Source of the DNA: Bryobacterales bacterium
GTDB taxonomy: Bacteria; Acidobacteriota; Terriglobia; Bryobacterales; Bryobacteraceae
Assembly (NCBI GenBank): GCA_025350625.1
Contig: JANXXL010000247.1
Span: 1-42,998, forward strand
Direction of reading: 5' to 3'
Length of the DNA: 42,998 bases
Shown here one piece after another: positions 1 to 42,998 of the stretch (position 1 is its first letter; the number at the start of each line of letters is the position of its first letter). The notes beneath the pieces are model-generated. The model saw nothing but the letters and a program-made list of their open reading frames with translations. It searched no databases and was not told the DNA's origin. Both the position numbers and the translations under genes were made by a program.

Positions 1-1
1 G

Positions 2-208
2 ATCGAACAAGACGTTCCGCAGTGTGGGTACTGCCAATCGGGACAAATCATGAGCGCGGCCTCGCTCCTCGCGAAGAAAGCGCGGCCAAGCGACGCCGAT
101 ATCGACGAGGCCATGCGCGGCAACATCTGCCGCTGCGGAACCTACGGGCACATCCGTGCCGCGATCCACCGCGCCGCCGAACTGAAGGCGCAGGGAGGCA
201 AGGCATGA
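2..208 (+). CDS. Isoquinoline 1-oxidoreductase-type 2Fe-2S subunit, 3' end only
   Basis: The reading frame is open from the window edge and encodes the last 68 residues of a xanthine dehydrogenase-family small subunit. This subunit carries two 2Fe-2S clusters and passes electrons from the molybdenum subunit to an acceptor. Visible cluster ligands are the CGYC motif (in [10 protein letters not shown]) and the CRC motif (in NICRCGTY), which belong to the second, alpha-helical 2Fe-2S domain. The N-terminal plant-ferredoxin-like domain lies outside the window. Its TGA stop overlaps the ATG of the next gene as ATGA, the usual translational coupling of the two subunits. The substrate cannot be told from this fragment; the isoquinoline/aldehyde label comes from the neighbouring large subunit. 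Confidence 0.9.
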
Positions 209-2319
209 CTCCCGTAAGCAAAGTGAACCGCCGCGATTTTTTCAAGACCACCACCGCTGGCGCGGCCGGCTTGCTGCTCGCGGTCACGCTGCCGGAGAAG
301 AACCAGTTGGAAGCGCAGTTTCCGCCGCCACCAGTTTTTAAGCCCACCGCTTTTATCCACATCGGCAAAGATGAATTCGTCACGTTCATTATTCCCAAAG
401 CCGAAATGGGCCAAGGTCCAATCACCTCGCTATCCCAGATTCTTGCGGAAGAACTCGATGTCGATTGGAGCAAAGTGCGCACCGAGTTCGCGCCCGTAGA
501 CCCAGCTCTCTACGGATTTCAAGGCGTTGTGGGCAGCCAGAGCATTCGTACTTTATGGAAGCCCTTGCGCCAGGTGGGCGCCACTGGCCGCGCCATGCTG
601 GTCGAGGCTGCTGCTCAAAAGTGGGGCGTTCCGGCATCCGGACTCCGCACCGAAAATGGTTTCGTCATTAATCCATCGAGTAACGCCAAACTCAGCTATG
701 GCGCCTTAGCCGAAGCCGCCGATAAGCTGCCGATGCCCGCCAACGTGCAGCCCAAGGATCCCAAACAATTCAAGATCATCGGAAAGCCGGTGAAGCGTCT
801 GGATTCCCGCGCTAAATCGACCGGCAAACAGAATTTCGGCATCGACGTGAAGCAGCCCGATATGGTTTATGCCGTGCTGACCCGCTGTCCCGTATTCGGC
901 GGCAAGGTCGCCAGTTTCGACGCCACCAAAACCAAGGCCGTCGCAGGGGTCAAGGATGTGGTGCAGATCTCGAACGGCGTTGCCGTGATCGCCGACAGTA
1001 CCTGGTCCGCCATGCAGGGACGAAAAGTTCTCGACATCAAGTGGGACGAGGGCCCGAACGCTAACCAGAGCACTGCTGCCATTAGCCGCATGTTCTCTGA
1101 ACTTGTCTCCCAGCCCCCCAGCAAGACCGCACGCAAGCAGGGCGACGCGACGGCGGCACTAGCTTCCGCCGGCCAGAAAATCGAAGCGGTGTATGAAGCG
1201 CCGTTCCAATCGCATGCGCCGATGGAGCCGATGAACTGCAGCGCGCACGTTCGCGCGGACGGCTGCGATGTGTGGGCGCCCACCCAGATGCAGACACCGT
1301 CGCGCGATATCGCTGCGCAGGTGAGCGGACTTAAGCCGGAACAGGTGAAGATCCATTCGCAGTTCATGGGTGGCGGATTCGGACGCCGCGGATCTGTAGA
1401 TTACGTTGCCGAAGTTGTCGAAATCGCAAAGGCTGTGAAGGTGCCGGTAAAGCTCACCTGGTCGCGCGAAGACGACATGCAGCATGATCTCTATCGCCCT
1501 GCAGCTATGGTGAAATTCACTGCCAGCCTGGATTCGGGCGGCCTGCCTGCGGCGCTCGAAGTGAAAGTGGCCACGCCGCCGTTTGGGTTCGCGGCCGATG
1601 GAGTGCCCAACACGGCCGTAGCTGGTCTCAGGGATCTTGAATATACGATCCCCAATCTTCTGGTTGCCTACCAAGGCGGAGAAACCGGCATTCCGGTCAC
1701 ATACTGGCGCGCCCCCGGAGCCAGCCAGAACACCTTTTTCCTTGAAAGTTTCATCGACGAACTCGCGACTTCCGCCAAGCGCGAGCCGCTTGAGTATCGC
1801 CGCGCGATGCTCAAGAACTCGCCCCGTCTTTTGGGCGCGCTGAACCTCGCCGCCGAAAAAGCCAACTGGGGGAATCCACCGGCGGGCCGTTTCCAGGGCA
1901 TTGGACTGATCAACAACATCGGCAGCTACACCGCGATGATTGCAGAAGTATCGGTCGCCAACGGCAAGCTCAAGGTGCATAAGTTGACCTGTGCCATCGA
2001 CTGCGGCTACGTGGTGAACCCGCTGATCCTGCGGCAGCAGATCGAAGGCGGCGCCGTTTACGGCCTGACTGCGGCGCTCAAGGGCGCGATCACCATCGAA
2101 AAAGGCCGCGCCAAGCAGAGTAATTTCCACGAATACGACATGCTGCGCATCAATGAAATGCCAGTCATCGAAGCGTACTTCGTGCCCAGCACCGAAGCGC
2201 CCGGCGGCGGTGGGGAAGCCAGCACTCCGCCGGTGGCTCCCGCGATCGGCAACGCCATCTACGCGGCTACCGGAAAGCGTTTGCGCAAGCTGCCAATCCT
2301 CGAGATGGACCTTGCATAG
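205..2319 (+). CDS. Molybdopterin-binding aldehyde/isoquinoline oxidoreductase large subunit
   Basis: About 704 residues, the usual length of the IorB-type large subunit, which binds molybdenum cytosine dinucleotide and hydroxylates N-heterocycles or aldehydes. The N-terminus has a twin-arginine signal ([20 protein letters not shown], residues 8-27), so the folded complex is probably exported by Tat. The molybdopterin motif GGGFGRR is at about residues 388-394. The catalytic glutamate lies in GGGGEAS near residue 671, followed by the conserved [11 protein letters not shown] segment. The frame stays open further upstream, but ATG 205 is chosen because it overlaps the stop of the 2Fe-2S subunit and places the Tat motif at the N-terminus. 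True substrate unknown; this family is large in soil Acidobacteriota. Confidence 0.92.
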
Positions 2320-2328
2320 CCGCCCCTC

Positions 2329-3453
2329 GTGAACATAGGAATCACTTGTTACCCCACCTACGGCGGCAGCGGTATCGTCGCTACGGAACTAGGCCTGGAG
2401 CTCGCCAATCGCGGGCATGAAGTCCACTTCATCACCTATTCGAACCCCATTCGACTCGATCCCGGCATTCCGCGAATTCACTACCACGAAGTGGAAGTGT
2501 CCAACTATCCGCTCTTTCAGTACCCGCCGTATTGCCTCGCGCTCGCTTCGCGCATGGTGGATGTGGCCGATGCTTACGGCCTGGATCTGCTCCACGTGCA
2601 TTACGCGATCCCGCACTCCATCGCCGCTATGCTCGCGCAGCAGATGTTGGCTCCCAAACGCCGTCTCCCCTTCATCACGACACTGCACGGCACCGATATC
2701 ACACTCGTCGGCGCCGATCCATCCTACTTCGCCATCACCAAGTTTTCGATCGAGAAATCCGACGGTGTAACTTCTATCAGCGAAGACTTGCGCCGGCACA
2801 CGGTCGAGGTCTTCGGCGTCTCGAATGAAATCCTCGTCATCAATAACTTCATCAACTGCGACCTGTACCATCCCGACGAACTCAAGGCCGGCGCCGCCGC
2901 CTTCGCGCCCCATGGCGAGAAGCTGCTGATCCACGTATCCAACTTCAGGCCCGTGAAGCGTGTGCTCGATTGCATACGCATCTTGGCGGAGGTTCGCAAG
3001 CACACGCCCGCCCGCTTGTTGATGGTCGGCGACGGCCCGGATCGCGGTCCTGCCGAACAGCTAGTGCGGCAGTTGAACTTGACGCCGCATGTATCTTTTT
3101 TAGGAAAACAGAACCACGTGGAACGCCTGATACCGCTAGCTCATGTGCTGCTTATGCCGAGCGAGATGGAGTCGTTTGGTTTGGTCGCGCTCGAAGCCAT
3201 GGCCTGCGGCGTCGCCACTGTCACTACCGACGTCGGCGGCGTCCCGGAGCTCATCACCCACGGCGTAAACGGCTTTATGGAGCCAGTCGGCGATGTTGCC
3301 GCGCAAGCCTCTCGCGCAGTAGAGCTGCTGACCGATGAGGCGCTCCATCGGAGGATCACCGCCGCCGGCCGCGCCCGCGCGATGGAGCATTTCAGCACCG
3401 AGCGAATCATCCCGCAGTACGAGCAATACTATGAGGAAGTTCTCAGCAAGTAG
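2329..3453 (+). CDS. bshA: N-acetyl-alpha-D-glucosaminyl L-malate synthase BshA
   Basis: GT4-family glycosyltransferase of 374 residues, full length for BshA. It joins UDP-GlcNAc to L-malate in the first step of bacillithiol synthesis. The N-terminus MNIGITCYPTYGGSGIVATE matches the BshA signature closely, and the C-terminal GT-B motif region with MPSEMESFGLVALEAMACG (nucleotide-sugar binding glutamates) is present. The start is a GTG nine bases after the stop of the oxidoreductase gene; no clear Shine-Dalgarno is visible. It ends exactly one base before the convergent gene at 3454. BshB and BshC are not in the window, so a complete bacillithiol pathway is inferred. Other GT4 enzymes are possible but less likely given the N-terminal match. 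Confidence 0.88.
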   Translation: MNIGITCYPTYGGSGIVATELGLELANRGHEVHFITYSNPIRLDPGIPRIHYHEVEVSNYPLFQYPPYCLALASRMVDVADAYGLDLLHVHYAIPHSIAAMLAQQMLAPKRRLPFITTLHGTDITLVGADPSYFAITKFSIEKSDGVTSISEDLRRHTVEVFGVSNEILVINNFINCDLYHPDELKAGAAAFAPHGEKLLIHVSNFRPVKRVLDCIRILAEVRKHTPARLLMVGDGPDRGPAEQLVRQLNLTPHVSFLGKQNHVERLIPLAHVLLMPSEMESFGLVALEAMACGVATVTTDVGGVPELITHGVNGFMEPVGDVAAQASRAVELLTDEALHRRITAAGRARAMEHFSTERIIPQYEQYYEEVLSK

Positions 3454-4335
3454 CTACTTCAGCTCTTCGACGGGAACGTCGAAATAAGCGGTATTGACCA
3501 CTCCGCTGCGCTGGAACTGCACCCACACCCGATACACGCGAGCCCGCGGGAAGATCATATTGAACTGGATCTCCGGACTGCCATCCGCCAGGAATGGATG
3601 CGTGTGGATGAGGTCGATCAGGTCGTCGCTCGCCGCCAGCATGTGTCCCCACGCCCCCAGATATTTTTCCAGCCCCTCGCCCGGCTTCACGCGGAAGAAC
3701 ATCATGGTCTTGGTGTGAGCAATCGGCTGCGGAGGGTCCGTCACCAGCTCCACCTGCATGTTGGCAGTGTCTTTCGTAGAATAATCGCGCGTTAATGTGA
3801 TCGGCGGGGGAGGTTGGCCCGGCACTAGCACGGTCTTCGCTATTAACTGCGGCGTCGCGCCATCCGGATAAAAATCGCCCAGGATGCGGTACATGCCCGG
3901 CATGGGCAACGCCAGGTCGTAGTGAAAAACCCCGTCCTTTTCGAATATCGGATGATCGTGCACAAAGAATTTCAGGTCCTGGCTCACCACAAACATGTGA
4001 AACAGTTGCTCATGCACGATCTGGAAATTGGTGACGGGCCGGTCCTTCCAGGGATCGCGAACCACAAACTGAAAGCGGGCCGGCTGCAGCGCCTTGGGTG
4101 CGGGCGGGATCACCTTCAGGTCCATGGTGTATTCGACGGGGTCGGGGATACCGGCCACCAGCTTCATCCCGCAGCGCGGGCAAGTACCGGGGTCGTGGCC
4201 GCGCACATCGGGATCCATCGGGCACGCCCAGATCTCGTCGGTAGCGGGAAGCGGAGCCGGGCTCTGCCCTAGGAACAAACCTGCCATGCCCAACACCAGC
4301 GCGCAAATTATCAAAAAACGCAGGGGGACTCTCAT
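3454..4335 (-). CDS. Secreted protein with heavy-metal-binding (CPMDP) domain
   Basis: 293 residues with an N-terminal signal peptide (RFLIICALVLGMAGLFLG). Mature residues near 35-60 form a short heavy-metal-binding module, WACPMDPDVRGHDPGTCPRC followed by GMKLV. This module is also found at the N-termini of copper ATPases and CusB-like efflux proteins. The remainder is beta-rich with no motif I recognise; several histidines occur (HEQLFHMFVV, FVHDHPIF, DLIHTHPF) that could be metal ligands. It stands alone, convergent with bshA with no gap and divergent from the cupin gene. A role in sensing or buffering metals in the periplasm is inference from the module only. Confidence 0.75.
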   Translation of the reverse strand: MRVPLRFLIICALVLGMAGLFLGQSPAPLPATDEIWACPMDPDVRGHDPGTCPRCGMKLVAGIPDPVEYTMDLKVIPPAPKALQPARFQFVVRDPWKDRPVTNFQIVHEQLFHMFVVSQDLKFFVHDHPIFEKDGVFHYDLALPMPGMYRILGDFYPDGATPQLIAKTVLVPGQPPPPITLTRDYSTKDTANMQVELVTDPPQPIAHTKTMMFFRVKPGEGLEKYLGAWGHMLAASDDLIDLIHTHPFLADGSPEIQFNMIFPRARVYRVWVQFQRSGVVNTAYFDVPVEELK

Positions 4336-4416
4336 GGTCGGGTTCTCATGGTCGCTACAGCCGTCCTTCAGTATACTATTTGACTGGAGTCCGCACGGAA
4401 ATAAGAAGGAGTGTTT

Positions 4417-5022
4417 ATGCGTAACGCACTGCGAATCGCCATCGGAATGCTCGGCGTCACCATCCTGTTACCGCTATCCGCCCAGACCAGCAAGCCAACC
4501 TGCAACAAGTGTGCGGCCACCTATGTGCCAGCCGAAGAGTTGGAAGCTTATTTGAAGCGCGCCGTAGGCGTCGCCGTCGCCGATCAGCAAGTTCGCGCGC
4601 TCAGCGTCGGCAAGACCAACGTCGACATAGCCGTGGTCTATCGCGGCAAAATCTCGGCCCCCGTCAAGCAGAGTGTCGCCGAGCATGACAAGGTCAGCGA
4701 GGTGTACCACATCATCGATGGCACGGCCACCCTCATGACCGGGCCCGACATCGTGGATCTGATTCCGCGACCGGCGGATGACCGCGCCGTGCGCCTGCTC
4801 AACGGACCCGGCGGCAACGGCGCCTCCATCCGCAACGGCGTCACCTACCAGCTAAAGGCCGGCGATGTGGTGGTGATTCCCGCGGGCACCGGACATCTTT
4901 TCACCCGCATCGACGATCATATTCGCTACCTGATGGTCCGCCTCGATCCCGATAAGATCGCCCCTCTCAAGGATGAAGCGGCGTCCAAGGTCGATCTGCA
5001 AACTGGCTTCAAATCCAGGTAA
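4417..5022 (+). CDS. Secreted cupin-domain protein
   Basis: 201 residues: signal peptide (MRNALRIAIGMLGVTILLPLSAQ), a short CNKC segment just after cleavage, and a single cupin barrel. The cupin motifs are visible as HDKVSEVYHIIDGTATLMTG and, in the second half, LKAGDVVVIPAGTGHLF with a metal-type histidine. An in-frame GTG lies at 4411, but ATG 4417 is preferred because the ribosome binding site AAGAAGGA (4403-4410) abuts the GTG and is correctly spaced from the ATG. A TATACT at 4372-4377 could be its -10 box. OsmC follows 8 bases later, so the two may be co-transcribed. Enzymatic function is not predictable from the cupin fold. Confidence 0.8.
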   Translation: MRNALRIAIGMLGVTILLPLSAQTSKPTCNKCAATYVPAEELEAYLKRAVGVAVADQQVRALSVGKTNVDIAVVYRGKISAPVKQSVAEHDKVSEVYHIIDGTATLMTGPDIVDLIPRPADDRAVRLLNGPGGNGASIRNGVTYQLKAGDVVVIPAGTGHLFTRIDDHIRYLMVRLDPDKIAPLKDEAASKVDLQTGFKSR

Positions 5023-5030
5023 AAATCGCC

Positions 5031-5456
5031 ATGAAACGATCCGCACAAGCGAAATGGCAAGGCGACTTGAAGAGTGGTTCGGGTACCATCTCGACAGCCA
5101 GCGGCACGCTCGCGAGCACGCCCTATTCATTCCATAGCCGCTTTGAGCAGGGCGTCGGTACCAATCCCGAAGAGCTGCTGGCTGCCGCGCACGCCGGATG
5201 CTTCACCATGGCTCTGTCGGCGCAACTGGCACAAGCGGGCCTCAAAGCCGAGAGTCTCGAAACCTCCTGCACCATCACAATCGAACAGAAAGACGGAGCC
5301 TTCGCCATCACCGAAAGCCACCTCGAATTAAAGGCCAAGGTGCCCGGCGCTAGCGCGGAGGCATTCGATCAAGCGACCAAGGCCGCTAAGACTGGGTGTC
5401 CGGTCTCCAAGCTGTTCAACACCAGCATCACTCTCGACGCCCACTTGGAAGCTTAG
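5031..5456 (+). CDS. osmC: OsmC-family thiol peroxidase
   Basis: 141 residues, the normal length for OsmC/Ohr proteins that reduce organic hydroperoxides with two cysteines. The catalytic pair is visible: Cys57 in [10 protein letters not shown] and Cys123 in [10 protein letters not shown]. The N-terminal [15 protein letters not shown] and the YSFHSRF segment are typical of the OsmC branch rather than Ohr. It follows the secreted cupin gene closely and overlaps the convergent exporter gene by 29 bases. Proximity to bshA (bacillithiol) fits a thiol/oxidative-stress theme, but that is only a suggestion. Confidence 0.93.
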
Positions 5457-6975
5457 CCGCATTGGTCCGAATCAGCCACGCGGCGCTGAGCGAGCTCGCA
5501 AGGGCCAAACCGGCGGCAACCCACAACACCACACGGAAACCAGCGACGAACGCTTCCTTGATGGCCTCGCGGCCGCGGGGATCGGCGATATCTATAGCAG
5601 CGAGTTTCGGGCGTTGCGCGTCGATCTTACGGCGAACGTCCGGCGGCAGAGCGAGGCGATCTAATCGCCGGTCCAAGGTAGCGTTGAAGACACTGCTAAG
5701 CACCAGTCCGAAAACAGCCACCGCCAGTAACCCAGCGACGCGCGATACCGCGTTGTTGACGCCCGAAGCCACTCCGGCATGACTTTGATCGACGCTGCCC
5801 ATGACCGTGGTAGTCAGCGGCGCGACGCTGGTCGCCATGCCCAGCCCCAGTACGATCACCGCCGGAAAGAAGGTGCTCCAATACGAACCGCCGACGCCTG
5901 GCCTTGCAAACAACGCGAATCCCAAGGCAGCCATCAGCGGGCCGATGACCAGCGGTGGCTTGGAGCCATAGCGTTCCACCAATCCGCCGGACCAGCGCGA
6001 CAGAAGGAACATGAGAAGGATGAACGGCAGTAGCGCGGCTCCGGCTTCGGTCGCGGTATAACCTTGCACCTGAATTAAGTTCAATGGGAAAAAGAACAGT
6101 ACGCCGCTGAGCGCCGCGTAGAGAAAGAAGGTGAGTAGATTCGCTCCGCTAAAATTCCTTGAACGGAAGAGACTCAGCGGGACCATGGGCGCGCGAGCGT
6201 GCGCCTCGACATAGAGAAATGCAATCAGCGCCAAAGCTCCGGCCGCGCCCACCAGGGGCATCGATTGAATGAAGGCGAATACAACGCCTCCCAGGCCGGC
6301 CGTGGCCAGCAGCGCGCCGCGCCAATCGAGCCGCGCTCCGGCCTGCGCCGCACGGCTCTCCGGAACCCGCCAAATAGCCAGCACCAGCACCGCTAGCCCA
6401 ATCGGCAAGTTGATGAAGAACGCCCATCTCCAGGAAGCGTGCTGGATCAGCCATCCACCCAGTACCGGCCCGATCGCCGCCGTGATCGACGTGAAACCGG
6501 ACCAAGTGCCGATCGCTCGCCCGCGATGCTCGGGCGGAAAATTCACACTGATCAGCGCTAGGCTGCCCGGCACCAGCAGCGCTCCGCCCACGCCTTGCAG
6601 ACCCCGCGCGATAACCAGTTGCCGAATGTCCTGGGCGAATCCGCACCACGCCGACGCAGCGCAGAAGACCACCACGCCTGCCGCGAAGATCTTGCGCCGG
6701 CCGTGTAGGTCGCCGAGCGATCCCCCTGTGAGCAGCAGCGCTCCCAGCAACAGCGCATAGGATTCGATCACCCACTGAACGTCGGTAATCGTCGCGTGCA
6801 GGCTCGATTGCAGAGCGGGAAGCGCCACGCCCACCACCGTGCCGTCGATGAAAACCATGCTTGACCCGAGAATAGTCGCCGCCAAGATCCAAGCGCCGTT
6901 GGTTGTGCGAGAGCCATCCGCGAGCCGCGCCTGCATCACCGCTTCATCGCACGGGGGCTTGCCGAACAGGGCCAT
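5428..6975 (-). CDS. MFS drug:H+ antiporter, DHA2 (EmrB/QacA) type
   Basis: About 515 residues with roughly 14 hydrophobic segments, as expected for the 14-TM DHA2 family of multidrug exporters. Motif A is seen as [13 protein letters not shown] between TM2 and TM3, and the first helix region has the family-typical [19 protein letters not shown] at 7035 would add 20 residues and almost touch the divergent thiolase start. I use ATG 6975 ([11 protein letters not shown]), although its AAGGAG sits directly against the ATG, so the start is uncertain. The 3' end overlaps osmC by 29 bases. Substrate unknown; no regulator lies beside it. Confidence 0.9.
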
Positions 6976-7040
6976 CTCCTTATTCTGCGCCCAGGCGCCA
7001 GAGAGCGAGTACGCTAAAATAGCGTTTCCGGGCACCTCGA

Positions 7041-8246
7041 ATGATCGAAGTATTCATTTGCGACGCAATACGCACGCCTTTCGGACGCTATGCCGGAGCG
7101 CTTTCACGCATCCGCACCGATGACCTCGCGGCCCTGCCTCTCAAGGCGCTGATGGAACGCAATCCCGGCGTCGACTGGGGTGCTGTCGACGATGTAGTCT
7201 TTGGCTGCGCGAACCAGTCGGGAGAAGACAACCGCAACGTCGCTCGTATGGCCTTGCTGCTGGCCGGGTTCCCGAAAGAAGTCGCCGGTTCCACCCTGAA
7301 CCGCCTCTGCGGCTCCAGTCTCGATGCCTTAAGCGTCGCCTCCCGCGCGATCAAGTCGGGCGAAGCCGGCCTTGTGGTCGTCGGCGGCGTGGAAAGCATG
7401 TCACGCGCGCCTTTCGTCATGGGCAAGGCTGATGCCGCCTTCAGTCGCACCGCTGAAATTTTCGACACTACCATTGGCTGGCGCTTCGTCAATCCTCGAA
7501 TGAAGGCCCGCTACGGCGTCGATTCCATGCCCGAAACCGCCGAAAACGTCGCCGGGCAATTTCACGTCAACCGCGCCGATCAGGACGCCTCCGCCTACCG
7601 CAGCCAGCAGCGCTGGGCCCACGCGCACGCCAACTGTTTCTTTACTTCCGAGATCGTCCCCGTAATGATTCCGCAGAAACAAGGCGACCCGCAGAAATTC
7701 GACACCGACGAACACCCCCGTCCCGGCACCACCCTCGAAGCCCTCTCTAAGCTGAAGCCCATCGTAAAACCCACTGGCACCGTAACCGCGGGGAACGCTT
7801 CCGGCATCAACGACGGTGCGGTCGCGCTGCTTTTGGCAACCGAATCAGTCGCCGGGAAATACGGCCTCACGCCCCACGCCCGCGTAGTCGCTTCGGCTAC
7901 CGCCGGAGTCGAGCCGCGCATTATGGGGATGGGTCCGGTGCCGGCCACGCGCAAAGTTCTCGCTAAAGCCGGGCTTCAACTTTCACAGATGGACGTGATC
8001 GAATTGAACGAAGCCTTCGCCGCGCAGGCTCTCGCAGTAACTCGCGATCTCGGGCTTCCCGACGATGCCTCGCACGTCAACCCGAACGGCGGAGCGATCG
8101 CCCTCGGACACCCGCTTGGCGCAAGCGGAGCACGTCTGGTCACTACCGCCCTCTCGCAACTCCGCAAAACCGGAGGCCGCTACGCGCTATGCACCATGTG
8201 CATCGGAGTCGGCCAAGGAATTGCGGCGATCATCGAGCGCGTGTAG
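7041..8246 (+). CDS. pcaF: 3-oxoadipyl-CoA / acetyl-CoA thiolase
   Basis: 401 residues, full-length thiolase. The nucleophile is Cys90 (NRLCGSS), with His357 in [14 protein letters not shown] and the second active-site cysteine Cys387 in [10 protein letters not shown]. The N-terminus ([18 protein letters not shown]) and the C-terminal [21 protein letters not shown] region resemble PcaF/PaaJ thiolases that cleave 3-oxoadipyl-CoA to succinyl-CoA and acetyl-CoA. A CoA-transferase pair 2.5 kb downstream and an intradiol dioxygenase further on support that role. A general acetyl-CoA acetyltransferase cannot be excluded by sequence alone. TAAAAT at 7015-7020 could be its -10 element. Confidence 0.85.
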
Positions 8247-8254
8247 TCCCCGTA

Positions 8255-9610
8255 TCACCGGGGCGCGGGCAGGATGTCGAGCAGGTAAGCCTCATTGCCC
8301 ACCCCGGTGACACGGCCCACCACCTTGCGGGCCCGCACATCCAGCACCCAGACGACCCCGCTCCCAGATGCGCCGCGCGCCGCGCCCGTGATCACGGCGT
8401 AGCGGCCGTCCGGAGTGATCGCAATCCCGCGCGGACGAGACGGGCCGCCGCCCGGCGCGGCTAGCGGAATTCGGGCGATCTCCGCCGGCTCGCCGGCCAC
8501 GGCCTTCGCCACGTCGACGATCGAGACGTTATTGGTGCGGAAGTGGCTGACCACCAGTTGGCGGCCGTCGGGTGTAAAAGCGGGCGCGTATGGCCGCGTC
8601 GCCGTAGTGGGGTTGTTCGTGCCGACGAGAAGGCGCGCGACCTCGGCGTCTTTGGCGCCCATGATCGCCTTCTCCACGTCGATGATCGAAATGGTGTTCC
8701 CCTCGGCGCCGGTCCTGGCGCTCTCCCGGTTTGCGACCGCCACCAAGCCGCCATCCGGGCTCACAGCGATCCCCCAAGGTCCGACTCCCACCTGGATTCG
8801 CGCTACTTCGGCGCCCGTGTCGCCAGCCCGCGCGCGAGTAACGTCGATCACCGACACGTCGTCGCTCCCGCCGTTCGCTGTGAAGAGATAGCCACCGTGG
8901 CGCGGGCTGAGCGCGACTCCATTAGTATCTGCAAAGCACCCGAAGCTCGCGTTTGGAGCCGAGTGTGGGATCGCGGACGGCGGACAAAGGAACCCGGGCT
9001 TACCATACGCCTGAGTCACTTTCCCTACCGCGGTCCCGGCCATGAGATCGATCACACTGATCGTCCGGCCGCCGTCTTCATTCCCAATCCCTTCCGCGCT
9101 TGAGACCAGCGCGAACCGCCCGTCCGGCGTGAGCGCCAGCCCAACCGCACCAAAGCCCCCGGTCGGAATCGTGCCCACTACCGCGTTCAGGGTCCCGTTG
9201 TTCACCGGGTCGAGCGCCTTCCGCAGGTCGATCACTGTGACCGTGCCCTCGTGGCCATGCTGAAACGCCTCCGTCGCGGCAGGTGTGGCCCGGCCCGAAT
9301 GATTAACGACGTAGGCGAAGCGGCCCTCCGGCGGAATCACGACGTTTACCGGCTGGCCACTGGCCGGCGTGTCCGCGATCCCGCTGTTTCGGGGGTCGAT
9401 GTCTGGGATAACGCGCAGGCGGTTGATTACCGCGTTCGCCGTCCCGTCGTTCGCCGGGTCGATCGCCTTGGCGAGGTCGATGACCACCACCGTGTTGTCC
9501 CACCGACCGCTTACGATCGCATACGGCCCGGCCGCGCGCGCCGCCTGAGGCACCGCCGCCGCGAGAAGGACCCCGGCGAGCAGCCAGCCGTTCCAATGGT
9601 TCACCGTCAT
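8255..9610 (-). CDS. Secreted YVTN/YncE-type beta-propeller protein
   Basis: 451 residues with a signal peptide (GWLLAGVLLAAAVPQAARA) followed by repeated blades. The recurring unit is of the type 'PDGRFAxV...G.VTVIDL.KA' (for example LTPDGRFALVSSAEG, VSPDGGLVAVANRES, FTPDGRQLVVSHF, ITPDGRYAVITGA), typical of YVTN-family seven-bladed propellers. No catalytic residues are recognisable; such proteins often bind polymers or partner proteins outside the cytoplasm. The gene stands convergent to pcaF with an 8-base gap, and is divergent from the RRM gene. Confidence 0.82.
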   Translation of the reverse strand: MTVNHWNGWLLAGVLLAAAVPQAARAAGPYAIVSGRWDNTVVVIDLAKAIDPANDGTANAVINRLRVIPDIDPRNSGIADTPASGQPVNVVIPPEGRFAYVVNHSGRATPAATEAFQHGHEGTVTVIDLRKALDPVNNGTLNAVVGTIPTGGFGAVGLALTPDGRFALVSSAEGIGNEDGGRTISVIDLMAGTAVGKVTQAYGKPGFLCPPSAIPHSAPNASFGCFADTNGVALSPRHGGYLFTANGGSDDVSVIDVTRARAGDTGAEVARIQVGVGPWGIAVSPDGGLVAVANRESARTGAEGNTISIIDVEKAIMGAKDAEVARLLVGTNNPTTATRPYAPAFTPDGRQLVVSHFRTNNVSIVDVAKAVAGEPAEIARIPLAAPGGGPSRPRGIAITPDGRYAVITGAARGASGSGVVWVLDVRARKVVGRVTGVGNEAYLLDILPAPR

Positions 9611-9816
9611 CGCCCGACCTCCTCGAATTCACCGCAGTGTAGCGCACACCAGTGGGACAAGCAAAGTCGGCAAGGCATCCACCGCCGGTTTCGTGCGATT
9701 ATAGGGTTGTAGTTTACAGGTCCGCTGATTTTGGCATCTTTCGCATCGTCCGGCACAACCCGCTCCCTTCCGATTCCTGCCCCGATTCGCAGTTCTGCAA
9801 ATTTCAAAGGGAGATC

Positions 9817-10113
9817 ATGAAAAACATCTTTGTAGGGAACCTCAGCTTCACCGCCACCGAAGATTCGGTCCGCTCCATGTTTGAGGCTTACGGACCCGTC
9901 GATCGCGTCAGCATCGTCACTGACCGCGACACCGGCCAGCCCAAGGGATTCGGGTTTGTCGAGATGACCAACGACGCGGACGCTGAGAAGGCCATCACCG
10001 CCCTCAACGGCACCGAACTGAATGGCCGCGCCCTCACCATCAACGAAGCCCGCCCGAAAACCGAACGATCCGGCGGTGGCGGAGGCGGGGGCCGCCGCAA
10101 CAATCGCTGGTAG
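9817..10113 (+). CDS. RNA-binding protein with single RRM domain
   Basis: 98 residues: one RNA recognition motif with RNP2 IFVGNL (residues 4-9) and RNP1 KGFGFVEM (43-50), then a short tail with seven consecutive glycines and RRNNRW. This is the glycine-rich bacterial RRM type known from cyanobacteria and many soil bacteria, often cold-responsive. The frame is open upstream, but ATG 9817 has a strong AAAGGGAGA 3 bases ahead and starts the RRM correctly. A roughly 205-base leader separates it from the divergent propeller gene, long enough for post-transcriptional control. Two small genes follow closely, suggesting one transcript. Confidence 0.92.
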   Translation: MKNIFVGNLSFTATEDSVRSMFEAYGPVDRVSIVTDRDTGQPKGFGFVEMTNDADAEKAITALNGTELNGRALTINEARPKTERSGGGGGGGRRNNRW

Positions 10114-10124
10114 TCTCCTAACAC

Positions 10125-10433
10125 ATGGCCAAAGTTCACGAATACATTTTGGTCGCGGCCGATGGGACCTGCGGCATTACCAAATCGAACGGTCCCATCT
10201 GCTTTCAGCAAACGCGCCAGGAAGTGGGCGGACACTTTGAAGCCTATGACCCGCAGTTGGGCGACGGCTACACCGCACAAGTTAACGAAGACGGCCGCCG
10301 CTTCAAATCCAACGCCCTGTTTGACGATGTCTCGGGCAATGTTTTGATCGGCCGCACGCATGGCGCCGAGATGTGGGGCCTCAACGCGGAGCAGCGCGCC
10401 GAAGTCCTGACGCTTCTCAAAACCAAGCGCTAA
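10125..10433 (+). CDS. Small protein, DUF3846-like
   Basis: 102 residues, cytoplasmic, no signal or membrane segment. The central part (VGGHFEAYDPQLGDGYTAQV, then NEDGRRFKSNA and GNVLIGRTHGAEMWGL) fits the pattern of DUF3846 proteins: VGG.IEA..., a short strand, NE.G...N and a final strand with a G.V.G motif. That assignment is from memory of the pattern, not a search. It begins 11 bases after the RRM gene and ends one base before the next small gene, so the three look like an operon. Function unknown. Confidence 0.65.
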   Translation: MAKVHEYILVAADGTCGITKSNGPICFQQTRQEVGGHFEAYDPQLGDGYTAQVNEDGRRFKSNALFDDVSGNVLIGRTHGAEMWGLNAEQRAEVLTLLKTKR

Positions 10434-10434
10434 T

Positions 10435-10740
10435 ATGCGGACGGTTAGCGCGGACCGCGCCTGCATTGACTATTGGCAGGATTACGGCGCCGGCCGGCAG
10501 GTACTCAAAAGCCACTTCGGCATCCGCGTTTGGGAAGATCGCTGCTGCGCCATCACCAACGTCGCCGCGGAAACTCCCAGCATGTTCGGCGAACCGCATC
10601 CGATTCCACTCGATCTCGCCTCAGCCGCCGGGAAGCACAGTCTTTCTAACGTGGTGAGCGAACACATGAATCATCATCCCGATTCCGATCTGATCGCCGT
10701 GCTCACTGGCAAAAAAACTTTTCGCGAAGCGCTGGGTTGA
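10435..10740 (+). CDS. Conserved-looking small protein of unknown function
   Basis: 101 residues, not recognised. It has no signal peptide or membrane segment. Features visible are three cysteines (ACIDYW, DRCCAIT) and a histidine-rich stretch near the C-terminus (SEHMNHHPDSDL). It starts one base after the stop of the DUF3846-like gene, which argues for translational coupling with the RRM operon. Codon use looks like that of its neighbours, which supports it being real. I cannot suggest a function. Confidence 0.6.
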   Translation: MRTVSADRACIDYWQDYGAGRQVLKSHFGIRVWEDRCCAITNVAAETPSMFGEPHPIPLDLASAAGKHSLSNVVSEHMNHHPDSDLIAVLTGKKTFREALG

Positions 10741-10748
10741 TCACTGGG

Positions 10749-10776
10749 TTAAACCTTAGGCGGCAATCGCTATAAT
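10749..10776 (+). promoter_or_regulatory. Sigma70-type promoter for the CoA-transferase genes
   Basis: TTAAAC (10749-10754), a 16-base spacer and a perfect TATAAT (10771-10776) stand just before the CoA-transferase subunit A gene. The expected transcript start is near 10783, leaving a short leader with GGAG at 10786-10789. The -35 match is moderate. Confidence 0.5.
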
Positions 10777-10799
10777 GGCCTGTCTGGAGCAAATCCAAT

Positions 10800-11654
10800 T
10801 TGGCTAAGATACTTCCCCTGGGCGAAGCCATCGCCGAATTCGTGCAGGATGGCGATACCGTCGCACTCGAAGGTTTCACCCATCTGATCCCACACGCCGC
10901 GGGCCACGAAATTATCCGCCAGAAGCGCCGCAATCTCACCCTGATCCGCATGACTCCGGACATCGTCTATGACCAGATGATTGGCGCGGGTTGCGCCGTC
11001 AAGTTGCAGTTCTCGTGGGGAGGGAACCCCGGTGTCGGCTCGCTGCATCGCTTCCGCGACGCAGTAGAGAAAGGCTGGCCGCATCCGCTTGCGCTCGAAG
11101 AACACGAGCACGCGGGCATGGCGGTAGCCTACGCCGCCGGCGCCTCACACCTTCCTTTCGGAATTCTTCGTGGTTACGCCGGCACCGACCTTCCGCAGCA
11201 CTCGACCGTCCAGTTCATCGAGTGTCCGTTCACCGGCGAAAGACTCGCCGCGGTGAAAGCGATCCGGCCCAACGTCGCCATAATCCACGCGCAAAAGGCC
11301 GACCGCCAGGGCAACGTCATGTTGTGGGGAGTGGTCGGTGCGCAGAAAGAAGCCGTGTTGGCAGCCGATCGCGCCATTGTCACTGTAGAGGAGATTGTCG
11401 ATAAACTCGACGCCCCTCCCAACGCCGTGATTCTTCCCGCTTGGATACTCAGCGCGGTGTGTCACGTAAAGGGAGGCGCGTTCCCTTCCTACACGCATGG
11501 CTATTATCCGCGCAATAACGCTTTTTACCGGGAATGGAACGTGATTTCAAAAGAGCGTGAAACTTTCCTCGCGTGGATCGACCAGCACATCATGCGGACC
11601 CAGGATTTTTCAGGCTTCCTGCGCAGCCTGGAATCCTTAAGGGATGGTTTTTAA
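10800..11654 (+). CDS. CoA-transferase subunit A (3-oxoadipate / glutaconate type)
   Basis: 284 residues, the length of the large GctA/CatI-type subunit rather than the shorter (about 230) AtoD/PcaI type. The glycine-rich CoA-transferase region, ALEGFTHLIPHAAGHEIIR followed by RMTPDIVYDQMIGAGC, is present. The start is a TTG ten bases after GGAG; no ATG lies nearby. The B subunit follows two bases after the stop. With pcaF upstream and an intradiol dioxygenase downstream, transfer of CoA from succinyl-CoA to 3-oxoadipate is the favoured role; glutaconate CoA-transferase is the alternative. Confidence 0.85.
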   Translation: MAKILPLGEAIAEFVQDGDTVALEGFTHLIPHAAGHEIIRQKRRNLTLIRMTPDIVYDQMIGAGCAVKLQFSWGGNPGVGSLHRFRDAVEKGWPHPLALEEHEHAGMAVAYAAGASHLPFGILRGYAGTDLPQHSTVQFIECPFTGERLAAVKAIRPNVAIIHAQKADRQGNVMLWGVVGAQKEAVLAADRAIVTVEEIVDKLDAPPNAVILPAWILSAVCHVKGGAFPSYTHGYYPRNNAFYREWNVISKERETFLAWIDQHIMRTQDFSGFLRSLESLRDGF

Positions 11655-11656
11655 CC

Positions 11657-12427
11657 GTGGAATATACGCCGGATGAAATGATGACCGTCGCCGCGGCGCG
11701 CATGGTGCGTAACGGCACCTCGGTGTTTGTAGGCATCGGGCTGCCCAGCGCCGCGGCCAATCTCGCGCGCCTGACCCACGCGCCCGACGCCGTCCTGATT
11801 TATGAATCGGGCACCATCGGCACCAAACCCGACGTGCTGCCTCTGTCGATCGGCGATGGCGAACTGGCGGAAACCTCGGACACCGTGGTTGGCATTGTCG
11901 AGATTTTCAACTATTGGCTGATGGGCGGCAAGATCGGTCTCGGGTTTTTGGGCGCCGCTCAAATCGATAAGTTCGCCAATATCAATTCCACAGTGATCGG
12001 CCCGTACGGCAAACCCACGGTGCGTCTGCCCGGCGCCGGTGGAGCGCCCGCCATTGCAGCCTCCTGCCGCGAGGTGCTGATTACGCTGCGCCACGGCAAG
12101 AAGGCCTTTGTCGAAAAGCTCGATTTCCGAACCTCGGGCGGCCACATGGAAGGCGGCGACAGCCGCGAGAAAATGCGCTTGCCCGGCAAGGGTCCGGTAG
12201 CCGTGATTTCGGACTTGGGCATTCTGACGCCCGATCCCGTCAGCAAAGAGCTGGTGCTGACCAGTGTCCACCAAGGCGTCACGGCGGAGCAGGTGGTGGC
12301 TGCCACCGGCTGGCGTCTAAAAGTGTCGCCCGAAGTCAACATCACTCCCCCACCCGACGCAACCGAGCTGACTACCCTGCGGGAACTCTACGAGCGCACC
12401 GCCAAAGCCCACGCGGGCCAAGCGTAA
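11657..12427 (+). CDS. CoA-transferase subunit B (3-oxoadipate / glutaconate type)
   Basis: 256 residues, pairing with the preceding subunit A. The catalytic glutamate of class I CoA-transferases is expected in IYESGTIG, which matches the GctB-type context. VGIGLPSAAANLAR near the N-terminus and GAGGAPAIAASC in the middle are also family-typical. GTG 11657 is chosen because it lies two bases beyond the stop of subunit A. The frame remains open upstream only as an overlap with the 3' end of subunit A. The pair would form the heteromeric enzyme; substrate assignment is by context. Confidence 0.85.
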   Translation: MEYTPDEMMTVAAARMVRNGTSVFVGIGLPSAAANLARLTHAPDAVLIYESGTIGTKPDVLPLSIGDGELAETSDTVVGIVEIFNYWLMGGKIGLGFLGAAQIDKFANINSTVIGPYGKPTVRLPGAGGAPAIAASCREVLITLRHGKKAFVEKLDFRTSGGHMEGGDSREKMRLPGKGPVAVISDLGILTPDPVSKELVLTSVHQGVTAEQVVAATGWRLKVSPEVNITPPPDATELTTLRELYERTAKAHAGQA

Positions 12428-12559
12428 CGCGGAGCACAGGCGGTCGCAACCGGCGCGGCCGTTCATGCTAAACTTATTTTTTCTCAGGGAGCTTCCTGTT
12501 CCGCAGCTGGCCCCGTTTCGCTAGTGCATCTCCTCACTTTTTGAAACTGGGAGTCCGGC

Positions 12560-13528
12560 GTGTCCACACATTCGCACATCCAAGAAATCATCCAGGACGT
12601 TTACGAGAAGTACAAAGACATTGACGAAGGCGAAGTCGCCACTTACATTCCGGAACTAGCCAAGGCCAATCCCGACCACTTTGGCATCGCAATGGTGACA
12701 GTGGACGGCCAGGTGTGCAGCGCAGGTGATTGCGAGCAGGAGTTCACCATCCAATCCATTTGCAAACCCTTCGCATTTCAAATGGCCTTGGAGGAATTCG
12801 GCCGGGACCGTACGCTCGAGCACGTGGGCGTAGAGCCTAGCGGAGATGCTTTCAACTCCATCGAACTGGAGCCCAAGACCATGCGCCCCTATAACGCGAT
12901 GATCAACGCCGGGGCCATCGCCATTGCTTCGCTGATCAAGAAAGACACTCGCGAATCTGGCGTCGAAGAATTCGTGGACAAAATGGCGCGGGCCGCAGGC
13001 CGCCCGCTGCGGATCGACGAATTCGTCTATGCGTCGGAGGATGCCACCGGCAACCGCAACCGCGCCATCGCCTATCTCATGCTCAATTGCGGCATCATCG
13101 ACGCCGAAGTGGAGCATAGTCTGCACCAATACTTTTCGCAATGCTCGCTACTCGTGACCGCGCAAGATCTGGCGATGATGGCGGCGACACTGGCCAACAT
13201 GGGTATGAATCCCGTGACGCAGGAGCGCGTATTCGACTTCAACTACATTAAAGACACGTTGACGGTGATGTTTACCTGCGGACTATACGATCACGCGGGC
13301 GAATGGGCCTACCGTGTGGGCCTTCCCGCCAAGAGCGGCGTCGGCGGCGGACTCATCGCCGTCGTGAATCGCCAGTTGGGAATTGCGGTATATTCGCCGC
13401 GCCTGGATGCCAAAGGAAATAGCGTGCGCGGCATTCTGGCCTGCAAAGAACTAGCCAGCCATCTGGGGCTGCACGCATTCGAATTCACCAATGTAGGTTC
13501 GAGCTTTATGCAGTGGCTTGGGACCTAG
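12560..13528 (+). CDS. glsA: Glutaminase A
   Basis: 322 residues, close to the usual length for the serine-dependent glutaminase family, which hydrolyses glutamine to glutamate and ammonia. The beta-lactamase-like SxxK pair is Ser66-Lys69 in EFTIQSICKPF, and the substrate segment RPYNAMINAGAIA corresponds to the family's N.xINAGAI motif. The start is GTG 12560 with CTGGGAG upstream. It has its own 132-base leader and is convergent with thrC, with a single base between the stops. The C-terminus lacks the ankyrin or STAS extensions seen in some homologues. Confidence 0.95.
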   Translation: MSTHSHIQEIIQDVYEKYKDIDEGEVATYIPELAKANPDHFGIAMVTVDGQVCSAGDCEQEFTIQSICKPFAFQMALEEFGRDRTLEHVGVEPSGDAFNSIELEPKTMRPYNAMINAGAIAIASLIKKDTRESGVEEFVDKMARAAGRPLRIDEFVYASEDATGNRNRAIAYLMLNCGIIDAEVEHSLHQYFSQCSLLVTAQDLAMMAATLANMGMNPVTQERVFDFNYIKDTLTVMFTCGLYDHAGEWAYRVGLPAKSGVGGGLIAVVNRQLGIAVYSPRLDAKGNSVRGILACKELASHLGLHAFEFTNVGSSFMQWLGT

Positions 13529-13529
13529 C

Positions 13530-14711
13530 TTACGCGCGCGGAAAACGCTCCCCATACGTCTCCAGGTATTTCAAGCCGGAACCGGTATTGTAGATGACGA
13601 TCCGTTCGCTGGCCTTGAGAAAACCGTTCGCCAGCAGCTTTCGTAACGCCGGAATGCAGGCCGCCCCTTCGGGAGCGACGAACATACCTTCAAGCGACGC
13701 CAGTTCGATGCCGGCATCAATGGTGTCCGCGTCCTCGACCGCCATGGCGGTTCCGTTACTCGAACGCACCGCGTTCAAGATGAGCGTATCGCCCAGCGGC
13801 TTGGGCACACGCAATCCGGCAGCGACGGTCGATGCGCCCTGCCAAAATTCCGCGCGCTGATCGCCGCGTTCGAAGGCGCGGACCATAGGCTGGCAGCCCG
13901 CCGCCTGCACCGCGATCATCTTGGGTCTTTTGCTGCCGATCCAGCCCAGCGTTTCGAGCTCGTCGAACGCTTTCCACATGCCGATGAGGCCCACGCCGCC
14001 TCCGGTCGGATAGAAAATCGCGTCAGGCAGTTCCCATCCGAATTGCTCGGCCACTTCGTAGCCCATGGTCTTCTTGCCTTCGATGCGATAAGGCTCTTTC
14101 AGCGTGCTGACATCGAACCAGCCTTCCTGATCCTTGCGCTCGGTGACGATTTTGGCGCAGTCGCTGATCAGTCCATTTACCAGAGTTACGTGCGCGCCCA
14201 GGGCCTTGCACTCGATGAAATTCGCTTGCGGAACATCCATGGGCATGAAGATATGCGCTTCGATTCCGGCCGCAGCCGAGTAAGCCGCCGCCGCACTCGC
14301 AGCGTTTCCCGCTGAAGGCACCGCGATCTTGGTGATGCCCGGCTCGCGCGCCATCGAAATCGCCGTGGTCATGCCGCGCGCTTTGAAGGAGCCGGTGGGG
14401 TTGAGTCCTTCATCCTTCACCCACAGATCCTTCGCTCCGACGGCCGCCCCCAGGCGCTTGGTCTCAAACAGCGGAGTCATGCCCTCGCCCAAAGAAACCA
14501 CCGATTCCCGGCGGTTCACCGGTAAAACCGGCCAGTAACGCCACAAGTCAGGCTTGCTTTGGGCGAGCGATTCCCGCGACCACGTTTGGCGAACCGCGTC
14601 GAGATGATAGCGCACCAGCAGCGCACCTCCGCACGGGCAAAGGTTGTGAATTTTGTTGGCTTCAAAGCGCTGGGCGCAGAGGCTGCATTCGAGATAGCTT
14701 ACGTTGGGCAT
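13530..14711 (-). CDS. thrC: Threonine synthase
   Basis: 393 residues, fold type II PLP enzyme converting O-phosphohomoserine to threonine. The PLP lysine is Lys110 in NPTGSFKARG, and the phosphate-binding loop is PTGGGVGLIG. The N-terminus carries a small zinc-ribbon-like segment with cysteines at 9, 12, 25 and 27, as in archaeal-type ThrC. Gene order is not an amino-acid operon: glsA is convergent and a HicB-like gene is divergent. Related PLP enzymes such as cysteate synthase share this architecture, but threonine synthase is the most likely. Confidence 0.9.
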   Translation of the reverse strand: MPNVSYLECSLCAQRFEANKIHNLCPCGGALLVRYHLDAVRQTWSRESLAQSKPDLWRYWPVLPVNRRESVVSLGEGMTPLFETKRLGAAVGAKDLWVKDEGLNPTGSFKARGMTTAISMAREPGITKIAVPSAGNAASAAAAYSAAAGIEAHIFMPMDVPQANFIECKALGAHVTLVNGLISDCAKIVTERKDQEGWFDVSTLKEPYRIEGKKTMGYEVAEQFGWELPDAIFYPTGGGVGLIGMWKAFDELETLGWIGSKRPKMIAVQAAGCQPMVRAFERGDQRAEFWQGASTVAAGLRVPKPLGDTLILNAVRSSNGTAMAVEDADTIDAGIELASLEGMFVAPEGAACIPALRKLLANGFLKASERIVIYNTGSGLKYLETYGERFPRA

Positions 14712-14818
14712 AAAAAGGGCGTCTAGTCAGGATAGCTTACCGGCAGATAGCTTACCGGCGTTTGACGAATGTGCGCTCCACGCCTACACTGAAAGCGAAA
14801 CCTATCCAACCCGTAGTA

Positions 14819-15097
14819 ATGTCTTTGAAAACCTACAGCTTCAAAGTGGTGGTGGAACCGGACGAAGACGCCCAGGGCAACGCGGCGTGGTACGCCTACT
14901 GTCCGGCGCTTGAAAGCGTGGGCGGCGCAGCTTCCGGTCGCACCAGGGAAGAAGCACTCTCGAACATCAATGACGTGGTCCACATGATCGTCCAAGAGTT
15001 TACCGAAGAGGGTAAACCCCTGCCCGAAGGTCCGAAGGATTCAGTCGAGATTGAAGAAGTCTCCGCGGAGGAACCTCGGATCGCCGTAACCGCCTAG
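14819..15097 (+). CDS. hicB: HicB-family antitoxin-like protein
   Basis: 92 residues from ATG 14819. The fold pattern is that of the degraded RNase-H-like HicB domain: a first strand TYSFKVVVEPDED, WYAYCPALESVGGAASGRTREEALSNINDVVHMIV, then an acidic tail. No C-terminal DNA-binding helix-turn-helix or ribbon-helix-helix domain is evident, so autoregulation is not obvious. The frame continues upstream to TTG 14762, but that extension has no family similarity. No clear Shine-Dalgarno precedes either start. The HicA-like gene follows four bases later. Confidence 0.8.
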   Translation: MSLKTYSFKVVVEPDEDAQGNAAWYAYCPALESVGGAASGRTREEALSNINDVVHMIVQEFTEEGKPLPEGPKDSVEIEEVSAEEPRIAVTA

Positions 15098-15101
15098 GAA
15101 C

Positions 15102-15335
15102 ATGGCCATCGACTACCGTGGCCTTCGTTCGCTCACGGCGAGAGAACTCATCGCCGCACTCACTCGCGACGGTTTTTATTTCGTCCGCCAAAAAGGACAC
15201 CCGGACGGGCGGCGCGTGATCGTCGCGCCCCACGGAGGAGGAGATTCGTTCACGATCAAAACGCTCGTTTCAATGATCGAATCCCAAGCTCACTGGTCGG
15301 AAGATGATCTAAAGCGACTGAAGCTCACCAGATAA
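15102..15335 (+). CDS. hicA: HicA-family toxin-like protein, possibly lacking the catalytic histidine
   Basis: 77 residues, HicA/YcfA double-stranded RNA-binding-like fold that normally cleaves mRNA. The sequence runs LTARELIAALTRDGFYFVRQKG directly into HPDGRRVIVAPHGG. In the family the block RQKG is usually followed by S-H plus a few residues before the HPDGR part, and that histidine is the catalytic one. The missing six or so residues suggest an in-frame loss of the active site. The C-terminal part (IKTLVSMIESQAHWSEDDLKRL) is intact. Forms a two-gene unit with the HicB-like gene. Confidence 0.8.
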   Translation: MAIDYRGLRSLTARELIAALTRDGFYFVRQKGHPDGRRVIVAPHGGGDSFTIKTLVSMIESQAHWSEDDLKRLKLTR

Positions 15336-15382
15336 CCCACATCGCTCGTGCCCGGCTACGCGGCGGCGCAACCCCATGGGAC

Positions 15383-15388
15383 TATAAT
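15383..15388 (+). promoter_or_regulatory. Probable -10 box of the intradiol dioxygenase gene
   Basis: A perfect TATAAT stands 52 bases before the dioxygenase ATG, in the gap after the HicA-like gene. No convincing -35 hexamer is seen at the expected distance, so an activator-dependent promoter is possible. Confidence 0.35.
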
Positions 15389-15440
15389 CTAAAAGCGGCC
15401 AGTTTTGCCGCCCGTCCTTGGTTTTTGGAAAGAAATCGTC

Positions 15441-16331
15441 ATGCCGACTGCGGTCACCAAACCCCGTCTCACCACCGAAGACGACATCACCGCGGAAGTC
15501 CTCCGGCGCTTCGAAGGCACCGAGGACCCGCGCCTGAAGCAGATCATGCAGAGCTTGGTGAAGCACGTCCACGCCTTCCTCAAAGAAGTTCAACTCCAGG
15601 AAGCGGAGTGGTGGCAGGGAATCGAATTCCTCACCAGGACCGGCCAGATGTGCGATGCCCGCCGCCAGGAATTCATTCTGTTGTCCGATACCCTTGGCAT
15701 TTCGATGGTCACCGATTTGATCAGCAACCGCAGGCCCGCGGGCGCTACCGAATCCACCGTCTTCGGGCCATTCCACCGCGACGGAGCTCCGGAAAGGGAA
15801 TACGGCGACAGCATCGTTGCGGCCGATCGCCATGGCATGATCGCCTACTTCTATGGCCGAGTGCTGGATTTGCACGGGAAGCCCATCGCTCGAGCCGAAC
15901 TGGATGTCTGGCAAGCCGCCGCCGACGGACTCTACGACGCTCAAGATCTCTCGCTCATTGAAATGAATATGCGCGGCAAGTTCAAAACCGGCCCCGACGG
16001 CCGCTATTTAGTGAAGACCACGCGCCCCGTGGCGTATCAAATTCCAGCGGATGGCCCGGTCGGCGAGCTGCTCGCCGCTACCAACCGGCACCCGTGGCGT
16101 CCTGCACACGTGCACTTCGCCGTGTCCGCGCCGGGCTTTTGGCCGGTGACTACACACGTATTCGATTCCATCGACCAATACCTGAACGAAGACGCCGTGT
16201 TCGGCGTGAAGAATTCGCTTATCGCGGAATTCAAGGAGCATCAGACCAGGGACGAAGCCGCCCTGAAATTCAATGCCGAGCCACCGTTCTGCACCTGTGA
16301 GTTCGACTTCGTGCTGGCGCCTGCCCAGTAG
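15441..16331 (+). CDS. Intradiol ring-cleavage dioxygenase (catechol/hydroxyquinol 1,2-dioxygenase type)
   Basis: 296 residues with the helical N-terminal dimerisation domain of catechol-type enzymes and a C-terminal beta sandwich. The four non-haem Fe(III) ligands are visible: Tyr165 (DGLYDAQ), Tyr189 (GPDGRYLVKT), His223 and His225 (RPAHVHFAVSA). The enzyme opens an aromatic diol between the two hydroxyls, giving a muconate or maleylacetate. ATG 15441 is used because GGAAAGAAA lies ahead and residues further upstream do not match the family. The absence of catB/catC-like or maleylacetate reductase genes nearby leaves the substrate open; the sequence resembles the hydroxyquinol branch slightly more. 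Confidence 0.9.
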   Translation: MPTAVTKPRLTTEDDITAEVLRRFEGTEDPRLKQIMQSLVKHVHAFLKEVQLQEAEWWQGIEFLTRTGQMCDARRQEFILLSDTLGISMVTDLISNRRPAGATESTVFGPFHRDGAPEREYGDSIVAADRHGMIAYFYGRVLDLHGKPIARAELDVWQAAADGLYDAQDLSLIEMNMRGKFKTGPDGRYLVKTTRPVAYQIPADGPVGELLAATNRHPWRPAHVHFAVSAPGFWPVTTHVFDSIDQYLNEDAVFGVKNSLIAEFKEHQTRDEAALKFNAEPPFCTCEFDFVLAPAQ

Positions 16332-16338
16332 TCCGCAA

Positions 16339-17352
16339 CTACTTCTTCGCAGCCGCCTCAGCCGCGCGGCCCCCGCTGAGCACGTTCTCGACCGCGTGAT
16401 TCCCTTCATGGCAGGCGTACTCATAGATCCGGTAGTCCTGCTCCCGGTTCAAAGGAATCGCCACCTCCCAAGGTTTCGTGTACACATTGGGATCGTCGAT
16501 GGTCACCCGATAGTGAATCGTATCCGCGTCCACTCGCGTGAAGCGCTCCACCACATGCAACGCCTCGCTCTCTGGAATGCCTTTAATCCGCAAGGTTGCG
16601 GCGCTGGTGCCGATCCAGCCCTTACCGTTGTAGTTGGTGGTGTCGATCACCAGGGTATTGCCTTCCCAGTGCCCGCGCGAGTCCCCATTCCACTGGCGAA
16701 CGCTGGATGGCAGGTGCGGGCGTCCGTCGAGAGGAATGATGCGCGCCTCGTGAATCATCTCGTACAAAATCACCACGTAGCCGGGGATCTGAAGAATCTG
16801 GTACGAATTGTTATAACCGGCGGGGAACATTCCGGCCGGCACTCCGCGCGTGATGCAACGGTCCCATACGCTCATGTGCTCCCAGGAATCGGTGACGTGC
16901 TCCAGATCGTAATCCCGCTTCGCCTCGGCCGAAGGCTTTAGCGGAACTTTTCCGTCCGGTGGATTCACCACCAGTGAAGTTTGCCGCGTGGACACCACCT
17001 TAGTTCCCGAGTCGAACCACGCCTGGTTGTAGCTGCCAGGATCGCCGTCTTTGGGAGGGCCGTCTACGCGGGCCTTCGCCGCACGCGCTTCTAGCTCAGC
17101 CGCTTCCTTTTTCGTAAGCACCGCTTTGTCGCCCAACTCGGCAGGACGTTCGAAAGGCGTAATGGTAGGGTTCGACCAGATTCCCTCCAGGTCCGGCTGT
17201 CCATCCGGTGTATGCGCTGCGATCCAACTTTTGCCGGATGAGGCTCGCGCAGCCACCGGCTTTTTCGCGTCCAGGGTTTGGGCAGCAACCGGCAGCATTG
17301 CCAGAGTGGCCATAAGCGCAGGGACCGGGAGAAATGACGATAAGCGATTCAT
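16339..17352 (-). CDS. Secreted protein of unknown function, WEGNTLV family, copy A
   Basis: 337 residues with a signal peptide (MNRLSSFLPVPALMATLAMLPVAAQ). It shares with the genes at 21018 and 21815 a common plan. This plan has an N-terminal DGQPDLEGIWSNP motif, a middle segment on binding or folding (GVPAGMFPAGYNNSYQILQIPGY), the core GDSRGHWEGNTLVIDTTNYN, LHVVERFTRVD, and TIDDPNVYTKPW near the C-terminus. The extra length compared with the other copies is an insertion rich in Ala, Glu and Lys around residues 70-130. I know this family only as uncharacterised exported proteins abundant in Acidobacteriota. It is convergent with the dioxygenase gene, 7 bases apart. Confidence 0.8.
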   Translation of the reverse strand: MNRLSSFLPVPALMATLAMLPVAAQTLDAKKPVAARASSGKSWIAAHTPDGQPDLEGIWSNPTITPFERPAELGDKAVLTKKEAAELEARAAKARVDGPPKDGDPGSYNQAWFDSGTKVVSTRQTSLVVNPPDGKVPLKPSAEAKRDYDLEHVTDSWEHMSVWDRCITRGVPAGMFPAGYNNSYQILQIPGYVVILYEMIHEARIIPLDGRPHLPSSVRQWNGDSRGHWEGNTLVIDTTNYNGKGWIGTSAATLRIKGIPESEALHVVERFTRVDADTIHYRVTIDDPNVYTKPWEVAIPLNREQDYRIYEYACHEGNHAVENVLSGGRAAEAAAKK

Positions 17353-17386
17353 CGAACCCTCCTAGATTTACTTTACTCGCATGTCC

Positions 17387-18139
17387 TCAATACCGCACCG
17401 CTTCGAGAAACAAACCAGAGGCCGGAGCGGTCCACGCGGCGATATCGAGCTGCGGATTCTTGCGGCCGGTAAGCAGGCCGCCGAATTGTTCCACGCTCAC
17501 GTCGCCCAAACCCACCTTTACTAGCGTGCCCGCCAGTCGGCGCACCATTTTCCAAACGAAGTGCGACGCCTCGATGCGGAATACGATCAGATTCTCGTCA
17601 ACGCCCACCTCAGCCGACGTCACCACCACCGTGGTGGATTCGCCCGGACGCGACGGGTCTGCCGCGCGGAAACATACAAAGTTGTGGCGGCCCGCGATCA
17701 TCCCCGCCGCGGTCTGCATCTTCGCAACATCCAAAGGTTGCTTGATCCACCACACAAAACGCTTCGAGAGTGCCGTCTTGCGCGTGGAGATCTGGTAAAA
17801 GTACGCGCGCGACACGGCATCGTGACGGGCGTGAAACGCGGGTGCAGCTTCCACGCATTCGAGGACCGCGATCGAAGAGGGCAAGCGATCGTTCAACTCG
17901 CGCAGGATGCGGGCCGGCGGCAGATCGTCGCGCAGCTTGCGCACCTTTATATGGGCCACTTGCCCTACCGCGTGAACGCCCGCATCGGTACGCCCGGCGC
18001 CCTGCAAATCCACTTCGACGCCGAACAGCTCGTCGGCCACTCGCTGTAAGTCTCCCTGAACGGTGCGCGCATTGATCTGCGCCTGCCAGCCGGAGAACTT
18101 GGAGCCATCATATTCAAGAGTGAGCTGGAAGGTCCGCAT
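17387..18139 (-). CDS. truA: tRNA pseudouridine(38-40) synthase
   Basis: 250 residues, typical TruA length. The enzyme isomerises uridines 38-40 in the anticodon stem-loop of many tRNAs. The catalytic aspartate is Asp52 in GAGRTDAGVHA, and the N-terminal LTLEYDGSKFSGWQAQ and FVWKMVRRLAGTLVKVG segments are conserved. Convergent or operon partners give no extra information; pyrF lies 33 bases upstream in the same direction, so the two may be co-transcribed. Confidence 0.96.
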   Translation of the reverse strand: MRTFQLTLEYDGSKFSGWQAQINARTVQGDLQRVADELFGVEVDLQGAGRTDAGVHAVGQVAHIKVRKLRDDLPPARILRELNDRLPSSIAVLECVEAAPAFHARHDAVSRAYFYQISTRKTALSKRFVWWIKQPLDVAKMQTAAGMIAGRHNFVCFRAADPSRPGESTTVVVTSAEVGVDENLIVFRIEASHFVWKMVRRLAGTLVKVGLGDVSVEQFGGLLTGRKNPQLDIAAWTAPASGLFLEAVRY

Positions 18140-18172
18140 GCAATCGATATTATGCGGTTCGGCAGCTAGGAA

Positions 18173-18922
18173 CTAAACCCGCTCATCGAACGCTTGCTGC
18201 ATCTCCGCCAGAATCGCTTTCGCTGCATCGCGCGAGTTAGAGTAGCCGAAAGTCCCAGGTTCGGTTATGGGGCGCCCCAGCACCAGGTAATCCGCGCCGG
18301 CCATGACAGCATCGCGCGGAGTGGTCCTTCTTTTCTGATCGTCCTCCGGATAACCATCGGGCCTGATACCAGGAGTGACCACCCACAGAGACTTGCCGAT
18401 CTTGCCGGACAACTCTTTGATCGATTTTGCTTCCTGCCCGGAGGCGATCACCCCGTCGCAGCCCGCATCGATGGCCTTCTTGGCCCGATGCAGAACCAGT
18501 TGCTCGACGGTGTTGTTGGTATAACCCAACTCAGCGATATCGGCTTGGTCGTGAGAGGTCAGAACCGTAACGATTAAAATTTTGAGATCCCGATTGCCCC
18601 GCCCTTCGACCGCGCCTCGGATGCACTCACTGGTGCCGTGAACAGTCAGAAAGTAGACGCCTAAATCCGCAGCTCGGGCGACCGCTTTTCTGAGGGTAGC
18701 GGCGATGTCGTAGTATTTGTAGTCCAGGAAAACGCGCTTCTTTTTGACCTTGATGAGATCGGAGATCAGGGCCTCCACCCCCGGAGCCAATTGAAGCGTC
18801 AACCCGATTTTGAAAAACTCGACGACCCCCTCAAGTTCCTCGACCATCGCGCGCGCCTTATCGGCACTCTCTAAATCCAGAGCGACGATGAGGCGGTCTT
18901 TCGCTTGGATATCGGCGCTCAT
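18173..18922 (-). CDS. pyrF: Orotidine 5'-phosphate decarboxylase
   Basis: 249 residues, alpha/beta barrel enzyme of the last step of UMP synthesis. The catalytic tetrad region is FLDYKYYDIAAT, with Asp67, Lys69 and Asp72; the phosphate-binding end is VVTPGIRPDG and YLVLGRPI. Lengths and motifs fit the bacterial PyrF group I family. Located just upstream of truA on the same strand and divergent from the amidase gene, with about 30 bases between starts. Confidence 0.95.
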   Translation of the reverse strand: MSADIQAKDRLIVALDLESADKARAMVEELEGVVEFFKIGLTLQLAPGVEALISDLIKVKKKRVFLDYKYYDIAATLRKAVARAADLGVYFLTVHGTSECIRGAVEGRGNRDLKILIVTVLTSHDQADIAELGYTNNTVEQLVLHRAKKAIDAGCDGVIASGQEAKSIKELSGKIGKSLWVVTPGIRPDGYPEDDQKRRTTPRDAVMAGADYLVLGRPITEPGTFGYSNSRDAAKAILAEMQQAFDERV

Positions 18923-18952
18923 GGGAAGAACTCGAATTATAGCAAAGCCGGT

Positions 18953-20395
18953 ATGCTACACTCGCGACGATTGAACGCCGGCATCTGCTATCTCACCGCC
19001 ACTGAACAGGTCCGCCTCCTGCGCTCGAAGCAGCTCTCCGCACGCGAAGTGATGGAAGCTCACCTGGAGCAAATCGCGCGCATAAATCCGCAGGTAAATG
19101 CGATCGTAACTTTGGCGGAAGAGGCGGCCCGCTCGCTCGCGCTGGCTGCGGACGAAGCCGCCGCGCGCGGAGAGTTCCTCGGCCCGCTGCACGGTCTCCC
19201 GGTCGCGCATAAAGATCTGGCGGAGACCCGCGGCATGCGGACCACCTTTGGGTCTCCGATCTTCCGCGATTACGTTCCGGATTTCAGCACGCTCTTGGTC
19301 GAGCGCGCCCAGCGCGCCGGCGCCATCACCATCGGCAAGACCAATACACCCGAATTCGGCGCCGGGTCGCAGACGTTCAATCCCATCTTCGGACCCACGC
19401 GCAATCCCTGGGACCTGTCGAAGACCTGCGGTGGATCGAGCGGCGGCGCGGCCGTTGCACTCGCCTGCGGCATGCTCCCCATCGCCGATGGCAGCGACCT
19501 GGGCGGTTCGCTGCGCAACCCGGCCAGCTTCTGTTCCGTGGTCGGCTTCCGCCCCTCGCCCGGCCGCATTCCCAATGTGCCGTCGCGAAACGCCTGGAGC
19601 CCGCTCAGCGTCGTTGGTCCCATGGCCCGCAACGTCGCAGATGTGGTGTTATACCTGTCGGCCATCGCCGGCCCAGATCCCCGAGCTCCTTTGTCGATCC
19701 ACGAACCCGCCTCGCGCTTCGCGCAACCGCTCGATCGCGATTGCCGAGGCTTGCGCATCGCCTGGTGTCCTGACTTCGCCGGTCTGCCGTTCGACCCGCG
19801 TGTGACCGCCGTCGTGAATGCGCAGCGGCAAACCTTCGAGGCGCTCGGGTGCATCACCGAAAATGCCGATCCCGATTTCTCCGGCGCCGACGAAGCTTTC
19901 AAAACACTGCGCGCCTTGGCTTTCTATCAGCAATATGGCGCGTTGCTCGAACCGCACCGCCGCCAGATAAAACTCACTGTCATCGATGAAATCGAACGCG
20001 GATCGCGCCTCACCGGACCGCAGATCGCCCGCGCCGAGGCCTTGCGTTCGCAGCTTTTTGCTCGCATCGGCGAATTCATGACGCGCTATGATTTTTTGGT
20101 GCTGCCGGTTGCGCAAGTTCCGCCCTTCGATATAAACCAGGAGTACGTGGCGGAAATCGCCGGCCAGCGCATGGAAACCTATGTGGATTGGATGCGCTCC
20201 TGCTACTTCATCAGCATGACCGCCTTGCCGGCCATCTCCGTCCCCGCGGGATTTACCCCGGAAAGTTTGCCGGTGGGTCTGCAAATCGTCGGACGCCACC
20301 AGGCTGACTGGAGTGTTCTGCAAATGGCGCACGCATTTGAAAGCGCGAGTGCGCCCTCTTTCCCGCCAAGCCTTGCCGAACGCGTAGAGCTTTAG
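18953..20395 (+). CDS. Amidase of the amidase-signature family
   Basis: 480 residues. The Ser-cisSer-Lys catalytic triad is complete: Lys87 in LPVAHKDLAE, Ser162 in CGGSSGGAA and nucleophile Ser186 in DGSDLGGSLRNPA. The family hydrolyses carboxamides. This single gene, without gatB or gatC, argues against the tRNA amidotransferase subunit GatA and for a stand-alone amidase of unknown substrate. An upstream in-frame start at 18905 would run into the pyrF start region; ATG 18953 is preferred although no strong Shine-Dalgarno is seen. Confidence 0.9.
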   Translation: MLHSRRLNAGICYLTATEQVRLLRSKQLSAREVMEAHLEQIARINPQVNAIVTLAEEAARSLALAADEAAARGEFLGPLHGLPVAHKDLAETRGMRTTFGSPIFRDYVPDFSTLLVERAQRAGAITIGKTNTPEFGAGSQTFNPIFGPTRNPWDLSKTCGGSSGGAAVALACGMLPIADGSDLGGSLRNPASFCSVVGFRPSPGRIPNVPSRNAWSPLSVVGPMARNVADVVLYLSAIAGPDPRAPLSIHEPASRFAQPLDRDCRGLRIAWCPDFAGLPFDPRVTAVVNAQRQTFEALGCITENADPDFSGADEAFKTLRALAFYQQYGALLEPHRRQIKLTVIDEIERGSRLTGPQIARAEALRSQLFARIGEFMTRYDFLVLPVAQVPPFDINQEYVAEIAGQRMETYVDWMRSCYFISMTALPAISVPAGFTPESLPVGLQIVGRHQADWSVLQMAHAFESASAPSFPPSLAERVEL

Positions 20396-20423
20396 CGTTG
20401 GCAGGCCCCGCCAGTCCCGGCAA

Positions 20424-20501
20424 ATCCCACCTTCGCTCCCACTGGGCGTCGCGCCAGCCCGCCCAATTTTCAATCAGCTCGCGGATGGCGAGTTGGTCCA
20501 A
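20424..20501 (-). pseudogene. Remnant of a SnoaL/NTF2-like gene (5' part only)
   Basis: Read on the minus strand from TTG 20501, the first 25 or so residues are DQLAIRELIENWAGWRDAQW and then ERRW. This matches the opening helix of NTF2/SnoaL-like proteins, where a consensus such as AIRELIENWA.WRDAGDWERF is common. After that the frame turns into unrelated sequence that runs antisense into the 3' end of the amidase gene. The rest of the domain (about 100 residues) is absent, so this is a truncated fossil. Identification is by pattern recall; a profile search of the translated strand would confirm it. Confidence 0.5.
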
Positions 20502-20578
20502 AGATCTTGTGTCATAATTCCAATCCGTGCAATGATCTAAGCTGTCCCTCCCACTATAGGCAGGGCGAGGAGCATCCT

Positions 20579-20983
20579 ATGAAATCGATTCAGAAGTGGG
20601 CGGTCCCGAGTTTCGCAGCCGTCATATTGGTGGCGGCCGTCGGCGTCATCTCCGCACAAAGCTCGGCAATAAAACGCACCGTCGTATACAAAGGTGACGT
20701 ATCCGTTCCTGGCCGCGAAGCCGTGATCGCGCAAGTCGAGATCGCCCCCGGAGGACGCGCCGGCCGCCACACCCATCCCGGCGATGAGATCAGTTACGTC
20801 ATCGAAGGCGAAGGCGAGTTGCTGATTGACGGCCAGCCCCCGCGCAAATTCAAAGCCGGCGATGGATTTTCGATCTCCGCAGGCTTGACCCACGATGCCC
20901 ACAATACCGGAACGCAACCGCTCAAGCTCGCGGGCATTTATGTAGTAGAAAAAGGCAAACCCATCGCCACTCCCGCGCCCTGA
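20579..20983 (+). CDS. Small secreted cupin-domain protein
   Basis: 134 residues: signal peptide (MKSIQKWAVPSFAAVILVAAVGVISAQ) and one compact cupin barrel. Cupin motif 1 is visible as GGRAGRHTHPGDEISYVIEGEGEL (metal histidines HTHP and the glutamate), and motif 2 as FKAGDGFSISAGLTHDAHN. ATG 20579 is preceded by GGCGAGGAG at good spacing. It resembles the larger cupin at 4417 in being exported. The WEGNTLV-family gene pair follows 34 bases later, so a joint transcript is possible. Confidence 0.88.
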   Translation: MKSIQKWAVPSFAAVILVAAVGVISAQSSAIKRTVVYKGDVSVPGREAVIAQVEIAPGGRAGRHTHPGDEISYVIEGEGELLIDGQPPRKFKAGDGFSISAGLTHDAHNTGTQPLKLAGIYVVEKGKPIATPAP

Positions 20984-21017
20984 AGAACTCTTCCCGGCAG
21001 CGCCGCCCGGTTGTAGA

Positions 21018-21818
21018 ATGATGCACATGATGAAACGCGCCGCATGCCGCCTTATAGGCTGGATGGTATTTGCGTCTGTAGCTTTCGCGATAGCGCTAGG
21101 GCAAGCGAATCCGGCCGACCCATTCGGCAGCACCTCTCTCCCCAGCCTTGAAACGAAGAAGACCAGTAACAGCGCCCCCGCGCCGCGAACCCGCGACGGC
21201 AAGCCGGACTTTACCGGACTATGGAGTCCCGACCGCAATTTCATTTACGACATCAGCAGCGCGCTCAAGCCCGGTGAGACGCTCCCGCTACAACCCTGGG
21301 CCGTAAAAGTAACTCAAGAGCGCATGTCGAAGGATGATCCGGAAGCCAACTGCCTGCCCGCCGGTGTCCCGCGCATGGCGCCCTATCCATGGAAGATCGT
21401 CCAGACCCCCTCGCTCATGGTTTTTTTGTACGAAGGGAACATCCACAGTTACCGCCAGGTTTTTATGGACGGCCGCAGCCACCCCCAAGACCCCGAGCCG
21501 ACCTGGTACGGCGATTCCATCGGCAAGTGGGAAGGCAACACGCTGGTGGTCGATACCGTGGGCTTCAACGACAAGTTCTGGTTCGATTTCGCGGCCCATC
21601 CCCACACCGAAAAATTACATGTGATCGAACGCTACCGCAGACCCGATCTCGGTCATCTGGATTTCGATGTCACCATCGACGATCCCGGCGCTTACACGCG
21701 GCCGTTTACCCTTTACGGCCACTCTACGCTTCTCACCAACACCGAAATCATCGAATATATCTGCAACGAGAACAATAAGGACGTGATTCATATCGTCGGG
21801 AAGGACGCCCGCAAGTGA
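21018..21818 (+). CDS. Secreted protein of unknown function, WEGNTLV family, copy B
   Basis: 266 residues (up to four fewer if a later ATG at 21021, 21027 or 21030 is used). Signal peptide around ACRLIGWMVFASVAFAIALGQ. Family motifs: DGKPDFTGLWSP, GVPRMAPYPWKIVQTPSLMV, YGDSIGKWEGNTLVVDTVGF, LHVIERYRRPD and TIDDPGAYTRPF. TAGAAT at 21014-21019 may be a -10 box, which would make the transcript nearly leaderless and favour ATG 21027 or 21030. Its stop overlaps the start of copy C as GTGA. Probably acts outside the cytoplasm; no catalytic motif recognised. Confidence 0.82.
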   Translation: MMHMMKRAACRLIGWMVFASVAFAIALGQANPADPFGSTSLPSLETKKTSNSAPAPRTRDGKPDFTGLWSPDRNFIYDISSALKPGETLPLQPWAVKVTQERMSKDDPEANCLPAGVPRMAPYPWKIVQTPSLMVFLYEGNIHSYRQVFMDGRSHPQDPEPTWYGDSIGKWEGNTLVVDTVGFNDKFWFDFAAHPHTEKLHVIERYRRPDLGHLDFDVTIDDPGAYTRPFTLYGHSTLLTNTEIIEYICNENNKDVIHIVGKDARK

Positions 21819-22630
21819 GATGTGAATTGCTCCTTGCGTTGCTGCCGGTCATGGTCACAGCGCAAACCCCGGCTTCGAGGATCCCCCGCATGCCGGATGG
21901 CAAGCCCAACCTCAACGGCATCTGGCAGACCATGAATACGGCCAACTGGGACCTCGAAACTCACGGCCCCGCCGCTGCGCCAGTGGTGGCCATGGGCGCG
22001 CAAGCTGCCACTCCACCAGGACTCGGCGTCGTAGAGGGCAATGAAATACCGTACCTGCCCGCCGCAGCCAAAACTAAGGAAGCGAATTACGCCAATCGTC
22101 TGGCTCTCGATCCCGAGACCAAATGTTATCTTCCGGGAGTGCCACGCGCCACCTATTTACCCTACCCGTTCCAGATTCTGCAAAGTGCGCAGTCGCTCAT
22201 AATTGCGTATGAGTACGCGGGCGCAGCTCGCAATATTAATATGGGCAAGCCCCAGCAGCCGCCTACCGATACCTGGATGGGTTGGTCCAATGGCCGCTGG
22301 GAAGGGGACACGCTGGTGGTCGACGTAATCGGCTTTAACGACCAGACGTGGTTCGACCGCGCCGGCGATTTTCATAGCGACTCGCTGCACGTCGTCGAGC
22401 GCTATACGCCTGTCAGCGCCGGTACCATCCAGTACCAGGCAACAATGGAGGACCCTAAAGTCTTCTCGCGACCCTGGAAAATCAGCATGCCGCTTTACAG
22501 GCATCTCGAAAAGAATATCCAGTTGATGGAATTCAAGTGCGCGGAGCTAACCGAAGAGCTGCTCTACGGTCATCTTCGCAAGAAGCCGGAAAGTATCACG
22601 CGTCCGTCACCGGCCCAGCCGCAGCAGTAG
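21815..22630 (+). CDS. Secreted protein of unknown function, WEGNTLV family, copy C
   Basis: 271 residues from GTG 21815, which overlaps the stop of copy B by four bases; the signal peptide is short (MRCELLLALLPVMVTAQ). Family motifs are DGKPNLNGIWQT, GVPRATYLPYPFQILQSAQSLIIAYEY, GWSNGRWEGDTLVVDVIGF, LHVVERYTPVS and MEDPKVFSRPW. Tandem translational coupling of two divergent paralogues suggests they work as a pair or heteromer. No function known to me. Confidence 0.82.
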   Translation: MRCELLLALLPVMVTAQTPASRIPRMPDGKPNLNGIWQTMNTANWDLETHGPAAAPVVAMGAQAATPPGLGVVEGNEIPYLPAAAKTKEANYANRLALDPETKCYLPGVPRATYLPYPFQILQSAQSLIIAYEYAGAARNINMGKPQQPPTDTWMGWSNGRWEGDTLVVDVIGFNDQTWFDRAGDFHSDSLHVVERYTPVSAGTIQYQATMEDPKVFSRPWKISMPLYRHLEKNIQLMEFKCAELTEELLYGHLRKKPESITRPSPAQPQQ

Positions 22631-22833
22631 CGGCGAACCCATCGCGTATAGTCGTGGTCCCATGCGCCCGGTGTCGAAAGATAGCCTGCTCGTTCTTGCG
22701 CCGATAGCTGCCGGTGTGGCAGAATCACTGAACGGACGGCTTCTAAGCCCGGCAATTTCCACTGAAAGCAGGCATCCATGTACGCTGCTAGCTCGCGCGG
22801 GCCACAAGGCTCATCCACTCCACGGAGCGGGCG

Positions 22834-22974
22834 ATGAGACTTATCTTCCTATTGCTGGGTTTCGTTGCCCCCGCCTTAGCCATGCTCCTGTTGGTTGGTT
22901 TGAGCTGGCAGGAAGGGCGTAAGGAACGGCGGCGGCAGGTGGCCCTCCGGCAATGGTTACGGACGCAAGGGTAA
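22834..22974 (+). CDS. Possible small single-pass membrane protein
   Basis: A 46-residue open frame starting at ATG 22834, with GGAG six bases ahead. The first 24 residues form one hydrophobic helix (MRLIFLLLGFVAPALAMLLL...) followed by a strongly basic tail (EGRKERRRQVALRQWLRTQG). That layout suits a small inner-membrane protein. It lies alone in the gap between copy C and the convergent gene at 22990. Coding status is not proven; conservation in a related genome would decide it. Confidence 0.45.
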   Translation: MRLIFLLLGFVAPALAMLLLVGLSWQEGRKERRRQVALRQWLRTQG

Positions 22975-22989
22975 GGCCCGGCAGCATCA

Positions 22990-24339
22990 TCACAAGCGCG
23001 CGATTTCCTCGATCAGGCTGCTCAGCGCTTTGCGAAACTGTTCCGGAGTGTAAACCTCGAACACCCGCGGCTGCAGCGGCTTCAAAAGAGAGCCTAGGGA
23101 ATCGAACGGTTCGGCCGCTGCCGGGGGCAGGCCCGCGCCGGGAAGGTTACGCCGCCCCCGGGGCATGAGAGGATCGTACATCGCGGGTATCGCCAGCGGC
23201 TCCTGCGGCAAATGGTAGCGGATGTAATAGACCTTCGCGTTGGGCTTGCCGGTGAGTTCAATCGGCCGCATGTCCTCGCCGGAATTGAAGGTGGTGGGCC
23301 CGCTCAGCACGATCAGCGCGCGAAACGGCTCCTCGGCGCCTGGCCGGCTGGCGTCCCCCAATCGCTGGCGGACTTGCTCGACGAAGAACTGCGCGTTCTG
23401 CTCGCGATGCGCCAGCGAGCGGACGTCGATCTTATTGGGATCAGCCTCGGTAAGCGCGTCCCGCATCCGCGGCCAATCCAGCTCGCGCACAGCGTCCTGC
23501 TCGAAAATCACGCGCCGGTTGGGAATATCCAGCAGAGTTACATGCAGCGATCCCCCGCTCACAGCCATCTGCGAAAAGACCTTTAACGCGGGGACCACAT
23601 TCGCCAAACCCCGGTTGCTGATGGTTCCCACGCCCAGCCCCCCCTGACCCCCGCCCAGCCCCTGGCCCGCGGCCGGTCTTTGGGTAGGCCCGGAAGCGGC
23701 AGTATTCATCAGCACTTCCACCCGAATCGGCCGCCGTGCAGTCACCGGCAGCTGCAGTCGCCCCGTCAAGTCGGGCCGGAACCAGGCGTCCGGCGTTTCC
23801 ATCGCATGCGGCAGTTCTACGGGGGGCAGATCCTTCCACGCGGCAGGCAGCGGATCGTTGCGCAATGGGTTTACGTGCAGAGTCTTTTGGACCGCGCTGT
23901 GCTCCCCGGTCTTGGCATCGAACAGAACCAGGTCCACGCGGTAATCCCCTGGCAGCACAAAAGCCTCCTGGTCGTAGATGATGTTCGATTTCGCGGCCTC
24001 GTCCTTCACATTCTGCAGGTCGACGATGCCGTGAGCCTGGTAAGCCCGGTCGGCGCTATCGCGGAATTGAATCAGCATCACTAGCTGGCCATGCCCGCGC
24101 CGGCCGACCAGTTCGTTGCCGTCCACCTGGATTTCCGCTCCCGCCAGGAGCCGCTGATGGCTGCTCAGTTCCGCCGGCAGGACCCGCGTCGTCCAGCGAA
24201 ACTTCGTCTGGTCGCCGTCCGCAAGCCAGCGGTTAAAGGGCACTGCTGCAAATACTGGATCGGAAACGCCCTGCGCTCCGGCAGACGCGAATGCGGCCCA
24301 ACCCAGCAGAACTATCGTCAAACCATGTCTTAGAACCAC
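22990..24339 (-). CDS. Secreted protein, Acidobacteriota VWFA-related type
   Basis: About 449 residues from GTG 24339, which is preceded by an AGAGAG Shine-Dalgarno and begins a clean signal peptide (VLRHGLTIVLLGWAAFASAGAQ). An in-frame TTG further upstream at 24423 would bury that signal. The C-terminal half has a strand-rich region, ALIVLSGPTTFNSGEDMRP and KVYYIRYHL, with long spacing as in von Willebrand A-like folds, but a full MIDAS motif DxSxS is not visible. A low-complexity stretch (GQGLGGGQGGLGVGT) occurs near the middle. Function unknown. Operator-like inverted repeats lie 60-100 bases upstream. Confidence 0.65.
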   Translation of the reverse strand: MVLRHGLTIVLLGWAAFASAGAQGVSDPVFAAVPFNRWLADGDQTKFRWTTRVLPAELSSHQRLLAGAEIQVDGNELVGRRGHGQLVMLIQFRDSADRAYQAHGIVDLQNVKDEAAKSNIIYDQEAFVLPGDYRVDLVLFDAKTGEHSAVQKTLHVNPLRNDPLPAAWKDLPPVELPHAMETPDAWFRPDLTGRLQLPVTARRPIRVEVLMNTAASGPTQRPAAGQGLGGGQGGLGVGTISNRGLANVVPALKVFSQMAVSGGSLHVTLLDIPNRRVIFEQDAVRELDWPRMRDALTEADPNKIDVRSLAHREQNAQFFVEQVRQRLGDASRPGAEEPFRALIVLSGPTTFNSGEDMRPIELTGKPNAKVYYIRYHLPQEPLAIPAMYDPLMPRGRRNLPGAGLPPAAAEPFDSLGSLLKPLQPRVFEVYTPEQFRKALSSLIEEIARL

Positions 24340-24399
24340 AAGCTCTCTTTTCAGTATCGCCGAGCGCAAAAGCCAGTCATCCAGGGACGCGCCAATGTA

Positions 24400-24438
24400 C
24401 TTAGTACTTAGCGAAGCCCGCAAAGTCTAAGTACTAAG
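24400..24438. repeat. Perfect 12-bp inverted repeat, operator-like
   Basis: CTTAGTACTTAG (24400-24411) and its exact reverse complement CTAAGTACTAAG (24427-24438) are separated by 15 bases. Each arm is itself one change away from the palindrome CTAAGTACTTAG. Two near-palindromes, about 2.5 turns apart, lie between two divergent genes; this is the usual form of a dimeric repressor operator. The regulator is not in the window. Confidence 0.5.
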
Positions 24439-24548
24439 ATGGCGGCCCCTCCCCTGAGGTTCCCTCGATGCCGTTCATACCCGAATCCGCCACCCCCAAA
24501 CGGTGAAAATAATGTGCTAAAGTCGTCTTGTCGGGCTGGGCGGTGAAA

Positions 24549-24566
24549 CAGGGATCCCTGTATACT
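24549..24566 (+). promoter_or_regulatory. Palindrome CAGGGATCCCTG next to a -10-like TATACT
   Basis: A perfect 12-bp palindrome (24549-24560) directly abuts TATACT (24561-24566), about 50 bases before the small secreted protein gene at 24617. The position overlaps where the -35/-10 spacer would be, so it could be a repressor site. No good -35 hexamer is visible. Confidence 0.35.
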
Positions 24567-24616
24567 GATCTAGTACCGTAGAAACGGAATTCCAGTAAAC
24601 CTAAGAGGAAAACACT

Positions 24617-24913
24617 ATGAACAAAGCAATCGTGGTATTCGCATTGGCTGCAGGCTTTTCGACCAGTGCAATGGCGGCGGAGTTTAAAGGCTACATCATT
24701 GACGAAAAATGCTCCACCAAAGCTGCTATGAAGGGCAATGTGGACTGTGCCACCAAGTGCATCAAGGATGGCTCTCCTGCTGTTCTGGTCACCGACGAGG
24801 GCAAGGTTTACAAAATCGCCGACCAGGCGAAGGTGACCGCCATGGCTGGTAAGCAAGTGACCATCACCGGCGCGATGACCGGCGACACCATCACCGTTAC
24901 TAGCATTAAATAG
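24617..24913 (+). CDS. Small secreted protein, DUF5818-like
   Basis: 98 residues with a clear signal peptide (MNKAIVVFALAAGFSTSAMAA). The mature part has three cysteines (DEKCSTK, DCATKC) followed by a small beta domain: VLVTDEGKVYKIADQAKVTAMAGKQVTITGAMTGDTITVTSI. The order 'G.I.D..C, CxxxC, V..G..Y.i.....v...AG..V.v.G' is like the exported OB-fold-like DUF5818 proteins common in Acidobacteriota; this is pattern memory, not a search. AAGAGGAAAA provides the ribosome binding site. Function unknown. Confidence 0.75.
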   Translation: MNKAIVVFALAAGFSTSAMAAEFKGYIIDEKCSTKAAMKGNVDCATKCIKDGSPAVLVTDEGKVYKIADQAKVTAMAGKQVTITGAMTGDTITVTSIK

Positions 24914-24922
24914 TGAGTTTGC

Positions 24923-24957
24923 GGGGAGGCCCCATAGCCCGGCTACGGCGTCTCCCC
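24923..24957 (+). terminator. GC-rich hairpin after the small secreted protein gene
   Basis: GGGGAG (24923-24928) pairs with CTCCCC (24952-24957), enclosing a second small hairpin TAGCC-CG-GGCTA. The position 10 bases after the stop suggests a terminator or mRNA stabiliser, but no T-run follows, so intrinsic termination is not assured. Confidence 0.4.
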
Positions 24958-25054
24958 AAACTCTCCTGCTTCTCCCCTTAAGTAGTGCTTCCGCCACTGT
25001 TGTGCGCGCTCGCCCCTCCCAGCTCAGCCGTTGCAGCCCCAGGATGGCGTCTGC

Positions 25055-25373
25055 ATGCTCACCGTGTTCCTCCTCGTCATCTCAAACACCTTCATGACCT
25101 TCACCTGCTAAGAAGCCACGCTCGTGGGACCATGGTCGAAGCCGTGCTCCTCAAATTGGCTGATCGCATTGGGTGAATACTGTTTTCAGGTCTCAGCGAA
25201 CCGGTTGGGGCTAAGCACGCTTTACCGGGTATCAGTTAAAAATCATCCAGGAGTCCACCACTATGTTGGTATTCGCCTGCTTCTATCTGGGCGAGTCCTT
25301 GCGTTGGAACTACGCGCTCTCTTTTCTATGCCTCGCCGCTGCGCTGATCTTCGCCTTCTGGGGGCGGGCGTAG
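25055..25373 (+). pseudogene. DUF486 (DMT superfamily) small membrane protein gene, inactivated
   Basis: The three forward-strand pieces rebuild a DUF486 protein. From ATG 25055, MLTVFLLVISNTFMTFTC runs into a TAA at 25109, where the family has a Tyr codon (consensus FMTF.WYGHL). The same frame resumes with NWLIALGEYCFQVSANRLG (family: WGIAFFEYCFQVPANRIG). Near 25228-25233, in an A5 run, the frame moves by one base to give KIIQE, TTMLVFACFYLGESLRWNY and a clean end at TAG 25373. Total length (319 bases) equals a normal gene of about 105 codons. A sequencing error could explain the A-run shift but not the stop as easily. Confidence 0.7.
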
Positions 25374-25397
25374 ATTTATATCAACTACCATCGTGGT

Positions 25398-26330
25398 ATG
25401 GAAAAGCCCACTTTCGATCCCGGCTTAACACAACAATTCACCGGCGTCCTGCGGCGCAGCATCAATAAGGACGGAAGCTTCAACGTCTCCCGGCGCGGCG
25501 GCCGCTGGCGCGACTTCCACCCCTACCTGCAGATGCTCAGCATGACCTGGCCGCAGTTCTTCGCGATCGTACTCTCCGGGTACCTGCTGCTCAATCTTCT
25601 CTTCGCGCTGGTATATTTCGCCCTCGGACCCGGTCACCTGCAAGGCGCCGATGGCGCCAACGAAATGGAGCGTTTCCTAAACGATTTCTTTTTCAGCACG
25701 CATACCTTGACTACCGTCGGCTACGGAAACATGGTCCCAGCAACCGTAATTGTCAATATAGTCGCGTCGCTTGAAGCCCTTTGCGGCTTGATGGCCGTAG
25801 CCCTCGGTACCGGATTGACGTTCGGCCGTTTCTCGCGGCCCTCCGCAAGGATTGCCTTCAGCGAGCGCATCCTTATGGCGCCCTACCAGGAGCAGAGCAG
25901 CCTGCAATGCCGTATCGCCAACCTGCGGCCTAATATATTGATGGAACTCGAAGCCAATTTGATCCTGATGACAGTCGAAGGAACGCCCGGCAACATGAAA
26001 CGGCGTTTCGAACCGCTCAAACTCGAACGCGACAAGATCTATTTTCTGGCGCTGACCTGGACCATCGTGCATCCCCTCGACGAAACCAGCCCCCTCTACG
26101 GAAAAACGGCGCAGGATCTGGAGCGCCTGCAAGCGGAGTTCGTGATTCTGATCAAAGCCTTCGACGACACCTTTAGCCAGACCGTTCACTCGCGTTATTC
26201 CTATCGCTACGATGAGCTGGCATGGCAAGCGAAATTCTATCCTGCGTTCGAGATTAACGAAACCGGGGACATGATCCTGAACGTGGATCGCGTGGGCAGC
26301 CACGCGCTCTTAGGCGAAGGCCGCTCCTAA
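25398..26330 (+). CDS. Inward-rectifier potassium channel (KirBac type)
   Basis: 310 residues. A slide helix (GGRWRDFHPYLQML), TM1 (FFAIVLSGYLLLNLLFALVYFAL), a pore helix and selectivity filter TTVGYG (105-110), and TM2 (IVNIVASLEALCGLMAVALGTGLTFGRFSRP) are followed by the cytoplasmic immunoglobulin-like Kir domain (FSERILMAPYQ... LRPNILMELEANL). This is the full two-TM Kir architecture. It probably moves potassium across the inner membrane; gating ligand unknown. The gene starts 25 bases after the broken DUF486 gene. Confidence 0.93.
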   Translation: MEKPTFDPGLTQQFTGVLRRSINKDGSFNVSRRGGRWRDFHPYLQMLSMTWPQFFAIVLSGYLLLNLLFALVYFALGPGHLQGADGANEMERFLNDFFFSTHTLTTVGYGNMVPATVIVNIVASLEALCGLMAVALGTGLTFGRFSRPSARIAFSERILMAPYQEQSSLQCRIANLRPNILMELEANLILMTVEGTPGNMKRRFEPLKLERDKIYFLALTWTIVHPLDETSPLYGKTAQDLERLQAEFVILIKAFDDTFSQTVHSRYSYRYDELAWQAKFYPAFEINETGDMILNVDRVGSHALLGEGRS

Positions 26331-26342
26331 GGCAAGGCTGCC

Positions 26343-26910
26343 GCTTCACGCGGTAGTGTACCAGTTTGTTTTTTGATAATTATTCAGTGAACGCTATTTC
26401 GTATTGTTCTCATGACGGAGCCCACGGACCTTCAACATCAGGAATACGGCAGCGCTCCACGCTGCGATTAGCAACGAAAATCCGCAAATTGAGGCGATCG
26501 AAACTGCACCAGCAATCCCCAGTGGTGCCCTCAATCTAATTACGATGGGGAGACCAATTGCCTCTGCTGGCTCTTGGAGGCTATCGAGCCACATGACATT
26601 GTCGATGGCTGTTGGCCACTGCTTTGTGACCGCCAGGTAGAAAAAGGTCCAAAGGATTAATTCGATGGACGCGCCAACCGCAACTGAGATGATTAGATCA
26701 CGCCTCCAGTTACGAGCCATACGTGGCACAATGCTATCATTCCTAGCCGTTGAAGCGGGACTCAGCTTGCCAGTAATGCGATCTCTTCAAGGGACCATAC
26801 ATGATCAGACACCCGCGCTTCCACGGAGGGCGTGACGCGAAGGCTCTTGTGGAAACAAGCAATATTGGGGTGCATCATCTCAATTGCGACAACAGCGTTA
26901 TGCTTCACGC
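26343..26910. mobile_element. Inserted segment with one IS1-like end, flanked by a 9-bp direct repeat
   Basis: GCTTCACGC occurs at 26343-26351 and again at 26902-26910. Immediately after the first copy begins a 24-base sequence, GGTAGTGTACCAGTTTG..., that matches the terminal repeat of the mobile element at 38893 in 20 of 24 positions. Removing 26352-26910 restores a compact junction between the Kir gene and pyk. The opposite end just before 26902 shows no recognisable terminal repeat, and no transposase gene lies inside, so this is at best a non-autonomous or decayed relative. The 9-bp repeat alone could be chance. Confidence 0.45.
26394..26729 (-). CDS. Small membrane protein of unknown function inside the inserted segment
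   Basis: 111 residues from GTG 26729 (or 108 from ATG 26720). Two strong hydrophobic segments are visible: LIISVAVGASIELILWTFFYLAV and LGIAGAVSIASICGFSLLIAAWSAAVFLML, so a two-helix membrane protein is likely. Base composition is visibly lower in GC than flanking genes. Its 3' end points toward, and stops 18 bases from, the IS-like end at 26352-26375. That is the same orientation as the membrane-protein gene in the complete element at 41122, although the two proteins are not similar in sequence. Cargo of a mobile element is therefore suspected. Confidence 0.55.
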   Translation of the reverse strand: MPRMARNWRRDLIISVAVGASIELILWTFFYLAVTKQWPTAIDNVMWLDSLQEPAEAIGLPIVIRLRAPLGIAGAVSIASICGFSLLIAAWSAAVFLMLKVRGLRHENNTK

Positions 26911-26931
26911 CTGAAACCCGTAAAATGGTGT

Positions 26932-28371
26932 ATGCGCAACACCAAGATTGTCGCCACCGTAGGGCCAGCCTCGCGTTCCCCCGAAATGCTGCGCGCGCTT
27001 CTCAAAGCGGGTGTGGATGTTTTTCGGTTGAACATGTCGCACGGCGCCTATGGCGAACACACCGCGGTGATTCAGAACATTCGCGAGATTGCGGCTGAAT
27101 CCGGAGCGACTCCGGCGATTCTGCTCGACCTGCAAGGCCCCAAAATACGGCTGGGCAAGTTCGCAGAAGGCGAGGCCATGCTAGAGACCGGCGCGGCCTT
27201 CACCATCACTGTCGAAGAAGTCCTCGGCACCGCGCAAATCGCCTCCACCAGTTATAAGGCGCTGGCGCGGGATGTGAATGCAGGAGACCGCGTATTGCTG
27301 GCCGACGGAACCGTCGAACTGCGCGCTTTGGCCAGCAATGGCGTGGCCGTGGATTTCACGGTGGTAGCAGGCGGACCCATACGCAATAACCAGGGCATCA
27401 ATCTGCCCGGCGTCCGCGTAAGCATTCCTTCCATGACCGAAAAAGATTGCGCCGATCTGGAATTCGGCTTGTCGCAGAATGTGGACCTGGTGGCGCTCTC
27501 CTTCGTGCGCAATGGGGACGATGTGGCCGGCTTAAAGCGCCGCCTGCGGGACCGTGGCCACAGGATTCCGGTGATCGCTAAAATCGAAAAGCCGGAGGCG
27601 CTGGATAACCTGGAAGGGATTCTCACCGAATCCGATGGCGTAATGGTGGCGCGCGGCGATCTGGGCGTTGAAATGACGCTCGCCCGCGTGCCCGGCGCAC
27701 AGAAGACCATCATCGAGCGCGCGCGCCTGCGCGGCAAGTTCGTGATCACGGCCACGCAGATGCTGGAGTCCATGGTCACCCGTTCGACACCCACGCGGGC
27801 TGAGGTGACCGACGTCGCGAATGCGATCTTCGATGGCACCGATGCCGTGATGTTGTCTGCCGAAACCGCCAGCGGCCAGTATCCGCGGGAGGCGGTCCGC
27901 ATGATGGCGACCATTGCCTGCGAAGCGGAAAGTTATCAGAGCCACCGCTACTTTCCCGAACCCCCGCAGACCGAGAACCCGAGTCATGCGCAGATCATTA
28001 CCCAGGCCGCGTATCACGCCGGACTCTCTGCGGGCGTGACCGCCCTGGTTGCCTTCACCACCTCCGGCGAAACAGCGCGCTTGATCGCGCGTTTCCGCCC
28101 GCGCGTTCCGATCTTCGCCTTCTGCGAAACCGCTGCCGTGGCGCGCGAAGTGGCGGTAATCTATGGGGTACATCCCATAGCGCCGGTGACGGTCGATTCC
28201 ATCGAAGAAATGCTGCGCGTGTGCGATCTCAAGCTGCTGGGCGAAGCCTGGTCGCGCATTGGCGATAGCGTGATTCTGGTGGCCGGCGCCCCTTTCGGCG
28301 AGTCCGGCAGCGCGAATTTAATCAAACTGCATCACGTGGGCCAAGTAAGCTTTCAGGAGTCTCTCGAGTAA
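26932..28371 (+). CDS. pyk: Pyruvate kinase
   Basis: 479 residues, complete. The enzyme transfers phosphate from phosphoenolpyruvate to ADP. Visible motifs are NTKIVATVGPASRS at the N-terminus, FRLNMSHGAYGEH, and the active-site signature IPVIAKIEKPEALDNLEGI with its lysine. The cation/PEP segment GVMVARGDLGVE and the C-terminal allosteric domain (TSGETARLIARFRPRVPI) are also seen. ATG 26932 is chosen because it fits the family. TAAAAT at 26921-26926 stands only five bases ahead of it and no Shine-Dalgarno exists, so the transcript may be leaderless. Confidence 0.95.
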   Translation: MRNTKIVATVGPASRSPEMLRALLKAGVDVFRLNMSHGAYGEHTAVIQNIREIAAESGATPAILLDLQGPKIRLGKFAEGEAMLETGAAFTITVEEVLGTAQIASTSYKALARDVNAGDRVLLADGTVELRALASNGVAVDFTVVAGGPIRNNQGINLPGVRVSIPSMTEKDCADLEFGLSQNVDLVALSFVRNGDDVAGLKRRLRDRGHRIPVIAKIEKPEALDNLEGILTESDGVMVARGDLGVEMTLARVPGAQKTIIERARLRGKFVITATQMLESMVTRSTPTRAEVTDVANAIFDGTDAVMLSAETASGQYPREAVRMMATIACEAESYQSHRYFPEPPQTENPSHAQIITQAAYHAGLSAGVTALVAFTTSGETARLIARFRPRVPIFAFCETAAVAREVAVIYGVHPIAPVTVDSIEEMLRVCDLKLLGEAWSRIGDSVILVAGAPFGESGSANLIKLHHVGQVSFQESLE

Positions 28372-28473
28372 GCCCCTCGGCGCCGCCCAACACCTTAAAG
28401 AAGCACCCAGTCAGGGCGATAAGCACTGCATGAGGCGCGGCAAATCGCGGCGTCCCGTTGACGCGACTTTAAC

Positions 28474-31449
28474 GTGACCTCGGAAACAGATTCTTACCCC
28501 GTCCAGCGCGCTGTCCTGAGATCGACAGCGGCGGTCTCAGGCCTGACGGCACTGCTCGCCATCGCCGGCTGGGTCTTCCACCAGCCCCTGCTGGTGCAGT
28601 GGTCGGCTGGAATCGCGCCGATGCAATTCAACACCGCGGTGGGTCTCCTGCTCTGTTCGGCGGGACTGTTTCTGGTTCCGGCCGCGGCCGCGCGGACCGT
28701 CGCCTGGACCGGTGGGATGGCGGCGCTTATAGGCGGAACGACACTCGCCGAATACGCGATTGGCGCTGATCTGCACGTCGATCAGCTCTTATTCAAGAGC
28801 TGGCTCGTGCTGGGATCGGGTTCACCTGGCAGAATGGGCGTGAACACCGCGATTTGCATGGTGTTCACTAGCGTGGCGCTGATATTGATGGCCGTGCCTG
28901 CCAAGCGAAGGCGGTACTCGCTCGCGATTGCGCTGGCCGGTTCCGGCGTAAGTATTGTCAGCATGGTTGCAGTTGTCGGGTATTCCATGAACCTGGAGTC
29001 CGGTTATCGCTGGGGTGCTCGCACCCAGATGGCGGAAAATACCACGCTCGCCTTCCTCATGATCGGGGTGGGATTGATCACGTGCGCCGTGTTCGATGCC
29101 GGAAATGGACGCCCGCTTCACTGCCCCTATACCCCGGGAATCGCAGGTGTGGCTTCTCTAGTATTTACTCTCCTCCTTTGGCAGGCGCTGGCGGTCGAAC
29201 AGAACGGCAATCTGGAGCGGGGCGCACAAGCCGCAACCGCGCAGGTGGCCTTCGAAGTTAGGGCTCAGCTAGCGAATCTAGACGGGGCATTACAGCGGAT
29301 CTCGCGGCGCTGGCCAGCCAAACGCGTGAGCGTTACCGATCCTTCGCTTCCCGGTAGCTGGCAATTCGACGCGTCCGAATACATAGCCGACTTTCCGGGT
29401 TTAGAGGCGCTGCAATGGCGCAACGAAACTACTGGCGAAGCTCGCGTAACCCCGGGCACCTTCCCGTCCGCCCCAAGCCGCCCGGGTTTCACCATGACGG
29501 GACCCCACCCCGAATTCTCCGCTGGTTCCCGCACCATCGCGTTCGTAGGTTATCAATCCTGGCTCGGGGCCGTTTTGCACAAGGAAGTAGCTACTGGATA
29601 CTCGATTGCCGTGGGTGTTGACGGCCAAAACATTTTTCGACGGGGCGACCGACCGGAGAATCGTGTGACGCAGTCCACGGTGACAGCCGCGGTGGATGTT
29701 GCGGGTGCGAAATGGACCGTGCGCGTTTGGCCTGGCCCCTCCGTGCTTGCATCTTCGGCGTCGCAACTGACCAGTCTGGTTCTCATGGGCGGACTATTCA
29801 TGAGCTTCCTGCTGGCGTTGACGGCTCGTTTGGTTTTGATCGCCAGCGAACGAGCGGACGCGATCGAAAAAGCGAACCGGCATCTGCAAAGAGAGATCGC
29901 GGAACGCAGCCGGGCGGAGACCAGGCTGCAGGAGGCCCGCTCGGCGGCCGAGGTCGCGACTCGGGCCAAGAGCGAATTCCTCTCTAACATGAGCCATGAG
30001 ATCCGCTCGCCGATGAACGCCATCCTCGGGATGGCCGACCTGCTGTGGGAGAGCGAATTGAGCGCCGAGCAGCGCGAATACGTGGGAGCCTTCCGCAGGG
30101 CGGGAACCAATCTCCTGTCTCTGATCAACGACATCCTCGATCTGGCCAAGATCGAGGCGGGAAAAATCGAATTGTATCCCGTCGACTTCGAGCTTTCCGA
30201 CGTCGTAGCAGCAGTGGATGTGCTGCGGGGTCGGGCGGAAGCCAAAGGCGTGAAGTTCTTGGTTCATATACTCCCCGACGTGCCTCGTTCGCTCAATGGG
30301 GACGCCGGCCGCCTGCGCCAGGTGCTCATCAATTTGCTCGGCAATGCAATCAAGTTCACGAGTACCGGCGAAGTCGGGCTTATCGTGGCGCCAGAGAAGA
30401 GCGGGGACGCGCTCCGCAATCAGGGCGAGCGGACGCTGCGCTTTAACGTGACAGACACCGGCCCCGGCATCCCCGCGAAGCGGCTGGCGCAGATTTTTGA
30501 GTCGTTCACGCAGGCGGACAACTCCACTTCGCACCAGTTTGGCGGCACCGGTCTAGGCCTCACCATCTCGCGCAATCTGGTGGAGCTGATGGGGGGGAGG
30601 CTCGAAGTTTCAAGTGAGGTGGGAAAGGGCAGTGTCTTCACTTTCGCACTGCGCTTCGCTGCGGCCACAAACCCTCAGCCCCGAGCCGCTGTGACAGCGC
30701 TTCCATCGGCAATGGCTGTCGACCGTCCACTCGGTTCCGTTCCAGAGAAGGCGAAAAGACGCATCCTGCTGGTGGAAGACTCAAAAGACAATCAATTACT
30801 GGTCTTGGCATACCTGAAGCACTCTCCGTACTTCGTCGAAATCGCGCCGGATGGGCAAGCCGCTATCGACCAGTACACTCGGGGAGCGTTCGATCTGGTT
30901 CTGATGGACGTCCAATTGCCCTTCATCGACGGGTACACCGCCACCCGAAAGATTCGCGAATGGGAAGTAGAACAATCCGCCCGCCACGTTCCAATCCTCG
31001 CGCTCACCGCCAATGCCATGACGGACGAATCGCGCAGAAGCCGCGAAGCGGGGTGTGATGCACTCCTCACCAAGCCCATCGCCAAGGCCACGCTGTTGAA
31101 GGCCATCGCCGAGCACCTGCAAGCTCGCCTGGCCATCCGCGTGGTTGCACCTGAGGGATTGGAAGAACTGGTTCCGGGTTATCTCAAGAATCTGCATGCC
31201 GACTTACAGTCTCTCGGCGCCGCGCTTGAAAAACACGATTACGGCTCAATTCAAGTCACAGGCCACCAGATGAAAGGTGCGGGCGCAGGTTACGGATTCG
31301 CCGCGATCACCGACATCGGCCGCGGTCTGGAGTCGGCCGCAAAAGCCGCGACTGCCGCTGAAATTCAGGTGCAGATCGGGGTCTTGGCCGACTATTTGAA
31401 TCGTGTCGAGATCGTGAGTCGCGACCAGCAGGCCGTCACGATACCTTGA
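28474..31449 (+). CDS. Hybrid sensor histidine kinase (membrane sensor - HisKA - HATPase - REC - Hpt)
   Basis: 991 residues. The N-terminus has about six hydrophobic helices (residues 15-235), then a periplasmic CHASE-like loop (roughly 245-420), another helix ([21 protein letters not shown]) and a coiled-coil linker. The phosphoacceptor is His508 in [10 protein letters not shown]. The ATP-binding N box ([10 protein letters not shown]) and G boxes ([17 protein letters not shown]) follow. A receiver domain has Asp812 in LMDVQL, and a C-terminal Hpt domain has His931 in [12 protein letters not shown]. This is a full phosphorelay in one chain, ArcB/BarA-like in order. The partner response regulator is not in the window. 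GTG start at 28474. Confidence 0.92.
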
Positions 31450-31462
31450 TGAGGCGCGTGCA

Positions 31463-32830
31463 CTACTTGTCGGTCTTCTTGCGCCGAGGAGGCCGCCTCT
31501 GGGCACCGCCACCGCCGCCACCCGGGGACTTCGTAATACGTTTGCGGGCCGGAGCGCGCTTGGGTTTCGCGGGGGGCGGATTAGGCTCGAAGATGGTCGG
31601 CTGGCCTTCGACGTAAGGCTGGGGCTCGTCCTCTTCTATTTCTTCTTCGATGACGGCCTCAGGCTGTGGCTGCGGCGGCTCGGCGGGCGGATAGAACTCG
31701 GCGCCCAGATATACCAAGACCGTGCCTTGATCCTCGTGTGGCTCCAGGCGGACCACGGTCTTGTCCTGGGCGTAGTTCAGAAACTCGGCAAACTGCTGGA
31801 AACCATAGGCGGCCACGTCGAAACTCGGCTGTTCGGTCTTGAACCAGCCGGCGAGGTCTTCGACAGGGCAGCCATTCTCGATTTCGAGACGGTGGTTTTC
31901 GAGCACGTCACGCAGCGGCGGCAAAAGGTCTTCGTGCTTGAGCGACGGATGCTCGGTTGCGGCCGTACCCTTGCGCTCGATGATGTAGCGCCCGCCGGTG
32001 CCCGAAACGTTCACCAGATCGCCGCGCTTTAGCCGCTCGACAAAGTCGGAGAAACTGGACCCGCCATAGGCGCGTTCGTTGAACGTCGAATCGAGCTGCA
32101 GCATGGTCGATTTCAAAAGCCCTAACTGCGGCTGCACGCCACGGCGTTCGAGCACCTGGAGAGCGCGCTCGACCAACGGCATGGCCTGCGTCAGATCGAG
32201 AGGTGCGGGACGCTCACGGCGGCCGCCACCGCGGTCCCCTTGCGGTTGCCGGTCTCCTTGTTGTTGCTGCTGCCGGTCCCCGCGCTCCGGCCGGTCGCTG
32301 CGCGGCCGCTGCTGGTGGATGGCGCGAACTTCGACTGCGGCCACACTGGCAGGCACCGACATATCCGAGAGCAGCGATTCAAAGCTGATGAACTCGTGGC
32401 AATTCTGCTGCAGAATCGTCGACGTAAAAGCCTTGCCGCCGACCACGAACACCGTCTTGCCATACTCCTTGAGCTTATTCACCAGCGGAATAAAGTCGCT
32501 GTCGCCGCTGACGATGGCGAAGGCGTTCACATGAGTGTGCGTGAAGGCCATCTCCAGTGCGTCGAGCGCCAGGTTGATATCCGCGCCGTTTTTGTCGCCC
32601 CGAGGCGAAGGGATCCGCTGGACCATCTGGACGGCGTTTTCTGCCATCTGCCGCGTGGCGCCATCCTGGCGTCCCCAGTTAGCATAAGCGAACTTGGCGA
32701 CGATGTCGCCGCGCTCCTTGAGCGCTTCGAGCGCGAGCGATACGTCAAATTCCCGCCGCAACGTCGATTTCAATCCAATCTCGATATTGTCGTAATCGAC
32801 AAACACCGCGATATTCAGTTTTTCTTGCAT
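31463..32830 (-). CDS. NYN-domain putative ribonuclease with OST-HTH/LOTUS repeats
   Basis: 455 residues. Residues 1-150 are a NYN (PIN-like) nuclease fold: acidic residues in FVDYDNIE (Asp12, Asp14), the conserved GDKNGADINLALDALE, and IVSGDSDFIPLVNKLKEYGK. After a Gln/Arg-rich linker come two OST-HTH/LOTUS-like segments, LVERALQVLERRGVQPQLGLLKSTM with a YGGSSFSDFVERL end, and PPLRDVLENHRLEIENGCPVEDL with a YGFQQFAEFLNY end. The tail is Pro/Glu-rich and then strongly basic (KPKRAPARKR, RRPPRRKK), as if to bind nucleic acid. The combination suggests RNA cleavage or decay control. Convergent with the kinase gene. Confidence 0.85.
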   Translation of the reverse strand: MQEKLNIAVFVDYDNIEIGLKSTLRREFDVSLALEALKERGDIVAKFAYANWGRQDGATRQMAENAVQMVQRIPSPRGDKNGADINLALDALEMAFTHTHVNAFAIVSGDSDFIPLVNKLKEYGKTVFVVGGKAFTSTILQQNCHEFISFESLLSDMSVPASVAAVEVRAIHQQRPRSDRPERGDRQQQQQGDRQPQGDRGGGRRERPAPLDLTQAMPLVERALQVLERRGVQPQLGLLKSTMLQLDSTFNERAYGGSSFSDFVERLKRGDLVNVSGTGGRYIIERKGTAATEHPSLKHEDLLPPLRDVLENHRLEIENGCPVEDLAGWFKTEQPSFDVAAYGFQQFAEFLNYAQDKTVVRLEPHEDQGTVLVYLGAEFYPPAEPPQPQPEAVIEEEIEEDEPQPYVEGQPTIFEPNPPPAKPKRAPARKRITKSPGGGGGGAQRRPPRRKKTDK

Positions 32831-32880
32831 TCTTACTCCTGCACGCGCTACACGCGGTGCGTTCTTTCTATTTACTTACT

Positions 32881-33291
32881 TCAGGTGAGCGATGCCGGCT
32901 GCTTCACCGCGCCGCGGATGAATTCCACAATAGTCTCGAGCGAAGAGCCGGGTTGAAACACGGCGCCCACGCCCTGGCGTTTGAGTTCGGCGGCATCTTC
33001 ATCCGGAACGATGCCTCCTAGGACGACCACCACGTCGGTCATCTCTTTCTGCCTGAGCAGTTCCATCACTCGCGGCACAATGGCGTTGTGCGCCCCGGAA
33101 AGAATAGACAGGCCGATGACCTGCACGTCTTCCTGGAGCGCGGCATTGACGATCATCTCCGGCGTTTGGCGGAGTCCGGTATAGACCACCTCCATGCCAG
33201 CGTCGCGGAGCGCCCGGGCGATTACCTTGGCGCCGCGATCATGTCCGTCGAGGCCGGGTTTTGCCACCAGCACACGGATTCTAGAACCCAT
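32881..33291 (-). CDS. B12-binding subunit of methylmalonyl-CoA mutase type
   Basis: 136 residues comprising only the cobalamin-binding Rossmann-like domain. The base-off ligand motif DxHxxG is at Asp15-His17-Gly20 ([11 protein letters not shown]), followed by [21 protein letters not shown] and [13 protein letters not shown]. Such stand-alone small subunits pair with a separate catalytic mutase subunit, making methylmalonyl-CoA from succinyl-CoA or a related rearrangement. The large subunit is not within this window. The neighbouring NYN gene lies 50 bases downstream on the same strand. Confidence 0.92.
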
Positions 33292-33662
33292 ACATTAGGG
33301 AGCGATCCGAAACGCGCCGCAATGCCACACAGGGGCAAGGAAAGTGCGTTCCATCTTCTTAACCGCGCACCACGCCAAAACGTTGTGCGCTCCTTCTTTG
33401 AATCGCGCACAATGCCGACGCCCTAACAGGTGCCGCACGCCGTGCGCTTTCCGTATTCAGTATAGAACGGATTGCCGGCCCAGGGGGAGCAAAGGCCACA
33501 GCCCCACCGGGCCGCCATTGGTTGACTCTAAATTACCAAACGAACCCAGCGTGAATTTCGGCAGAATAGTTGTAAGTGAAGAATCAACTGGATCTAAGCG
33601 AGTCCGGGCATGGAGAATGGCACTGGCCAACGAATTGCACCTTGCTCCGAGCGAGGTGGACG
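33292..33662. other. Intergenic stretch without a recognisable gene
   Basis: About 370 bases between the B12-binding protein gene and the small lipoprotein gene. Open frames here are short and show no family resemblance. TTGACT occurs near 33523, but no well-placed -10 follows. I see no tRNA, repeat or hairpin of note apart from GC-rich fragments near 33480-33520. Confidence 0.5.
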
Positions 33663-33941
33663 ATGCGTTTTTCAAATTTGATCGTAATCGGAGGCCTGCT
33701 GGCGAGCCTGTCTGCGTGTGAGCGTCCCGAAAGTGCCCAGGATCGCCGGGCTCGGGAAGAGAGGGCCGATCAAACGGCGCACAAGGCAGGCGAAGAAGCT
33801 TACAGGGCTGCGCAGAAAACCAAAGAGCTTACGCGAGAGGCGGTTGAGAAGCTAAGAAAGGCGGGTCATGAAGTCCGCGAGGGCTGGGAGGACGCCAAAC
33901 ATAACGATCCCGACCCGGATCCTCCGCATCGCAAACGATAA
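33663..33941 (+). CDS. Small lipoprotein with charged helical body
   Basis: 92 residues from ATG 33663. The N-terminus MRFSNLIVIGGLLASLSAC ends in a lipobox (LSAC), so the protein should be lipidated. The rest is an unbroken, highly charged helix rich in Ala, Arg, Glu and Lys (DRRAREERADQTAHKAGEEA...), likely coiled coil, ending in a histidine/proline tail. The frame is open upstream to 33576, but the lipoprotein signal decides the start, and GAGGTG precedes it. Function unknown. The next gene, another small exported protein, lies 53 bases downstream. Confidence 0.7.
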   Translation: MRFSNLIVIGGLLASLSACERPESAQDRRAREERADQTAHKAGEEAYRAAQKTKELTREAVEKLRKAGHEVREGWEDAKHNDPDPDPPHRKR

Positions 33942-33994
33942 ATACGTATTTTGATTCCTCGAAACAACCGTCGGCCTACCGGAATCCAACTGGC

Positions 33995-34303
33995 ATGAGA
34001 ACCCTTACACGTTTCTATCGCGCAGGCATCTTAAGCTTGACTCTAATCGCACCATTAGCTTTCGCACCCTCCGCTCTGCCCGCAGACGACGATCATCGGC
34101 AGGAAACGCGCCGTTATCGTGACGCCAGACACAATGACGATCATGAATGGAATAACCACGAGGACCAAGCCTACCGCATGTGGGTTCAGGAACGCCATCG
34201 AAAATATCAGGACTTCGATCGGCTTCGTCAGCGAGATCGGGACAACTATTGGAACTGGCGGCATGAGCATTCCGATGGTCAGCTCAAGATCGAGGTAAGA
34301 TAG
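33995..34303 (+). CDS. Small secreted protein rich in Arg, His and Asp
   Basis: 102 residues with a signal peptide (LTRFYRAGILSLTLIAPLAFAPSALPA). The mature part is full of charged residues: DDDHRQETRRYRDARHNDDH, then WNNHEDQAYRMWVQERHRKY and YWNWRHEHSDGQL. No cysteine and no known motif. Such Arg/His/Trp patterns occur in small uncharacterised exported proteins of Acidobacteriota. It might bind metals or anionic polymers, but that is speculation. Confidence 0.65.
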   Translation: MRTLTRFYRAGILSLTLIAPLAFAPSALPADDDHRQETRRYRDARHNDDHEWNNHEDQAYRMWVQERHRKYQDFDRLRQRDRDNYWNWRHEHSDGQLKIEVR

Positions 34304-34359
34304 CGCGCGACGAACCAGCGCGGTAAGTAGCAGAGCCGCCGGGCATGGCATGATAAATC

Positions 34360-35268
34360 ATGGCGTTACCGGCGGCGGTCCACTCGGACATCAATAATCC
34401 GATCCCTACTCCGACCACCGCTGTTCTATTGATAGCGCATAATCAGGCCTCTCAGCTGCGCAGGGCTATTGAAGCGTTAGAGCGGTCCGAGAAGCGTGAA
34501 CTGATGGAAATTTTGGTGGTCGATTGCGGCAGCAGTGACGCCACACCTGCTCTCGCCGACGAGTTTCCAGGCATTACCATGCAGAGGCTGCCGCAAAATT
34601 TCGGGGCGACCAAGGCGTTGAATATCGCTACCCGCACGGCGAGGGCGGAATATTTATTTCTGCTGTCGCCGGACGTGGAAGTGTCGACGGACACGGTTTC
34701 ACAGCTTACTGAAGTACTCGAAGCCAATGCGGGTGTTACCGCGGTATGTCCCCTGTTGGTGGAGCCCACTGGCAACCCGGTAGCCCGCACGCGGCGTTTT
34801 CCCGATAGGGAATCGCTCACGGCCGTGCTCGCGGGCGGCGAGCTACCCTGGGATTCGATCTCCGAGGACAGTCTGGCTAGCGACCGATTCACGGTAATGT
34901 ATCCCGGCCGCGAGGCGTTGCTAGTGCGGAAGCAGTTCGTGACCGGCATGAACTACTTCGACGAGCGCTTTGGCGAATACTGGGCGGATGCCGATCTTGC
35001 GATTAAGATCCGCAAAGCGGGCCGCCGGGTTGAGTTGTGCCCAGGAATTCGCGCTACCTGGCATGCGCCCTTGGAACCGGCGTCGAGCGATTCCATCCAT
35101 CGAGCCGACCGTATCCTGGGCGCTTCCGCGCTGCTGAGCAAACACGACGGGTTCTTCGCGGGATTCGGTTTTCGCGCGCGGGCGATACTCGGCGCCTTGC
35201 TGCATTTTGACTTTCCTTTGCTGTGGGCGCTATTAGGCGGGAACAAGGTGGGGTCTCAAGCCAAGTAA
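34360..35268 (+). CDS. Family 2 glycosyltransferase
   Basis: 302 residues with the GT-A fold: a first strand AVLLIAHNQASQLRRAIEAL, EILVVDCGSSDATPALAD, and the nucleotide-sugar/metal motif in LFLLSPDVEV. A later acidic EYWADADLAIKIRKAG fits the ED-type acceptor/catalytic region of rhamnosyl-like transferases. A C-terminal hydrophobic stretch (ILGALLHFDFPLLWALLGG) may lie on the membrane. Sugar donor and acceptor unknown. No other polysaccharide gene is adjacent. Confidence 0.85.
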   Translation: MALPAAVHSDINNPIPTPTTAVLLIAHNQASQLRRAIEALERSEKRELMEILVVDCGSSDATPALADEFPGITMQRLPQNFGATKALNIATRTARAEYLFLLSPDVEVSTDTVSQLTEVLEANAGVTAVCPLLVEPTGNPVARTRRFPDRESLTAVLAGGELPWDSISEDSLASDRFTVMYPGREALLVRKQFVTGMNYFDERFGEYWADADLAIKIRKAGRRVELCPGIRATWHAPLEPASSDSIHRADRILGASALLSKHDGFFAGFGFRARAILGALLHFDFPLLWALLGGNKVGSQAK

Positions 35269-35270
35269 GG

Positions 35271-35315
35271 GTTTCGCTTACGCCGCCTAAGGTTTTTCGC
35301 TTACGACGCTAACTT
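35271..35315. repeat. Two short direct repeats with T-runs after the glycosyltransferase gene
   Basis: TTTCGCTTACG is found twice, at 35272-35282 and 35296-35306, each followed within 13 bases by a run of five or six T. An eight-base inverted repeat TTAGGCGG (35233-35240) / CCGCCTAA (35283-35290) overlaps the first. The arrangement resembles a duplicated terminator region; stem strength is weak. Confidence 0.3.
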
Positions 35316-35362
35316 TTTTCCCATGGTCGTCCGATAGGTTTCATAGCGCGGACTATATTGTT

Positions 35363-35938
35363 ATGCAAATGGAAGCTTTTCTGTGGCTGTTCCTGCCGTT
35401 GTTCGTAGCGGGCGGGAGCGCATTGTTGTCCTACTTTGTAATGCAGGCGCGAATGGAAGTGGCGCTGGCGAAAGAGCGGGAGTCGCTCGCGGAAGCGCGG
35501 GCGATGATCAGCTCGCATAAGGTCACGCTCGACGAGCGCGTGAAGGCCACTGAAGAAGCCTGCAAGCGGCAGGCGCTTGACGAATTCATGCACGATATTC
35601 GGGTCGAGGAACGCAGTTATATTCGCGAGACGAAATCCCTGCACGCGTTGAAAAAGACCATGGTGATGCAGGAGCGTATCTTCTTTCGTAATATTCCGCT
35701 GTCAAACTGGATAGAGCGGGAGATGTTGATCGAGGACGGCCAGGACACGCGGCAACTGGCTGGGGAGTCTTTATTCACGCCTCCGGCGCTGCCGACAGTG
35801 GAGACGCCTTTAGCGATCGCCAAGCTGCTGCAAGAAGTAAAGGCTGCGCCGCCCAAATCCGCGCCTCCTCTGAACGCTCCGCATGTTATAGAGCCGGTGC
35901 TGCTTACCCACCACGCAACGGCATTCGGGGCGCAATAA
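35363..35938 (+). CDS. Single-pass membrane protein with coiled coil, unknown function
   Basis: 191 residues. One transmembrane helix at the N-terminus (AFLWLFLPLFVAGGSALLSYFVM) is followed by a long charged helix (residues 28-75, ARMEVALAKERESLAEARAM...), then FMHDIRVEERSYIRE, and a flexible Pro/Ala-rich C-terminus. The HDIRVEERSY and MQERIFFRNIPLSNW segments look conserved-like, but I do not recognise the family. Precedes the sigma factor gene by 55 bases, so functional linkage is uncertain. Confidence 0.65.
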   Translation: MQMEAFLWLFLPLFVAGGSALLSYFVMQARMEVALAKERESLAEARAMISSHKVTLDERVKATEEACKRQALDEFMHDIRVEERSYIRETKSLHALKKTMVMQERIFFRNIPLSNWIEREMLIEDGQDTRQLAGESLFTPPALPTVETPLAIAKLLQEVKAAPPKSAPPLNAPHVIEPVLLTHHATAFGAQ

Positions 35939-35993
35939 CTGGCAGCTTTCGCTGCATTGTAATCCCTGGCGGGGTTTCTCCGTCTGGAAGAGT

Positions 35994-36620
35994 ATGATGA
36001 GGCTGATGGCCGAGCCTCTGGTAGCGGGACGGGCTAATACGGGTTTGCTACGGGATTTCGGCACATGGATGACGTCGGAGCAGCGGCGCGTAAACGCGCT
36101 ATGCCGTCGTTTGCTGCAAGACGCCGATGAAGCCGACTCCGCCACCCAGGATGTTTTTCTCAAGGCGTACCAAGCTCTTTTGCGGGAAGAAGAGCGGGGG
36201 GAGGACGGCAAGGTGCTGGACGACCCCACGCGATGGCTGTCGAAGATCGCGGTAAACACCTGCCTGGACCGTTTGCGTTCGAAGAAGTGGCAGATCTGGC
36301 GGCGAAGACCGGCTTCGGAAGATGAGGCGACCATCCTTGCGATGGTGGCTTCACGAGCTCCGGAATCAGAGGACCGGTACTTCGCCGGCCAGATCAACGG
36401 GCGATTGACCGTGGCATTAGGGCGGTTGTCGGATCGGCAGCGCGCGGTGTTTACACTGCGGCATTATGAAGAAATGAGCCTGGAAGAGATAGGTCAGATT
36501 CTGGGCCTGGACGTGGGCACGGTCAAAGCCCACATGTTCCGCGCGGTGAATAAACTTCGCGTGGACCTGAGAGATTTATATGAGGGAAGGCACCATGAGC
36601 GTTCACGAACATTTAAGTGA
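35994..36620 (+). CDS. ECF-type RNA polymerase sigma factor
   Basis: 208 residues. Sigma region 2 is recognisable in MTSEQRRVNALCRRLLQDADEADSATQDVFLKAYQAL, with region 2.4 at WLSKIAVNTCLDRLRSKKWQ. Region 4 is in LGRLSDRQRAVFTLRHYEEMSLEEIGQILGLDVGTVKAHMFRAVNKLR. No region 3 is present, hence ECF. Several start codons occur (35994, 35997, 36006); the exact one is uncertain. The anti-sigma gene overlaps its 3' end by 26 bases, the usual arrangement for co-regulated pairs. Confidence 0.9.
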   Translation: MMRLMAEPLVAGRANTGLLRDFGTWMTSEQRRVNALCRRLLQDADEADSATQDVFLKAYQALLREEERGEDGKVLDDPTRWLSKIAVNTCLDRLRSKKWQIWRRRPASEDEATILAMVASRAPESEDRYFAGQINGRLTVALGRLSDRQRAVFTLRHYEEMSLEEIGQILGLDVGTVKAHMFRAVNKLRVDLRDLYEGRHHERSRTFK

Positions 36621-37026
36621 AGACGCGCTGCTGGATGCGGTTTACGGGATCGCGGGAATCGATAGAGAGGCGCATTTGCGTGGGTGCGCGGAATGCGGGC
36701 GCCGCTTCAGCGAGTGGCAGGAAACGCGCGCGGCTGCGGCGGAGAGCGTGGAAATCCCGGTCGAATTTCTGGCAGCCCAGCGCAAAAAGATTTATGAGCG
36801 AATCGAGCGGCCTTCGCGCAAGCAATGGTTGTGGGCGCCCGGATTAGCGGCGGCGTTCGCGCTCGCAATCGGAGTTTTCGTGTATCATCCGGCCGCGCAA
36901 ACACCGCAGGAGAGGCGTGCGGAGATCAGCGACACTCAATTGTTCGGCGATGTTTATTCGATGGAGCAGTCGGTCGAGCCGGCGGCTGCGGCTCCGGCGC
37001 GGGCGCTTTTTGAGGAGCAGCAATAG
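36595..37026 (+). CDS. Anti-sigma factor with zinc-binding motif and one membrane helix
   Basis: 143 residues from ATG 36595, preceded by GAGGGAAGG. The N-terminal cytosolic domain has the zinc anti-sigma signature HLRGCAECGRRF (HxxxCxxC), then a transmembrane helix (WLWAPGLAAAFALAIGVFVY), and a short periplasmic tail. It should hold the upstream sigma factor inactive and release it on an envelope signal. It overlaps the sigma gene by 26 bases and is followed after 2 bases by a Spy-like gene, giving a three-gene operon. Confidence 0.88.
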   Translation: MSVHEHLSEDALLDAVYGIAGIDREAHLRGCAECGRRFSEWQETRAAAAESVEIPVEFLAAQRKKIYERIERPSRKQWLWAPGLAAAFALAIGVFVYHPAAQTPQERRAEISDTQLFGDVYSMEQSVEPAAAAPARALFEEQQ

Positions 37027-37028
37027 CG

Positions 37029-37505
37029 ATGAGGATGTGGATTTGGGTGGCCGCGCTGCTTCCGGCGATGGTGTACGGGCAGCCAGTTCGCCAGGGACCG
37101 GCGTGGTGGGAGAGTCCCTGGTGGAACAGTCCGCTGGTGCAGAATCTGGAATTGAGGGATGCCCAACGGAAAGAGATCCGCACCACGGTGCGGGAATACC
37201 GGGGCCACTTGATGGACTTGCGGGAAGCGGTGCAGCGCGCCGATGGCGATCTCGAAATCGCGTTGGGGGAAAGCACGCCCGATCAGCGCAAGGCCAATGA
37301 GGCCATCGAACACCTGGCAAGCGCACGCGCGGAGTTGACGCGCACGATTTCGCAGATGACCCTCCGGTTGCGCACAATTCTGACCAACGAGCAGTGGCAG
37401 GAGTTGCAGAAGCGGCAAGCCGAGCGCAGGCTGGAACTGCCGGGTGGACGCAAAGGCCCGGGCGGACGCATCGGCTCCGGCCCCGCAGCCACACAGCAGC
37501 GCTGA
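37029..37505 (+). CDS. Periplasmic Spy/CpxP-like protein
   Basis: 158 residues with a short signal peptide (MRMWIWVAALLPAMVYG). The mature protein is alpha-helical with the LTxxQ-like elements of Spy/CpxP and heavy-metal sensor proteins: NLELRDAQRKEIRTTVREYRGHLMDLREAV, and ILTNEQWQELQKRQAERR. A glycine/proline-rich tail follows. Located directly after the sigma/anti-sigma genes, it is likely an output or sensor of the envelope-stress response that the sigma factor controls. Exact ligand unknown. Confidence 0.75.
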   Translation: MRMWIWVAALLPAMVYGQPVRQGPAWWESPWWNSPLVQNLELRDAQRKEIRTTVREYRGHLMDLREAVQRADGDLEIALGESTPDQRKANEAIEHLASARAELTRTISQMTLRLRTILTNEQWQELQKRQAERRLELPGGRKGPGGRIGSGPAATQQR

Positions 37506-37508
37506 GTT

Positions 37509-38306
37509 TTAGGGGGTGGCGGCGCGGGTCGTCGACCAAGGCTTAAACCAACCGAGGCCATCGACAGTTTTGCCTTTAGGGCGGTATTCGCAACCGATCC
37601 AGCCGGGGTAGCCGATCTCATCGAGAAGGCGGAACAGGTAGGAATAGTTAACCTCGCCGGTATCGGGTTCGTTGCGCTCCGGCACGCCGGCAATCTGAAT
37701 ATGTTCGCAGAGCGACGCGTATTTCCGCAGTTTCGTGGCGATGTCTCCTTCGGTGACCTGGATGTGGTAACAGTCCATCTGCATTTTCAGATTTGGGAGC
37801 CCGATCCCGGCGCAGATCTCGGCGGCTTCGGCCTGGGTGTTGAGGAAATAACCGGGGATGTCGCGGGTGTTGATCGGCTCGATTACGAGCGTCAGTCCGG
37901 CGGCGGCGAGTTGCTGAGCGGCATAGCGCAGATTCGCGAGATAAACCGCGTGGCAGGCCGAACGCGCGACGCCGGCGGGAATCAGGCCCGCCATGGCGTG
38001 CACGCGAGGGGTCCCCAGCGCGCGGGCATAAGGGAGTGCGGTGGCGACTCCGCGGCGAAATTCCTCTTCGCGTCCGGGAACGCAGGCGATGCCGCGATCT
38101 CCGGCTGCCCAGTCACCCGGCGGGAGGTTGAAGAGAACATTTTCGAGACCTGCCGCAGTGAGCCGCGCGGCGACGGTTTCGGGTGGGTGCTCATAAGGGA
38201 ACATGAACTCGACGGCGCGAAAACCGGCTGCTGCGGCGGCGGAAAAGCGGTCGAGAAACGGGAGTTCCTGGAACATAAAACTCAGATTTGCGGCGAAGCG
38301 AGGCAT
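37509..38306 (-). CDS. hyi: Hydroxypyruvate isomerase (Hyi/OtnI type)
   Basis: 265 residues, TIM-barrel of the xylose isomerase-like superfamily. The N-terminus [20 protein letters not shown] and [39 protein letters not shown] and [17 protein letters not shown] are typical of hydroxypyruvate isomerase and of OtnI 2-oxo-tetronate isomerase. The glutamates and histidines of the metal site lie in VIEPIN, MDCYH, and GCEYRP. ATG 38306 is preferred over the upstream TTG because it aligns with the family start. Convergent with the Spy-like gene, 3 bases apart. It could act in glyoxylate or tetronate metabolism. Confidence 0.88.
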
Positions 38307-38363
38307 ACGTGGAGAACAGTGTAGCAAAGCCGATGAAGGCGCGGTGTGTTTCTGGATTGCAGG

Positions 38364-38393
38364 TTGACATTACGGGTCGAGTCACGGTATCTG
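38364..38393 (+). promoter_or_regulatory. Promoter of tRNA-Cys
   Basis: TTGACA (38364-38369) with an 18-base spacer to TATCTG (38388-38393) stands before the tRNA; expected start near 38400 gives a short 5' leader. The -35 box is perfect, the -10 weak. Confidence 0.5.
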
Positions 38394-38416
38394 TGGGATA
38401 GCTAGAAGCACAGCAG

Positions 38417-38491
<75 letters not shown>

Positions 38492-38647
38492 ACATTTTCG
38501 TGATCCAATGCTTAAAGTTCTGTTGGCATTCTTTCTAGGTTGTCTTCCGTGTTTCGCAACCATGTCGCACTTGAGGTGGAGATGCTGGCGCTGGGCCAAC
38601 TAACCCGATTGCTCGGTGGCAGAGCATCTGCCATTTCCTATTCCTTG
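38492..38647 (+). other. Spacer between tRNA-Cys and its terminator; possible small RNA
   Basis: No protein gene is convincing in these 156 bases. GGCAGA-GCA-TCTGCC near 38620 can form a small perfect hairpin, and AGATGCT/AGCATCT can pair over a longer range. The next feature is a strong intrinsic terminator, so the tRNA transcript carries a roughly 180-nt tail before it ends; part of it might be processed into a stable RNA. Confidence 0.3.
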
Positions 38648-38678
38648 GGCCGCTACCTTGCCGGTAGCGGCCTTTTTT
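38648..38678 (+). terminator. Strong intrinsic terminator
   Basis: A perfect ten-base stem GGCCGCTACC / GGTAGCGGCC with a five-base loop TTGCC is followed directly by TTTTTT. It ends the transcript that begins at tRNA-Cys. Confidence 0.9.
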
Positions 38679-38680
38679 AG

Positions 38681-38833
38681 CCCGCTCCGCTTCAGGTCTT
38701 CCGGCACGATCTCGGTCTAGCCGCACCTTTCATCTTAGTCATCTCTCTTTGGGCCATCGGAGGGTTCTTGCTTTTTATTTTGATGCTATGGCAGGCGATC
38801 GCCTGCCCCAATTGTGCGTTTTATGCCATCTGA
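38681..38833 (+). pseudogene. Possible fragment of a membrane protein gene ending in CPNC
   Basis: After a TAG inside the terminator's T-run, an open frame without a good start codon encodes a hydrophobic helix and a small zinc-ribbon-like start: LAAPFILVISLWAIGGFLL, then MLWQAIACPNCAFYAI and a stop at 38831. The coherent helix-CPxC pattern is typical of small membrane proteins with a C-terminal zinc ribbon, so this may be a 5'-truncated remnant. It could also be chance. No RBS or ATG supports an intact gene. Confidence 0.25.
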
Positions 38834-38892
38834 CCGGCTTTTTCTGCTGCATGCTCAAATGGACCCACTACCGCATTCTCGCCCGGTTTGAC

Positions 38893-38916
38893 GGTAGTGT
38901 ATCAGTTTGAATTTTC
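38893..38916 (+). repeat. Left terminal inverted repeat of the insertion element
   Basis: 24 bases starting GGTAGTG, an exact reverse complement of 41471-41494. The stop codon of the transposase (38902-38904) lies inside it, so the gene and the end have been kept as one unit. Confidence 0.95.
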
Positions 38917-39747
38917 ATAAGCGTCTATCATTTCCACGATGTCTGTGATTTCCCAAAGCCGAGTATCCACACCAGCGGCCATTGCGGGCGAGCAGCGAAG
39001 CGTTTTATGGACTCGCGCGAAATTGTAGTACATCAGGAACAACGCGACTGATGCGGCGTGATTCTCGATCTTCTTTGAAAAACCATTGGTGAGCCGAGTA
39101 AAGCGGCGCATTCCCATGCGAAGCGTGAGGTTTGCGCGTTCTATGTAACTCGTGGAGACATGCTCCAAATCTGGATAGCCGACGATGGCTTTCTTTTCGC
39201 ATCCAATGCAGTCTGCGGGGCTGTAGCGCTTCTGTCCTTCGACCGGATTGGTGTAGACCTTGTGGAGCATCGCGTAGTCCACTTCGCCCCTGAATGCGTG
39301 CTCGACGGCTTTCAGGTACGCTGGCAGCGAGTCGCTGGTCAATTGGATTCGATCCGCTAGGCGATCCGCCAAGTCGGCAACGAACATGCGGGCGGTAACG
39401 CCATCACGGGGACCGATAATCCAGCACGGAATTAACTTGGAATCGGCGTCGATTGCGGCCCATGTCCAAGTATCTCCCGCACCCGGATGCTTGGCCGCTA
39501 TTTCAGGGGTAATGTTCTTGGCCTTCGCATAACAGAAGCTCCAGCACTCGTCGATTTGAACGCGCTTGCAATTCAAATTCCGCATGACCCGATCTTGGTA
39601 TTCCGAGCACGCCGCTCCAGCATCTACGGCCAGTTTCACAACCGTGTTGATCGCCACTCCCGTCATCCGGCTAGTGGATCGGAGTGAGTTTCCCTCGACC
39701 AGAGAACTGATGATTTGGCAGCGCTTAATGGAATCTAGCCGGTTCAT
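38902..39747 (-). CDS. IS1-type DDE transposase
   Basis: 281 residues from ATG 39747. The N-terminal helix-turn-helix (MNRLDSIKRCQIISSLVEGN, then SLRSTSRMTGVAINTVVKL) is followed by the catalytic region: Asp in VQIDECWSFCYAK, Asp in QLTSDSLPAYLKAVE and Glu in STSYIERANLTLRMGMRRFTRL. The C-terminal HKTLRCSPAMAAGV is also typical of this IS1-like group. The frame is open a further 222 bases upstream, but the family start and a promoter seven bases ahead favour ATG 39747. It ends inside the left inverted repeat. Confidence 0.93.
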   Translation of the reverse strand: MNRLDSIKRCQIISSLVEGNSLRSTSRMTGVAINTVVKLAVDAGAACSEYQDRVMRNLNCKRVQIDECWSFCYAKAKNITPEIAAKHPGAGDTWTWAAIDADSKLIPCWIIGPRDGVTARMFVADLADRLADRIQLTSDSLPAYLKAVEHAFRGEVDYAMLHKVYTNPVEGQKRYSPADCIGCEKKAIVGYPDLEHVSTSYIERANLTLRMGMRRFTRLTNGFSKKIENHAASVALFLMYYNFARVHKTLRCSPAMAAGVDTRLWEITDIVEMIDAYENSN

Positions 39748-39754
39748 ACTGACT

Positions 39755-39783
39755 ATTGTACTTGAGCGGATAGGCTGTGTCAA
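39755..39783 (-). promoter_or_regulatory. Transposase promoter, leaderless
   Basis: On the minus strand TTGACA (39783-39778), exactly 17 bases, and TACAAT (39760-39755) form a near-consensus sigma70 promoter. The ATG begins seven bases beyond the -10 box, so transcription should start at or next to the start codon, and translation would use no Shine-Dalgarno. Confidence 0.75.
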
Positions 39784-39794
39784 TCCTTTTCTCC

Positions 39795-39879
39795 AAGCAT
39801 GCAATTTATATTGATGCTTGCATTGTGCACGTTTTACAGGTACTATGCAAGCAGAATTAGTCAGAAAGGATGCTTGCAT
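39795..39879. promoter_or_regulatory. Cargo-gene promoter with three TGCTTGCAT operator-like copies
   Basis: TTGCAT (39818-39823), 17 bases and TACTAT (39841-39846) form a promoter for the P63C gene. The 9-mer TGCTTGCAT occurs at 39815-39823, inverted at 39845-39853 and again at 39871-39879, touching the -35 box, the -10/+1 region and the start codon. A further bulged inverted repeat AAGCAT(G)CAAT / ATTGATGCTT spans 39795-39819. The layout suggests repression by a protein binding this site. Confidence 0.6.
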
Positions 39880-40882
39880 GAAAAAAGTTGAAGTGACGGG
39901 ACGGGCAAAGGGTGGGCTGAAAAGGGCACAGTTGCTATCCCCTAAAGAGCGTCGGGAAATTGCGGCCAAGGGGGCAGCGGCACGCTGGGGACTTCAGGCT
40001 ACACACAAAGGCAGTTTTAAGCAGGAGTTTGGAACGGATGTAGAATGCTACGTTCTCAATGACGCACAGAAAACGGCGGTTATCAGTCAAACGGGGATGG
40101 CCCGGGCGCTGGGAATGTCCGCTCGGGGCAGCTCTTTACCCAGCTTTCTGGCGACGAAAGCGATGTCCGCTAGCGTGAGCGGCGAACTACAGGAAAAGCT
40201 AGCTAACCCAGTTAAGTTTCAATGGGCTAACGTCGGCGGTGGGGTGCCGCCAGCAAACGTCCACGGGTTCGATGCCACACTCCTGGTGGACGTCTGCAAA
40301 GCGGTCGTCAGCGCGGAGGCTGACGGGAAGCTTAGCCAACGGCAAGCCAATATAGCGAAGCAGGCTCACATCATCCTCGGAGCTTCTGCCAAAGCCGGGA
40401 TCAAGGGCCTTGTTTACGCGCTGGCTGGTTACAACCCCACCGCGCAGGAAGTCATCGAGGCTTTCAAGCTGTACGTGCGCGAAGAGGCGAAAAAGTATGA
40501 GCGCGAGTTTCCGAGTGAACTCTATCTAGAATGGCATCGCCTGTACGATATTCCAATTCCGGACCGGGGCAAGCCGTGGCACTTTAAACATTTGACGGTA
40601 AAGCACGTTTATTATCCTCTAGCCAAGAGCAGCGGAAAACTTCTGGAGCTTCTTAGGGCGGTAAAGGCAAAGGATGGTGACATGCGCAAAAAACTCTTCC
40701 AGTTTCTAAATGACGTCGGCGCACGTGCATTGAGGATGCAACTAGGAAGGGTATTGGAGATGGCTGAATCGTCGCCGGATAAGAGAACCTATGAAGCAAA
40801 GATCGTTGAGCGATTTGGGGGGCAGCGGGAATTGGATCTAAATATTCCTACTTCTTCCAGCGAGATTGAGCTGCCTTCTTAG
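39878..40882 (+). CDS. P63C-domain protein (cargo of the insertion element)
   Basis: 334 residues. ATG 39878 follows AGAAAGGA at seven bases. Residues 11-37 form a basic motif (KGGLKRAQLLSPKERREIAA, ending RW) also found in the next gene. The middle has a conserved-looking CYVLNDAQKTAVISQTGMARALGM. The C-terminal third (FPSELYLEWHRLYDIPIPDR, GKPWHFKHLTVKHVYYPLA, FLNDVGARALRMQLGRVLEM) matches the P63C domain known from phage- and island-encoded proteins of unknown function. It may bind nucleic acid and could autoregulate its promoter. Lower GC than chromosomal neighbours. Confidence 0.8.
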   Translation: MKKVEVTGRAKGGLKRAQLLSPKERREIAAKGAAARWGLQATHKGSFKQEFGTDVECYVLNDAQKTAVISQTGMARALGMSARGSSLPSFLATKAMSASVSGELQEKLANPVKFQWANVGGGVPPANVHGFDATLLVDVCKAVVSAEADGKLSQRQANIAKQAHIILGASAKAGIKGLVYALAGYNPTAQEVIEAFKLYVREEAKKYEREFPSELYLEWHRLYDIPIPDRGKPWHFKHLTVKHVYYPLAKSSGKLLELLRAVKAKDGDMRKKLFQFLNDVGARALRMQLGRVLEMAESSPDKRTYEAKIVERFGGQRELDLNIPTSSSEIELPS

Positions 40883-41093
40883 CAATCGCCTTTCGTCTAG
40901 CTGGTGACAGGGCAGCAGCTCTGGCCGCTCCGCCCTTAGCGCCGCCCAGCTTGCCCAGTGCGACAGCAGCCGGATTCTTTCCTGCGTTCTGATCGTCCAA
41001 AGGTTCGCCGGTCAACTTTTCGCCGATTAGCTTCTCGACTGTGCGACGACCCACGGTTGCGAAGTCGTGATCCTTGCTTGAACGGCTAGGCAT
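40848..41093 (-). CDS. Small basic protein with KGG-LSP-RW motif (cargo)
   Basis: 81 residues, overlapping the 3' end of the P63C gene by 35 bases in convergent orientation. The C-terminal half (residues 53-79, KGGAARAAALSPARRKAIAK ending SRW) is the same motif, of the same 27-residue length, as residues 11-37 of the P63C protein. The preceding NPAAVALGKLGG is often seen before it in small uncharacterised basic proteins. A nucleic-acid-binding role is likely from charge only. ATG 41093 lies within an inverted repeat (41089-41107). Confidence 0.65.
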   Translation of the reverse strand: MPSRSSKDHDFATVGRRTVEKLIGEKLTGEPLDDQNAGKNPAAVALGKLGGAKGGAARAAALSPARRKAIAKKAAQSRWKK

Positions 41094-41107
41094 GATATGA
41101 TTATGCC
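41089..41107. repeat. Inverted repeat between divergent cargo genes
   Basis: GGCATGAT and ATTATGCC arms (one mismatch) with a three-base centre span the start codon of the minus-strand cargo gene. They lie just ahead of the plus-strand membrane-protein gene. A regulatory site is possible. Confidence 0.35.
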
Positions 41108-41121
41108 ATGGGCGTCAACTA

Positions 41122-41466
41122 ATGGGCCATCGCCGCAACATGGAGAAGTTCATCGACGAATCCCGCGCCAGACAACGGAATATCGTTTTCCCGGACACCG
41201 TCCGAAACGGACGCTCCGTAGATGCTTTTCTATGGAATGGCTCTCCCAATCCCCCACTTATTCAGAAGATTGTGGCCTGGATGTTTGGCTTGTTCTTCTT
41301 GGCCCTTACTGCATTGGGCTTATTCGCAATGGTTCTCGGGGCACATCGAGGCATAGTCTTCGGTGACCGGGTAGCTTGGATCTTAGCTACGCTTCCAATC
41401 GCTGTCGTTTGCGCTTACGTCGGAATTAGAATCTTTCGCAACGGATTTGCAAGACGCAGATTTTAG
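41122..41466 (+). CDS. Small membrane protein (cargo of the insertion element)
   Basis: 114 residues from ATG 41122 (or 108 from ATG 41140). A charged N-terminus of about 50 residues is followed by two hydrophobic helices (IVAWMFGLFFLALTALGLFAMVL and VAWILATLPIAVVCAYVGIRIF) and a basic tail. Its stop is four bases from the right inverted repeat. I do not recognise the family. It is the last cargo gene and is placed like the membrane-protein gene at 26394 relative to its IS-like end. Confidence 0.6.
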   Translation: MGHRRNMEKFIDESRARQRNIVFPDTVRNGRSVDAFLWNGSPNPPLIQKIVAWMFGLFFLALTALGLFAMVLGAHRGIVFGDRVAWILATLPIAVVCAYVGIRIFRNGFARRRF

Positions 41467-41470
41467 CGCT

Positions 41471-41494
41471 GAAAATTCAAACTGATACACTACC
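41471..41494 (-). repeat. Right terminal inverted repeat of the insertion element
   Basis: 24 bases ending ...CACTACC, perfect reverse complement of the left repeat. The 8-bp target duplication GGTTTGAC follows at once. Confidence 0.95.
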
Positions 41495-41497
41495 GGT

Positions 41498-41528
41498 TTG
41501 ACAGCCATCTACATGGGTGTGCTATCCT
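41498..41528 (+). promoter_or_regulatory. Probable promoter of the rpsL-rpsG-fusA operon, -35 overlapping the IS target site
   Basis: TTGACA (41498-41503) and an extended -10 TGCTATCCT (41520-41528; TATCCT at 41523) with a 19-base spacer lie upstream of rpsL. Bases 41498-41502 are part of the target duplication, so the insertion left this -35 box intact and replaced only the sequence upstream of it with the AT-rich element end. The long spacer makes this call moderate. Confidence 0.45.
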
Positions 41529-41583
41529 CAGAAAGGTTTTGGCGAGTTGACCTTCTGCTCCCGTGCTACCGCTCTTCATATGG

Positions 41584-41615
41584 AGAGTCCGGCCGGGGGC
41601 CGGCCCCGAGGCTCT
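41584..41615 (+). other. GC-rich hairpin in the str operon leader
   Basis: GGCCGG-GGG-CCGGCC (41591-41605) forms a six-base stem, flanked by AGAG/CTCT that could extend it. It lies in the roughly 240-base leader before rpsL, where ribosomal-protein autoregulation sites are often found. No match to a known leader motif is claimed. Confidence 0.35.
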
Positions 41616-41772
41616 GGCGGTTTCTACGCTGCCGTGAGTATGGGCTAGTCCGAAGTCTCTATCCTTTGCTGGTGCGTTGTCAGTAGTTTTTGGGAATGTG
41701 TGAGGACGTGTTGGCGCCTCCGTTTCCGGCGTTATTATTCGCAGCATTTCCTATTTGGGAGAGTACAAGTTC

Positions 41773-42165
41773 GTGCCGACTTTCAATCAACTGGTGCGCA
41801 AAGGCCGCAAGGCTACGCGCTATAAGACGGCGAGTCCGGCGCTGCAGGCCTGCCCGCAACGCCGGGGCGTGTGCACGCGTGTGTACACGACTACGCCGAA
41901 GAAGCCTAACTCCGCCCTGCGCAAAGTGGCGCGCGTGCGCCTCACTAATCAGATTGAAGTGACCACATACATTCCAGGCGTAGGTCACAACCTGCAGGAG
42001 CACTCGATTGTGCTGATCCGCGGCGGCCGCGTGAAGGATCTTCCCGGCGTGCGCTATCACGTCGTGCGCGGCACGCTCGATACCGCCGGCGTCGCGGGAC
42101 GCCTGCAAAGCCGCTCGAAGTATGGGGCAAAACGGCCGAAGGGGCCCAAGGGAGGCGCGAAATAG
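41773..42165 (+). CDS. rpsL: 30S ribosomal protein S12
   Basis: 130 residues from GTG 41773, giving the family start (M)[13 protein letters not shown]12 sits at the decoding centre; the streptomycin-site segments [18 protein letters not shown] and [16 protein letters not shown] are intact, with lysine at the usual first position (PKKPNS). A TTG at 41755 would add six residues not typical of S12; TTGGGAGAG there more likely serves as ribosome binding site for the GTG. First gene of the str operon. Confidence 0.95.
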
Positions 42166-42639
<474 letters not shown>

Positions 42640-42658
42640 TTCAAGAGAACCAAAGGTT

Positions 42659-42998
42659 ATGGCCCGCACAGTAGCACTCGAGAAAATGCGCAATATCGGC
42701 ATCATGGCGCACATTGATGCCGGGAAAACCACGACCACGGAGCGCATTCTCTATTACACGGGCCGAACTTATAAGATCGGTGAAGTCCATGAAGGCACCG
42801 CAGTCATGGACTGGATGGAGCAGGAGCAGGAGCGGGGTATCACCATCACTTCGGCTGCGACTACCTGCCAGTGGCAGGATTGCACCATCAATATTATCGA
42901 CACGCCCGGGCACGTCGATTTCACCGCGGAAGTGGAGCGCAGTTTGCGTGTCCTCGATGGTGCGGTGGCGGTATTTGACGCGGTGGCCGGGGTGCAGC
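42659..42998 (+). CDS. fusA: Elongation factor G, 5' part
   Basis: First 113 residues, cut by the window end. The GTPase P loop is AHIDAGKTT, the switch I region [10 protein letters not shown], and the G3 motif DTPGH ([10 protein letters not shown]). [19 protein letters not shown] is a normal EF-G start. ATG 42659 is preceded by AAAGG. The rpsL-rpsG-fusA order is the common bacterial str operon; tuf would be expected next. Confidence 0.97.

Follow-up and report, generated by a model that had tools for sequence, protein, structure and literature searches.

A small IS1-related cargo transposon of Bryobacterales and its group, with a conserved KGG..RW gene on the 5′ side of the transposase

Does the IS1-type element in the window, the 42,998-nucleotide contig of a Bryobacterales genome analyzed here, owe its additional genes to chance, or are such genes a regular part of its kind? 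The element covers 2,602 bp (38893-41494) and has perfect 25-bp inverted ends flanked by a duplication of GGTTTGAC. The repeats are complementary over 26/26 bp (38892-38917 versus 41470-41495); once the 8-bp duplication is placed at 38885-38892 and 41495-41502, the terminal inverted repeats (TIRs) proper are 25 bp long, the left one at 38893-38917 (plus strand) and the identical right one at 41470-41494 (minus strand). The end motif GGTAGTGnnTCAGTTTGA, with at most three mismatches, is found four times in the window, compared to an expectation of 0.19, and none of 100 shuffled sequences reached four. The first-pass annotation had described a complete, cargo-bearing IS1-type element, which the TIRs, the duplication, and the transposase domain confirm. 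It had also reported an 8-bp target duplication, present as GGTTTGAC on both sides, a transposase stop codon within the left repeat, where a TGA does lie inside the TIR, and perfect 24-bp repeats, which are perfect but one base pair longer.

The transposase is a single open reading frame (ORF) of 281 amino acids on the minus strand (38902-39747), identified by profile matches and alignment, and its ATG at 39747 was inferred from alignment and promoter spacing. It matches Pfam DDE_Tnp_IS1 (PF03400; E = 2.9e-8, 34.6 bits, over the cut-off of 24.1) and, under the cut-off of 100, the NCBIfam IS1 equivalog (E = 4.8e-14, 52.8 bits). No IS1595 model was among its Pfam and NCBIfam matches at E ≤ 1. 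IS1-family elements normally have ends starting with GGT, target duplications of 8 to 9 bp, two ORFs joined by a frameshift, and a size of 0.7 to 1.2 kb, and single-ORF (ISMhu11-like) members exist. The window element resembles them in its DDE_Tnp_IS1 domain, its GGT ends, and its 8-bp duplication, and the annotation of three plasmid relatives reads “IS1 family transposase.” It differs in having a 281-amino-acid transposase, compared to the 199 positions of the NCBIfam model, that is a single ORF in the window and in aligned relatives, with no InsA/InsB-type pair joined by a frameshift, and in its size and conserved second gene. Everything between the TIRs would be moved by the transposase.

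We delimited 91 distinct elements in several phyla by a transposase, inverted ends, and 8-bp duplications with at most one mismatch. Complete elements numbered 39 in the order, drawn from 111 fetched, partly overlapping regions (three, L084, L130, and L131, were added by hand), and 57 among 80 loci in named records, where the 23 loci at which an end was not found, owing to a contig end, decay, or a short flank, were not counted. A shifted-duplication control gave 1/80 loci. Of plasmid records with a transposase match, four of seven were examined, three of which contain a complete element. All 91 elements measure 2.0 to 4.7 kb and none is shorter than 2.0 kb, so the locus does not stand out, as had been thought, from a group of short insertion sequences by an unusual load of cargo. 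It is an intact representative of a group of small, cargo-carrying transposons related to IS1.

Chance capture of neighboring genes at this locus by an ordinary IS1-type element is extremely improbable. A single copy with the window cargo was found in this genome assembly, as such a capture would predict, where the copy at L083 has other cargo and L058 and L059 are remnants. However, the nearest relative, L055, with 73% DNA identity to the window element over 2.2 kb, carries the transposase-P63C-basic gene unit in another genus, at a different site and with a different duplication, and a P63C gene is present in 8/91 elements. We rejected chance capture as contradicted by the relatives. The repeats are likewise not confined to the window, since relatives have similar ends with different duplications. 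As for the cargo checks proposed at first pass, P63C recurs in L055, this assembly yielded one copy with the window cargo, and the transposase, P63C, and basic genes lie inside the repeats of L055, from which the membrane gene is absent.

The gene for an 81-amino-acid basic protein with a KGG..RW domain (40848-41093, minus strand) is present as first described, where it was counted in a three-gene cargo. P63C and the membrane gene are indeed variable cargo, but the basic gene belongs to the backbone, being encoded by 83/91 elements with varied cargo. It was found in 32/39 elements of the order, from which its profile was built, in 51/52 elements outside those used for the profile, and in 56/57 from named records, with no match in 259 kb and one in 603 kb of flanking sequence. 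The gene lies on the 5′ side of the transposase in 83/83 elements and on the same strand in 79/83. In a reverse test, we took 20 of the 48 basic-protein places listed across 297 genomes of the phylum. The transposase was present in the retrieved flanks of 17, and 11 lay in elements with TIRs and duplications; two of these 11, on contigs equal in length to those of L205 and L259, were probably already counted. The basic gene is under purifying selection (omega of 0.063, window versus L055). The protein is absent from L272 and from seven elements with distant transposases (41 to 47% identity to that of the window) that still contain other ORFs; L163, with a transposase in the same identity range, has it. 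We conclude that the basic protein is the second backbone gene of this transposon group and not cargo.

Could the basic protein instead be true cargo, as part of an addiction module in which it serves as antitoxin to P63C or to another cargo gene? Its gene does adjoin P63C and HigBA modules. However, it occurs with many unrelated cargoes, and HigA-bearing elements already possess a HigA-type antitoxin. Transposase and basic-protein distances were correlated over 82 elements (r = 0.38, 0/999 permutations), and in 16 HigA-bearing elements the basic protein co-diverged with the transposase (r = 0.49, 0/999), while HigA did not (transposase-HigA r = 0.11, 202/999). On the basis of this co-divergence and the presence with unrelated cargo, we rejected this explanation as improbable.

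The promoter regions suggest a role for the basic protein. A putative transposase promoter, TTGACA-N17-TACAAT (39755-39783, minus strand), ends 7 bp before the ATG, and its spacer holds only a half-operator, CCGCTCAAG. Four TGCTTG sites on alternating strands, a putative operator, lie directly upstream of the P63C gene (39794-39876). ATGCTTG was found in 51/80 transposase upstream regions (9.3 per kb versus 0.081 in flanks) and TGCTTG was absent from 24/80; upstream of the basic gene, ATGCTTG was found in only 8/83. The basic gene of the window has a −10-like CATAAT (41100-41105, minus strand) 6 bp before its start, with a weak overall promoter match (score of 8; shuffled mean of 7.3). TGCTTG was also dense upstream of P63C genes, at 13.3 per kb versus 0.64 in ten phage loci and 10.8 versus 0.74 in 58 viral loci, the latter kept as nonredundant from the 77/80 loci with enough upstream sequence. 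At least two sites were present at 35/55 viral loci whose P63C protein has the KGG..RW domain and at 0/3 without it (P = 0.057); 14/55 proteins with the domain had no TGCTTG site. Three phage P63C loci lacked TGCTTG, two encoding proteins without the domain and one, L299, a protein with it, and the transposon P63C loci L249 and L264 lacked it as well. Set against the site, a helix-2 pattern gave 35/39 versus 6/19 for P63C and 51/66 versus 5/14 for transposons, uncorrected for phylogeny; we picked this crude pattern once the P63C data were known, and it misses variants such as RLKEIS or RKTEIA.

Since TGCTTG is enriched both at transposase promoters and at phage P63C genes whose products share the domain, we infer from this sequence association that the KGG..RW domain is DNA-binding and that the element is under the control of its basic protein. 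The model that we consider probable is a cargo transposon with a two-gene backbone, a single-ORF DDE transposase and a KGG..RW basic protein that would bind TGCTTG dyads and so regulate transposase and cargo. The transposase lies at one end in the window element, and the basic gene is on its 5′ side, usually near the other end. The KGG..RW domain would recognize TGCTTG half-sites, and the basic protein would bind dyads in the promoter region that separates transposase from cargo and, in fewer cases, close to its own promoter next to the TIR; it would thereby repress or time expression of transposase and cargo. The P63C protein, with the same domain, is probably autoregulated by way of the four sites that precede its gene.

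A rather unlikely alternative is that the basic protein, instead of regulating transcription, assists transposition as a DNA-bending, nucleoid-like, or target-directing factor, and that the TGCTTG sites serve a different factor. Its close pairing with the transposase would fit, as would its fixed place near one TIR (52/83 within 55 to 106 bp, about 65 bp inside in many elements) and its basic, helical character; a relative on a Mesorhizobium loti plasmid was deposited as “histone H1.” The structural model consists of helices with a low pTM (0.39), and neither a fold search of the PDB nor a sequence and profile search of solved structures gave a significant match. However, the same domain and the same sites recur at phage P63C genes, outside these transposons, and ATGCTTG is frequent in transposase promoters but scarce at the basic gene, next to the TIR. 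Our literature search found no known function for this widespread small basic-protein family. We retain the regulator as the preferred reading.

The P63C-domain protein, 334 amino acids from the ATG at 39878 (39878-40882, plus strand), and a 114-amino-acid membrane-type ORF between the basic gene and the right end (41122-41466, plus strand) are both present as the first-pass annotation had stated. The former matches PF10546 (E = 3.1e-10, 41.0 bits, over the cut-off of 26.1) and phrog_2384 (E = 3.6e-81), and its N terminus contains the KGG..RW motif region common to the basic protein. The membrane-type ORF had no family match above cut-off. A fold search with the P63C model returned nothing significant; a profile search against solved structures gave one match (E = 0.54), which we took as chance. 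Because phage versions of the gene adjoin a repressor or regulator gene in 4/10 phages examined, the likeliest role for P63C, judged by location, is in defence or superinfection exclusion. The suggestion that the cargo is a defence, addiction, or regulatory module fits the cargo of many relatives, although PADLOC matched none of the four window proteins, P63C and the membrane protein included.

Related elements, spread over several bacterial groups, bear genes of toxin-antitoxin and anti-virus type, and their cargo varies, including HigBA-type modules (with PD-Lambda-2_B matches), RmrA, P63C, methylase with PIN, and others. A census of 125 cargo ORFs comprised 117/131 ORFs of at least 130 amino acids and eight shorter HigB ORFs, leaving out 10 third HigBA-partner genes, one fragment, and three other ORFs. 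Some short cargo ORFs may not be genes. The PD-Lambda-2 B component matched 15/125 at 1e-8, with a PADLOC E value of 5.8e-42 at L066. These matches are to HigA/M78 cargo of relatives, not of the window element, and that cargo is in many cases accompanied by a HigB-like toxin and a third gene. The likeness stops short of a three-component match, as the toxins and third genes of L066, L236, and L261 had no PD-Lambda-2 match and only the B component matched.

IS1595-family elements with passenger genes are an example of transporter IS (tIS). A tIS is described as a one-transposase element with passenger genes between its TIRs (PMC9330008, PMC3129680). The window group is similar in having one transposase and, inside the TIRs, passenger genes that are not related to transposition, but it differs from IS1595-family tIS in its transposase family, its conserved helper gene (83/91), and its defence and toxin-antitoxin type cargo. 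Tn3 elements differ in size and resolvase, and Tn7-like machinery comprises several transposition proteins, in contrast to one transposase in 2 to 5 kb here. Tn3-family transposons, which have another transposase, contain toxin-antitoxin pairs with a proposed regulatory role in transposition, and there the constant partner is this pair and not a KGG..RW protein (PMC7157771). Tn7-like transposons bear defence cargo with ImmA, PIN, and dCTPase genes (PMC8649781). The literature searched, which covered few subscription journals and did not extend to ISfinder, contained no description of IS1-type elements with this helper gene or such cargo.

We are evenly divided on the broadest form of the proposal, in which defence-carrying transposons with a transposase and KGG..RW repressor backbone cross phyla, the domain is an undescribed DNA-binding domain common to temperate-phage P63C proteins, and the operator half-site changes with helix 2. 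If true, the group, which occurs mainly in environmental bacteria from several phyla, would carry genes of anti-phage and toxin-antitoxin type in a very small vehicle; its ends and helper gene would identify it, making new defence genes findable by place, and the functions of a widespread small protein family and of the P63C domain would be open to a testable prediction. The site of a relative without the element was found in L281, where the match on the left spans only 23 bp.

The IS1-type element in the window spans 2,602 bp (38893-41494) and is bounded by 25-bp perfect terminal inverted repeats (TIRs) and an 8-bp duplication, GGTTTGAC. Its end motif has four matches in the window against 0.19 expected, which is far over chance. 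The complete IS1-type element described in the first-pass annotation stands. The genes are ordered transposase (- strand), P63C protein (+), 81-aa basic protein (-), and 114-aa membrane-type ORF (+). On the comparisons below, the element is best read as IS1-related, with a backbone of two genes and cargo that is exchangeable and often of defence type.

At a locus of a same-genus genome (L281 in G076), the right flank aligns up to 16 bp from the element's duplication and is directly preceded by a 23-bp piece of left flank (38850-38872), with the element absent between them. The remaining left flank had no match at the L281 site beyond those 23 bp. A second TIR-like end lies at 38855-38872, 20 bp left of the element, and may be what is left of an earlier element in the same spot; the 23-bp segment adjoins a small membrane-protein-like ORF at the G076 site. 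A further TIR-like match with two mismatches is found at 26352-26369.

Of the 257 genomes searched in the order, 41 contain a match to the basic protein at an E value of ≤1e-8 and 42 a match to the transposase at ≤1e-60. Most of the 20 basic-protein places that were fetched have similar ends or a transposase alongside, and the cargo differs. The fetched regions yielded 39 complete elements (both ends and a duplication with at most one mismatch), and none of these 39 is a minimal IS. A profile seeded with the window's basic protein and built from this set was present in 32 of the same 39 elements; at an E value of ≤1 it matched nowhere in the 259 kb of sequence flanking them. The seven elements without the basic protein have transposases with 41 to 47% identity to that of the window; the transposase of L163 is also in this range, yet its basic protein is present. 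L151, L155, L162, L165, L166, L168, and L169 are IS1-type elements with distant transposases, different end sequences, 8-bp duplications, and extra ORFs, in which the profile did not find the basic protein.

At least 573 relatives turned up when named genomes were scanned with the transposase alignment. The top 80 were retained and, going by their record titles, come from Acidobacteria, Nitrospirae, Omnitrophota, Planctomycetes, Verrucomicrobia, Proteobacteria, Chloroflexi, and others. Complete elements were found at 57 of the 80 retained loci, compared to 1 of 80 when the duplication was read at a shifted place as a control. The order-derived profile matched 56 of the 57, including a short, weaker match in L267, and failed to find the basic protein only in L272; 603 kb of flanks contained one match. 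Because five of the 57 duplicate elements already delimited in the order, the count for independent elements is 51 of 52. Merging both sets leaves 91 distinct elements, and 83 of these encode the basic protein. The earlier description of a cargo-carrying IS is upheld, but the basic protein, which it had counted as cargo, belongs to the backbone.

Seven plasmid records had a match, and three of the four opened, from Acidiphilium, Mesorhizobium, and Hoeflea, each bear a complete element; the basic gene on the Mesorhizobium plasmid is annotated as histone H1. In the reverse direction, the basic-protein profile was run on 297 genomes of the phylum and hit 35 of them, with 48 places listed. Among the 20 places fetched, 17 had a transposase nearby and 11 were complete elements, two of which are probably L205 and L259, already counted.

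Distances between basic proteins track those between transposases across 82 elements (Mantel r = 0.38, 0/999 permutations). For 16 compared elements with HigA cargo, the correlation was 0.49 between transposase and basic protein (0/999), 0.11 between transposase and HigA (202/999), and 0.14 between basic protein and HigA (125/999). These sequence distances indicate that the basic protein is part of the transposition unit. Its gene lies on the 5' side of the transposase in all 83 elements, on the same strand in 79, and starts 55 to 106 bp from the TIR tip in 52. ORFs lying between the two genes are mostly opposite to the transposase (79/109). In four elements the basic gene adjoins the transposase in divergent orientation. 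This variant layout is seen in L116, L122, L130, and L131, where the basic gene heads an operon; the operon of L116 has a PemK/MazF toxin last.

Recurrent cargo, defined by sequence clusters, comprises HigA/M78-type regulators (18 elements; partnered by a third gene in 14 and by HigB as a separate ORF in 8), P63C proteins (8), SDH-type proteases (5), and a family whose proteasome matches are weak (5). Other cargo includes an N6-methylase with a PIN toxin (L068), RmrA (L083), PemK/MazF (L116), a Schlafen-type protein (L127), and DUF3800 (L080), with one match each to BglII, MT-A70, dCTP deaminase, and SocA/Panacea. Many cargo ORFs had no match at all, and the proteins of the window element had no match among PADLOC models. 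The nearest relative, L055 from another genus, has no membrane gene; its transposase, P63C, and basic genes are shared with the window element at 73% DNA identity. Between the two, dN is 0.12 to 0.13 for each shared gene; dS comes to 1.9 for the basic gene, and for the transposase and P63C genes no value could be computed and dS was taken as saturated.

Transposase upstream regions carry strong sigma-70-like promoters (score of 9 or more in 93% versus 17% of shuffles), most of them a few bases ahead of the start. Those of the basic gene are weaker (29% versus 5%), and most that pass sit 6 bp from the start codon. ATGCTTG and neighbouring words are among the top words upstream of the transposase; ATGCTTG occurs in 51 of 80 such regions (9.3 per kb versus 0.081 per kb in flanks) and in 8 of 83 basic-gene upstream regions. 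The dyad TGCTTGA-N4-TCAAGCA, with at most two mismatches, is found in 21 of the 80 (3.1 versus 0.0025 per kb in flanks). Four TGCTTG sites precede the window P63C gene, and at least three are present at six of the eight P63C genes in transposons. The basic protein shares its KGG..RW domain with the N terminus of many P63C proteins, and the pattern R..I[AS] in helix 2 of the basic protein accompanies TGCTTG in the transposase promoter (51/66 with the pattern versus 5/14 without, P = 0.0038, kinship ignored). L184-type elements have altered half-sites, e.g., TGCGAA, in the corresponding position. Together, these motifs suggest a putative role for the basic protein as regulator of the element.

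TGCTTG sites also precede P63C genes in phages of Salmonella, E. coli, Gordonia, Burkholderia, Pseudomonas, and Paracoccus, with two or more at 7 of 10 loci; two of the three loci without them encode proteins lacking the N-terminal KGG..RW domain. Across 58 nonredundant viral loci, site density is 10.8 per kb upstream versus 0.74 elsewhere. Two or more sites were found at 35 of 55 loci with the domain versus 0 of 3 without (Fisher P = 0.057), and 14 of the 55 had none. A site accompanies 35 of the 39 viral proteins that keep R..I[AS] in the second helix, compared to 6 of the 19 others (P = 1.2e-5, kinship ignored, the pattern having been picked after inspection of these data). Upstream of P63C in L249, L315, L318, L374, and L378, the repeated words TGCTGGCA, TTACATAA, GCACGTAA, and TACTATAA replace TGCTTG, which looks like a shift in operator specificity.

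The P63C gene lies directly behind a repressor or regulator gene in 4 of the 10 phage loci (ST104, SI8, Midgardsormr38, and Kuwabara) and near the integrase or arc region in four others. The position right after a phage repressor or regulator gene is usual for accessory genes expressed during lysogeny, and we therefore infer that P63C is a putative defence protein. Its structure model was of moderate quality (pLDDT of 70) and had no significant match in the PDB.

Derivatives of related elements were also observed. Elsewhere in the same genome, L058 (C346, 2700-3563) is a remnant that keeps the right end, a disrupted basic gene, and, as right-slot cargo, another ORF that we take to be DUF1311/LprI-like; no transposase was matched in the fetched stretch. 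L059 (C157, 2709-3532) is an 824-bp MITE-like derivative with both ends, the duplication GTCTATTC, and a transposase fragment only. L069 (4493-5448) is a 956-bp nonautonomous element whose duplication has one mismatch and which contains, besides a transposase fragment, a match to the basic protein and a membrane-type ORF.
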